A stretch of DNA of 64,000 nt. It comes from Daucus carota subsp. sativus (lineage: Eukaryota; Streptophyta; Magnoliopsida; Apiales; Apiaceae). Location: contig NC_030381.2 in NCBI RefSeq assembly GCF_001625215.2, positions 1,761,131 through 1,825,130 on the forward strand, given 5' to 3'. Numbering within the stretch: the first letter of the stretch is position 1; each line of letters starts with the position of its first letter. The notes under the pieces were generated by a model. That model searched no databases, was not told where the DNA came from, and saw only the letters and a program-made list of their open reading frames with translations. A program made the translations under genes and the position numbers. Of the stretch, positions 1 to 64,000 are shown piece after piece.

Positions 1-20
1 GTTACGAGTGGGGATATTAA

Positions 21-800
21 GGTTCACATGCTGAACCTCTGTCTAGAGGAAGTCGTATCCACCATGTTTTCAAGTGTGTTGTCGGAGGTGATTAAAAACA
101 ATTATCGTGGAATGAGTATTGATGTTGATATGAAAAAGAATGTTGTACAGTAGAGAGCGTTCGAATTGAATTGTTATTACAAATATAAAATTCCACCATA
201 ACTGAAGTGGCACATAAAGCGGCACATAAAATTCCACCTTAACTGAACCGCTACATAAAGGTTCATATGCAGAACCTCTGTATATGGGAAGTCAAATCCA
301 ACAAGATTACAATTTGGTTGTTTGAAATGACTGAGAATAGTTATGGTGGAAGGAGTATTTGTGTGAATTGGGGAAAAAGTGGCACAAACACTAAAGTTCA
401 TAGTACGAACCTCTATCTATTGGAAGTCAACACCAACAAGTTTTGGTGTTGATATGAAAAAGAAGGTTGTAATGTAGAGAGCGTTCAATTTGAAGTGTTA
501 GTACAATTCTAAAATTCTGAAGCGGCACATAAAGGTTCATATGCTGAACCTCTGTATATAGGAAGTCAAATCCAACAAGATTACAATTTGGTTGTTTGAA
601 ATGACTGAGCATACTTATGGTAGGATGAGTATATGTGTGGAATTGGAAAAAAAATGGTACAAATATTGAAGTTCATATGCTGAACCTCTGTCTATAAGAA
701 GTCAAATCCACCAAGTTTGCAATTTGGTTGTTCGAAATAACTAAGCATAGTTATGATGGATTGATTATTTGTGTTCATTGGGAAAAAAGTGGTACATTAC
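21..800. repeat. 136-bp imperfect repeats with GGTTCATATGCTGAACC palindromes
   Basis: The palindrome GGTTCATATGCTGAACC or a close variant occurs at about 21, 260, 395, 534 and 670. The last four are 135-139 bp apart and each is followed by a related tract (CCTCTGT, then AAGTCAAATCCAACAAG, then TTTGGTTGTTTGAAATGA). The same block recurs at 2663-3442. Regular subterminal repeats of this kind are typical of transposase-binding regions of plant DNA transposons. I see no coding function. Confidence 0.75.
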
Positions 801-1037
801 AGATCATTTGAATGAAATATCATCACCAAAGTTAAATTTCCGATGCGAAACTTACAAGTTTCTATTAGCTACTTTTATTAATTTTTGTATCTTCGATCTT
901 GTGAATCATAGATATAGTTGGATGATTATGTTTGGAGATTTTTATTTTATTCTTCATTACCTAATCGTGGTACAAGGAGTCATGTTCCTCTTAGAAACCT
1001 TGGTCTAGGAACCTTTAAATCTTCAAGTATTAATAAG

Positions 1038-1247
1038 GGTTCTGTAGCAGAACCTTTGTGTATATTCACTTAAAAAAACGGTTCTGTAGCAGAACTTTTG
1101 TGTATATTCACTTTAAAAAAGGGTTCTGTAGCAGAACCTTTGTCTATATTCACTTTAAAAAAGGGTTCTGTAGCAGAACCTTTGTGTATATTCACTTTAA
1201 AAAAAGGGTTCTGTAGCAGAACCTTTGTGTATATTCACTTGAGTTCA
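1038..1247. repeat. Five 42-bp tandem repeats centred on GGTTCTGTAGCAGAACC
   Basis: Perfect or near-perfect 17-bp inverted repeats (7-bp arms, 3-bp centre) start at 1038, 1080, 1122, 1164 and 1207. Each is followed by TTTGTGTATATTCACTT and a short A run. The second unit has one arm mismatch (AACTT in place of AACCT). In this part of the unit the stretch is repeat, not gene. Confidence 0.9.
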
Positions 1248-1307
1248 TTTTGTAAGAATTATAGTACGAGAGGTTATTGTAGTTGAAGGTCCATCAACCG
1301 TTAAAAT

Positions 1308-1760
1308 CTAATGCAGAACCTCAAAGTCCTGATGTATAAAAATATAGTTGTCATGTAGAAAAGTCCCTATATAGTAACCAGTTGGACAATTCTTGAGAAT
1401 TATCTTAGCCTCACATTCATACTTACGAGTATTAGTCCTTCTACGTTTAATCGTTTTCCCCTCAAACCTTCCGGCGCTACTACACTCTACATATTTATGT
1501 GTCATGACTCCACCTTTGTATTTTGCAGAGCTCTTACGTACAACAAGCCCGCATAGTCGCCCATATTCAGTATAAAATTCAAATACAGCTTCAACATCTG
1601 GAAACATCTGATTAACATATGGCTTGGACTTCTTATCACATTTCGGTATCCAATATTCTTCTCCGTCAGGTGATGTGTACTTGTACGAATCCACATAAAT
1701 ATCTTCATTGAGCTCATTAGTCTCCCATGGAATGCTGAGTAGCAGATTGTGATCCGTTAT
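1308..1760 (-). pseudogene. FAR1 DNA-binding domain fragment (MULE/FRS-type), copy 1
   Basis: The minus-strand frame encodes a recognisable FAR1 (WRKY-GCM1-like zinc-finger) domain: an acidic lead, then EAVFEFYTEYGRLCGLVVRK, a basic RRRTNTRKYECEAKI stretch and a final HDN..IH in the place of the usual C-terminal HNH. FAR1 domains occur in FHY3/FAR1 transcription factors and at the N-terminus of Mutator-like (MULE) transposases. The MULE catalytic domain and SWIM finger are absent, because the frame stops at 1308 against the palindromic array. The frame stays open upstream to 2027; its first ATG is at 1956-1958, and the stretch above about 1760 looks like read-through intron. Most likely this is a truncated or internally deleted transposon gene, not a cellular regulator. 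Transcription is unknown. Confidence 0.65.
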
Positions 1761-3679
1761 TTTCAACAGATATAATGTAAGATAAACACGTAGATTGTCA
1801 AAATATATAAGAATTGGTGTGCAGCAGCAGAACCTAAAATAAAGAGACGTGAGTATACATTCATGTTTCTTCATGAACGCCCTCCATTGAGTACCAAATG
1901 AAAGAACACGGAATGTAGTGTATGGAAAAATATGAAAAACAATCTGAAAGTAATACATACAGCTAAGTTGTAACTGTTGTTTATGATTGATTTTGATTGA
2001 TTTTGATTGATTTTCAATAAATGACAATATATGTAAAATTACACCACTATCCTTATAATTGATTGTACATATTTTATACTGATTGTCATATTATTTTTAA
2101 AGATTTCCTACGTTAATCTTGAGCCATTAAATCCAAATGAATCCAACGGTTAGAATTGGTTCTATGGTTCTATTTTAAGCCTTGGTTCTCTCTAGAGCGC
2201 GCATGTTCTACAGAGAACCACTAACCATAGAACCATAGAACCACAATTTTTTAAAATTAAAAAATATATAATATATTTGTTACATAGTCAAGGGCACTAT
2301 AGACCCAAAATATTTAAGATAAAAATCAGCGCTCAATTTTGATTTGATTGACAACTTTCCAAAATTCACCGGCGCTACTACATCAGCAGCATCGAATCAT
2401 TCTCGAATCATCAAATCTTCAGCATCTTTAAATCAAGCTTCTCTGTAGAAGGTGAGAACAATTTTATACATATATATACATACACTCGTCGATGAACTAA
2501 CGAAACCATTGATTATACTTGCAGTGCACGAAGAACAGTGCAAACGAAGATTGTGCGATAACAACACAATGGATAAGATTAAGATTAGATTTTTTACCAA
2601 AACTTGTTGGTGTTCGATTGAAAGTCTTATCACAAAGCTAAAGTTACGAGTGGGGATATTAAGGTTCACATGCTGAACCTCTGTCTAGAGGAAGTCGTAT
2701 CCACCATGTTTTCAAGTGTGTTGTCGGAGGTGATTAAAAACAATTATCGTGGAATGAGTATTGATGTTGATATGAAAAAGAATGTTGTACAGTAGAGAGC
2801 GTTCGAATTGAATTGTTATTACAAATATAAAATTCCACCATAACTGAAGTGGCACATAAAGCGGCACATAAAATTCCACCTTAACTGAACCGCTACATAA
2901 AGGTTCATATGCAGAACCTCTGTATATGGGAAGTCAAATCCAACAAGATTACAATTTGGTTGTTTGAAATGACTGAGAATAGTTATGGTGGAAGGAGTAT
3001 TTGTGTGAATTGGGGAAAAAGTGGCACAAACACTAAAGTTCATAGTACGAACCTCTATCTATTGGAAGTCAACACCAACAAGTTTTGGTGTTGATATGAA
3101 AAAGAAGGTTGTAATGTAGAGAGCGTTCAATTTGAAGTGTTAGTACAATTCTAAAATTCTGAAGCGGCACATAAAGGTTCATATGCTGAACCTCTGTATA
3201 TAGGAAGTCAAATCCAACAAGATTACAATTTGGTTGTTTGAAATGACTGAGCATACTTATGGTAGGATGAGTATATGTGTGGAATTGGAAAAAAAATGGT
3301 ACAAATATTGAAGTTCATATGCTGAACCTCTGTCTATAAGAAGTCAAATCCACCAAGTTTGCAATTTGGTTGTTCGAAATAACTAAGCATAGTTATGATG
3401 GATTGATTATTTGTGTTCATTGGGAAAAAAGTGGTACATTACAGATCATTTGAATGAAATATCATCACCAAAGTTAAATTTCCGATGCGAAACTTACAAG
3501 TTTCTATTAGCTACTTTTATTAATTTTTGTATCTTCGATCTTGTGAATCATAGATATAGTTGGATGATTATGTTTGGAGATTTTTATTTTATTCTTCATT
3601 ACCTAATCGTGGTACAAGGAGTCATGTTCCTCTTAGAAACCTTGGTCTAGGAACCTTTAAATCTTCAAGTATTAATAAG

Positions 3680-3889
3680 GGTTCTGTAGCAGAACCTTTG
3701 TGTATATTCACTTAAAAAAACGGTTCTGTAGCAGAACTTTTGTGTATATTCACTTTAAAAAAGGGTTCTGTAGCAGAACCTTTGTCTATATTCACTTTAA
3801 AAAAGGGTTCTGTAGCAGAACCTTTGTGTATATTCACTTTAAAAAAAGGGTTCTGTAGCAGAACCTTTGTGTATATTCACTTGAGTTCA
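3680..3889. repeat. Second copy of the five-unit 42-bp palindromic array
   Basis: The 1038-1247 array recurs at an offset of 2642 bp, with the same arm mismatch in unit 2. The shared mismatch shows that the whole unit was duplicated as a block and that the arrays did not expand independently. Confidence 0.9.
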
Positions 3890-3949
3890 TTTTGTAAGAA
3901 TTATAGTACGAGAGGTTATTGTAGTTGAAGGTCCATCAACCGTTAAAAT

Positions 3950-4402
3950 CTAATGCAGAACCTCAAAGTCCTGATGTATAAAAATATAGTTGTCATGTAG
4001 AAAAGTCCCTATATAGTAACCAGTTGGACAATTCTTGAGAATTATCTTAGCCTCACATTCATACTTACGAGTATTAGTCCTTCTACGTTTAATCGTTTTC
4101 CCCTCAAACCTTCCGGCGCTACTACACTCTACATATTTATGTGTCATGACTCCACCTTTGTATTTTGCAGAGCTCTTACGTACAACAAGCCCGCATAGTC
4201 GCCCATATTCAGTATAAAATTCAAATACAGCTTCAACATCTGGAAACATCTGATTAACATATGGCTTGGACTTCTTATCACATTTCGGTATCCAATATTC
4301 TTCTCCGTCAGGTGATGTGTACTTGTACGAATCCACATAAATATCTTCATTGAGCTCATTAGTCTCCCATGGAATGCTGAGTAGCAGATTGTGATCCGTT
4401 AT
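3950..4402 (-). pseudogene. FAR1 DNA-binding domain fragment, copy 2
   Basis: Identical in translation to the fragment at 1308-1760, shifted by 2642 bp. It has the same truncation and stop next to the palindromic repeats, and the same open frame upstream (to 4669). No catalytic transposase domain follows it either. Confidence 0.65.
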
Positions 4403-4843
4403 TTTCAACAGATATAATGTAAGATAAACACGTAGATTGTCAAAATATATAAGAATTGGTGTGCAGCAGCAGAACCTAAAATAAAGAGACGTGAGTATAC
4501 ATTCATGTTTCTTCATGAACGCCCTCCATTGAGTACCAAATGAAAGAACACGGAATGTAGTGTATGGAAAAATATGAAAAACAATCTGAAAGTAATACAT
4601 ACAGCTAAGTTGTAACTGTTGTTTATGATTGATTTTGATTGATTTTGATTGATTTTCAATAAATGACAATATATGTAAAATTACACCACTATCCTTATAA
4701 TTGATTGTACATATTTTATACTGATTGTCATATTATTTTTAAAGATTTCCTACGTTAATCTTGAGCCATTAAATCCAAATGAATCCAACGGTTAGAATTG
4801 GTTCTATGGTTCTATTTTAAGCCTTGGTTCTCTCTAGAGCGCG

Positions 4844-5572
4844 ACCCTATATTATAAAATCTGTAATTGGCAAGTATAAATATATAGATGGACAGGAGTA
4901 AAAGCAAGAAACAAAGTAAAAAGCTAGAAACAGATAGCAATACAGTATGGAAGATGGGGAGAATTATAACATGAGCATTCCGATCACAATGCTAAACTGA
5001 CAAATTGCTGAAAGAATAGAATCAGTGACAAGGATCGAAACTATGTTTCAAAATAATATTTCAAGTTCCTTGGAATAGTTGTAATATTATATAGTTGTAA
5101 TGTACCTTTGCGAGTGCAAGTGAGTTATTATATATTTCAAAGTGTTGTAACTAAAATTATTACTAGTATCTCTAATCTGAAGCATCTAGCATTCATGATA
5201 AGGAGTGAAAAGCAAGTATAATTGAATACTACATTGCTTCTAACTTGTTCCTATATATGATAGATTTCTTTGCACTTTGCAGAGCCGATACACCTTTCTT
5301 TTGAGGCCTAAGTTGCAGTACTTTGACAGTATAGCTACCTTCATCCACACAAAAGGACTCCTCAGAGCCCGGGTGCTCGCGAGTCAGTTTAGGCGGATTA
5401 CATGTATTTAATCAATCCAATCCATGTATTTATATTTTGGGTCGAGTTGGGTTGGATTGGATCGGTACGTTACTGAACATGCACCCGCATGTTGAGTAAA
5501 TTTTACATATACTACAATTGTAAGAAGAGGACCACGAGTCCACCATCTACGAATCCCATTTCCTACTCAATC
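4844..5572. other. Spacer between the tandem repeat and the tubulin gene
   Basis: No convincing gene. A short tract near 4890 (GATGGACAGGAGTAAAAGCA) resembles one near 32694 and may come from the same dispersed repeat. At about 5368-5490 a GGGTGC...GCACCC bracketed stretch with GGTTGGATTGGAT looks like a small degenerate hAT-type MITE. The 3' part is the tubulin promoter. Confidence 0.5.
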
Positions 5573-5580
5573 TATAAATT
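5573..5580 (+). promoter_or_regulatory. TATA box of the beta-tubulin gene
   Basis: TATAAATT lies about 105 bp before the ATG at 5679. Between them is a pyrimidine-rich leader with a short direct repeat (CCTGTACAAACTCACTTCTT at about 5616 and 5643), as is common in plant housekeeping leaders. Confidence 0.6.
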
Positions 5581-5678
5581 CATTCCCTTCGAAACTAAAA
5601 CCACACTTTCTTTTCCTGTACAAACTCACTTCTTTTTTTTCTCCTGTACAAACTCACTTCTTCTTTTTCTCCGTAAAA

Positions 5679-7560
<1,882 letters not shown>

Positions 7561-7925
7561 ACTTAGACAGATAGATATTTGGTTTTTGTTTTTGGTTCTT
7601 TCGCTTGAAGTTGAAACTTGAAACAGTGTGTTTTTCATTTCCTGCCTCTGGGATATTTGCTTGATCCTGTGTTTATTTCACTTGCTTCAATCTTGTAAAA
7701 CTAGCAGATGAAAAGATTTTGAATTGGTTATAAGAATCTGTTTGTCAATTATAATCACTCTAGACATCAAATATTCTGTTTATACAAGATCTTAAGAGTT
7801 ATGACACATCTATAGCAGAAGGATAATCTATTTTGCTAAGCATCGAGGAGAAAAGTTTTAAAAAAGGACAAATTAATTGATAAAGGCTTTCTTTCTAAAA
7901 GAACTGGAACTTCTTGGTCGACTCA
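7561..7925. other. Convergent 3' spacer (tubulin / serine racemase)
   Basis: Holds the 3' untranslated regions of two convergent genes. I see no other feature. Confidence 0.6.
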
Positions 7926-10505
7926 TCAACAGAGAGAATCCCAGAGAGTGCCTAGGTCAACATTTCCCCCGGAAAGAACAATTCCAATATGGTGGCAGTC
8001 CTTCCAAGCAGGATTGCCTTTAAAACTATCGGATAGAACGGCTGCTAGACCGATGGCTCCACTAGGCTCTACTGCAACCTTGAGAATTTCATAACAAAGT
8101 CGCATGGCTTGTATTATTTCCTTATCCTCCACAACTATGATATCGTCAACCAAATCTCGAACAATAGGCCTGCATATATAATTATATCGTAAGCAACCTA
8201 AGCTATAATATGCGGATCTGAAAATTTAAATAATCAGGGAAAAGGTTTGGTAATATGAGCAGGACTTGAACAAATGGAAAGAAATAAGACTTAAAAAAGG
8301 GCAATGCTAGGTCCAATGTTACTGCAATCCTCAACATTATCTCTTCTAATAGTGATAAATTATCGTCAAAGTTGATATGCTCAGGTAAAGAAACCTGCAG
8401 TAGAATAGTGTACTTTTCGTATGGGTGACAGCAAATACTAGAGTAAGATAATTCACTTGAAAAAATCTATTAGGATGGACATATTAAATTAAAATCACCC
8501 AAATTAATCAATTGACTCGACCCAGTCATTTCACATTTTACTGTAAATTGTGATATCTTCACTTTTTTCTCTTTCCTTGAAAGTATGAATAGAGGGGGTT
8601 TTATTTTTCCAAAGGACAAAATTGTCACCGTCAAGCTGAGAGCTTTATGCCACAGGTACTTATTTTATTTATTCACAGGTTTGGGTTATGCCTTAAAATT
8701 TGATTCCAGTAAGAAGCAAATACACATAGGATGAGTTAGATAACAATTAGTGAGATGAGAAATAAACTGTACCACGTAAGATCTCCAAGAGAAGCTCGAA
8801 GACCATCAGCTATGGTGTTTGTTTCAGGCAAAGTTATAATTCTACCAGCTTTTTTGGATTGAGCTGCATCATTTGCTCCTCTGGGTTCAGCAGCAAAAAT
8901 TCGTATATTTGGATTGATGGACTTAGCCGCTAATGCCACTCCTGATATCAGGCCACCGCCTAGTTTTACATGTAAAACAATATAAAAATCATCAATAAAA
9001 TTATCAATTATCATCCTATAAAAAAAACTACAAAAGCCGCATACCACTTATAGGAACAATTATAGTGTCAATTAGTGGTGCTTGCTTAAGGAGCTCCAGT
9101 GATATGGTACCCTGGCCACTGCAAAACAACGAAACAAGTCAAAACGTATAATATACAGGCAAGGACGAGGGCTTCATGAGGTTCTGAATGGACAAGTATA
9201 TAAGGGTGTATGCTTCATGTTTTTCAATTAAAGTTGAATCAAACATTTGAGTGTCTTTTGAGACACAAAAATAAGCCTTAATTATCAACCATAGTTTTCT
9301 AAATTCTGTGAAGCGGGTATGCATGGCTTATTTCGATTTTTCAGGCACTATTCCCCATTTACCAACAGCCCACTACAAGAAAAGACCAAGTGCACTTCAT
9401 TCATTAATGGATAGAGCACAACTATAGATGTAGCACCATTGCTTCTAGTACCAATTTGGAAAACAACTATACTTTGAGTTCCAACAATTGATGATGAACA
9501 ACCAACTGGAAAGCAGTAATCAAGAAACATCATGTGTTTAGATATGTAATGAATAATTTCCTGTTTGAAGTTTCCTCCGATTCCCAGGACATGACGCACA
9601 GATAAAGTGCAATGATGTTAAGTAAATGAAAAACTTCAGAGCAATTCATTAGTATAAAACATCTTACTGTATAATAAATCTCATCATACATAAGACAAAG
9701 TCATGATATCGTATTGTGTTGCTCTATACCGTAATTGAAATGTATGGAATACAATGTATACTTCACCATAATACCTTATGATACGCTTGTCATTATATGG
9801 GTGAAGAAGAACTGCGCCAGTCTCCTGCAATACCCTGCTTGCAGTCTCTTCTCTAGACTGCATGGTAGCCTCACTCCGTATGATATGACCACCATAGCGC
9901 CTGACATTCTCAACCTTGCAATTTGGAGCATTCTTTGGTATAATTATATAAGCTGGGATGCCACGTAATTTTGCAGCCAAAGAAAGTGCAGCTGCATGGT
10001 TTCCACTATTTTCCGAAGATAAGGTGAGGAAATTTTCATATTAAGAAGTTGAAATAACTAAAATGAGAAAACAGACAAACTCCAACCTGCTATGGGTTAC
10101 AACCCCTTTAGCTGCCTGGTCATTATCGAGCGAAAGGACAGCATTGGAGGCACCTCTAAATTTAAAAGCTCCACTGTTGATAATAGAAATTGATTACTTG
10201 ATCAAATCTGTCAAAATTTCAGTAAAATCTATAAAGATGAAACAATCAAGTACAATATATTGGTGAATATATTTCTATGACATATGGTTTTATATTTTGT
10301 GTAACATCTTTATATGAAAACCTTCTTACCCTTTCTGAAAACATTCACATTTAAAGTAAAGTTTTCTTCCAGCAGTAGAATTCAGAGTTTCCGATGATAG
10401 GACTGGAGTAGTGTGTATAAATGGACTGATGCGGACTTGTGCTTCTTTTATTGCGGATATGTCAACACCGTAAATTTCACCATATCTTTCGGTGTTTACT
10501 TCCAT
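7926..10505 (-). CDS. SR: Serine racemase (PLP-dependent fold type II)
   Basis: Six exons on the minus strand (10505-10330, 10173-10087, 10005-9775, 9118-9045, 8959-8773, 8169-7926) join in phase to 332 residues, the usual length. The protein interconverts L- and D-serine and dehydrates serine to pyruvate, using pyridoxal phosphate; it is expected to be cytosolic. Evidence: FKFRGASNA with the Schiff-base lysine at residue 63, SSGNHAAAL around residue 88 for substrate carboxylate binding, the SGGGLISG phosphate loop around 189-196, and the C-terminal SGGN. The ATG at 10503-10505 gives the expected MEVNTERYGEIYGVDISAIKEA start. All splice sites are GT-AG; the donor after exon 2 (GTTGGA) is weak. 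Threonine dehydratase is the nearest alternative, but there is no regulatory ACT domain and no transit peptide. The gene looks intact. Confidence 0.9.
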
Positions 10506-11784
10506 CTTGGTGCTACAATAGAATGTGCTAAGTTTTAAAACTCAAAGGAGATCATCCTTAGTAGAGAAAAAGTTCAGGAGTTTCCACATCAAGGCCATGC
10601 TTACTAGTTACTGCTACTCGGAACTCTTAAAAGTTGAAAGCTTGTTGAAGATCCCTATACCTAATTATTAGACATCACTCGTGCCCCAATTGGTTGGAAT
10701 ACATGAAATTCGGCAAGAATTAAATAGAAATATGCACGGTTAATAATATTTTATTAGCATGGTTTATTACATTTAATAACATAAAATCTAGGAAAGAATG
10801 GTCTTAACCTTAAAACTCTTGGAAACGAAGCTAGCCCATCAATCGTCAACCAAAAAAATTGTTAAAGATGGCAACTTTTGTTACAATTCTAAAATGCTTG
10901 ATTTAGGTTTGTTAAAGATCACATTAGTTAACCTTTTCAACAAAAAATCATATCAAATTCCTAACTATCAAGATTAATTTTAATTACATTCTTACCTTGT
11001 TCTTCCTTCTAACCAACCAAATAGAGCATAACAGGCAAACAGGAAGTGTTTCACTGGTTCACAGAACATACCCTACATCTTTGCATTCTCTAACATCAGT
11101 GAAGAACCCATCATTAATTAACCAAAAAACTTGTCAAAGCTGGCAACTTTAAGTACAATTCCAAAATTCTTGATTTGGGGTTCTTAAGGATCACATTACT
11201 TAACCATTTAACAAATATTGATATCAAGTTCCTAGATTACTTTAACTACATTCCTCCCTCATTCTTTCCTTTTAACCAACCAAGCATAACAATGGGCAAA
11301 CAGGGAAGCATTTCACCGGTTCATAGATCATACCATACATATTTGCATTCTTTAACATCAGTGATACACCCAGATTGATACTAACATTATTACCTAGCTA
11401 ACAATGCTCAAAACCTCAAAACTCTTGAAAATAAAGCTAGCCCATCAATTTTTAACCAAAAAAACATGCTAAAAATGTCAATTTCAATTACAATTCCAAA
11501 ATTCTTGATTTGGGTTTGTTAATAAACATCACATAAGTAACTATTTCAACATAAAAATTATAATATCAAGCTCGTCGAGATTAATTGTTTAGCATATATA
11601 CGAGGAATATTGTAGCTAATTACATATATTATATACATAGAAGCTGATATGACTAAGAATTAAATATGAAAATGGTTACCGCAGATGAGGAGACTGAGGC
11701 AACGGAATGGAGAAGAAGAAAACGGGTCCTTTGTCAAATTTTTTAAGCTGTCTTTCTCACTGAAAATGCACAAAATGGGTATTA
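10506..11784 (-). other. Serine racemase 5' leader region with probable leader intron
   Basis: No coding frame. On the minus strand a good acceptor (CTATTGTAG) ends just before the start codon, and a possible donor (GGTAACC near 11680) follows a purine-rich candidate leader exon at about 11683-11760. This suggests a leader intron of about 1.15 kb. The intron contains the three-copy repeat listed separately. The boundaries are inferred. Confidence 0.45.
10820..11600. repeat. Three imperfect ~300-bp direct repeats in the SR leader intron
   Basis: A block reading CTAGCCCATCAAT..., CAACCAAAAAA, then CTTGATTT(A/G)GGTTTGTTAA and GATCACAT(T/A)A begins near 10828, 11110 and 11440. The copies differ by many substitutions and small indels, so the duplication is not recent. 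Confidence 0.7.
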
Positions 11785-12148
11785 GAGCATCTCCAACGGT
11801 ACTCCTAAATCATTCCCTTAACAATAATATAAAATGTGGCTCCTAGTAAGTTAATACATCGGAAAATGTGAGAACTCCAATGCTACTCTTTATATTTGGC
11901 TCCTTATTCACATTTTATATTTATTTTATATAAATGAGAGGAAAAAGTTGACTAAAAGAGAGAGAAGATTGAAGGAAAAATAATATAATATTGAGTTAGG
12001 AGCTACTAAATGCTTTTTAAAAGAAAGGAGAGAGAGTAGGCTCCTAAATTTTTAAAGAGCATCTAGTAGCCCATTGGAGCACTAAATTTTGATTTGCTCC
12101 TAAATTTTAGACTTAGGAGCTTGTTTAAAGAGCCCCTTGGAGTTGCTC
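11785..12148. mobile_element. Harbinger-type (Tourist-like) MITE, 364 bp
   Basis: Terminal inverted repeats GAGCATCTCCAACGG and ...CTTGGAGTTGCTC, flanked on both sides by the 3-bp target duplication TTA (11782-11784 and 12149-12151), fit the PIF/Harbinger superfamily. There is no coding capacity. It lies just upstream of the serine racemase leader. Confidence 0.8.
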
Positions 12149-12151
12149 TTA

Positions 12152-12743
12152 CTTCTTATTTGCACTGTGCAGTAAAATGACACGAATACATCAATACTTG
12201 TACTTCCTCCGTGCCGCGCTCTAATAAAATATAAAATACTCATAGTTTAATAAATTATTTTAATTTTTTAATACATATTTAGTATCTGAAATTTTTATTA
12301 GAAAAAATTCAATAAAATTATGAAATTATGTTTTATATGTATCCTAAAATGTTTTTCGAGCAATGAAAAAAGTGTAAAGAAATTAGGAGTCAGTTTGGTT
12401 AATGGGTATATGGAATCAGGTATAGGGTTTGTCCATTCCAGACTCACGTGTGATTGGAAAAAATAAAATATCAACTCATAAGTATGGGTTTTTAATATCA
12501 AGTGGGGAGGTGGGTATGAGATGGAGGTATGGGATGTATTCATTTTATTTTTATTTTTTGTTTCCATTTAAGTAATGAAATATAAATGTTTAGTACAAAA
12601 TTAACTCAATGATGTAAAAATATATAACAATAATATTTTTCATTAACATAAATTAATAACTTATTTTTTACAAAAATTATATATATTTGATTCCAAACAC
12701 TCAACCAAGCATATGATACACATGATACCTCAAACTATACCAA
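12152..12743. other. AT-rich spacer
   Basis: No gene or clear repeat seen; long A/T tracts and no conserved protein in any frame. Confidence 0.6.
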
Positions 12744-13249
12744 CAGTGGGTGATGTAGTGTAGTGCATGGTGTGTCACGTGACACACCATTATTTTTAAG
12801 AAAAGTTTTTTCTTTTTTTGTTGCCGGCTTATATAAATGATGATTGTACTCTTCATCTATTTTCCAAAGTTATCTCATTTGTTGCATTTTGCTAATGAAT
12901 AAAATAAATTTATTGTACTTTATATGTTGTGAAATTGTCAACGAGAGATTATTCTTTTATTTCTAGTTGCCTATAAGTTTGTTAATTTGTGGTTAAATAT
13001 AGTGTTTTACAAGTATAATTAACCTAATTCTAGTTGTTTATATTTTTTTGCTAAGAGGTAATTGTTGGGATATTGAATTTTTACCTATAATCAAAAAATA
13101 TGCTTGACAATGACACATAGATGAATTTAACTAACAAATTTTGCTTTTGGAGATGCTCTAATCTTAACGCAAAAGGTTAAAAATGCATTTTGTATGTCTT
13201 GATTATTAATGAGTGACACACCATTTATAAAATTCTGTATCCGTTACTG
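12744..13249. mobile_element. hAT-type MITE, 506 bp
   Basis: The left end CAGTGGGTGATGTAG and the right end ...CTGTATCCGTTACTG form short imperfect inverted repeats of the CAGTG type seen in hAT elements. The flanks match as an 8-bp target duplication with one mismatch (TATACCAA at 12736-12743, CATACCAA at 13250-13257). A subterminal GTGACACACCA motif occurs near both ends. There is no coding capacity. Confidence 0.65.
12767..12790. repeat. 24-bp perfect palindrome centred on CACGTG
   Basis: The half-site ATGGTGTGTCAC is followed directly by its exact reverse complement, creating a G-box (CACGTG) at the centre. One half-site recurs near 13212, at the other end of the hAT-type MITE, so this is probably a subterminal transposase-binding site. 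It could also act as a bZIP/bHLH site. Confidence 0.8.
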
Positions 13250-13384
13250 CATACCAATTTAACCCGATTCTTCGTTCCAACTCCATACCACTCTTCGAAC
13301 CAAACGATGGGATAGATCTTGTCGAACGAAAATCTTAATTATATATTTTTTCAATAGAAATTCAAAATATAAAAAGTTTGATCA

Positions 13385-13600
13385 TGCGGTTAAAGCAGTA
13401 TTGTAAAAAGCGGGAATCGGACTTAATCAGTGATTTCACGAAAGAAGGATTAATCGGAGATTAATTAAATTGATCGGAGATTAATCGGATTGATCAGTGA
13501 TTAATCGGAGATTTCATCAGTTCGGTGAGTTACAGAACAGAGATTAAGCGGTGATTAATCGTGATTAATCACCGATTTTTAGCACAGAGGGTTAAAGTGA
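13385..13600. repeat. Clustered GATTAATCGG-type short repeats
   Basis: GATTAATC with G/C-rich extensions (GGAGATTAATCGG, CGGTGATTAATCG) occurs many times in both orientations in about 200 bp. A weaker version lies at 23310-23420. It is probably a degenerate foldback or subterminal region of an old element. Confidence 0.5.
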
Positions 13601-13869
13601 TTAATCACAAAAGATTTGTTGAGTTCGGTTTTTAATCAAAAATATGTTTACATTTTAATTGGATCAAGTTTTTCAGAATAATATTAAAATTTTCAGATTA
13701 ATAGGAAACTAGTGATTAACAATTTTAATATCTCGAGATAGTTCGTAAACGAATTTTTCTTAAGTGTTTAGATAACAAATTTATAAAATAAATATGTTAC
13801 AGCAAGTTTCGAATTTAAAAATCTTTTTATACTGTGCATTAGCATGTATATTATAAATATTTCTAATTT

Positions 13870-14579
13870 GCCTTGTGCTCTCCTTCCAACCCTAATTTTC
13901 TCTAGTCTAGCCTCTCTCTTGTCGTAGCCGCCGGGGGCTTCCATCGGTTTTCACCGGTGGAAAGCCCCGAATCACTTGATTGTTTTGTTTTTCTTCCTAG
14001 TTTTTGAATAATACATCTTCCCGGGAAATTTTGATCTAAAACCATAAGAGATTTCGCTGTCTCTCTTCCAAGCGGGTGAGTTTTAGCCCGATTTCTCTTG
14101 TTTTTGTGGATCTGCTCCGGATCTGTTCTCGGGAGAATTCTTAGATCTAAAACCATCGGAGATTTCGTTGTCTTTCTTCTCTGTTTCAAGCGGGTGGATT
14201 TTCAGTCCGATTTCTCTTGTTTCTGTGGTTTTGCTTCAGATCTAAGGTTGTTTTCTCTCCCTAGTGAGAGTTTTGTTTTTCGCTTCTTAATTGTAAGCGG
14301 GGTTTTGATTTGGTGATGAGAGTTTGTATGGAATCGCCGTTTTGGTCGATAGCTCAAACGATAGCTCTGTCAGGGCATGATGAAGAGGGTACCAGTAATT
14401 CAACGAGGATGCATGAAGCGGGTACTTGTATTTGTATATACATTTTCTTCAAAATATCGTTTAACTGTCTCTTTACGAGAACAGGCGATTGCAAATCACT
14501 GTTTGTTCGACTCGATCATTGGTGTAGATGCCGTATGGCTTTTTATTATTAGATTAACACCTTTGTTTCAAAAAAAAAA
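13870..14579 (+). mobile_element. Poly(A)-tailed retroposed insert (LINE-like), ~710 bp
   Basis: The segment is bracketed by a 17-bp perfect target duplication, ATAAATATTTCTAATTT, at 13853-13869 and 14580-14596, and ends TTTGTTTC plus a run of A's. This is the hallmark of target-primed reverse transcription. The 5' part is C/T-rich and leader-like (CCAACCCTAATTTTC...GCCGCCGG), followed by two imperfect ~115-bp direct repeats (around 14037 and 14150, each with CGATTTCTCTTGTTT). No reverse transcriptase or other recognised protein is present. It is either an internally deleted LINE or a retroposed cellular transcript; the 3' end looks LINE-like. Confidence 0.75.
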
Positions 14580-14596
14580 ATAAATATTTCTAATTT

Positions 14597-17500
14597 AATA
14601 AAAATAAAAATAATATTCATGTAAAAATATTCTATTAAACATGCTATAAATTCAATTTAGAACAATATTTTACAACAAAAAATATAATTTTTTTTCCTAA
14701 TATGAATACGATGCATTGCATGTTTTGTTCAGTTTTTCTTATTTTTTAAAAAAGAAGTCATTTATTTTTGAAAACATATAACGCAAAATATTTTTTTTAC
14801 TTATTTCTACAAATTTTTGCATACAATCAATGATAGACACTTATTAAATGCATGAAACTTAAAATATATACTTCAAAATAATTTATTTTTATGGATAAGA
14901 AAAGTCAAAATGAATTTTGGTGATTAACCGACGGAAAATAAGATACCACAGATTTATTTTAACAATAAAATACGACAAATTTGATCTCGAACGTCGTACC
15001 TGCCATTTTAACTTTGCTTGACCAATCTTGACATCGATCGACGTGATAAAATTTTCAATTCTACGTAATTTCTGATTAGTTAATTACCGGTTCTTGGCGT
15101 GTTTACCGACCTAATCAAATGTATTAACAACGAAAGATGTGTAACAATAATTAACTAAACAATTTTCAACCTTAGACGTGAGGAAGAAAATCACCACAAA
15201 TATATAAAAACAAATTGGGAGCTACACACCCGACAAATAAAATAAAAATAAAAATTGGGAGCTGCACATCTCAAATTATTCAATACAATAAATCACATAG
15301 GTTGGCATGACAGTTACTTGGCTGCTTATTTTTTTACCGCAAATTGCAAGAGTTAATTGGTCAATTTTTACTTGTTATTTCCACAGTCAACGCCTTGTAG
15401 ATTTATTTTAACAAATACGATAAAATGAAAAGGCTATAGTGATTTTGCAACCAATCGCATGTGAATCAGAGGAGATAATTTGTTGGATGGTATAATTGTT
15501 CGGATCCAGTTTCAAACAATATTTGAAATGAGTCTAGTAATTAATAAGTAAAATTTATTCATACAGGTTTTAAATTTTCTTTTTTACTCATTCAAAAATT
15601 TATTGTGTTCGTTTCCCTCTCACCATAGAATTACTAGTAAAAATTCTAATTTATAAAATATATAAATTCTAATAATTTAAAAGTGAGACCATAATAATCG
15701 ACTTTTGTCTATATTAAATGACAAATCTAAAAATAATTCCTATCGTGTTTCCTATTTTTATTATAATATTATATTTAAAATTTATTCATAAGAAAGTAAC
15801 GGAGAAAATACGAGAAAGAGTATACAAAAATTAGAAGGTGAATATTTAATTATTAAAAATGAAATGAGTAATTTATTAAATATTAACTATTTTCGATAAT
15901 TTGAAAGTGAATTGCTAATGTATAAGAAATAACAAAAACTCTGTCAAATTTTCATAAAATATTTTTCAAAATATAATTTAAATTAGCATAAACTAATCAA
16001 CCGAAAAATCTAAAACGGTACATGCGATCAGCCATGAAATACTCAAGTCTGCGCGAGTATTGAAATGAAGATTTCTCAATCGCATCTAGTCACCAACTCT
16101 TTGTCAAATACCAGGAGAAATCGAGAAATATTATACGACTGCTGTCAACCAAAACATTAATATTATAAATTGTGTATGTATCCGTAATCGTATTCATTTT
16201 AATCGAATTGCATCAAGATCGATTGCGAAATTTTTATTTAGGTAGATAGTTTTATATATAGAACACATATATTCTGGTTCGCGTCACTAGAATATTCCAA
16301 TCAGATTACAATTATGTGAATATTGTAAGGAAGATTCTCGATCGTATCTAGACATTTGGTCAGAATCTCTTTTTCAAATATGAGGTTAAAATTATTATAT
16401 CACTCAACTCTCCTTTGAACATTAATATTTTACAAAATGTTAGCATCAATGTTCCCGTCACCAAGTTAAAATAAATATTGTACAAATAACGGGCCTGGTT
16501 GGCAACATAAATAAAAATTTATTACCGATCTTGTTTTTAGAATACATATTTATATAATTTTTTTATATAAATGCTAAGAAGGTGTTTAATATTTATTATA
16601 TGAAAAAAATAAGGACGTATTTTAGAAAAAGTAGGGTTTCATGTATTTTTCTTCGGAAAAACAAATTTAGCTAAACGGATATGCAAAACCTATATTTCAT
16701 ATAATTATATAAAAATAATATATAAGTATTATTTTATTAAAATTTTTGAAGATCTTTCATATTTGTAGGATAACTCTAAAACTAAAAAAATAAACGGTCT
16801 GCATGAAACACACTTCATATTTTTTAGTAATAAATATTTGAGTGAAGGAGAATGATACCGTCCTATTAAACTCATATGTAATTATTTGTAACACAATCAA
16901 AATGATAAATATTGAAAAATTTTAGATTCATGCATATCACTAATTAATATATATTTAAATATTGTGTATAAAGTTATTTTGACATAAATTCGGAATTCAA
17001 TTTAATATGTGTGTATAGTTTGGGGCAAAAAGGTGGCGCAGTTCAAAGAAAAATTAGTATCATAGTCTAATATCAACATCCTATGTTTATTGAGATCTAA
17101 AATAATTAATTGAATTTATCTAGAGATTTCATATCATTTATAATTATACTAAAATAATATATTATATATACTAATCTAAAATATAACAATATATTATAAA
17201 AAAATTATTTAATTAATTTTGTTTTTCTTCAAATATAAATTTTTACATATTCAACAATTGTTCATATAATTATTAATTTATTCTAAACAATGACGTGGAA
17301 GATGCTAGCGACTGCGAGAGAACGAAAAATTCAAATATATTTTGGGGGAGATGAGAAAAAGGGTTTCCGCTAACCACGTCTCTCAAACTCTACAATTTTT
17401 TTTATTTTTTTTTTTCGCCACGAACTCTACAATTTTTATATTATGCTATAAATTATAATAATACAAAGACCAATTGTACACGGGAAGGATAAGTATCATT

Positions 17501-17978
17501 GACTTGTAATTGTTATACACAAGAAAATCACACATTAAAATATTACATATACATATTTAATGTTTTTCATGATAGGTCATTTTGCTTTTATATATTTTCT
17601 CACTTAAAATGTCAAAACACTTATAGAACCGTGTAGCTGAATTTAGATTGTGACTTATGACTTAAACTGATTTTTAATGTTAACTTATAAGTTGAGATAA
17701 AATGTAATTTATATGAATTATTAAAATATAATAATAAAATTAAAAGTGATTTATGTGTAATTTATGATTTATAATTTTTTTAATTAAATTTTTTTAAAAA
17801 TATTAAGTTCCAAAAGAGTACCTCTAGCTTTAACTCTGGCTTATTTCCGACTTTAATTAGTTTCAGCTAGACATTTTTCGATTATTTAAGTTGGAAACGG
17901 GGGCGAAACAAACAAGTTCACAGCGACCTTGCCGCTAGTTTATATTTAATTCCCACCGAACATTTCACCTTCCGATCC
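14597..17978. other. Long AT-rich spacer
   Basis: About 3.4 kb with no recognisable gene. Weak imperfect duplication is visible (about 16060-16190 against 16325-16455, sharing GAAGATT..CTC.ATCG.ATCTAG). The 3' end is the HMA5 promoter. Confidence 0.6.
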
Positions 17979-17988
17979 TATATATATT
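17979..17988 (+). promoter_or_regulatory. TATA box of the copper ATPase gene
   Basis: TATATATATT lies about 75 bp before the ATG at 18060, a plausible distance for a short plant leader. Confidence 0.5.
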
Positions 17989-18059
17989 AGGGCATTTTCA
18001 AATTTGATCTCACATTTTATTCTGCTAGCTAGCTGAAGATCACTCGTAAATTTATCTTC

Positions 18060-21000
18060 ATGGCGTCGAGATTATTATCAATAACATGCATTCGGCAAAA
18101 GAGTCATGGAGATTTATCTCCCACACCACATTATCCTTCCATGACAAAGTACCCTAGAGGTGTTTCATCTGAGCAAGAGAAGCTGATTCGAGGATCCGAG
18201 TCCAAGGCCTTGTTTTCTGTCATTGGCATGACATGTTCTGCCTGTGCAGCGTCTGTCGAGAAGGCGGTGAAGCGGCTTCCCGGGATCAAGGATGCTGCTG
18301 TTGATGTGCTGAATAATCGGGCTCAGGTCATGTTTTATCCCTCCTTGGTTGATGTAAGAGCCTTTCTTGATCCTTGCATATGATATTATGGATGAGTTTT
18401 TGTTTTGATGGTATATTTATGTTCAAATTATATGGCATATTTTTTGTAAAAGGAGGGTAGGTTTAGATGGATTTTGGTGGAAACATGACTATATGTGTCC
18501 ATGTTTTCCTTTGAGGTCTTGAGATTTTCGGGGTATTAGTCAAAATCAGTTTTTGGGACCCTAACCTGTGTACAGAACCAATTTTATCGAAATAATTGAA
18601 AATTGTGGGTTAGGGTTTTTGATCTTTGCATATGAATTTATGAATGAGTTTTTGTTTTGATGGTATTTTTATGTTCAAATTATATGGTATTCTTATGTGA
18701 AAGGAGGGTAGGTTTAGATGGACTGTGGCGGCACATGGTGGTTATATGTGCCTATGTTTTCCCTTTAGGTCCTGAGATTTCCGGGATACTGGTCAAAATC
18801 AGTTTTTGGGACCCTAACCTGTGTACAAACCAATTTTATACTTGAAGAAATAGGTAGCTTCATATTGAATTATGAATATTTAGCCTGAATTTGTGTATGT
18901 ATTGCTACTATATCCTTTGAATCACTGATATAGAAAATACTGGTTGCGACTCTACTTGTATTTGAGATGGAGTAACGTATAAAAGAGCCAAAGTTAGTTG
19001 TAATATTCTTGTTAGTTGCAACATGTTGCTGAGTTTTCAAGTTATAATAATCAAAGATTAGCACTGGAATAATATTTCTGTTTCTTAACAGCATCCACTT
19101 GTATGCTTTCTGTTTAGTTCTTTAACCAAGTTAACCTTCTTTTAAGGCCTTCCTCTTGTGATAAGTTCATTTAGTGGGGGAGACTGTAACTATAACTGCA
19201 TAAGATTAACCGTATCATTGGCAGGACACACATAAGTTTTTTAATTTGTAGATTTTCATACCGAAAACACTGCAGTATGATGGATATTGGCCTTAATTCA
19301 AATTAACTTTAGCAGAGATCTCGATGTACAGACAGTCAGACACTGATAAACTTTGTATATGAGGCTTATTTATGCTAAAAAAAAGTATAAGCTAGGATGA
19401 CTTGTTTCATTACTGATACCTTCTCTTTGTATTGGTGAGGGGAGGGAGACGGAGAATAAGAAAATATTGTGGAGACATCTGAGTTTTTTCCAAAGTACTT
19501 AACCTGTTGTTTATGACACTAGGATAGTTTTGAACTGATGTGCTGATTATTGTCTGAGAAACTTGATTTTACATTGAATGATAACTAAACAAGTGGTTGA
19601 TGGATATTATCAGCGGAAAACATGATCTTCCTCTTGTTATCGTTTATGTTCTCATCTTTTTGTGGAGGTTTAATAGTTACTTTGTTGTTTAAGTAAAGAT
19701 GTTTATATCTGTACCAAAACTTACTGTGTTTTGGTGAGCAGGAGGAGACAATCCGTGAGGCCATAGAAGATATTGGATTCGAAGCCAGTTTGATAAAAGA
19801 AGAGAACAGTGATAAATCCACACAAGTATGCCGAATCCTTATCAAGGGAATGACATGCAGCACTTGCTCCACAACTGTAGAATCTGCTTTGCAGGCTATA
19901 CCTGGCGTACACAAAGCCCAAGTCGCATTAGCAACTGAAGAAGCTCAAATTCAATATGATCCGAAGATTGTGACACAGGGTCAAATTTTGGATGTAATAG
20001 AAGACACTGGGTTTGAGGCCATCCTAATCAGTTCAGGGGAAGATCTTAGTAGAGTTGAACTAAAAATTGATGGAATGCGATCTGTTAATTCTATTAAAAT
20101 TGTTGAAAACTCTCTTGAAGCACTGCCAGGAGTCGAAGATATAGATATTGATCCTGAGCTCCAAAAGTTTTCTCTTTCTTACAAATCAAATATGACTGGA
20201 CCAAGAAATTTCATCCAAGTCATTGAGAATACAGGATCAGGTCGGTATAAGGCAAAAATATACCCGGAAGGAGAAGGAGGAGGAAGGGATGCGCATAAGC
20301 GACAGGAAATCAGACAATATTTTAAATATTTCCTGTGGAGTTTGATTTTTACAATTCCGATATTCTTAACATCCATGGTTTTTATGTATGTGCCTGGAAT
20401 TAAGCATGGATTAAAAAGAAAAGTTGTCAATATGTTGGAGATCGGGGCACTAATGAGGTGGATACTGGCTACTCCAGTGCAGTTCATTATTGGCAAGCGA
20501 TTCTACACTGGTGCCTATAAGTCATTGAAGCATGGTTCTGCAAACATGGACGTTTTGATTGCATTGGGAACAAATGCGGCCTACTTCTATTCTGTATACT
20601 TGGTCTTGAGAGCTGCTACGTCTCCACATTTTGAGGCAACAGATTTCTTTGAGACGAGCTCTATGCTTATTTCATTTATTCTCCTTGGGAAATATTTAGA
20701 AATATTGGCCAAGGGAAAGACTTCTGAGGCCATTGCCAAACTTATGAACTTGGCTCCTGATACTGCAACACTATTGACCTTCGACAGGGAAGGTAATGTA
20801 GTACTTGAGGAAGAAATAGACAGCCGACTGATCCAAAGAAATGATGTGATAAAGATCCTCCCTGGTGCAAAAGTAGCCTCAGATGGTACTGTCATTTGGG
20901 GACAAAGCCACGTAAATGAGAGCATGATTACAGGAGAAGCTCGTCCAGTGGCCAAGAGGCAGGGTGATACCGTGATAGGAGGCACTGTGAATGAGAACGG

Positions 21001-22933
21001 GGTGCTACATATTAAGGCAACACACGTAGGCTCAGAGAGTGCTCTTGCACAAATTGTTCGACTTGTTGAGTCAGCACAGATGGCTAAAGCTCCAGTACAG
21101 AAATTTGCTGATCGCATCTCCAAATTTTTTGTGCCAATGGTAAACATTACAATGCTTTCTACTATGAACATATGAAAGTAGACCTTACGCCTGAATTCAT
21201 TTTTCACGATCTTCTTAACAACTTTTTGTTCTGCAGGTTATCGCTCTCTCTGTCATCACTTGGCTCGCTTGGTTTTTAGCTGGAAAATATAACAGCTACC
21301 CGAAATCATGGATCCCCTCCTCTATGGATAGCTTCCAGCTTGCGCTCCAGTTTGGCATTTCTGTCATGGTCATAGCCTGTCCTTGTGCTCTTGGCTTGGC
21401 AACTCCAACAGCTGTGATGGTTGGTACAGGAGTTGGTGCTACTCAAGGTGTGCTGATCAAAGGTGGCCAGGCCCTAGAGAGTGCTCATAAGGTCAGAAAA
21501 GTCACCAGTGATGCTCTAGAATACTAAAGATTTTACAGTCAGATCGAATAAGTTAAACATAACTAACGCTTTCCATTATCATTTAGGTGAACTGCATTGT
21601 CTTTGACAAGACCGGGACTCTCACAATGGGCAAGCCACTGGTAGTTAACACAAAACTTTTAAAAAACATGGTACTTGCAGAATTCTATGAGTTGATTGCT
21701 GCAGCTGAGGTAAATTGGTTATTAGAATCAGTTTGTTCTACAATAGACTTGTAAATCAGTAGAGCTTAAGTATATGACTCTTATTAGCAATTGTATATTT
21801 CTGTTTTACTGAAGATCATTCTCCCTGCTTTGGCAAACTTGTGTCAGGTAAACAGTGAGCACCCCTTGGGGAAGGCGATCGTAGAATATGCTAAGAAATT
21901 TAGAGAAGATGAAGAAAACCCTGCTTGGCCAGAAGCCCGAGACTTTGAATCCATTACAGGACATGGCGTGAAGGCTACTGTTCGTAATAAAGAGATAATT
22001 GTAGGGAACAAGAGCCTGATGTTGGATCTCAACATTAATATTCCACTCGATGCAGAGGAAATGCTTGCAGAAGCTGAAGAAATGGCTCAAACCGGGATTC
22101 TTGTATCCATAGATGGGGAGTTGGCTGGAGTTCTTGCCATATCTGATCCTTTAAAGCCGAGTGCTCGTGAAGTCATTACTATACTCAAATCTATGAATGT
22201 CAAGAGTATTATGGTGACAGGTGATAACTGGGGAACTGCTAGGTCCATTGCTAAGGAAGTTGGCATCGACACAGTTATTGCAGAAGCCAAACCTGAGTTT
22301 AAAGCTGAAAAAGTGAAGGAACTACAGGTAAATATTCCAAGTTCCTTAAATAGTCATAACATTCCACATTACACAATTTTATGATCATACATTTCCAGAC
22401 TACGTCGCAAAAAATTAGGCGTTTTAAGTTCAGAATTATGAGAAAATGTAAGGCTGCAGTGCAGAGCAATTTTAAGATTTATTCTGTTGTGGTTTTAATG
22501 ACTAATATCATGGCAGGCATCGGGACACACTGTGGCGATGGTGGGAGATGGAATCAACGACTCACCAGCCCTCGTGGCTGCTGATGTTGGAATGGCAATA
22601 GGCGCTGGTACAGACATTGCCATCGAGGCAGCTGACATTGTTCTAATGAAAAGCAACCTGGAAGATGTCATTACTGCTATTGATCTTTCAAGAAAAACCT
22701 TCACTCGAATCCGTCTCAACTACATCTGGGCCTTAGGTTATAATCTCTTAGGCATCCCTATCGCGGCTGGAGTCCTCTTCCCTTCAACAGGCTTCCGCTT
22801 GCCACCCTGGATCGCGGGAGCTGCAATGGCAGCATCATCAGTCAGTGTGGTCTGCTGTTCTCTTCTGTTGAGGTACTACAAGAGGCCAAAGGTGTTGGAT
22901 ACTCTTGAGATTGGTGGCATTACTGTTGAGTAA
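18060..22933 (+). CDS. HMA5: Copper-transporting P1B-type ATPase, HMA5-like
   Basis: Six exons (18060-18353, 19742-21139, 21237-21491, 21587-21709, 21848-22327, 22517-22933) join in phase to 988 residues, full length for HMA5. The enzyme exports Cu(I) across membranes by ATP hydrolysis, and HMA5 is the root/xylem copper-efflux type. Residue landmarks: metal-binding domains with GMTCSAC (Cys59, Cys62) and GMTCSTC (Cys137, Cys140); a third ferredoxin-like domain without CxxC (IDGMRSV, about 213); the TGEA actuator motif; CPC in the ion path (612-614); DKTGT with the phosphorylated Asp656; SEHPLG (His695); GDGINDSP (860-867). Hydrophobic segments fit eight membrane helices. Intron 1 (1388 bp) carries a tandem duplication. 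A chloroplast form (PAA1/2) is unlikely because no transit peptide is visible; HMA7/RAN1 is the nearest paralogue. Confidence 0.92.
18369..18842. repeat. ~250-bp tandem duplication within HMA5 intron 1
   Basis: Sequence from 18369 (TGATCCTTGCATATGA...) recurs from about 18619, through GGGACCCTAACCTGTGTACA to ACCAATTTTAT, with roughly 10% differences. It is intronic and does not touch the splice sites. Confidence 0.8.
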
Positions 22934-24706
22934 TGTAAGTTGATGACTTGATGTTATGCTTTCATGTGTAAAAAGATCTGCTGTTTTACTTCAGTTAAGC
23001 TTTAAGATTGTGATTTCTATGCCTTTATCTGTAATAAAGCAATAAGTTAGACTTGTAAACACATTTAGCTTGCTTAGTTCCTGTATAATTGTAGCTTGAA
23101 TAAAATTGCTTCCTTCAGCTTTATCAAAATGCTGGTTATGTTTAATTCATTTCTTTAGAAATTCAATCAGTACTAGTGTACTACTACTCCTGAAGACCTG
23201 AACCGATACCGAAAATATCGAAAAACAAGTCATTCGTAATCATTAATAAAAAAATTCTCGGAAGAGTAACAGGTAATCAGTCATACTTAATTGATAAAGA
23301 CACTGAACAAGAATTGATTGGAGATTAATCAGATTATTAATAAAATAATTGGAGATTTAATCTGATGAGCTCCGGAGTTCAGCCAGCTACGAAACATGAA
23401 TTAGTCGGTGATCAATGAAGCAGCAGGACTCGGTTGTTATTTTTGCTCAACATATTATCGATGCACTTATTCTTGAAAGAATAAAAAGAAATAACTGTAT
23501 GAAAATTATGAATCCATCTGTTATCCTTGGATTCTAGTAGTGATCTAAGTGCATCGATATGCGAAACATCTGAGGTAATCACCGTCTGTTTTGGATTACT
23601 AGTATTAATCTGAACATAAGTACACTGATGACATAATTAGTTATGAAAAATAATAATGAAAAATAATAATATACTAATAATTTAAAGTACAGACAGAAGA
23701 AGGTGACCACTCCCCAGGCGCAGGTTCAGGTTGAGGACCCATCCCCATAATGCTGCACCTACTGCTTCATTACATGTGTGCAGTATATAATATAGTATGT
23801 CGGGTCATTGACAAACGATTATTATCCGTCTTTTTCTTATTTATAGAGAATCCGTGACGTGGAATGAGTGAAGTTGTTCTTAATATTCACCCAAAAATTC
23901 TTAATCTTAGATATTTTAAGATCATCGTCGATAGATAATTGCAGCAATTGTTCGTCAGGAACCCGACGTGATTATACCAGCATATCACTAGCAAATCATT
24001 ATGCAGAAATGCAGGGGATCAATTATCAACAGAGCCATTTCTAATGGTCCATTATTATCGTTTGGAACCTTCTTTTCTTTTATTTCTATCTCTTTGATCC
24101 TGCACTGGTACTAGTAGTGGATTTGGTCCCCAGTATATCATTTATATGTACACACAGTTACATTCCATGTGACTAAAAATCGTGTACTTGTGCCCTATTC
24201 AATATTTCGAAATCTTACTCGGACTTTTCATTTTATCTCGAATTTATCAATCAGATACTCGACATACGAATAAATCAAATAAATCGAGTCCGATTAACAG
24301 AATTCATGTAGTGGCAACATTGACACAGAGTAACTGAGTAAGACACAGACGGTCAAAAAGCAAGTCAAATCTTGTTGTTGTACATAATGCACACTACTCC
24401 ATCAAAACTACCACATCCTTGAAGATCTCACTGAGAATCACTCACCTTCCTCACAACTAATATGGTGTCCTTACCAAAAAGACACTAATGCCACCCTTTT
24501 GATAAAACCCCATTAAATTACTCTCCTCTATCTCTTCAATCTTCTTGCTCTCTCTCTCTCTCTATTAACTCCTTGCAGCTCTCCCCATACACCCATACTT
24601 CTCTCCATGCCCATAATATATTCTACATTTTCTTGCTCATTTTGCTCATTCACTTAGCCTACACTCCTTAAAGATTTCAACTTTCAAGACCTCCAAGCCA
24701 ACCCAG
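22934..24706. other. HMA5 3' region and MCTP promoter/leader
   Basis: The HMA5 3' UTR comes first (AATAAA-like sites near 23031 and 23099). Next is a diverged segment with the GATTAATC-type repeats seen at 13.4 kb (23310-23420), then the MCTP upstream region with a (CT)8 tract at about 24548-24563 in a C/T-rich stretch. No other gene is seen. Confidence 0.55.
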
Positions 24707-26155
24707 GTACTCCCTTTCTCCTTCTCTTCTTTTCTCATCAATGTACTTGCACTTTCTCTCGAACCCGGTCTTTACGGAAACAACCTCCCAAAATTAGTCT
24801 CCGGTATGAAACACATGTGCACATGTACTAATTACTGTCTGTGACAAAAATTTAAAATTTTAAAATTGACCAAATCTCTGCTACTTCTCATTTATTTCAT
24901 AATCTGCTTATCTGAGACATGTACTTATCTGACAGATCTGCTCTTATTGGTTCCATAATTTTTCTTCTATATTTTGAAAATTTTACATAGTATTTGAATT
25001 TTGTTTTATCTACTGTATAAAGAGTACCTTAAAGTTATGTTCTTTTTGTTCAGATTAAAGGACTCCAGCTTTCTTTTTGTTATTTTGTATCTTCACCTTT
25101 CTCTTTTTACCACATTACTTTCTAGGACTCTGTAGTCTGTACTGCTTTGATGCATGTCTATGTAGTTGAGATTAAGTAAAGTTTAGTACTTGTAATCATG
25201 TGTCTTTACCGGTAATTAAGGATTTTTCTTCAACCTTCATGCATGTTAATTTAAGTTAATATTTTTTTTTAGTTTTATCAACTCATATTTTAAAGTCTTT
25301 AGATCTTTACACGAGGTAGTTTAGCACATGGTTCCAGAAAAGTATTGACCTGTTTGTATATCTGAATCTTACTCAAATTTAATAGAGTTCTTTATTTTAA
25401 TTACTCAGTTCCAAAGTGAAGATCTTCCCTAGTTTTGTTAGCTAAAGTTAAGTAAACATTGTTTTGGACTTCTCCATATTGTTGGCCATTATTCTCTATT
25501 GAATTTTTCAGAAGAATTATTTGTCAAAATTTTAAGCTAAATCTGCAAACCTTGAAATTTCAGTGAAGGGCTAATACAAGCAATTTGAGGTGAAAACTGC
25601 TGCATCCAGTTTGTTTTGGCCTTTGTCGATTTATTCTTGCCTGATTTACGCGATCTAATAGAGATATTTAGCATGTAATTAGTGCTTATCTTTTCGTAGA
25701 TGCTACATTTTTATTGCAGCAATTTTATGATGAGCATTCTTATCTGTTAGTATTAGAGGTTCTGAGAACTAGGCTTGCACTGGACTTCAGCTTCTGTATA
25801 TACTTCTGCTTGCTTTTTTATTTGTTTTAAAGGTCATTGAAATGTTTTAGGCTGTCACTTGTTGGGATGTTGGAATTCCTGGTATTGTCTATACTCGATC
25901 TGTTCTGCTGACATGTTAGAAGATTACTATTTCTGTATATCTTTCTTAGATGATCCTTCTGGATGAGTTTTTTAGATATGAATTAGCAACTCTTTTTGGA
26001 ACAGAACATAATTTATTAACTTAAGTTTATTGTTAGGGAGAGAATTTGCATGAAGCATATTGTTTTCTTGGATTCTTGAAGTATATTGATTTGATCACTT
26101 CTTTTCGGGCTTATTCATTTTGTTAGGCTCTTAATTGTCGTCTGTAATTTTCCAG
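24707..26155 (+). other. Probable leader intron of the MCTP gene
   Basis: A donor (CCCAG|GTACTC) at 24707 follows a C/T-rich leader, and a polypyrimidine-preceded acceptor (ATTTTCCAG) ends at 26155, 38 bp before the ATG. Four-C2 MCTP genes typically have an intron-free coding region and a leader intron. Inferred from consensus only. Confidence 0.5.
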
Positions 26156-26193
26156 ATTCTTGTGATTTACATCCTTTTTCCAACAACTTTGCT

Positions 26194-29184
26194 ATGAACA
26201 ACCTTAAGCTTGGAGTTGATGTAGCTAGTGCCCACAACCTTCTGCCAAAAGATGGGCAAGGCTCATCCAATGCCTATGTGGAACTCTACTTTGATGGCCA
26301 AAGGCACCGCACAACCATCAAAGAGAAAGACCTGAGCCCAGTCTGGGATGAAAGCTTCTACTTTAACATCTCCGATCCATCCAACCTTCACAATCTAACT
26401 CTTGAAGCATACATTTACAATAATATCAAAATCGCCCAATCAAATTCTTTTCTTGGAAAGGTTTCCATCAACGGGACATCCTTTGTTCCCCACTCTGATG
26501 CTGTAGTCCTGCACTATCCTTTGGAAAAGCGTGGAATTTTCTCACGTGTGAGAGGAGAACTCGGTCTGAGGGTTTATATTACTGATGATGCATCCTTGAA
26601 GGCCTCTAAATCACAACATGCAGCTGAAGAGACTGAAATGCATTCCCACGCAGCTGAAGCTCAAGTATCTAGGGCATTTTCTAATATCAAATCTGAATCG
26701 AGGCACAGTTTCCATCATCTTCCAAATCCTAGTCATCACATGCAGCAGCAGCATTCCCCTTCTATGTCAGTTTATGAATCAACAAAATATGGGGTTGATA
26801 ATATGAAAGCTGAACCACAACCCCCAAAACTTGTCCGCATGTATTCTGCTGCATCAGTGCAACCAGTTGACTATGCACTTAAAGAGACGAGCCCATTTCT
26901 TGGAGGAGGACGAGTTGTAGGGGGGCGAATACTTCATACAGACAAGGCTGCTTGTACTTATGATCTTGTAGAAAAAATGCACTTTCTTTTTGTACGTGTT
27001 GTTAAGGCTCGTGAACTTCCTGCCATGGATATTACTGGAAGTCTTGATCCTTTTGTTGAGGTGAGAATAGGTAATTACAGAGGAGTCACAAAGCATATGG
27101 AGAAACAGCAGAACCCAATGTGGAATGTTGTTTTTGCATTCTCAAGGGAGCGAATGCAGGCATCGGTCCTGGAAGTTGTAGTTAAAGACAAAGATCTGCT
27201 GAAAGATGACTTTGTTGGCCTTGTAAGGTTTGACCTGAATGAAGTTCCTATGCGTGTTCCACCTGATAGTCCACTGGCTCCTGAATGGTACCGACTCCAG
27301 GATAAGAAAGGAGAGAAAATTAAGAGTGAACTGATGCTTGCAGTGTGGATTGGTACCCAAGCAGATGAAGCTTTTCCTGATGCTTGGCACTCTGATGCAG
27401 CAACGCCTATTGACAGCTCCGGAGCTGCCTCAACACTAATTCGGTCAAAGGTCTATCATGCACCGCGATTATGGTATGTTCGTGTGAATGTTGTTGAGGC
27501 CCAAGACTTGGTTCCAACAGAGAGAACTCGCTTCCCTGACGTATATGTAAAGGCACATATAGGGAGCCAGGTTTTCAAAACAAAGACAGTTCAAGCAAGG
27601 TCTCTGAATCCTCTTTGGAATGAGGATCTCATATTTGTTGCCGCAGAACCATTTGAAGATCATTTGGTCCTTACTGTTGAGGATCGTGTGGGTCCTGGAA
27701 AAGATGAGATTCTGGGGAGGGTAATCATCCCCTTAAGCATGGTGGAGAAGCGTGCTGATGATCGTCTCATCCATTCTCGTTGGTTTAATTTGGAGAAACC
27801 TGTCGCTATAGACGTGGATCAGCTAAAAAGAGAGAAGTTCTCTAGCAGGCTCCATCTTCGAGTCTGTCTAGATGGTGGTTACCATGTTCTTGATGAATCT
27901 ACACATTACAGCAGTGATCTTCGTCCGACAGCAAAACAACTTTGGAAGCCATCTATTGGGGTTCTGGAACTTGGTATTCTCAATGCAGTTGGACTCCACC
28001 CTATGAAAACAAGAGATGGCAGGGGCACATCAGACACATATTGTGTAGCCAAGTATGGTCATAAATGGGTTAGGACGCGCACAATTGTTGATAATTTGTG
28101 TCCAAAATACAATGAGCAGTACACTTGGGAGGTGTTTGATACTGCTACAGTTCTAACTATAGGTGTTTTTGACAATAGCCAGCTAGGGGAAAAAGGGGGC
28201 AAGGACCTGCAAATTGGAAAGGTACGAATTCGCCTTTCTACACTTGAAGCTGGCCGCGTTTACACACACTCTTATCCTCTACTTGTTCTTCACCCTACTG
28301 GTGTCAAGAAGATGGGGGAGGTGCATTTGGCAATAAGGTTTTCATGCACTTCTTTTGTAAACATGATGTACATATACTCTAAACCTCTGTTGCCGAAAAT
28401 GCACTATGCTAGGCCATTTAGCGTAATGCAGCTTGACATGCTGCGTCACCAGGCTGTGAACATAGTTGCAGCGCGCCTGGGACGTGCAGAGCCCCCTCTT
28501 AGGAAGGAGGTCGTGGAGTATATGTCTGATGTGGACTCACATTTGTGGAGCATGCGCCGCAGCAAGGCCAATTTCTTCCGTCTCATGTCAATTTTTTCGG
28601 GATTATTTGCTGTTGGAAAATGGTTTGGGGATATATGCATGTGGAAAAACCCCATCACAACAGTGCTTGTCCATGTCCTATATGTTATGCTTGTTTGCTT
28701 CCCAGAACTAATTTTGCCTACTTGTTTCCTTTACATGTTTCTGATTGGAATCTGGAACTTTCGATACCGGGCAAGATACCCTCCTCACATGAACACAAAG
28801 ATCTCACAGGCAGAGGCAGTGCACCCTGATGAACTTGATGAAGAATTCGACACATTCCCCACAAGTCGTAACCCTGAGATTGTCAGAATGAGGTATGATC
28901 GCCTGAGGAGTGTAGCTGGTAGAATTCAAACAGTGGTAGGTGATATTGCTACACAGGGTGAGCGTGTTCAATCATTGTTAAGCTGGAGGGACCCTCGCGC
29001 TACCTCCATCTATGTCACATTCTGCGTAGTAGCTGCTATAGTGCTGTATGTGACACCATTCCAGGTGATTGCTGCATTGGCAGGGGTATACATGATGAGG
29101 CATCCCAGATTCCGCTATCGTCTGCCTTCTGTGCCTGTCAATTTCTTCCGTCGACTTCCTGCAAGGACTGATAGTATGCTCTAA
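26194..29184 (+). CDS. Multiple C2 domain and transmembrane region protein (MCTP)
   Basis: One uninterrupted exon of 996 residues. MCTPs tether the endoplasmic reticulum to the plasma membrane, notably at plasmodesmata, through Ca2+/phospholipid-binding C2 domains. Four C2 domains are visible, starting near residues 4 (LGVDVASAHNLLPKDGQGSS), 257 (FVRVVKARELPAMDITGSLD), 424 (VRVNVVEAQDLVPTERTRFP) and 587 (LELGILNAVGLHPMKTRDGR). A His/Gln-rich linker (about 140-230) separates the first two. The C-terminal PRT_C region (about 840-996) has hydrophobic hairpins near 819-856 and 936-968 and ends NFFRRLPARTDSML, as in other plant MCTPs. The start MNNLKLGVDV matches four-C2 members (MCTP7/8/9/10 type). 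The third C2 has RTRFPD where the others have an acidic loop, so its Ca2+ binding may be weak. The gene looks intact. Confidence 0.92.
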   Translation: MNNLKLGVDVASAHNLLPKDGQGSSNAYVELYFDGQRHRTTIKEKDLSPVWDESFYFNISDPSNLHNLTLEAYIYNNIKIAQSNSFLGKVSINGTSFVPHSDAVVLHYPLEKRGIFSRVRGELGLRVYITDDASLKASKSQHAAEETEMHSHAAEAQVSRAFSNIKSESRHSFHHLPNPSHHMQQQHSPSMSVYESTKYGVDNMKAEPQPPKLVRMYSAASVQPVDYALKETSPFLGGGRVVGGRILHTDKAACTYDLVEKMHFLFVRVVKARELPAMDITGSLDPFVEVRIGNYRGVTKHMEKQQNPMWNVVFAFSRERMQASVLEVVVKDKDLLKDDFVGLVRFDLNEVPMRVPPDSPLAPEWYRLQDKKGEKIKSELMLAVWIGTQADEAFPDAWHSDAATPIDSSGAASTLIRSKVYHAPRLWYVRVNVVEAQDLVPTERTRFPDVYVKAHIGSQVFKTKTVQARSLNPLWNEDLIFVAAEPFEDHLVLTVEDRVGPGKDEILGRVIIPLSMVEKRADDRLIHSRWFNLEKPVAIDVDQLKREKFSSRLHLRVCLDGGYHVLDESTHYSSDLRPTAKQLWKPSIGVLELGILNAVGLHPMKTRDGRGTSDTYCVAKYGHKWVRTRTIVDNLCPKYNEQYTWEVFDTATVLTIGVFDNSQLGEKGGKDLQIGKVRIRLSTLEAGRVYTHSYPLLVLHPTGVKKMGEVHLAIRFSCTSFVNMMYIYSKPLLPKMHYARPFSVMQLDMLRHQAVNIVAARLGRAEPPLRKEVVEYMSDVDSHLWSMRRSKANFFRLMSIFSGLFAVGKWFGDICMWKNPITTVLVHVLYVMLVCFPELILPTCFLYMFLIGIWNFRYRARYPPHMNTKISQAEAVHPDELDEEFDTFPTSRNPEIVRMRYDRLRSVAGRIQTVVGDIATQGERVQSLLSWRDPRATSIYVTFCVVAAIVLYVTPFQVIAALAGVYMMRHPRFRYRLPSVPVNFFRRLPARTDSML

Positions 29185-30172
29185 CTTAACAAGAAATTGT
29201 TGCAGGCTCCAAGCATGCCAGTTATTGCAACTCAAGTCACGGTAATTAGTCTGTTACCCTGTTCGATTATCAAATGTTCCATGTATTCTTTCTCCATTGT
29301 GCTGAAGATTTTGTCTAATAATATATATCCAGTGTTCTTTTTCTAGACAGTAGCCGGAATCTTTGCTGTTTAGCAGCAGAAGAACATTTAATTACTAGAA
29401 TGTAAAACTTGTTGAACAGACGACCTCTTGGTCAGATAGTATCTCCCTCGTTCCGCTTACTAGAAGTAATTGCGACAATAAAACACACCTTGATCCTTGT
29501 AGTTCTGCTACAAATCTGCCAGTTCTGTGTAGTTTGAATTGGTGAGGCCATTGCATCAGATCAAACAAGTCAACAAAACTTAGCATTTAAATCTTATATC
29601 TAAAATAAAATTAATCTCGAGTATTATTCAAGTCTTGAACATACCATTGAGATGCAACATTAACAATCAACAGAACTTTGCCCTTGTATTTGCTTAGTTC
29701 TACTTCGTTACCTTTTGCATCCTGAAAATAATATACATCAAAATTATATAATTTATACGAAAACCGTTAAATCTCTTGAAATAGTTACTTTGTGCACGTA
29801 TTTTGAGGTGTAAAAAAAACATAATTCTACACATTATATTTGAAATTTTCTTTTTCTGAATAAAAATTTAACATCTTTATTTTTATTCAGAAAAAAATTC
29901 AAAAATAACATGTAGAAGTATGTTTTTTTTCATCTCAAAATACGTGCACAAAGTCAAAGCGATTATTGTTTTGAAATGGAGGGAGTATCGAATAAAATAT
30001 GTACCTTCACAGTGAAGGCATGGACGGACTGGACAATGTTGGATGAAAACTGAGAATTTTTTATTTTTAATGCTTTTGCATGAAGTTTATGTTTTGTTTT
30101 GAGTTAATGAGAAAAGAAAAACGGGCCACAGCCATATGTATACAGGTTTAGCCCAGATGCATGAGCTGTGAG
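29185..30172. other. MCTP 3' region and spacer
   Basis: The MCTP 3' UTR, then non-coding sequence containing the foldback at 29787-29954. No gene seen. Confidence 0.55.
29787..29954. repeat. Foldback (hairpin) MITE remnant, 168 bp
   Basis: ACTTTGTGCACGTATTTTGA at the left is matched by its inverse ending ACGTGCACAAAGT at the right. The inverted arms run nearly to the centre near 29875. The following GGAGGGAGTA near 29980 suggests a Stowaway-like origin. Confidence 0.7.
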
Positions 30173-31149
30173 TAGAGGTGGTCATTCGGGCCAAACTGAC
30201 CGAACCGCCTTTTCAACCGCCCGAAACCGTCTAAACACGGGCCGGTTCAAAACCCGACTGGACCGCTTAGGACAACGTGCCGAATACGGATCTGGGGTTG
30301 AGGACCGTGAACCGGACCGGCACGGCCCGCCAAACCATAAAGGTTCGGCACGGCACGGCCCGAACCGGGACCGGCCCACCAAACCGTGAATATGTACGAA
30401 CTACGCACTCTCTGTTTTGAATATTATTTATGTTTTAGTTTTTTGTTTATAGTTCAGTTATTCAGTTATTCAATTTCATTTTAGTTTGTAAAGTTGAGAC
30501 TAGTTTAATTAATTTCATTTTGATTTTGTTTTAAAGAATTAATTTCATTCCGTTTTTAATTTGTTTTAAAAATTAATTTCACTTTGTTTTGATTTTGTTT
30601 TAAAAATTAATTTAGTTTAATTTTGATTTTGTTATAAAACTTATAAAAATAATTTGTTTTTCGTTTTGATTTTGTCTTAAAAATTAATTTTGTCTACTAA
30701 CTAAATTTGTTCCGAATTATGTTCAAAATATTATTTATTTGTTTACAATTTATTAATAATTAAATTAAATAATAACATTAAACGAAAATAAACATTGACA
30801 TTAAATTAAAATCGGTTCAAAAACTAACACTTGTTATTGAAAAGGGAAAAAAAATAAAATAAAACAACACAAAGCATCCTAGTACGTCACTTCATTCCAG
30901 TTTCCAGCAAATCACTTCATTTCAGCAAGCAAACCGCGGTTGAACCGTTGGCCCGTCCAAAACCGTCAACCCGTGCAAACCCGTACAACCCACCTAACCC
31001 GTATTATACGGTTCCGGTTCCACACTTTCTCAATCCGACACGGCACGGCCCGCCTATATAGTCGTGCCGGTTACGGTTTCACCAGCGACGGTTCGGAAAC
31101 CGCATGAACCGGCCCGAACCGCCCCGGCCCGCCCGAATGGCCACCTCTA
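30173..31149. mobile_element. hAT-type non-autonomous element, 977 bp
   Basis: Terminal inverted repeats TAGAGGTGG(T/C)CATTCGGGC are flanked by a perfect 8-bp target duplication GCTGTGAG (30165-30172 and 31150-31157), diagnostic of the hAT superfamily. Both subterminal regions are GC-rich with many inverted copies of CGGCACGGCCCG and GAACCG, while the centre is AT-rich with repeated TTAATTTCATTTTG. There is no transposase. The GC content stands out sharply from its surroundings. Confidence 0.9.
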
Positions 31150-31157
31150 GCTGTGAG

Positions 31158-33621
31158 CCTGTGACGCATGCCGCAGACAACAAGGATGCGGATATGCTGA
31201 TTTTTAAGTGGGCGGTTGAGATGGTGCCACGTGTCCAACACTACTAGTTATTTAGATTTTTACCAAAAGGTGGTTTTTTGCGGGTGCCTATAACTTGACC
31301 GAACCGATTAAACCAACCCGATATTTTTAAACCGTACTTTAAATGGATTAAACATTTATATAAAGTTAATTAGATAGGTCGCATTAGGGTTTTGATAATT
31401 TTAACTTATTGACTTAAAATTTAAGATTTTTCTGATATTAATATGTTACTAAATTATGAATTATATTTAAAATAATGATATTTTATTTATGTGTAATATA
31501 ATTTAGAATTTTAGATTGTAGTGTATTATGAGGTGCATATGTGATGATGATCATTGTATAATTGCATATTAGATTAAGTTGCCCGTGATTTTGATTCTTT
31601 GACTCCTAAATTATTTGATCACTGTTCAACAAATAGAGATATATTTACACTAAATTCTATTTTATAATTAACGTGATCAATTCGATCAAATCGAACCAAC
31701 CCAACCGGACCTTAATAAAATTTATGATGGATTCGAATTTTATAAAACCGACATAATTGATTTGATTTACGAATTTGCTCGCAACCCGCCCAATCCGACA
31801 CGCGGACACCCCTACTTCACATCACCCCTACTTCACATCTTTGGAATACACTTGATTCTGTATAATAACAGCCAAAACTATTCCCTTCGTCCCATGTATT
31901 TCATAGAATTTTTTTTATTGTTAGACATGTATTTTATGTTATGTTTAAAGGGGTAGTAGGTTGGCTTAAGAAAAAGCTTATGCATACTGTTTATATAATG
32001 AATTTTATTAAATTATATTTTATATAATTATTAAAAAATGTGCTAATATAATTTTTTATATTGAAATCACATGCAATGAATTATAAATATAAAGATGAAA
32101 ATGTTACTAATTCAATTAGGATTTTAAAGAATTTTTTTATTTATGAAATCAGGGTGTATATAATTTGAATTTTAAAAAATATAACATAATCTTGGAGTTT
32201 TTAATTATGATTTTAAATTATGCTATAAAATCTGGTGGTATTCGATCATGATTTGGTATTTAGTTGAGATTATCTAAAATTTATTAAAATCTGGTGGTAT
32301 TCATATATTGATGATTTTTTTGGACTTTATAAATGATAGATTTTGTGGGATTAATAAGTGTATTTTAAAATTTTTAAAATCTCAACAAAATGCGTTGAAA
32401 CATCGTATTTAAATCTTAAAGACGCTGTATCAACTTCACTTTTTACCTACAATCCGCATAAAATGAAAATCAGGTACAATGCATTAAAATTTATAGATTA
32501 TATAATTTATTTAAATCTCAGTTGTATACAACCTTCTAACTATTCGTTTTATGGTTTAAATTCGTATTTCGTTGAAGTTTACATAAAGCGTGAGTTTGAT
32601 TTTTTTTTAAGTTTACATATATTTGTTATAATCATGATTATTCATCAGATTTGTTTTAAAACATACCATGCACATTATAAAACATATAAAGAGATGGATA
32701 AGAGTAAAAGTAAAAGACAAACATAATAAATGTATGAAATACTCTGATCACAATAACAGTCTGTCGTTTCCGTCAAATCGAAACAAATATTGATATGAAG
32801 CGGTTTAAAGATATGAGGGCTGAAAGGATGAATTTTCTGAATCAACTTCGTCAACCTAGGAATGAACTAACTAGGCAACAATACCGAGATATGACCAATT
32901 TAAGAATTACTCAACTTGATACCAACCTTTTAATTTTTTTATTAGATTTTATAATAAGGTTGAGGAATTATAATTTGCCGTAATATCTGTATGAAATATA
33001 AAAACTAGTATGCGTGAGAAATTAGGTATTTTTTTTCTAATTCAAAGGTTGTTTTTATGATTAATATTTAATATTTGGATTATTTTTTGATTTGTCAACA
33101 CGTTAATTTTTATTTTTTGTTTTGACACCAGATTTTGATTTATTATGTTGAGTACTGCACACTATACATTACTTAGTCTGTAAATTTTAATTGTTCGTGT
33201 ACCTCTGATTCATAACGAGTTTGTTGTATTTATGCGGTATGTAAGTTGATACTATAATATGAAACGGTAAATATATAAGTTAATACTACAATATCCAACG
33301 GTAAATATGTAACTTGATATTATATTAAAATGTATGAAAATAATAGTATAATTTATAATAATACTAAATAAATACATGAGACATTGTTATTATAAGTGAA
33401 AAATCACTTTAATTAATTACGTGTTTGTATATTATTTTTATTATTTGTAATTGGCCGAGTATAATAATTATTAATATAATATTCCTTTATTATGTTCAGT
33501 GAATTAGTTGGTTGTGTCTCATAACTATCAAAAATATATAAATTAAAATATAAATGATAGTTTGACTACTGAATTACAAACCTTGGATTAGACACATTAG
33601 TTTTTATATATCATTTGTAAC
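31158..33621. other. AT-rich spacer with a possible degenerate hAT MITE
   Basis: From about 31270 (GCGGGTGCCTATAACTTGAC) to 31812 (GACACGCGGACACCCCTA), ACCGAACCGATTAAACC-type motifs and their inverse suggest an old hAT-like MITE. The rest is AT-rich. Apparent frames near 32358-32983 are low-complexity and resemble no family. GAGATGGATAAGAGTAAAAG near 32692 resembles the tract near 4890. Confidence 0.45.
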
Positions 33622-35505
33622 TGATTAGTCCATATTTTTGCATATTTAAGTGCCTATTTTTTGTTTATTTTCGTAGTATTAATCGCTTATTTATTTTATT
33701 TCAGGAAATTGTAGATAAATAAAGAAAGAAGAGAAAATGCAAGAAAAAGAAAAAAAGGGTTGGCAAGTAAAGGACACATGGATGGCCACAATTCTCCCAA
33801 CACTCAAGGCACATGGATGGTCAAGATTGAGCCTCCCTACCCCTAAACCCTAATTCTTTAGTTATAAATACCCCTCTTCTTTTACTTGTAATCACCAACC
33901 TAGTAACCTAGCCACCTACTCTCCTTTTCTACCTAGTGATTTCTATAGTTAGTATCTTAGATAGATTTACATTTTGCTAGCCCCAATTTCCTTTCCAAGT
34001 TTGTACACACTTTTTAATTTCTATGCAAATCTCTTTTATCTTAATCTTGTATTGTCTTTTTAATATATGTTCTCCAAGATTGAATGACTCTTCTAAGTAC
34101 CACCACATGCTTTTAAGCTTTTGGGAAATGAAGAATCATTAAACTTGTGATTAGTGTAGATTTCTTACTTTTTAGATTTAAATTTTGGTAGAAACTTAAA
34201 CTCTAGCACAAAAATGATTTGTGAGGGGGTTAAAAATCTAGATTTAAAGAGCATCATATATTAGTGTTAACTCAAGATTTCGTTTGTTTTTATTATACAA
34301 AATCAGCAGCCACGGAATGATTTGCTCTGTTTCTAAACAACAACCCACCTCCCCTGTTTTCATTAGTTTTTTTTTAATAAATACGAAGTTGTGTGCATCC
34401 CACTGTTCTGATCTTCTTTTACACAAGTTAGGGTCGATTTAGCTAATTGTTTTTGCTGCTTTGTCTCTTGCTTCTCGAGTCATGGCCCTGTTTAGGTTCT
34501 GAATTTCCGAGTTGTGTTGAGTTGGTTATCACCGAGTCTGTCGCTTTCTTTCCTTCTTTTTCACTACTGCGTTTTTCTTGATGATTTCACCGAGTAGGAG
34601 TCGAGTCTGTGTTCACGAGTTTAAGCACCGAGTCAGCCCCGCAGTTGTTAAGTTACCGAGTTGACTCCTGTGTTTTCTGCTGTGCTTGAGTCTGTTCCTA
34701 GTTTATGTTTCTGCTCTTTTTCGTTTTTGAACTGAGTCACCGAGTCTGCCATGTCTGCTTCATTAGTTGGGTTTGGTTTATGTTGCTTAGAATCAGGTCT
34801 TTAGTGTGCTTTGTCTTTAATTTCGTTGCTGTGTTTTGTTGCTGCAGTATAGTCGAGTCATTGGTTCGTTCTGTTGTGAGTTTTGCTTGTTTCCGAGTCC
34901 ACTGTTTTAGCGAGTTTAAGGTGCTGGGTTTGTTTCAAATCGCCGAGTTCTTCTTTTCCTGCTGTTTGCTGTTGCCGAGTCACTTCCTCTGTATTTTGTT
35001 ACCACTTCGTCACTTTCCGATTAACCGAGTCTTTGTCGTAGTTTTCAGTTTTGAGTTTTGATGATTTACTGGGTTAGATGCGGCCACAGTTTTGTTCAAG
35101 TCTACGGCCTGAGTTTACAGAAGTGTGTTTAAGTAATAGTATAATAAGGGCCTGCATTTTTCCTTTTGGTTGTTGCTGAGTGCGATTGACTTTATATGTT
35201 TAACTAGTCAAATTATGCCTGGATTTGTACGCGTTATAACTTCACTGTTCTAAAATGAATCTTGGTTTATAAAAAGCTTGTGTGGATTTGCGGCTGGTTA
35301 CTTAGTTTAATTAATTTCTTTTTAGACTTACATTTTAGATTTCGTTAAAAGAAAAACCTCCCTCACAAATTTATTGTTCTAATTCGCCTAGATTTAAAGT
35401 AAAGGAATTTGCGGAAAATAATTTTAATCTCTGTGGACGAATCATAAATATTAAAACGGTGATCGTGCGCTTGCGATTTTATAAGGTATATTTTCTAGCA
35501 CATCA
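33622..35505 (+). repeat. 5' LTR (1884 bp)
   Basis: Runs from TGATTAGTCC to TAGCACATCA. A TATAAATA box near 33862, followed by leader-like C/T-rich sequence, marks a likely promoter. Between about 34475 and 35035 the motif CGAGT (often ACCGAGTC) recurs more than a dozen times. Confidence 0.93.
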
Positions 35506-35508
35506 AGT

Positions 35509-35532
35509 TTTTGGCGCCGCTGCCGGGGATTA
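35509..35532 (+). other. Primer-binding site
   Basis: TTGGCGCCGCTGCCGGGGA a few bases after the LTR resembles the tRNA-Asp-type primer site used by Athila elements (usual form GGCGCCGTTGCCGGGGA), with one difference. Confidence 0.75.
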
Positions 35533-36472
35533 AAATTTATTTTTCGCTCCTTTATTTTTAATCTTTCGGATTAGCTTGTTTTCTCACTATTTTTTGTTCT
35601 TTATTTCGAGGAGAAAGAGTCGGGATTCATGGAGTAAAGTGAACAAATTTTGCTCGGATTTGGAAGCTTGCTTTGGTATCTCGTATCTCTCCACTTTTTT
35701 CGTCTTTATTTAGAAAATCACAAACAAATTTGAAAATTGAAAAACACAAACAAATTAAAAATTTAAAATCCAAAAATAGTAGTTAGAATTAAATATGTGT
35801 TGCATCATGCATTTTTACACTTAGGGCACATCATTTAGATTTTAATTTTTGTTTTTAAATTTTCGTACCTTAAATTGTGGTGATCGCTGGAGGACCCTAA
35901 GGTGCGTTAATTTCTTCCTTTCTTTAGAGTAAATCACGTAGTGTAGAAGCATCCATATTTGTTTATAGCTTTAATTATCTCGTTGTGTGGTGCATCATTT
36001 TAAATAAATCTTAAGGGCAAAACCCAATCACAAGATAAGGGGAGGGATTTCATCACTCTTTCCTTGGCCCACAACAACTAATTTCAACATTTTGCATTTC
36101 CCTAGCCTTTTAATAAAATTGAATTAGACGTTAGCCCCTAGGTTTCGCGCTCAATTAGGAAGGTACCTAAAGAACGAGGTAATCTTTAATTATTCCGACT
36201 CTTCGGTGTCTAAGGCAAGCGAAAGCTTATCTGGCCGATTAAGGTTTGGTGTCTAAGCGCGGAGATTGGCCTCTTGGCAATGCCTGCTCCAAACTGGCCA
36301 AACCGGTCCGAATAATTTTGGATTTATCGAGTTTTTGGTGGTCCTTAACGTTAGGAGCAAGGTCTAGTTCATTTTTTTTAGGGAACCCTAGATTTAGGTT
36401 TTTCTTTCTCTTTTACACCCTTTCTTTTGTGTGTTTTAATTTTTGCACTTATTTGCTACATGTTTATCGTTT

Positions 36473-39361
36473 ATGCGAACTACTTGGGTTAGGAACGAAG
36501 CATCCAGATTAGTAAGACCTATAATCGAGATTCCCTCGTCCTCTTCGGATTCCGAAACCCTAGAAGTTCTAGAACCGATAGTAAACATGGCCCTTTCACT
36601 CAAGGATCGTTGTTATCCATCTCGTTCAAGTCAACCTTCGTGCATCACCCTTCCTCCCGTAAATGGGAACAATTTTGAAATTAAAGCTCATCATATTAGC
36701 ATGTTACCTAAATTTACCGGGAGTGAGGGTGAGGATCCTTATCTTTTTATTCAAGAGTTCGAGGAAGTTTGTTCCCTCCAAAAGCTCCACCAATTAACGG
36801 AAGATTCGATTAGACTTAGGCTCATTAATTTTGCGCTTAAGGAGAATGCGAAAAAATGGTTATATAGTCTTCCCGTTAATTCTATTTCCACGTGGGAGGG
36901 GTTTGTGGTGGTTTTTCTTAAAAAGTATTTTCCAAATCATAAGACTACTCGAATTACAAATGAAATAAATCAATTTCATCAAAAGGAAAATGAGTCTTTT
37001 TGGATTTTCTTTGACCGCTTCAAAAATCTTCTCTCACAATGCCCCCACCACGGAATAGAAAAATGGAGACTTTGCAAGATAGTTTACGAGGCCTTAGATA
37101 GTCAAACCACCGCGTTATTAGAGTCTATGTGCCAAGGTAAATTCATGGAAAAAGATGAGGATCAAGGGTGGGAATTTTTCGAGGATTTAGCGGAAAAGAC
37201 TATGATGTGGGAGTCAACTAGGGAGCCCAAAAAGTCAATTCAGTCATCTAGCGCTAGGGGCTTGCATTCGATAGGAAATAATGTGGCAACCGATGCCAAA
37301 CTAGCCACCCTAACTAGGAGACTTGAAGCTTTAGAAACTAGTAAATCTCCCCCACAAATGTCGATGCTCCCTAATTACAATTTTCAAAATCCCGGAACCC
37401 AACCTTCGCACGAACTTGAACAAGTAAATGCGATGTTTCAAAATCCTAGGAATGATGCGTTTGCACCCACTTATAATCCCGGGTGGAGAAATCACCCAAA
37501 TTTCTCATGGACCCAAGGTCAAATTTTTCAAAATCAAGGCCCAACTTCTTTTCAAACTCCTCAAACAAATTTTCAAAGGCCCAACCCAAATTCTTACCCA
37601 AATCAAGGTCCAAATTCATGTCATAACCCAATTCAAACTCCTTTGAATCCTCCCGGTTTCAATGATTCGGATAAACGCCTCAATTCCTTAGAAAAAAGTT
37701 TGGAAGCCTTAGTGAAATCGCAAACTAATTTGACCCAATCTCAACAAACTTTCATGACAACCCTAACCCAAGATAGGCAAATCTTGCATTCTAATGTGCA
37801 AGCCGTGTCTAAGTTAGAGGCCCAATTGAGTCAATTAGCTAGCGCGTTGTGTGAGCGAGAAAAGAACAAGTTGCCAAGTCAACCCGAGGTCAATCCTAAG
37901 TTTCCTCTCAATCAAAGACCTCACGAGAATGTTAATGCGATTATTTCTCTAAGGTCGGGAAACCAAGTGGATAACAAAGTTGGTGAGAACGTGAATAAAA
38001 ATGAGGAGTCGATTCCTGAACCAAATCCTTCTTTGTCGAATCCTATCCCGGATAAGCCCGAATGTTCTAGAGTCCGTGAGTCTATGAATGAACCTAGTTC
38101 CGGGTCCATTTCTCAAAAGCCCAACGAAGAAGTTTATAAGCCGAGGGTTCCTTACCCACAAAGACTCATTCCTCCTAAACAATCGGCCCAAATGGAACAA
38201 ATTCTAGAGGTTTTTAAACAAGTCAAGATTAACATTCCTCTTTTAGATGCCATTCAACAAGTTCCTTCTTATGCCAAGTGTCTAAAAGATTTGTGTACCC
38301 ATAAGAGAACCACTCATGTTCCAAAGAAAGCCTTTTTGACCTCGCAAGTAAGCTCGATTCTCTCGAATCAAATTCCCGTGAAATATAAGGACCCCGGTTG
38401 TCCTACAATTTCTTGTGTCATAGGCAACACTTTTGTGGATAAAGCTTTACTTGATTTAGGAGCGAGTGTGAATCTTCTTCCTTTCTCGGTCTATCAAGCC
38501 CTAGGATTAGGGGATCTCAAGACCACCAATATGACCCTTCAACTTGCCGATCGTTCCATTAAAATGCCAAAGGGGATTATTGAGGACGTGTTGATAAAAA
38601 TCGGTGACTTTATCTTTCCCGTTGACTTTGTTGTTCTCGAGACTCAACCCGTCTCGAATCCTAAGAACCAAATTCCTATCATTTTAGGACGACCTTTTCT
38701 TGCTACATCCAATGCCTTAATCAATTGTAGGAATGGTTCAATGAAACTCACCTTTGGAAACATGACCATTGACTTAAACATTTTCAACATAGGAAAAGAA
38801 CCCAATGAGCTTTATGAACAACCGATAGGGGTTAATGTGGTCAACAAGTTTGTCACATGGTCCAGTTTTGAGGATAGTGAGATTGAGTCTCTTCTCAACG
38901 AGGATTTCAAAGTCAACAACGAGAACAATAGGGAATATCATGAGTCGTTGAAAGAGTTGACCTCGGAGGAGTTGTTAGGAGAATTGAACGACATTTGTTC
39001 AAAATGGGAAACTCCGCCCGAGATTGTTCGTGTTGACCCTAGGCCCAATTTTGAGAGTTATGTAGGTGAATCACCGACATTTGACTCGTTGTCCCATCAT
39101 TCGCATAGTGCCTTAGGAAGAGATGACACTGTTTCTTACATCATTCCTAGTGATTTATCCCTCGACCAAAATTTAATTGTCTCTAATTTGCTTGATAATA
39201 AAGAAGCATTAAGTTGGTTTAGGGAGAACATTAGTGATACTTGTCCAACAGGAGTGAATGATGGTCACATGCTAGAGAAAGTCTTTGTGCCTAAAAATTT
39301 TCGTACACATTTTGACTCTTTCTCGAAGCTTCCTCCCATATTTCCTTCCGGAATCGGCTGA
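36473..39361 (+). CDS. Retrotransposon gag-protease polyprotein (Athila-like)
   Basis: A 962-residue frame; I chose the ATG at 36473 because the upstream extension to 36443 has no ATG. The gag domain lies around residues 75-240 (LFIQEFEEVC, then WEGFVVVFLKKYFP and NESFWIFFDRFKNLL), typical of PF03732. A long Asn/Gln/Pro-rich linker (about 290-400) follows. The aspartic protease lies near residues 640-790 with LLDLGASVNLLPFSVYQALG; the active-site motif reads DLGAS where DSGAS/DTGAS is usual. ILGRPFLATSNALIN follows. No CCHC zinc knuckle is visible. The frame ends at TGA 39359-39361 with no reverse transcriptase after it. It would form particles and self-process if the protease works; polymerase must be supplied in trans. 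Confidence 0.88.
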   Translation: MRTTWVRNEASRLVRPIIEIPSSSSDSETLEVLEPIVNMALSLKDRCYPSRSSQPSCITLPPVNGNNFEIKAHHISMLPKFTGSEGEDPYLFIQEFEEVCSLQKLHQLTEDSIRLRLINFALKENAKKWLYSLPVNSISTWEGFVVVFLKKYFPNHKTTRITNEINQFHQKENESFWIFFDRFKNLLSQCPHHGIEKWRLCKIVYEALDSQTTALLESMCQGKFMEKDEDQGWEFFEDLAEKTMMWESTREPKKSIQSSSARGLHSIGNNVATDAKLATLTRRLEALETSKSPPQMSMLPNYNFQNPGTQPSHELEQVNAMFQNPRNDAFAPTYNPGWRNHPNFSWTQGQIFQNQGPTSFQTPQTNFQRPNPNSYPNQGPNSCHNPIQTPLNPPGFNDSDKRLNSLEKSLEALVKSQTNLTQSQQTFMTTLTQDRQILHSNVQAVSKLEAQLSQLASALCEREKNKLPSQPEVNPKFPLNQRPHENVNAIISLRSGNQVDNKVGENVNKNEESIPEPNPSLSNPIPDKPECSRVRESMNEPSSGSISQKPNEEVYKPRVPYPQRLIPPKQSAQMEQILEVFKQVKINIPLLDAIQQVPSYAKCLKDLCTHKRTTHVPKKAFLTSQVSSILSNQIPVKYKDPGCPTISCVIGNTFVDKALLDLGASVNLLPFSVYQALGLGDLKTTNMTLQLADRSIKMPKGIIEDVLIKIGDFIFPVDFVVLETQPVSNPKNQIPIILGRPFLATSNALINCRNGSMKLTFGNMTIDLNIFNIGKEPNELYEQPIGVNVVNKFVTWSSFEDSEIESLLNEDFKVNNENNREYHESLKELTSEELLGELNDICSKWETPPEIVRVDPRPNFESYVGESPTFDSLSHHSHSALGRDDTVSYIIPSDLSLDQNLIVSNLLDNKEALSWFRENISDTCPTGVNDGHMLEKVFVPKNFRTHFDSFSKLPPIFPSGIG

Positions 39362-40729
39362 AGTGGTTCCTCCTTCGAACCTTCCCTCGTGAAATTCAGG
39401 TATGGGGAAGGAAATGTGTGAGTGTGTGGGTCTTGTTAGTGTTTCGTTCGTTAATAAAAATCCCCTTCATATCCATTTCAGGTATTTTTCTCTTTACTCT
39501 CTCATTTCAATTTTCTGTTTTGCATACATTGAGGACAATGCATGATTTAGGTATGGGGAGGGCTTTAGTGTAATTCTAAAAAATTAAAAACCCTAAAAAA
39601 ATGAAAAATTAGAAAAATCCAAAAATAGAGATACTTTTAGCTAAGTTGTCCTTCCCTCACTCGAACTTTAGGAGTAGTTGGTGTTTAGCATGTTTTCGAA
39701 AAGTACATATATGTAGTGTCTTTTAGATAATTTGAACGTAGTTGAGTAAGGTTGTCTTTTTGAAGCTTGTATCGACCGATTTGTACTTTAAATTCCAAGA
39801 TGGCACACACTTTTGCACGAGACCTTTGATGGAGAGATTGTCTAGTAATATTATTCGATACCTGAGAGAGAACCCACATGTTGAAACAATGTCGAATCGA
39901 ACCTTTGCGAATAAAAAAAAAAGAAGAAAGAAATAGAAAAAAAAAAGAAAAAAAAAAGAAGAGAAGGAATAACTACTTCAATACCCATTGTTCTTTATAG
40001 ATAAAATCTTTAGATAAATGGGCAAAAGTAGATTGACTAGTCTCGTTTTGTGGCCTTTGTTACTCGAGCAATTAAGTTCGTAGGGGGATTTCAAAACCTA
40101 GTGCCCTAAGACCGTTTGGTTTGGGAGTCACTGACCCAAAGCTCGCTACATGGGTAACATTGTTTGCCTAAGAAAACGGACAAAATTAAGTCGATGCAAA
40201 AAAAAGAAAAAAAAAGAAAAAAGAGAAGAATAAGAATTTGTGAAGTTGGGCTAGATATTTGTTTCGATAGAGATTGGGTTAGTTCAAAATTGGTTGAAAA
40301 AGAGAAAATGTTATTAGACGATTAGGATCCATCAAAGGCCTTAAATTACTTACACTCCTTGGATTTCTAGTAAATTTTTGTGTCGAGTCAAGTAGATTAG
40401 AGACAACTGTATCTTGATTATTAGTAGATGAGTCTTTAAGTCGTATTTTCCTTAAAAACGCTTTTTGTTAACACCGACGAAATTAGGGTAGAGTCGAGTA
40501 GACACTTGCTAGAATGTCTCGAAGATTTTATGGGTATATCTTCTGTAAACCCTTAGGAGACAAAACTCCTCTTGTAGAGATCGTCTACGAGTTTAACGGG
40601 TTGGTGAACCTAAAATCACCCGTCACGCCTACGAAAAGGAGCCTAGGAATCGCATCTAGTTTTCTTAGTTTATTTTCTTTTCTTTTGATTTTTACTCGAG
40701 GACGAGCAAAAGATAGGTATGGGGAAGTT
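39362..40729 (+). other. Non-coding 3' region of the LTR element with repeated PPT-like boxes
   Basis: Non-coding. GGTATGGGGA(A/G) occurs near 39401, 39552 and 40717, the last being the functional-looking purine tract beside the 3' LTR. A-rich stretches (39910-39965, 40195-40235) lie between. The first two boxes look like remnants of earlier element ends. Confidence 0.65.
40712..40729 (+). other. Polypurine tract
   Basis: GATAGGTATGGGGAAGTT immediately precedes the TG of the 3' LTR; this is the expected plus-strand primer position. Confidence 0.75.
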
Positions 40730-42613
40730 TGATTAGTCCATATTTTTGCATATTTAAGTGCCTATTTTTTGTTTATTTTCGTAGTATTAATCGCTTATTT
40801 ATTTTATTTCAGGAAATTGTAGATAAATAAAGAAAGAAGAGAAAATGCAAGAAAAAGAAAAAAAGGGTTGGCAAGTAAAGGACACATGGATGGCCACAAT
40901 TCTCCCAACACTCAAGGCACATGGATGGTCAAGATTGAGCCTCCCTACCCCTAAACCCTAATTCTTTAGTTATAAATACCCCTCTTCTTTTACTTGTAAT
41001 CACCAACCTAGTAACCTAGCCACCTACTCTCCTTTTCTACCTAGTGATTTCTATAGTTAGTATCTTAGATAGATTTACATTTTGCTAGCCCCAATTTCCT
41101 TTCCAAGTTTGTACACACTTTTTAATTTCTATGCAAATCTCTTTTATCTTAATCTTGTATTGTCTTTTTAATATATGTTCTCCAAGATTGAATGACTCTT
41201 CTAAGTACCACCACATGCTTTTAAGCTTTTGGGAAATGAAGAATCATTAAACTTGTGATTAGTGTAGATTTCTTACTTTTTAGATTTAAATTTTGGTAGA
41301 AACTTAAACTCTAGCACAAAAATGATTTGTGAGGGGGTTAAAAATCTAGATTTAAAGAGCATCATATATTAGTGTTAACTCAAGATTTCGTTTGTTTTTA
41401 TTATACAAAATCAGCAGCCACGGAATGATTTGCTCTGTTTCTAAACAACAACCCACCTCCCCTGTTTTCATTAGTTTTTTTTTAATAAATACGAAGTTGT
41501 GTGCATCCCACTGTTCTGATCTTCTTTTACACAAGTTAGGGTCGATTTAGCTAATTGTTTTTGCTGCTTTGTCTCTTGCTTCTCGAGTCATGGCCCTGTT
41601 TAGGTTCTGAATTTCCGAGTTGTGTTGAGTTGGTTATCACCGAGTCTGTCGCTTTCTTTCCTTCTTTTTCACTACTGCGTTTTTCTTGATGATTTCACCG
41701 AGTAGGAGTCGAGTCTGTGTTCACGAGTTTAAGCACCGAGTCAGCCCCGCAGTTGTTAAGTTACCGAGTTGACTCCTGTGTTTTCTGCTGTGCTTGAGTC
41801 TGTTCCTAGTTTATGTTTCTGCTCTTTTTCGTTTTTGAACTGAGTCACCGAGTCTGCCATGTCTGCTTCATTAGTTGGGTTTGGTTTATGTTGCTTAGAA
41901 TCAGGTCTTTAGTGTGCTTTGTCTTTAATTTCGTTGCTGTGTTTTGTTGCTGCAGTATAGTCGAGTCATTGGTTCGTTCTGTTGTGAGTTTTGCTTGTTT
42001 CCGAGTCCACTGTTTTAGCGAGTTTAAGGTGCTGGGTTTGTTTCAAATCGCCGAGTTCTTCTTTTCCTGCTGTTTGCTGTTGCCGAGTCACTTCCTCTGT
42101 ATTTTGTTACCACTTCGTCACTTTCCGATTAACCGAGTCTTTGTCGTAGTTTTCAGTTTTGAGTTTTGATGATTTACTGGGTTAGATGCGGCCACAGTTT
42201 TGTTCAAGTCTACGGCCTGAGTTTACAGAAGTGTGTTTAAGTAATAGTATAATAAGGGCCTGCATTTTTCCTTTTGGTTGTTGCTGAGTGCGATTGACTT
42301 TATATGTTTAACTAGTCAAATTATGCCTGGATTTGTACGCGTTATAACTTCACTGTTCTAAAATGAATCTTGGTTTATAAAAAGCTTGTGTGGATTTGCG
42401 GCTGGTTACTTAGTTTAATTAATTTCTTTTTAGACTTACATTTTAGATTTCGTTAAAAGAAAAACCTCCCTCACAAATTTATTGTTCTAATTCGCCTAGA
42501 TTTAAAGTAAAGGAATTTGCGGAAAATAATTTTAATCTCTGTGGACGAATCATAAATATTAAAACGGTGATCGTGCGCTTGCGATTTTATAAGGTATATT
42601 TTCTAGCACATCA
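40730..42613 (+). repeat. 3' LTR (1884 bp)
   Basis: Matches 33622-35505 at offset 7108 from end to end and is followed by the GTAAC target duplication. Confidence 0.93.
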
Positions 42614-42618
42614 GTAAC

Positions 42619-43948
42619 AAATATTGCAATAATTTGCTCATTTGTAACAAATCTTGCACTCCGTCCCTGTCTCAAGACATTAATTCTCCTATTCAGTTGA
42701 GAAAATCTAAAATTTGCGATGTCAAGTTGTCGAGACTAGTGCCTCATTAATTCATTCCTAGACACAATAATTTCATTCTAAATTTGTGCCTTTTGAGCCA
42801 CCATGTCTTCAAGCATCACCATCTATTTCCGCTTGACGGAAATGACGAGCATTGATCATTGCTACTGAAATACTTATAATTTGATTCTTTCAACAAAAAA
42901 GAAACCCATAAGTTGATGACTATAATTATCCCCATCTTCCATTATTTTCTTAAATTCTTGATATTGTTTCTTACTTTGTAGTTTGATTTGTTTTTCTTCC
43001 TCTATGTTTTGTCTTTTACTCGTGTTCATCTGGGATATTTATAGGCGTGAGGCATTCCGACCGCCCCGCTCAAACTCGATCCAATCCCCGCTTCGTTTGG
43101 ATCGGAAAATCAGTGAATTTTTCGAAGAAAGAGGGAACATAATTTTTTTAAAAAAATTGGGATCGGGACGGGTCGGGATTTTGTATCTCCTTGCCACAAT
43201 CCCCCGACCCTGATGCAATAAATAATAATAATAATAATATATTTATGTAAATTTATACTAAATAAATTAAAAACAAATAACATTTGTAATATTATTAAAA
43301 TTAAAAAATAATCTATAATTTTGTTCATCATTTTTTTATATTCTATAAGTTTAAAATTGTCATTTATTTCCTTACAAAAAAATTGTCATTTATTTATATT
43401 AAAAACCAATTTTAATATGATTTAATGTTAAAAATACGGGGTAATGTCATCACTTTATTAGTATATTACGAGTTAGTAGATTGTTTTTTATCAAAAAATA
43501 TATTTATATATTATAATATTATATTTTTTATTAAAAAATAAAATTTTCCGAATTCTTTCGGGATCCCCGTTTGCGACATGAATCGGGGAGGGGAAGAATT
43601 CTAGTTCGGGGTTTGGGAATCGTGACGGGGATATCACTCCCGACCTCAAAGTGCCCCACTGCTCATTCTAAACCAATTCCAACTAAAAATCAAAAGTATA
43701 ATAGGTTTTTTTTTTTTTCAAATCCGAAAGTATAATAGGGATCCAAACCACGATATGAATACTTTGAAACCTTTTTAATTTTGATGATTACAACTTAGCT
43801 GGCTAACTTAGTATTATACACATTATAAATATTTATAGTGTCTTATAATCCGTGATGTGAAGTTGTTGATGAACTATTATGTTTATTACTATGAATTATC
43901 ATTCAAGGCTATTTATTTTTGAAATTGTGCCTAAGTTGCAGGGATTTA
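42619..43948. other. Spacer with a GC-rich, hAT-like repeat
   Basis: About 43044-43662 has GC-rich ends (GCGTGAGGCATTCCGACCG at the left, CCTCAAAGTGCCCCACTG at the right) that align imperfectly as inverted repeats, with GGGGATCCCCG-type motifs inside and an AT-rich middle. No target duplication was found. The rest is AT-rich with no gene. Confidence 0.4.
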
Positions 43949-45340
43949 GAGCATCTCCAATGGGAGGTGCCAAGAGGAGTGCCAATACCATGTGGCATGA
44001 CATGGACCGGCACTCTCGTTGGCACCCCATTGGAGATGTTGGAGTGCTACTGGGTGCTAAAAGTTGGCAACCTATAAAGTAGTGTGTCAACTTCATTTGT
44101 GGTCCCAATAATACATAAAATATAGATTTGTGATCCCAATAATACATAAAATATTATTTATCTTTTAATAAAGTTGGCATCTTGGAGTGCCAACCATTGG
44201 AGTGTATTTTGAAATAAGGATGCTAAAAATGATTTGAAAGAGTCAATATACTTATATAAAGGAGAAGCGTGGGGCGTGTAGGTGGCGTCTCTCACATCGC
44301 TCTGTTCTATTTTTCTAATTTTCTGAAATTTTTGGATGAAAAATATCAAAAATTAGAACTACTTTTTTGGTTTCGGGTATATTAGAAGTAAGTTTCAGAA
44401 TATGATTTTGTATCAGATTATTTATGGAATATAGTAGCTTAAAAGTTTTAATATGATTTTGTTTCAGATTATTTAATTATGGGAAAGAGTAGCACACAAG
44501 TCTCTCTGATTTTGTATCAGATTATTTATGGAATATAATAACTTGAAAGTTTTAATTTTAATTTATATAAAGGAGAAGCGAGGGCGTGTAAGTGGCGCTT
44601 CTCACATCGCTCTGTTCTATTTTTCTAATTTTCTGGAATTTTTGGATGAAAAATATCAAAAATTAGAACTACCTTTTTTAGTTTCGTGTATATTAGAAGC
44701 AAGTTTCAGAATATGATTTTGTATCAGATTATTTATGGAATATATATAGTAGCTTAAAAGTTTTAATATGATTTTGTTTCAGATTATTTAATTATGGGAA
44801 AGAGTAGCACACAAGTCTCTCTGATTTTGTATCAGATTATTTATGGAAGATAATAGCTTGAAAGTTTTAATATGATTTTGTTTCAGATTAGTTAATTATG
44901 GGAAAGAGTAGCATACAAGTCTCTCTGCACCTATAAATACCTTTGTAGATTGTAGGATTTTGGATCATCTAAACACAATTTCCTCTCCCTTGATATGAGT
45001 CGACATATCCAAACACGGGAAAAGAATACAGTCTTGACATGATATTGATGGATGATATAGATGTATGTTTGTTGGTTATTCTTTTATAATATTTGTTTTG
45101 TTCATCGGACATGTTTGTTGTTGTTAATTTTTATATGATTCATTTTGTATATAGGAAAAAATTATTCATGCATTATCTGTTTGTTTTTATTCTACAAATA
45201 TTAATATTGAATCATTAATATAATTTTTATAGGCCGCCGCAACGCGCGGTTTCTCAACTAGTGTGAATATAAAATATAATATTTTGAGTTATGTGTCAAA
45301 ATTGGCACCCCTTGAAGGGCGTCAACCATTAGAGATGCTC
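43949..45340. mobile_element. Harbinger-type MITE carrying a nested Helitron
   Basis: Ends GAGCATCTCCAATGGG and ...CCATTAGAGATGCTC form inverted repeats, flanked by the TTA target duplication (43946-43948 and 45341-45343). The 1392-bp span is unusually long because a Helitron lies inside (about 44252-45262). Without it the MITE is about 380 bp. It is the same family type as 11785-12148. Confidence 0.8.
44252..45262 (+). mobile_element. Non-autonomous Helitron
   Basis: The 3' end reads GCCGCCGCAACGCGCGG, then TTCTCAA and CTAGT. This short GC-rich hairpin followed by CTRR-T is typical of plant Helitrons. The 5' end TTATATAAAGGAGAAGCG is AT-rich and Helitron-like, though the exact 5' TC is unclear. 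The first ~310 bp are tandemly repeated (second copy from 44563), and a shorter internal block (GGGAAAGAGTAGCA.ACAAG) occurs three times. No Rep/helicase is present. Confidence 0.75.
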
Positions 45341-45343
45341 TTA

Positions 45344-46223
45344 GGGGGAGTTTTCTCCTAAAAATATTTATTTGTAATCATAAAAAAGGGGGAGTTTTTC
45401 TCCTAAAAATATTTATTTGATTAAAAGTTAAGGTTGAAGTAAGTACCTGAATCGATGCACTCTGAGAAACATCATGCGATCCAGATATTGGATGAAAATG
45501 TGAAATGTTTCGGCAAAGCTGGATATATGAAACCTGCTGATGCATCCACTATCTTAGATTCCAGTACAAAATTACCAGGCGCTCTATTTTCATGCAATAC
45601 TATATGAATTTGTGAGAACCTTTCTTGTTAACAGACCTATCTTCCCTGAATCCTAGGAACATATACAAAGAAGAACTTCAGGCAAGCTTTGATGATACAG
45701 AGAAACATCTAACCACAATTTTGTTGCCGGAAATATTGTTTAGCAATAGCAAGGATGTCACAATATCTTCTACTTCAAGTTTGAATCTTGAACCACTTAC
45801 AAACTTGCATAGTGCTCTATACAAACTTAGCATGCAGCTAATTTGAGTACACTAGACACTTTAATTTACAGGGTTCTTTTTTACTTCTTGTTTAATCAAT
45901 ACACGTCATCAAGAAGTAAAAATCATAAAAAGTGCAGGAGCTGCATACTGCAAGATCACATGCATGAGCTAGTGCAGTGCCTAGCATTATCAGAAAAAGC
46001 CCGGGTTTTTTAAAGACCAGACCCGGGCCTAGCAGACCGGTCCTTTGTTCAGGTCCAGGTGGTTCCAGCATTGTAATATAACCTGGCTTCAACCTGGCAC
46101 ATTGTGACAATACATAATCAAAACAGAAAAAATACAAAGTGCAAGTTAACTTATGTAAATAACTTTTCCATGCACTCAATTCATCCATAAATCCAAGTTG
46201 CCTAGTAATATCAGCTCTGCCTC
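45344..46223. other. Spacer upstream of the kiwellin gene
   Basis: Contains two 38-bp-period copies of GGGGGAGTTT-TCTCCTAAAAA (45351-45421), the segment 45772-45962 shared with an AHL intron, and an open frame at 45625-45846 that I do not recognise and do not trust as a gene. Confidence 0.5.
45772..45962. repeat. Dispersed segment also found in an AHL intron
   Basis: Matches 55653-56030 in the same orientation (ACTTCAAGTTTGAATCTTGA to GATCACATGC). This copy lacks about 185 bp present in the other (roughly 55788-55968). Confidence 0.8.
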
Positions 46224-46230
46224 TATATAG
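46224..46230 (+). promoter_or_regulatory. TATA box of the kiwellin gene
   Basis: TATATAG lies 38 bp before the ATG at 46262, implying a very short leader. Confidence 0.55.
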
Positions 46231-46261
46231 ACAAGACTGCTTTGCTCATTCCTTGCAAAGA

Positions 46262-46828
46262 ATGATGAAACATATTTACTTTTGTCTAATCCAGTTCCTA
46301 GTGTTCTATAATTTGTCATTTATTAGTGTTGAAGCTCAAGAATGCCAGTCAAGTGGGACAATTGCAGGGACAAGCCCTCCAAATGGCCAATGCAACACAG
46401 CCTATGGAGCCGCATGCTGCGAACAAGACAAGATTTATGACATTTTCACATGTTCTCCACCTCTTTCGGGAGCTACAACCGCGACTCTAACCTTGAACAG
46501 TTTTGAGGATAATGGAGATGGCGGCGCGCCATCTGAGTGTGATCAGAAGTACCATTCGAATGAGACTCCTGTAGTGGCTCTGTCGACTGGATGGTTTAAC
46601 AACATGAGTAGATGTAACAAGAACATTGTTATTTACGGTAATGGAATGAGTGTGACAGCAGTGGTGGTTGATGAATGTGATTCGACTACGGGGTGTGATC
46701 AAGATCATGCTTATCAGCCCCCTTGTGATGATAATATTGTTGATGCTTCTGAAGCTGTTTGGACTGCTTTAGGTGTTCCGAGGAGCGAATGGGGATCAAT
46801 GCAGATCTCATGGTCCGATGATGCTTGA
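46262..46828 (+). CDS. Kiwellin / ripening-related secreted protein
   Basis: A single exon of 188 residues. The start is ATG 46262 (a second ATG follows directly); the open frame extends to 46253 but has no ATG there. The N-terminus is a clear signal peptide (hydrophobic to about residue 25, ending VEAQ). The mature part has ten cysteines, including the CC pair in GAACCEQDKIY, and the conserved stretches STGWFNN, NGMSVTAVVVDECDSTTGCD and VWTALGVPRSEWG. These identify the kiwellin/ripening-related family, apoplastic proteins with a double-psi beta-barrel; some members bind and inhibit fungal chorismate mutases in defence. The gene converges on the F-box gene downstream. It looks complete. Barwin/PR-4 is related in fold but differs in these motifs. 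Confidence 0.88.
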   Translation: MMKHIYFCLIQFLVFYNLSFISVEAQECQSSGTIAGTSPPNGQCNTAYGAACCEQDKIYDIFTCSPPLSGATTATLTLNSFEDNGDGGAPSECDQKYHSNETPVVALSTGWFNNMSRCNKNIVIYGNGMSVTAVVVDECDSTTGCDQDHAYQPPCDDNIVDASEAVWTALGVPRSEWGSMQISWSDDA

Positions 46829-47128
46829 TATTCTTCAATTTCCCCCCATTGCATTCTATTATGTATAACTATCTCCAGTTGCTGAACATTAGCAAAACTC
46901 GGGAATTGACTATTAAAAGAGTAGTGCTAGGTGCACAAAATTGTGTACAAATAATTTTCATAAGACACGGCCAAATGCAAAATAAGCTCCATTCAACTGA
47001 AATATTATGGCTATAAAATAAATAGAGGTAAACAAGATTATTAATATTCGAAAGACATGCATGAGATAGTGCTTCAAGTTCAGAGGTTTTGTTGAATCTA
47101 GAATATGAAAAAACTTGAATTCAATCAA
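46829..47128. other. Convergent spacer (kiwellin / F-box)
   Basis: 3' untranslated regions of two convergent genes, including the copied F-box exon fragment at 46869-46914. Confidence 0.6.
46869..46914 (-). repeat. Copied fragment of F-box exon 2
   Basis: CTATCTCCAGTTGCTGAACA through GGGAATTGACTAT matches 47721-47765 in exon 2 of the F-box gene, same orientation, with two to three mismatches in about 45 bp. Confidence 0.75.
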
Positions 47129-49251
47129 TCATAAAATCACCACATCCAGAGGAAATTGCCTCCTTTGAATCCGTTTTGCAAGAAGCTCTGTTTTCTTCGC
47201 AATTGCCACTTTATCCCTATAATCATAGGCCGTGTCTCTGCATAAGCTTTCTATAGAGTGGGGCCTACGAGTATCAAAGATAAACCTCTGAAGCATGGGG
47301 GCATGCCTAGCAAGACAAACTGCAAGCTCGGCAGCAGATGCACAACCCTCATATCCAAGGTACTCTACAACCTTAAGGTGCTGATGGCAACGTATTGCAT
47401 TCTCTTGAGCATAGTCTGGAGCTGAAATTTGCCTTGTCGATTCTAGCTCGTAGCTACACATCATCTGAATACCAGCATAAATTCGTGTCAATACTGGATG
47501 GCATAGCAGTTACAAAAAGAAATCGAATGATTTGGACAAGTTAAAAAAGTAAAACATAAAAATTGATGTCTGTCCTCCATGCCAGAGAAAAAACAAGGTA
47601 CTGTATAGAATTTATGACAACAAAAGATGCATCTGACCTTTAACTTGAATGTATGCAACAAAGGACACGCTTCTATCAAGGAGGTCGCTAGAATGAGGTC
47701 ACCGTGCCCCAATTTGGATATTATCTCCAATTGCTGAACATTAGCAAAATTCGGGAATTGACTATATACGGTGTGTTCCTACAAAATGAAAATGGATCAA
47801 AAGCATTGATGCTGAGCACAGAAACAAGTATAGCAGTACTCTGGTCTAAGTAACATAAATTATCGCTTAATTGAACAATTAGCAAGACATAACATAATAG
47901 AAAGCAGTGAACTAACCATGTGCCACCAAATTGACAGCTTTTGAAGCTGGAAAGAGAAACTAGATATGGAGTCTTGATTCTTGAAAAGGTGATGACAATA
48001 TAACCATCCAAAAGTAGCATCCACAAGTGATGGAACACTACGATACTCCACTTCATATTTAGATTCGTAAATTATAAATGAAGTAAGATTTGGAGCAGAT
48101 AAACAGAGCACTTGAATGTTAAGTGACTTTAAGCTGTGATAAAACTCCAAGTGCCTCAGCTGAGGGGATGAGACAACAAGTCTTCGGTGGTGCATAGAAG
48201 ATGCAGTGTCATCATCAGAGCTGGCCTTACAGCGGTGAAACAACAGATGCTGAAGATTAATACAGTTAGTTAACACCCATTGAAGGAAAGGTCCTTTTAG
48301 AGTCACTGATTTCAAGTGAAGAGATGTGAGTGTAGTATTGAGAATCAAGGCAGGATCCGTAGAAAAGATGTTGGAAAAATGGATAGGTGGATAACACATA
48401 TCTAGAAAGTCCAGGTCCAAATTGCAAACTTGTTTATCAAATGCAAATTTGAGCCAACTCTGAATATGAGCAGAATAAAAACTATTAAGCGGAAACTTTA
48501 TTCTAAAGGCATCAAGATATGGAGCTCGATTTGCAATTATAACCCTGTTAACCCTTTCAACAAATTTGTCCATTTTAGATTGCGGATACCATGTATAATT
48601 CAGAAGAGTTTCAGGCTCGCCAAAATCTAGATGCTTAAGGTAAGTCCAAAGACGTGTCCACCTCTTAGAGAGAAGGCATGTTCTCCCCACACTTTTCATA
48701 TCAGCAACCAAAGAAAGAATGCACACGAGCAACTCATCAGGTAAATTGCTTATTAAATCAACACCCCCTTGATAATTCTCATCGAGGTCAACGTGAATGA
48801 ACCTTCTCTTTCTCTTATTTTCGGAGCTGGAATATTGTTCACACATATCACGGAGAAATTCCCAGGCATTGATGGCACTAATAGTCCCACGCGTTTCAGT
48901 GACCAGCCTTACAAGTAAATAAGGGGAGATTGTGGCATAAATCCATGAAAGAACAATGGCCTCTTGTCGACGCCAAAGAGTAGTGCTATGATCAATATTA
49001 TTAATGATAGCGGGATCAATATGATGAAGAAGATTATGAGCCCTAGCAGCGTCGCGAAAAACAGCAGACCATTGAGTATACTGGACATTGTAAAGATCAA
49101 GAACAACATTTATTAACTTCTTGATGTACATGAATTTGATAGGCACAAAACTCATATCATATTTATTTTCGAGCCTTGGTGCACATAATTCATCTCGTAT
49201 GTTTTCGATGGAGCACACATTTGGGATCTTCATCTTCCTCTTCCTCTTCAT
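47129..49251 (-). CDS. FBD-type F-box/LRR protein with copia gag-like N-terminus
   Basis: Three exons on the minus strand (49251-47917, 47778-47638, 47464-47129) join in phase to 603 residues. The F-box at about 165-210 (LISNLPDELLVCILSLVADM, then TCLLSKRWTRLW) should bind SKP1 in an SCF ubiquitin ligase. Leucine-rich stretches (about 270-450) and a C-terminal FBD region (HQHLKVVEYLGYEG, then LARHAPMLQRFIFDTR) should bind the substrate. Unusually, residues about 35-145 read like the gag domain of copia retroelements: VQYTQWSAVFRDAARAHNLL, HIDP, WRRQEAIVLSWIYATISPYL, then INAWEFLRDM. Normal FBD F-box proteins begin with the F-box. The fusion is within one uninterrupted exon with a good ATG (49249-49251). 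A downstream start near the F-box is possible. The substrate is unknown. Confidence 0.82.
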
Positions 49252-49263
49252 GTGTATATTAGG

Positions 49264-49471
49264 TACTCCTCTGTCCCATTTTAACTGATGTAAAAAGACA
49301 ATGTCTACCCTTAATAAAAAAATTCAATTCTTATATCAAATAAAAGTTTAGATTCTAAACTTTTATTTGATATAAATTTTATAAAGAATAATTATATATA
49401 GATTTGATTTTTTTAACACTTTAAAATACGTGTAAAAAAATCAAAAGCAGTTAACATGGACGGAAGGAGTA
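49264..49471. mobile_element. Stowaway-like MITE, 208 bp
   Basis: TACTCCTCTGTCCCATTTTA at the left and ...CATGGACGGAAGGAGTA at the right are inverted repeats of the TACTCCCTCCGTCCC type. It lies immediately upstream of the F-box start codon, so it may form part of that promoter or leader. Confidence 0.75.
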
Positions 49472-50044
49472 TTAGGGTTTATCCACCGGGCATGTGTATA
49501 CTGTCGAAACCCTGATTATAAGTCGCTGATGTTTCCGACTTTCCGTATAACAAGGGATTTGGGACTCATCATAAAAGCCCGTGCCTAACTTAACCTCTCT
49601 TTTTTTTTTCTTTCTATCAGCCCATGTTGGCCCCATCATAAAAATATACTAAAAATATTTAAAAGTTATTCTTTCTTTTTTTGAGTAATTTAAAAGTTAC
49701 TCTTCATCTTACAAAATAAGATTCATCTTTTAGTTGTAAATAAAAATATATTTTACATATTATTTTCAAACTTTCTTTTTAAAAAGAAATTATTATTTAT
49801 AATTTAATTTAAATAAAACTAAAAAATAATATATGAAATAATATTTGTTTCACACCTCAATCTACGTACAAAAAATTAAAACCAAATTAAATACTCCCTC
49901 CGTCCCTCTCATTTCTTTAGTGTTTTTTTCAATACTCGACATGCATTTTAAACCTCTTATAAATATAGTTTCGTAACTTGTTTAAAAAAAAAATTGTATA
50001 AAAATTCAAGTATTAAATTTTATTCAAAAGAAAAAGTTAAAAAA

Positions 50045-50307
50045 TACTCCCTCCGTCCCTAAATACTTTTCCTATTTGTACTTTTCACGTTTGCCAACAC
50101 ACACTTTTGATCGTTAATATCTTTCATTTCGTAGTAACATTAAATATAAAAACTTCACTGTATTAAAGTACTCGTGAATACGAATCTAACAAGATCACTC
50201 ATGACTATATTTAGTTTTATAAATTAGATGTAAATTAGTAATTTGTCTCATGTTATGAACAGTACCGACATTACAAATAGGAAAAGAAAAAAGATACGGA
50301 GGGAGTA
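50045..50307. mobile_element. Stowaway-like MITE, 263 bp
   Basis: TACTCCCTCCGTCCCTAAAT and its inverse ending TACGGAGGGAGTA bracket AT-rich non-coding DNA. The inner arms CTTTTCCTATTTGTA and TACAAATAGGAAAAG also match. Confidence 0.8.
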
Positions 50308-50309
50308 AG

Positions 50310-50830
50310 GAGTAAAGTGCATTTTGTGTACCTGCACTTTAAGCGAGACACCACCTGCAATACTACACTTCCACAACCATCACATGCAATATCACAGTCC
50401 ATAATTTAATACAATTTCGGCAGGCCCGTCTATAAAACTTAATGTCGTTAACACATAAAGAGATATTTGTATAATTTCACCTCTGTAAGCTCTTTTGTGT
50501 TTCTTTTTGTCATTAAACGAAACTGCAACCCTCACAAATCATTCTACAGCCTCACGCAACCTTAACTTTCTAGCTAGCATATGAGACAACTGGGAGAAAA
50601 TTAGGATGGTTTGAGGCTGTTGAATGATTTGGGAGGATTGCAGCTTCGTTAAATAGCAAAAAGAAGCACAAAAGAGCCATTACAAAGTGAAATTATACAA
50701 ATACCCTTTTATTTGTTAACAGCATTAAGATTTATAGACGGGATGTGATATTGCATATGGTGGTTTTAGAAGTGTAGTATTACAAGTGGTGTCTCGCTTA
50801 AAGTGCAGGTACACACAATGCATTTTACTC
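50310..50830. mobile_element. Foldback element, 521 bp with long inverted arms
   Basis: Arms of roughly 254 bp (50310-50563) and 225 bp (50606-50830) are inverted copies of each other, from GAGTAAA(G/A)TGCATT through ACCTGCACTTTAAGCGAGAC to CAGCCTCA, around a loop of about 40 bp with CTAGCTAGC. It has no coding capacity. A transcript would form a very long hairpin. Confidence 0.85.
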
Positions 50831-51023
50831 AAAAGTAAGTTACAGAACTCTGTTTTTTTGGAGCATTAGAATGTGTGTCAAACTATTGTCCCCAAATATC
50901 ATTAAGTTTTTTAATATTTTTCTAAAAAATCGAAAATATATTTCATAGTTTGTGCGAAAAAGAGGGCAGAGGGAGTATAAAATTGGAAGCCCTCATGAGA
51001 TGGATTAATATTAACGCAACTTA

Positions 51024-51398
51024 GAGCAAGTCCAATGCAATGTTATAAGTGGTGCCATTTCTATAATTTGAAATCAAATGCAAAAAATCTCAACTCCAAT
51101 GGGGTTCTATATTTGGATGCAAAGATGCATATATGCATCCTTGGTTCTAAATTTGAAACCAAGGATGCATTTATGCATCCATGCCACATCATCAACTAGT
51201 TATAATTGATATGTATAGTGGTGAGCTTTAAATAAAGTTTAGGAGAGAGGGACTAAAGTTACTTAAATTTGGAATTATTTGGATGCAAAATGCATCTAGC
51301 ATTGGAGTTGAAGTTCAATTTTAGCAACAAAAAACACTTTTTAATGCTAAATTATAACAATAGTTATAGCTATTTTGCATCTTGCATTGGATTTGCTC
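51024..51398. mobile_element. Short non-autonomous DNA element, 375 bp
   Basis: Ends GAGCAAGTCCAATGCAA and TTGCATTGGATTTGCTC are inverted repeats. The flanks TTA and TTG are a near 3-bp duplication, so Harbinger type is likely. Inside are palindromes such as GGATGCATTTATGCATCC. Confidence 0.7.
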
Positions 51399-51720
51399 TT
51401 GTAACAAAAAAAAGGGGAAAATCATAACAAGGCAGAGGAAGATTCCAAAGACATCTTTGGCGAGGAGCCTAGAACTGTGTCAAAAAGGTGTCAGCTCCAG
51501 GTTAGAAGCATTCTTCTTAACACTTCATTCAACATCTGATAAAAGGATGCTATAAAAATATATTTTTATAAAAATCTAGATATCCTATCATATTAATTTT
51601 CAGTTCATCAGCTTTGTGTCACATCAAAATAGTCAACAAGAACAATAGGTTCTCTTCTCTGCTTGGTTTTATTTGGCAGCTCAGGTGAAAACATCACAGC
51701 AAGAACTAAGAAGTGTCTGA
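51399..51720 (+). other. GPX promoter and leader
   Basis: Non-coding. A possible leader intron lies between CTCCAG|GTTAGA near 51500 and TTTGGCAG|CTC near 51680. TGA directly precedes the ATG in frame, which fixes the start. Confidence 0.4.
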
Positions 51721-53995
51721 ATGGCAAGTGAAACAAACAAGAACCCAGTTTCAGTCTATGATTTTACTGTTAAGGTTTGCTTCTTTCTATAACCTTACAA
51801 TCTCTAAAATATAAATAAACAATTGTGTGTTATTAAGATCTTATTCATGATTTCTCTCCCTTTTCGGGATGTCGAGTCGAAACTTGTCACTGAGTTTAAA
51901 AATATGAATAATTGTGTGTTATAAAGATCGTAATTTGAATTTGATTAGTGGTAACATTTGTTGGTTCTTGATTAGCTTGTTTGTGTGTTACATCTTTCCA
52001 GCATTTTCATTAAATTTTAATAGTAACAATTTAGGAATCTGTAAGCTGTGGAACTCTTTAAAGTGTAAAGGAAAAAGAATTTTGATTTTTTAGAAATTGA
52101 AAATTATTAAGCTTGCAGACGCAAGAAATAGTTTGGCAAGTGAAGCGATTGTTGTAGATATAATCAAAGTAAAAATATATTAGGTTAGAGGAGATTTTGA
52201 TGGGAATTGGAATCATGTGACTCGTGTTCAAGAAAAAGGGCGATATGATGATGTCGAATCACTTGAATGTAATCCTATATGGTCTTTTAGTCCTAGTAGA
52301 ACTTTTTTTTTAATCTCGTTTATTGTCACATTGATGTATGATTTTTGCCAGTGTCACTTGTGGAAGCATTGTTTGAGTAAGATGGTGAAAGGTAATATTG
52401 GGAAGAAAAAAAAAAAGGCTTACTGTTTGTGTCATTCAATACATTTCTGATGTTAGTAGATAGGGTTAACATTTATATCGATGAATTTTATAGTCTACTG
52501 TCATTTGCGGGTGCAGTTTCCTTTTACTTTAAACCTGCAGATATACACTATTGATTCGTGTTAGATGTTTTCTATGTGAAATATGCTGCAAGACCTCGAT
52601 TTATATGTTTTACACAGATCTTTCAGTAACTAAAAGTATGATGTGGAATTCTTATAAAATCCCTAGGATGCCATGGGAAAGGATGTGGATCTCAACATTT
52701 ACAAGGGAAAAGTCCTGCTGATTGTCAATGTTGCCTCTAAATGGTAAAAACCCATTTTCAACTTGTCTGACAAATTTTCATTGCTCTTATCCATCTTGAT
52801 CTAGGCACTCAAGTTTATATGTTAACAGCCATCGTCATAATCATTCAGTCTTTCGTAGCAGAACTTTTAATTTTGATGGATGATTATTAAATTTTCTGAT
52901 GTCTACAGATATTATATGTATATATGGTTTTGCAGTGGAATGACGAACTCAAACTACACCGAGTTGAATCAGTTATATGAAAAGTATAAAGACCAAGGTC
53001 TGTGATTTTGAGGTCTTTGCAGTTGCCAAACTCGTCTTTTAAACTAATCACAAGTTTATTATGTGGAATTGTTAGCTTCTTTCCCCTCCTATAGTACATT
53101 AAAGAGTAGGGGCTCTACTTCGACTCTATATGTAACAGTGAGGTTTTTTCGTAAATATACCTATTGGACGAGTCTGTATACAGTCCTTTGTTTCACAGAA
53201 TAGTGTCGAAAACTAGTTTGCATTTTTCGAAATGTTGAAAAATAAAAAAGGTTGATGATTCATCTTTAACAAACATTAAACACAGGTTTTGAGATATTAG
53301 CATTTCCTTGCAATCAATTTGGTGAGGAGGAACCGGGAAGCAGCGATCAGATCTTAGAATTTGTTTGCACTCGTTTCAAATCAGAGTTCCCTATCTTCGA
53401 TAAGGTAAGTTACTAGCATAAAAGTGATTCATTCTATTTTTTGGTATAATACAATGCAAATGATAAATCTTTCTACTGTCTCCTCTGTTAATGCCAGAGC
53501 CTATCATTTATTGATAGTGGACAAACTGTAAAATGTGTAGTAGCTTTGTTTGTCACATTTACAATGAACAACTCTATAGTTATTGCATACCTGAGTCGAG
53601 GCCCTGAAAAAAATAAGCTGCATGTTTTCAAGGATACTAAATTGAAGATTGTTGGTTTTATGAACCAGATTGAAGTAAATGGCGACAATACTGCACCGCT
53701 GTACAAGTTTCTGAAGACAGGAAAATGGGGAATTATTGGCGATGAAATTCAATGGAACTTTGCCAAGTTCCTGGTGAATAAGGATGGGCAAGCTGTTGAC
53801 CGCTATTACCCTACAACTTCCCCTCTTACCATTGAGGTAAGCTACTCTTCACTACATAAAATTAATCGCTTCTTTAGCTTAATATTTTTCTCTCACTTTG
53901 CATAAATGTATGCAACACCAGTATTCTGCATTGTTGATTCATTTGATTCAATGATTCTGTTGCAGAGGGATGTAAGGAATCTGTTAGGTCACTAA
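51721..53995 (+). CDS. GPX: Glutathione peroxidase (Cys type, thioredoxin-dependent)
   Basis: Six exons (51721-51774, 52667-52743, 52936-52997, 53286-53404, 53669-53836, 53966-53995) join in phase to 169 residues. Plant GPXs reduce hydrogen and lipid peroxides, mainly with thioredoxin, and relay redox signals. Landmarks: [20 protein letters not shown] with the peroxidatic Cys (codon split by intron 2), [13 protein letters not shown] with the second Cys and catalytic Gln, VCTRF for the resolving Cys region, and [13 protein letters not shown] with the catalytic Trp/Asn. An in-frame TGA just before the ATG rules out an N-terminal transit extension from this start, so this form is cytosolic. Residues such as [13 protein letters not shown] vary from the usual KSSKGG...IKWNF, but the core is intact. 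It is close to GPX6-type sequences. Confidence 0.9.
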
Positions 53996-54887
53996 TGCAT
54001 TTAAGGCCGTTCTTCTTGTTGATCATACGGAGTGTTATACCAGATGTTCAGTAACTTCATCGATACAGTACAAGCTGAGATTGCATGTTTCTTAGCCACT
54101 GATGAAGATACTTTGTTCAATTGTCTTGTAATTTAAATGTGCCAACTAATCACAGTTGTTTACTCCATTTTTACAAGGCAACTTATGTCTAGAGGAATGA
54201 CTTCAATTTTCATATGGTTATCAGTTGTCTATTGCAAAACATTTACATTCAAGAATCAAGATTGAACCTTAGCTGATGGCCTCTGACCAGCCTTATTGCA
54301 GCTGTTGATACTCCTTCCAGTCCCACCCATTTGGGTTGGGCACGGGAATTAAGAAAATAAGTAAAATAAGAGTGAAAAATTAAAAAAGTGAGTATATTGA
54401 TGGGATCTATTTAATATATATGAAGTATAGTCAAGAAAAATAGTATGATTACTTAATTTATATATTACAAAATTTTGCTAAATTTGGTAAATTTTTAAAT
54501 GTAAAAAAAATGGGATATTTATAAAAAGTAAAAGGTAAATAAATGATCAGGATGAATAGGAGTATTTTACAACCTAATTTGCAAAATGCGGAAACGTTTC
54601 TCCATACAAAGCACAATTCGACACAAATTAGAACAAATTCAAACATTATCATCAACAGTTTACTAGGCCTAGCTAAAAGTTTCCACTAAACAGCTTCCAA
54701 CAACTACCAACCTACATTGTCATCAAAACATACGATAACTCGTTTAACTACACCAACTTCCTAATATTCCTACTTTGAGAACCCCAAAATGGCGTTCTGT
54801 TACATCAACAGTTATGTTAAACCCATTTTCTAAGCTCTTGTAACAAGGTATGATCAACTTCTCCACATCATTGTTGCAGTAAATGCC
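53996..54887. other. Convergent spacer (GPX / AHL) with a Stowaway-like MITE
   Basis: GPX 3' UTR, then a 256-bp element at 54309-54564 beginning TACTCCTTCCAGTCCC and ending GGATGAATAGGAGTA, then the AHL 3' UTR. No gene seen. Confidence 0.55.
54309..54564. mobile_element. Stowaway-like MITE, 256 bp
   Basis: Imperfect inverted ends TACTCC...GGAGTA, AT-rich and non-coding. The family match is by terminal motif only. Confidence 0.55.
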
Positions 54888-57800
54888 TCAACCATGGGCT
54901 AGGTCAATTTCCGTTTTTATATCAGTAATACCCGGCTGAGAATCTGGGGGACAATCAGCAATTGCTGGTTTAAGGGAAATATCTTCAGCACCAGCTGGTG
55001 CCAAGTTGGGGGTAATATCTCCACTGGGCCCTGCACTACCTGGAGTAGATAGTTTTTCTGTGGGTTGCACTTCGGAATCAAGGTCAGCTTTGGCCGCTGC
55101 CCCATTTGGATTGATCTTTGCCTTTGAATCACCATATACAAAGCTGCAAACAATGACCTGCAACAAGTGATGTTCAACACACACTCTGTTGAAACTCAAA
55201 ATTACATGAATAATTGCGAGAACACGCTTGACATCACATATATTTTATGATTTTATATAATTAAATGAGGGGAGATCCAAGGGAAAACCTGAACCAAGCT
55301 CGCTGCAATAAGCCTTCCCCCAACTGCACCTCCTATCACATGGCCATCAGGACTGCAGACAGATACACTTAGACCCCCAGTTCGATCACGTGGTCCGCCA
55401 CCCTCAGAGAGCAAGTATGAACCTGACAAACACAATATCTGGAAACGGCCCTGCAGAAACAAAAGGACAATAAAAGACAAATGATGAAAACCTGAAGACA
55501 CACGTCCAACTTCTAAGATTGTTTACTGATCCAGAAGTTTCATCCCGGACAAGTCATGAGAAGAATAAATGATAATACTAATAATTGACGGTCGAAATTA
55601 ATTTGATTTCTTTTTGGAGCTACTTGGTAAATGAATTGCAGCTTTGTATTTCCACTTCAAGTTTGAATCTTGAACCATTTATAAACTCGCATAGTGCCCT
55701 ATACAAACTTAGCGGCAGCTAATTTGAGTACAACTAGACACTATAATTCATGGGGTTCTTTTTTAGTTCTTGTTTAATCCATATAATAATTTTGTTATTC
55801 TATCAAGAAAAAAGTCAAAGATCAGAAATTTGGTAGAAGTTGCAATTCATAAATCTATGTCAAAAAACAGCATGTAACAGTAGAATGTATCCAATTACTT
55901 AAAGTTGCAGACTTAACTAATACAAAAATGGCTGATCAATAATCCAATAAAAACCCATATGCGCCTTACACGTCATCAAGAATTAAAAATCATAAAAAGT
56001 GCAGGAGCTGCATACTACAAGATCACATGCGAATATTAATAGCTATGAGCTGTAATACAGTTATGAAGACAATGGACGTCAAGCACCAAACAAAAAATGA
56101 CCAAAATAGTTATACAAAAATTAACTAAACTGGCCAACGTAATGCATGCATCCACAGTATAACTTTAAAAGCCTGGCCTAGATGAACTGTATCAAATTAC
56201 TCTTTTAAGAATTAGAATTATTGTCGCCTTCGGGAAATAAAAAGCTAATATGCCAAACTGTTACTATTTCGGCTCATAAGAGAGAATGAGATCTACCCCT
56301 CATAAGAAATATAAAAATAAAACATGTGTTTGAAGTTTAACCTCATATGTGACAGAGTCATGAGAAGATTCAGGCTGGGTTAGAGTCACAGCAGAAACTG
56401 TGCCATTTGCAGACATAATGCATAAAGCCCTTGGTCTCTGTTGAGCGAAGAGTAAAATCTTTGATGCAATATCCTGCAGTATAGAATAGCATAACTACCT
56501 TTACAAGGCCAAGAAACTTAAATCGGTGCATGATTAGCACCAGTCCAATCACTATAAAGTATTAGTGGAAAGCAATTTAATTTTTTTTTAAAAATTATAT
56601 CTGCTTGAGAAGTAACATGAAGATATACTATACTCAAATATCACCATCAACCAACCCTTCCTTTCTTCCCCATACTGCCCCAATTTTCAGTAGCATCAGC
56701 CAATCCCCCTCTTTAAAATACCCTTAATTATTTTTCTCAATTAATTAGAAGCAACCAATTCCGATATCTAAGATGTGCCGCGTAAATATAGCCTTTTTAC
56801 AACATGTCAGTATTTGTTGTCTCGACTTGCAGAGAACAGCCATTTTGACTGTGTCCACTCTTATTTTCCTCATTTTCATTTTGCATTATAACTTCTATTA
56901 TAATTTTGAAGATACGGATACATGTAAAATCAGCTTCTGGGTGCTTCGTAACATATACAGAAATTACACGCTAGGCAATTGAAAAAATTCTACAAATTGA
57001 TTAATATTATCAGAGACCTCTCGAACAGGTTTGTTTCTCACTTTCTCTTCTCCTATTTCTAAATCAAAGGCGTTGTCACACAGATTTGTACCTCTCCTGC
57101 TCCAATGTGAATGACGTGTGGTGTAAAGGCCATTCCGGCTGAACTATTCATCCATTCGCCTGCAAAAAAATGGATTTTGCAATTAGCAAAAATATTTATG
57201 CTATTACTTGAGAGCCTATTCAAGAAGTGGATTTTACTCCAACGTTTCCATCTCTAGAATTTATAATTTATAACCGTAAAATAAAGTTATAAGACCGGTA
57301 CATGATTAAACTGACCATAAAAAGTTTACAAAAATAAGAAGCCTCATAAAAAATGCAAAGCACACACCAAATACTCATAACAACAAAAAATGTGCCACTT
57401 AAGTAATTTATTTTCAAGTACTTAATATTACAACAAATACACTATACATATAGCTACAGTGGTAAATAGAATAGTGGCAAACAACCTTACATATATTAGC
57501 AATAAAAAACATCAACTATAAGTCATCTCCTTAAATTACATTATTCCAAACAAAAATTAACAAGACTAATGTGATTTCCTTCCACTACAATCAATCCATT
57601 TAAACCAACAATAATTCAATAAACCGAAAATTACCAAGAGATGCTAATCTTTGCTTCCTTCCGCTCCCTTTAGGCCTCCCTCTATTCTTCCTCTCCACCT
57701 CTGTACCCGAACCAGCTGAAAGATTCGACGACAATGGGGACAATGCCAAAGCCACATTGGCCCCATCAGGCCCATATTTCCTAGGCCTCCCCCTCTTCTT

Positions 57801-58067
57801 CTTACTTAAATCAACCTCCCCCGAAGCCATACCACCACCATAACCACCAGAATTCATAACCATGTTCATCTCCTCACCAAAATTAGTACCCAAATTTTCA
57901 ACATTTTGAGTAGGACCCAGATGACTAACCATCACATTGGTCTCAACTGAATCATTAGGGTTTGAGAAGTCCTTAAATTCAGGTGAATCAAGGACGGGCC
58001 CACCTATCCCTCCGTTAAAATAGTAAGGTGATGACCCTGAAAGTGTCATTTCTTCTCTACTATCCAT
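54888..58067 (-). CDS. AT-hook motif nuclear-localised protein (AHL), PPC/DUF296
   Basis: Five exons on the minus strand (58067-57635, 57159-57092, 56473-56342, 55450-55289, 55157-54888) join in phase to 354 residues. AHL proteins bind AT-rich DNA at matrix-attachment regions and act as oligomeric repressors or scaffolds in growth and immunity. Two AT-hooks are visible: KKKRGRPRKYGPDG (about 90-103) and NRGRPKGSGRK (about 129-139). The PPC/DUF296 domain (about 150-275) follows, with TPHVIHIGAGEDIASKIL, GTVSAVTL, GRFQILCLSGSYL and GGLSVSV. The C-terminus is Pro/Ser-rich. I used ATG 58067; the frame runs to 58100 but without an ATG. Two hooks plus PPC place it in the two-hook class (AHL1/9-like). 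The exon 3-4 intron carries a segment shared with 45.8 kb. It looks intact. Confidence 0.9.
55653..56030. repeat. Dispersed segment in AHL intron, shared with 45.8 kb
   Basis: The longer copy of the segment at 45772-45962, same orientation, with an extra ~185 bp in the middle. It lies entirely inside the intron between AHL exons 3 and 4. Confidence 0.8.
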
Positions 58068-60177
58068 GCATTTACTCAGCAATTCACTCAAGAAAGACAA
58101 AATAACACCAACCCAGATTCTATATCAATACAATTTACCAAAATCTTGACAAAAGCTTTAATGGGGTTGTTCTAAAACATGAGAATATGAAAAAAAAACC
58201 ACTCTAAAAGCACTAAAATATGATAAAGATTGAAACTTTACATTCCTAGTGGCTGCTGAGTGAAAAAAGATGGGTTTGATTAAAAACCACTCTAAAAGCC
58301 CTAAAAAATGATAAAGATTGAATCTTTATAGTTCTAGTGGCTGCTGAGTGAGAAATCTTGGTTGAAAACAGAAGGGTTTGATTAAAAATGTGAGCAAAAC
58401 TCAAAAATTTTGAAGGGAAGAATGGGCTGTAAAGAGTACACAGAAACCCTAGATTTGAAACTGAAAAGAGGGGAAGAAGGGGGAGGGGTGTGTGAAGACA
58501 AAATGGTGATGAAATACAAACAAGAAAATTTCAAGAACTTTGAATTGAGAGTGGCAACTGGCAACTCCCTTCTTGTTTTTTTTCTTTTTCTTTTTAAATT
58601 AAATGTTGATTTTCAGAAAGTTATGTTTTTGGAATACTTTTCATACGTAGTATTAAATATGAAGATGCCAACATAAAAATAAGTAAACTACGAAATAATT
58701 TTATCTAAATTTCAATGCTTGTTTTATTAACCCAGAATTAAACAATTAATACTTAAGAGAGTATGGATTAATTTTAATAAATCATAAATTTAGGGGAGTT
58801 GCTTTCAAAAAAAAAAATTTAGGGGAGTTGGTAGGATTGATTCTCGCTTAAATTAAGCCAATAATTTTATAACAAATCTAAGTTTTAAATATATATTATA
58901 AATTTGATGAAGCGATTACAAACGTCATTTTAAATTATGGATTATATTAATGGTCGGATTCGATATAGATATGAAGCATAATTTATAATTCAGAATAAAA
59001 TATTTTTAAATTTTGTTATATTTCAAATTTCAACTAAATGACCAAATATTTAAATTTAGAAATTATTTTGAATGTAAAAATAAATTTTCTCGACTCAATA
59101 TATAAAAAAACGCCGCTGCCCCGATCTCTTCATCTTTAAGAAATTCTAAAATATGCTAGCTTCAAGAAGGCACAGAGAAAAGGCAAATAAACATTGCGTA
59201 TATTTTGTGGGCCAGCGGGTTCACCAAACATGATTATACCATAAGATAGGATTAGGATTTAGGTGTAAACCTTTTTCCAAATATATGTGCCCCTTTCAAC
59301 GATCGCTCATTTTTATACAGTGTTTTGTATAGCTTGCAGAAGCCGAGTCCTCTGTTCCAAACGTCTACAATTCGAACGTTTACAATCCGTTGGGACAGAG
59401 GGAGTATTGCGATGTCAGGGAAAGATTTCCATTCGAGCACAAGAATCGAACTATCAACAAAGACCGAAAAAAAATGAAAGTATGGTCACTCCCCTCCTAT
59501 GCACACATCTGACTCCAAATGACTAGCTCCTTCAGGCTGAAAATCATAGAAGCTTACTACACTTAACTCCATTACCATCTACTAGCATCCAAGAGGCGAG
59601 ACAGAGTTTACGATCATGAAAGGCACAGGTAAAGTCCCGATTTCTATAATGTTTGGCGTAAAAGGGATGATTCATGGGTTCAACTCTTTATTCAAACATA
59701 CATCAATATGTATGCGATATTCTTGTTTTGCATTTCTACTCTAATATAATAAGTTACATAGATACATAAATAACTACCTCCGAAAAATTTGAATGAAGAC
59801 ATCTCTTTCACTACTAACTAACTATATGCAGTGTCACTTTGACAAATTGTGTATGCCGCAAGAATATGTTGAAATCTTCGCAGCAACTCTTATATAAGCA
59901 AAGGAAAGGAGGCTTACAAACCTGGTACAGAGTTGATCTTTCATCTTTGGCATCTTAGAAACTCTAAACCATAGAGTCCTGCTGCTCGAAAGCCCGTTGG
60001 GAACTCCCAGCTCTTCATCTCAACAAATCTGACCACGTACTTAACCTCCACACTCTGGGAGGTCTATATTTGATATAAGGCATCTTTGAAACTCTAAAAC
60101 ATAGTATGTTGCAGCTCTAGATCTAGCTGGAAACTTCCAGGTCAGTATCTCAACAATGCCAAGCATATATTTTAATT
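58068..60177. other. AHL promoter/leader and DUF3527 3' region
   Basis: 58197-58350 has two ~88-bp direct repeats (CCACTCTAAAAGC..., AGTGGCTGCTGAGTG) upstream of the AHL start. 58.6-59.3 kb is AT-rich. A short inverted repeat (CCTCTGTTCCAAACG and CGTTGGGACAGAGG, about 59350-59403) is a MITE remnant. 59940-60050 imperfectly duplicates the 3' end of the DUF3527 gene. No gene seen. Confidence 0.55.
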
Positions 60178-60190
60178 CTACACTCGGCCT
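59940..60190 (-). repeat. Imperfect tandem duplication at the 3' end of the DUF3527 gene
   Basis: GGCATCTTAGAAACTCTAAA at 59950 recurs as GGCATCTTTGAAACTCTAAA near 60080. Both copies continue through ATCTCAACAA and ..CACTC. The second copy reaches the stop codon at 60178-60180. Confidence 0.7.
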
Positions 60191-63134
60191 ATTGGGGAAA
60201 AAGGTGGATCGAGTTTAAAAGACTGGGGTGTTTCAATCTTTGGACCTGCTTTTCTCTTTTCCCCGAGTGTGATACTATCAATTAAACATTTAACACCCTC
60301 ATCTACAAAAAACCTGAGTGGATCACATTTCAGCAACTTCTTGTTTCTCTCATGCACACTTGCAATTTCTGTACAATGCAAGATAGCAACGCATATAGAG
60401 AAGGCCTGTAAAGTGGTTAATTGCGCATGAAAGTCAACTTCATACTCTCCCTCCTTAGTTACTGTCATTCTGAATGACAGTGCTTCTTCTTTCCGTCCCT
60501 GATCACAAGTATGATCAAACAACAATTAGAAATCTAATTCAAAACTATATGAAACGATGATGCATTTCAAATACGATGATATCCAAGAATAACGTTAAGG
60601 TTTCTAATAACTTCTGTTTTCTGCAGTAATAGTAACAGTCAAGCAATCATTTCGATTTATGAGAGAACAGTTAAATATCTGTGACTGATAAACCAAATGC
60701 TACCACCTTCTTATCATATTAGTATGAAACTTGAATATATTTAAGTACACTGATTTTTGAAAATGCAACTTTCAAGAGCAAAAGGACAATTTTGGTATAT
60801 TTTACATGTAAGTAAGCTCAAGCTAGTCCATTTCCATAGCATGTAAGCTGGTAAACTTCTTTCCCTATTGCCGAGACTAATAACAAGAGCTACATGCAAA
60901 TAGAATATATGTTTCTGATAGTGTCTATCGATAATAGTCAACAAACAGAGAACATAATTTACATGACTTGTTTTACTTGGCTTTCTTATTTTATAGAAGA
61001 AAGCCTCTTATACATGATTAATTCACAAGAATTTGAGTTAACCAAATTCTTCAGCCTTCTACAGTTTACAGTCTTGTTTCCCTTGTAAATTGAGGGTCTA
61101 GAATAGAAGTAAAATCAAGAGCATGTGGGACGATTTGCAGACTTGTTTGCTAATTATGAGGGATAGGGGATTTTAAATATCACACAGAATCAAGTTATAT
61201 ATAAATATCCAGAATACTTATGTGTGGGCACTTGTATTCCATGCTATGCTTATATACTCTATATCCTTACTATTAGAGAAGCTTACCTGTGCATAGAGCT
61301 CCCAAGGTTGTTGGCCCGTGACAATGGGAACATCTTTAGCACATTGAATATCTGAACTGCCAAACACAACAAGGGGACACCCCATATCCCAGCCACCGCA
61401 GTCACAACTTCCACTTAACTTCCATCTATCTAGCAGCCCTGAAGGGCCAGGACTTTCAGTGGTCGGCATACTGTGATTTCCGGAAGTAGTCACAACATTC
61501 ACCTTTGCAGGAATCGAGCAATCTGTTCTCTGCTCAGTCCCGGGAAGGACAAGCAAGTCGTGAAGTGGTTCATCACTCTTCTGATCCCCTTTCTTCCCTT
61601 TCAGGCTTTCCCTCTTCTCAAATGGAACTTCTATAACAATGGCTGCAATTTCAAGATTTGTATGCAATTCTGTCGGTCTTAGAATATTATCTTCAGAAAA
61701 ATGTTTCTGCCGATGTTTAATACTGTTTGATTCGGTACTTACATCCAACTTGCATGCTCCCCCAGCTGAAGCTTCATTGGAAACAATGGGAGCTGTAGCA
61801 GTGTCAAGTAAAGAGAGAGAACTACTTTGGGTAGATAAACTTTTTCTTACTTGTGCAACATCGTATAATACGAACTCTGTACGGAGAGAGTTGTCAAAAT
61901 CTCTGGCATCCTCAAGTTCTGCATACAAAGAACATGAAACTTGCATCTGTCCCACCACAGAGGATACTTTGTTGCCCTCTCTAAATTCCCGCCCACTAGC
62001 ATGGCTTTTCCTTTTATTTTGACAATTATGAAAGGTATACACCCAATCTCGAGCATTTCCTATTTGCCATGCCTTTGCCACGATAATTTGTTCCAGACTC
62101 TGTACGGAAAACTCATATGATAGCACCCCATGCTTATTAAGTAACTTCATAGTAGCACATAAATGAGCAGGTGAACAAGATCTAAGGGTCTTATCACACT
62201 CTTTCTCGATGGACTGCGAATCAGATGGTGCATCTGAAAACATATTGGAAGAATCATGCAGCGGAGGTTTGCACAACGCCCTGGTATTGCAACCTTTCTT
62301 TACCGAAGACACCTCAACACACTTGGAGGCAGAGTCTAAAGAACTTCTCTGTAACTTGGACTTTGTAAATGGATCAAACACCTTCCTAATTGGGCTGAAA
62401 CGGGATCTGGGACTGCTCGAATTAGAGCAATCACTTTCTGAGTGAGAAGGTGAATGAGGCAGGGCTAGTTTAGCAGAAAGTGATTTGTGCAAAGTGAAAG
62501 AAGAATCTATTTCTCGAGGTCTATTACCATTTCTTAGAGGACGGATAACTGGATCATGTCTGCCCTTGGAACCCGTAACCATCTGTCTCTCTACTTCTTC
62601 AGCTAATTGGTTTGCTTCTGCTGAGACCCCCTTTTCTAGAATAGGCCGTAACGGGTGAGCCAGATGAAGGTTTTGAGCCTTTTTTAACGATGTAAAAGAA
62701 TCTCGGTTTCTTGACTTCAATGTGGGTCTATTCTGTTCTACTTCCATGTCATCCTCATCAGAATTACACAGGGAATCAATAATACCAAATGACAAGGCAG
62801 TGGCACTACTTCGTGGAAATTCTATTTTCCTCCTACTACCATCATCTCGCATTTCCTTCATATTCCTAGTTTCTTGAGAGCTTTGATACACTGAACCCCT
62901 CCTTTGCACTTCATAATGACATTCCGTTCTATGTTGGATGGTTTTACAGGATGCACTACGATACCGTTGAAAACTAATATCCGCAAAGCCCTTCTTTCTG
63001 CTCAATAGGTCATTTCCACATTTGGGAATTCCTCTAACCTTTTTACTGTCAGATTTGGAAGAATGCCGAGGTGATGGAAGAACAGTATCAGGACTTCCAT
63101 CTAGTACACAGTATTTATCAAAATCCAGGTCCAT
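60178..63134 (-). CDS. DUF3527 domain protein
   Basis: Two coding exons on the minus strand (63134-61287 and 60498-60178) join in phase to 722 residues. I chose ATG 63134 (MDLDFDKYCVLDGSP) because the next codons upstream hold no ATG and a TAA lies in frame at 63147-63149. The N-terminal half is Ser/Arg-rich and probably disordered (SPRHSSKSD, SSSPRSRFSPIRKVFDPFTK). The C-terminal half is DUF3527: SPAHLCATMKLLNKHGVLSY, a cluster around SSVVGQMQVSCSLYAE, CDCGGWDMGCPLVVFG, then exon 2 LTTLQAFSICVAILHCTEIA. DUF3527 proteins are plant-specific with no established biochemical role. No transmembrane segment or signal peptide is seen, so a soluble, perhaps nuclear, protein is likely. Complete. Confidence 0.85.
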
Positions 63135-64000
63135 TCCCAGTTTCACTTATGAATCAGCGACCTATTATTAATGAAAAAAAGTAGTGAAAATCCAAACATA
63201 TGACTTGCGAGGACAAGTTTCAACCAATTAGGATATCATAAATTATACGCATAATTAAGGCAAAAAAATGGCCGCAAGTGGAAATTTTAGTAAATAAAAA
63301 CTAACACATTGTATATCCAAATCAAAACAACAAACACATGAAATCCTACAGACATATTCCGAACCAAAGGAAATTAATCTGTGGAGCATAAACATTTAAT
63401 TCTCTCTTTTCTTCGTAACACGAGGTCGAGGTTCGAGCCCAAGTAGAGGCTTATGTACAGTGTCTGCTCTTCACAAAGATGAAACAAAACCTTAATACCT
63501 AAATAAGTATTCAAATACAAACATACAAGATTCAGCTATACCAGTAAATCTACAAGTACAAATTAGAAGCTTTACCAGATAGAAGACTTACACTCAAGAG
63601 CACAGACATTGTCAATAAAAATGCAAACAAACCCTAATAAAGCAGATCAGAAAAACCCTGGCACACAAATCCACTAAAACTAAACCCATTGATTCAAAAT
63701 CAGTGACTTTCATAACATCTGAAATGTGAACAACATTAAAAACAACCAAACCCAACTCAAAAGCAATAAAGATTCAATTTTTATGCACATTTTCTATTCA
63801 AGAAAACATAGAAATAACTAAAAATCAAATGGCAAGAGCAAATGTGAAAGAAAACACACCCTGCAACAGTGGATCTCAGAGAAGTGAATGCAAAGAAAGC
63901 CCCAACACAAACATATGGTGGGCACTGAAGCAATCATATATTTATGATTTACACACTTTGAGCTTAAGTCTTCTTGATTATATGTAAAATGAAGTGCTTA
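63135..64000. other. DUF3527 5' leader and upstream region
   Basis: No coding frame. The unusual run of short leader-like stretches with possible GT-AG sites suggests one or more leader introns (for example an acceptor just before 63170 on the minus strand). Nothing else is recognised. Confidence 0.45.

Follow-up and report, generated by a model that had tools for sequence, protein, structure and literature searches.

The window analysed here (64,000 nucleotides, C1:1761131-1825130 of the carrot assembly) carries on its minus strand a gene, referred to below as W, with three exons at 49251-47917, 47778-47638 and 47464-47129 and a predicted product of 603 amino acids. Its splice sites were picked by eye and by homology, and the coordinates, strand and length given for it in the preliminary description were correct. 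Exon 1 (47917..49251) consists of 445 open codons leading to a GT donor and encodes, in order, an N-terminal extension, a gag-like segment, a basic linker, an F-box and an LRR-like part. The copia-type gag segment, recognised by a search of the carrot genome, alignments and shared residues, covers residues about 43-137 (48841..49125); the preliminary description had placed it at residues 35-145, which was right as to its presence and slightly too wide as to its extent, since the homologous core ends near residue 137 as judged by eye in the alignment with copia gags. A linker with the basic run KRKRR (48784..48840) joins the gag segment to the F-box at residues 167-205 (48637..48753), which is followed by an LRR-like stretch at residues 307-398 (48058..48333). 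Exon 2 (47638..47778) was also found in nine paralogues, as was exon 3 (47129..47464), which encodes an FBD-like C-terminal part and the stop codon.

Pfam searches supported the host part of this protein in part. The F-box region taken alone scored above the cut-off for PF12937 (25.2 bits, cut-off 24.3) and PF00646 (20.8 bits, cut-off 20.5), and within the whole exon-1 protein it fell just under both (22.4 and 19.8 bits, respectively). The LRR-like stretch reached 23.2 bits for PF24758 (cut-off 27), the other LRR models likewise staying below cut-off, and the C-terminal end reached 19.9 bits for PF08387 (cut-off 22). Of the F-box and FBD matches expected from the preliminary description, the F-box was thus recovered in the isolated region and the FBD was approached below its cut-off.

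No pair of repeats longer than 150 bp flanks W within the window, and no pol frame adjoins it, the only other frame of at least 120 codons beside W being a kiwellin-like gene (46253-46828; PF24300, E 5.8e-58) arranged tail to tail with it. By flanking repeats of more than 150 bp and frames of at least 120 codons, W is not part of an element. Downstream of its stop codon lies an isolated 44-bp copy, 95% identical, of part of exon 2 (46870..46913, minus strand), which may be filler DNA or what is left of a tandem copy. A MITE-like element (49264..49471; 24-nt terminal inverted repeats, 75% complementary), which we take to be Stowaway-like, ends 12 bp upstream of the first ATG of W (49251) and may supply its 5' UTR or disturb its expression. 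Further upstream, at 50310-50830, an inverted-repeat pair with 87-nt arms (91% complementary) and a nested 56-nt pair is probably another MITE. A comparison of the region upstream of W with those of seven of the nine paralogues gave short matches only, the longest being 103 bp at 69%, and no shared promoter.

Three further features were observed elsewhere in the window. An exact (100%) tandem duplication of 2,201 bp (1-2201 and 2643-4843), either very recent or an assembly artefact, contains a frame with a weak FAR1 match at 1308-2027 and 3950-4669 (24.5 bits, cut-off 28.1). A Ty3-type element at 33622-42613 is bounded by two terminal repeats of 1,884 bp with 100% identity (33622-35505 and 40730-42613) and contains a 972-codon gag-protease frame (36443-39361) with no further frame of at least 120 codons, and it therefore looks like a recent non-autonomous insertion. 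At 44252-44871, a unit of about 310 bp is present in two tandem copies that are 95% identical.

Copia gag relatives and a ten-gene family

The assembly containing W (441,086,747 bases in 11 contigs) was searched in translation with W residues 1-160. Matches were found at 47 places, 24 of them at E ≤ 1e-3: 14 in ten genes that share the fusion, one in a decayed member of the same family, and nine in copia-type gags outside the family. The best copia match, at C7:13076429, lies in a frame of 1,437 codons and covers W residues 29-159 with 39% identity (E 3.6e-17), which bears out the earlier proposal of a copia gag in frame with an F-box/FBD-like gene. Two of the nine copia-type gags were scanned with Pfam: the gag piece of the C7:13076429 frame scored 72.7 bits for PF14223 (cut-off 27) and a 300-residue piece at C1:18019352 scored 74.7 bits. 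Pol-side domains were scanned in the C7:13076429 frame alone, where the next piece contained Pol_BBD and gag_pre-integrs above cut-off and rve at 29.7 bits (cut-off 32.6), an order of domains that we take to be that of copia elements. The nine copia-type gags are 36-42% identical to the segment of W, and among the copia-type frames with related gags in this genome three are open over 678 to 1,437 codons. Twenty-four core positions carry the same residue in fusion segments and copia gags alike, by thresholds of at least 80% (12 fusion segments) and at least three of four (copia gags, a fifth, short one being omitted); they include W61, F65, A69, R70, W103-Y105, T107-S109, L112, L113, W130 and L133.

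The Pfam check that the preliminary description had put forward for the gag-like region of W came back empty, since no family was found at E ≤ 1 or E ≤ 10, either for the whole region or for any cut tried. When the gag segments of the ten genes were searched in isolation at E ≤ 1, three of the ten weakly reached PF14223 (best E 5.8e-4), that of W not being among them, and of six paralogous exon-1 proteins scanned one, A5, gave a PF14223 match below cut-off (18.3 bits, profile positions 9-97 of 172). Of the PF14223 region, the fusion segment thus appears to keep the first half or so, and no zinc knuckle was reported in the parts of W and its paralogues scanned with Pfam, so that a complete Gag is absent. 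Eight PF14223 loci (L026-L033) gave no match to the gag segment of W (best E 2.3), indicating that PF14223 alone takes in gags too distant from it. A PDB search with the gag segment of W gave no match up to E 10, and a profile of ten segments gave one weak, irrelevant match (E 0.36). The AlphaFold model made without an alignment was all-helical, with a mean pLDDT of 40, and is too poor to use; it proves nothing.

Outside the genome, no relative was found in viral contigs by peptide-pattern scans, in bacterial and archaeal genome contigs by a DNA pattern and peptide patterns, or in plasmids and phages by tblastn. A looser DNA pattern picked out 25 stretches in viral contigs, which were rejected as not gag on the basis of tblastn (best E 0.77) and their translations.

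The combination of gag, F-box and FBD exons is present in ten carrot genes: W; five genes, A1-A5, at C1:3.29-3.33 Mb; three genes, B1-B3, at C1:55.597, 55.608 and 55.813 Mb; and gene C at C3:60.958 Mb. All ten have gag and F-box in an open exon 1, a GT donor at the same position at its end, and exons 2 and 3. Four of them carry two gag segments, which in B1-B3 are read together with the F-box in one frame of 580 codons. In gene C the first segment occupies a separate frame of 170 codons, and only the second shares the exon-1 frame with the F-box (461 codons). Between the two segments of gene C lies a stretch that is not open in one frame (L073 4744-4996) and that may be an insertion or an intron; the 9-mer CAGGGCCGG occurs at 4744 and, in the same orientation, at 4988, and the motif GGTAAGA at 4759. 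An eleventh locus, C9:43789246, where remnants of gag and LRR persist, contains a stop, gives no F-box match and is a decayed member of the family. Because ten genes have the same architecture, chance resemblance and the random juxtaposition of a copia relic were ruled out.

A search with the F-box/LRR part alone, in which 136 of 165 candidates were scored so that the counts are lower bounds, returned at least 82 rows. Eleven of these, ranked first, were the same ten genes (A1 giving two rows), whose main rows scored 235-657 bits, against at most 114.6 bits for the 71 further rows. The latter comprised three fragments on C9 (114.6, 103.2 and 63.3 bits) and at least 68 other places at 49.3 bits or less, which were taken as other F-box genes. 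The positions of these 71 rows were set against 43 of the 47 gag-like rows (all but four second rows for B and C), and among the matches listed none had a gag-like one within 199 kb. Since the closest F-box relatives coincide with the ten fusion genes, the most economical history would be a single capture of the gag segment, then gene duplication and retention.

A tree was built from 12 fusion segments and five copia gags, without the two segments of B2, which are near copies; in it, a long branch with 100% support separated the copia gags from the fusion segments. The segments of B and C grouped by their position, first with first (95%) and second with second (100%), from which it follows that the doubling is older than the split between B and C. 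Synonymous distances between W and five of the other genes were 0.66-0.95 for the gag codons and 0.48-0.59 for the F-box/LRR codons. At usual plant rates, such distances correspond to tens of millions of years.

Selection on the gag segment and the start of translation

Codon models were fitted to eight of the ten genes (W, A1-A5, B1 and C; B2 and B3 are near copies of B1) over 124 gag and 280 F-box/LRR codons. Omega was 0.339 for the gag codons (lnL -1719.44 versus -1744.17 at omega 1) and 0.526 for the F-box/LRR codons (lnL -3114.68 versus -3130.34), estimates that gene conversion could bias, the F-box/LRR codons of A4 and A5 being identical, as would result from such conversion or from a recent duplication. 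When the branch leading to W was given a separate omega, using a custom script, it was 0.244 for gag (lnL -1719.07 versus -1722.94, p 0.005) and 0.549 for F-box/LRR (lnL -3114.61 versus -3117.05, p 0.03). A counting method was less clear for the gag codons on this branch, giving omega values of 0.35, 0.42, 0.62 and 0.63 with four reference pairs, for which 19, 53, 210 and 177 of 1000 bootstraps, respectively, were at or above 1. In a substitution-only neutral simulation, codons 8-135 of W (the 128 before Met136) stayed open in 5.3% of cases at 0.3 substitutions per site and in 2.4% at 0.47; at 0.05, 0.1 and 0.2 substitutions per site the same frame stayed open in 50%, 27% and 11%, and there the open frame says little.

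The codon models ruled out an unconstrained relic. The borrowed gag part looks as if it has been kept by natural selection, which makes it a promising candidate for a domesticated virus-like component that serves the plant. The earlier view of the fusion as a coding unit was strengthened by the ten genes, by their forming one group of closest F-box relatives and by the purifying selection on the gag segment.

Ordinary F-box proteins have their start close to the F-box, and translation of the fusion genes could likewise begin just before it, at Met136 in W, leaving the gag segment as an untranslated relic. Between Met136, where the gag core of W comes to an end, and the F-box there is no further methionine, and in A4, A5, B1-B3 and C a methionine lies between the gag segment and the F-box. 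An internal start is therefore possible in seven of the ten genes, but its position is not conserved across the family, and in A1-A3 the methionine nearest to the F-box on its N-terminal side sits inside the gag segment. Moreover, the N-terminal extension of W aligns with those of A1-A5 from near their first methionines on, the frames are open through gag in the family, and the gag codons are under purifying selection. Together these make a start after the gag segment unlikely, and the segment is probably translated; we regard the untranslated relic as very improbable. It is also conceivable that the family is real and W itself a silent or dying gene: W is a lone copy away from the clusters, the MITE-like element adjoins its ATG, and the locus at C9:43789246 shows that a relative has decayed. 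Against this, its three exons and their splice sites are intact and the omega of its own branch is below 1 for both gag and F-box/LRR, so that silence or decay of W seems quite unlikely.

Possible roles of the captured segment

An F-box/LRR/FBD body points to a substrate adaptor of an SCF ubiquitin ligase, a role established for that protein family, and a gag part of the kind kept here mediates capsid contacts. The reading that we consider probable is that the ten genes encode a family of SCF adaptors in which a copia capsid segment, gained in frame once by their ancestor, has been co-opted to bind protein. Under this model, the common ancestor of ten F-box/LRR/FBD-type genes would have acquired the N-terminal part of a Ty1/copia Gag in front of its F-box, and the segment would later have doubled in one branch. 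The fusion would be made as one protein whose F-box binds Skp1, making it an SCF substrate adaptor, and the gag-derived segment would be an added protein-binding module that binds a Gag-like partner or self-associates. A protein-binding role in general is the mechanism to which we commit, as one predicted from sequence comparison. Within this reading, the Gag of related copia elements is the preferred target, and a tentative one.

Several more specific or competing roles were weighed against the same evidence. The gag segment could act only as an oligomerisation module that clusters the SCF adaptor on itself, with no relation to retroelements. Capsid domains tend to self-associate, and the gag segment is present twice in four of the ten genes (in gene C in separate frames). 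According to the part of the source available, a fragment of Ty1 Gag dimerises (PMC8458377), but that fragment is another part of Gag than the approximately first half of the PF14223 region kept here, and self-clustering as the sole role is possible, though less likely than not. The module could instead insert into or bind copia Gag assemblies, the F-box then bringing the ubiquitin ligase. Such SCF-based restriction would be comparable in principle to capsid-derived restriction factors, copia-type frames with related gags, the three long open ones described above among them, being present in the same genome. It has a precedent in yeast, where DRT2, a Ty1' gag that has been domesticated, acts to restrict Ty1' (PMC10951436, from the portion available). 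However, DRT2 and p22 come from the C-terminal part of Gag, as far as the available portions of the sources describe them, whereas the fusion keeps the N-terminal part, and the identity to the nine copia-type gags is low (36-42%); we hold this role to be somewhat unlikely. Much the same can be said of exaptation for a new function, in which the segment would bind an unrelated host or pathogen protein, or the basic linker would direct localisation. In W and A1-A5 the gag segment is followed by a basic run, of which B1 has a similar version, and gag-type domains occur as integrated domains in NLRs in the accessible part of one paper (PMC4759884), but the 24 core positions still shared with copia gags speak against such a change of function. 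Retrotransposon surveillance is one of several possible readings of the fusion.

The founding survey of co-opted gags, and the source for the HadGAG genes, is reportedly that of Wang and Han 2021. Reports of gag co-option through fusion in plants are recent, and the function is called unclear, as stated in the available part of a later paper, which lists HadGAG1 (PF14223 with a USP7 domain), HadGAG2/Ctrg10 (copia gag with KELP/PC4) and HadGAG3 (a PF03732 gag with NTF2) (PMC9784723). As described there, these genes resemble W in joining a gag segment to a host protein in a multi-exon gene. They differ in that the carrot partner is an F-box/LRR/FBD-type protein whose F-box shares one exon with gag, and in that the carrot genes form a family of ten, four members of which have two gag segments, with no zinc knuckle reported in the parts scanned. 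W has the order of F-box, LRR-like and FBD-like parts seen in F-box/FBD/LRR proteins (PF00646, PF24758, PF08387), to which it adds an N-terminal gag segment, its LRR and FBD scores being below cut-off. Yeast DRT2 and the Ty1 products p22/p18 are comparable in that they, too, are parts of a Ty1-type Gag, either domesticated or produced from an internal start. Their origin is the C-terminal Gag/capsid part, no ubiquitin-ligase module is named for them in the portions of the sources available, and their function, according to the same portions, has been tested, whereas that of the carrot fusion is predicted from sequence. Gag-type (UBN2/copia) domains also occur in plant NLR models (PMC4759884, PMC8832786; parts of both sources), again a gag-type domain joined to a plant protein. 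There the partner is an NLR, and the accessible parts of these sources give lists of domains, without a family of the carrot type or evidence of selection. Plant gag fusions are thus already known; a gag-F-box family was not found among the literature matches listed (titles and starts of abstracts), a scope outside which the survey of Wang and Han 2021 lies.

What the carrot genes add is an apparent single capture that gave rise to ten genes for a predicted ubiquitin-ligase adaptor; selection appears to have maintained them, and one branch has acquired a second gag segment. Together with HadGAG1, as far as the available part of its description goes, the fusion would be a second link of copia gag to the ubiquitin system. 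It also makes testable, in a crop, the question of whether a capsid-bearing ubiquitin ligase acts on retrotransposon Gag. In the boldest form of this idea, which we think unlikely, plant SCF ligases would carry a domesticated copia capsid as bait, doubled in one branch, with which they would recognise the Gag of living copia elements and send it to the proteasome. If true, this would be a ubiquitin-based restriction of plant retrotransposons made from the enemy's own capsid.
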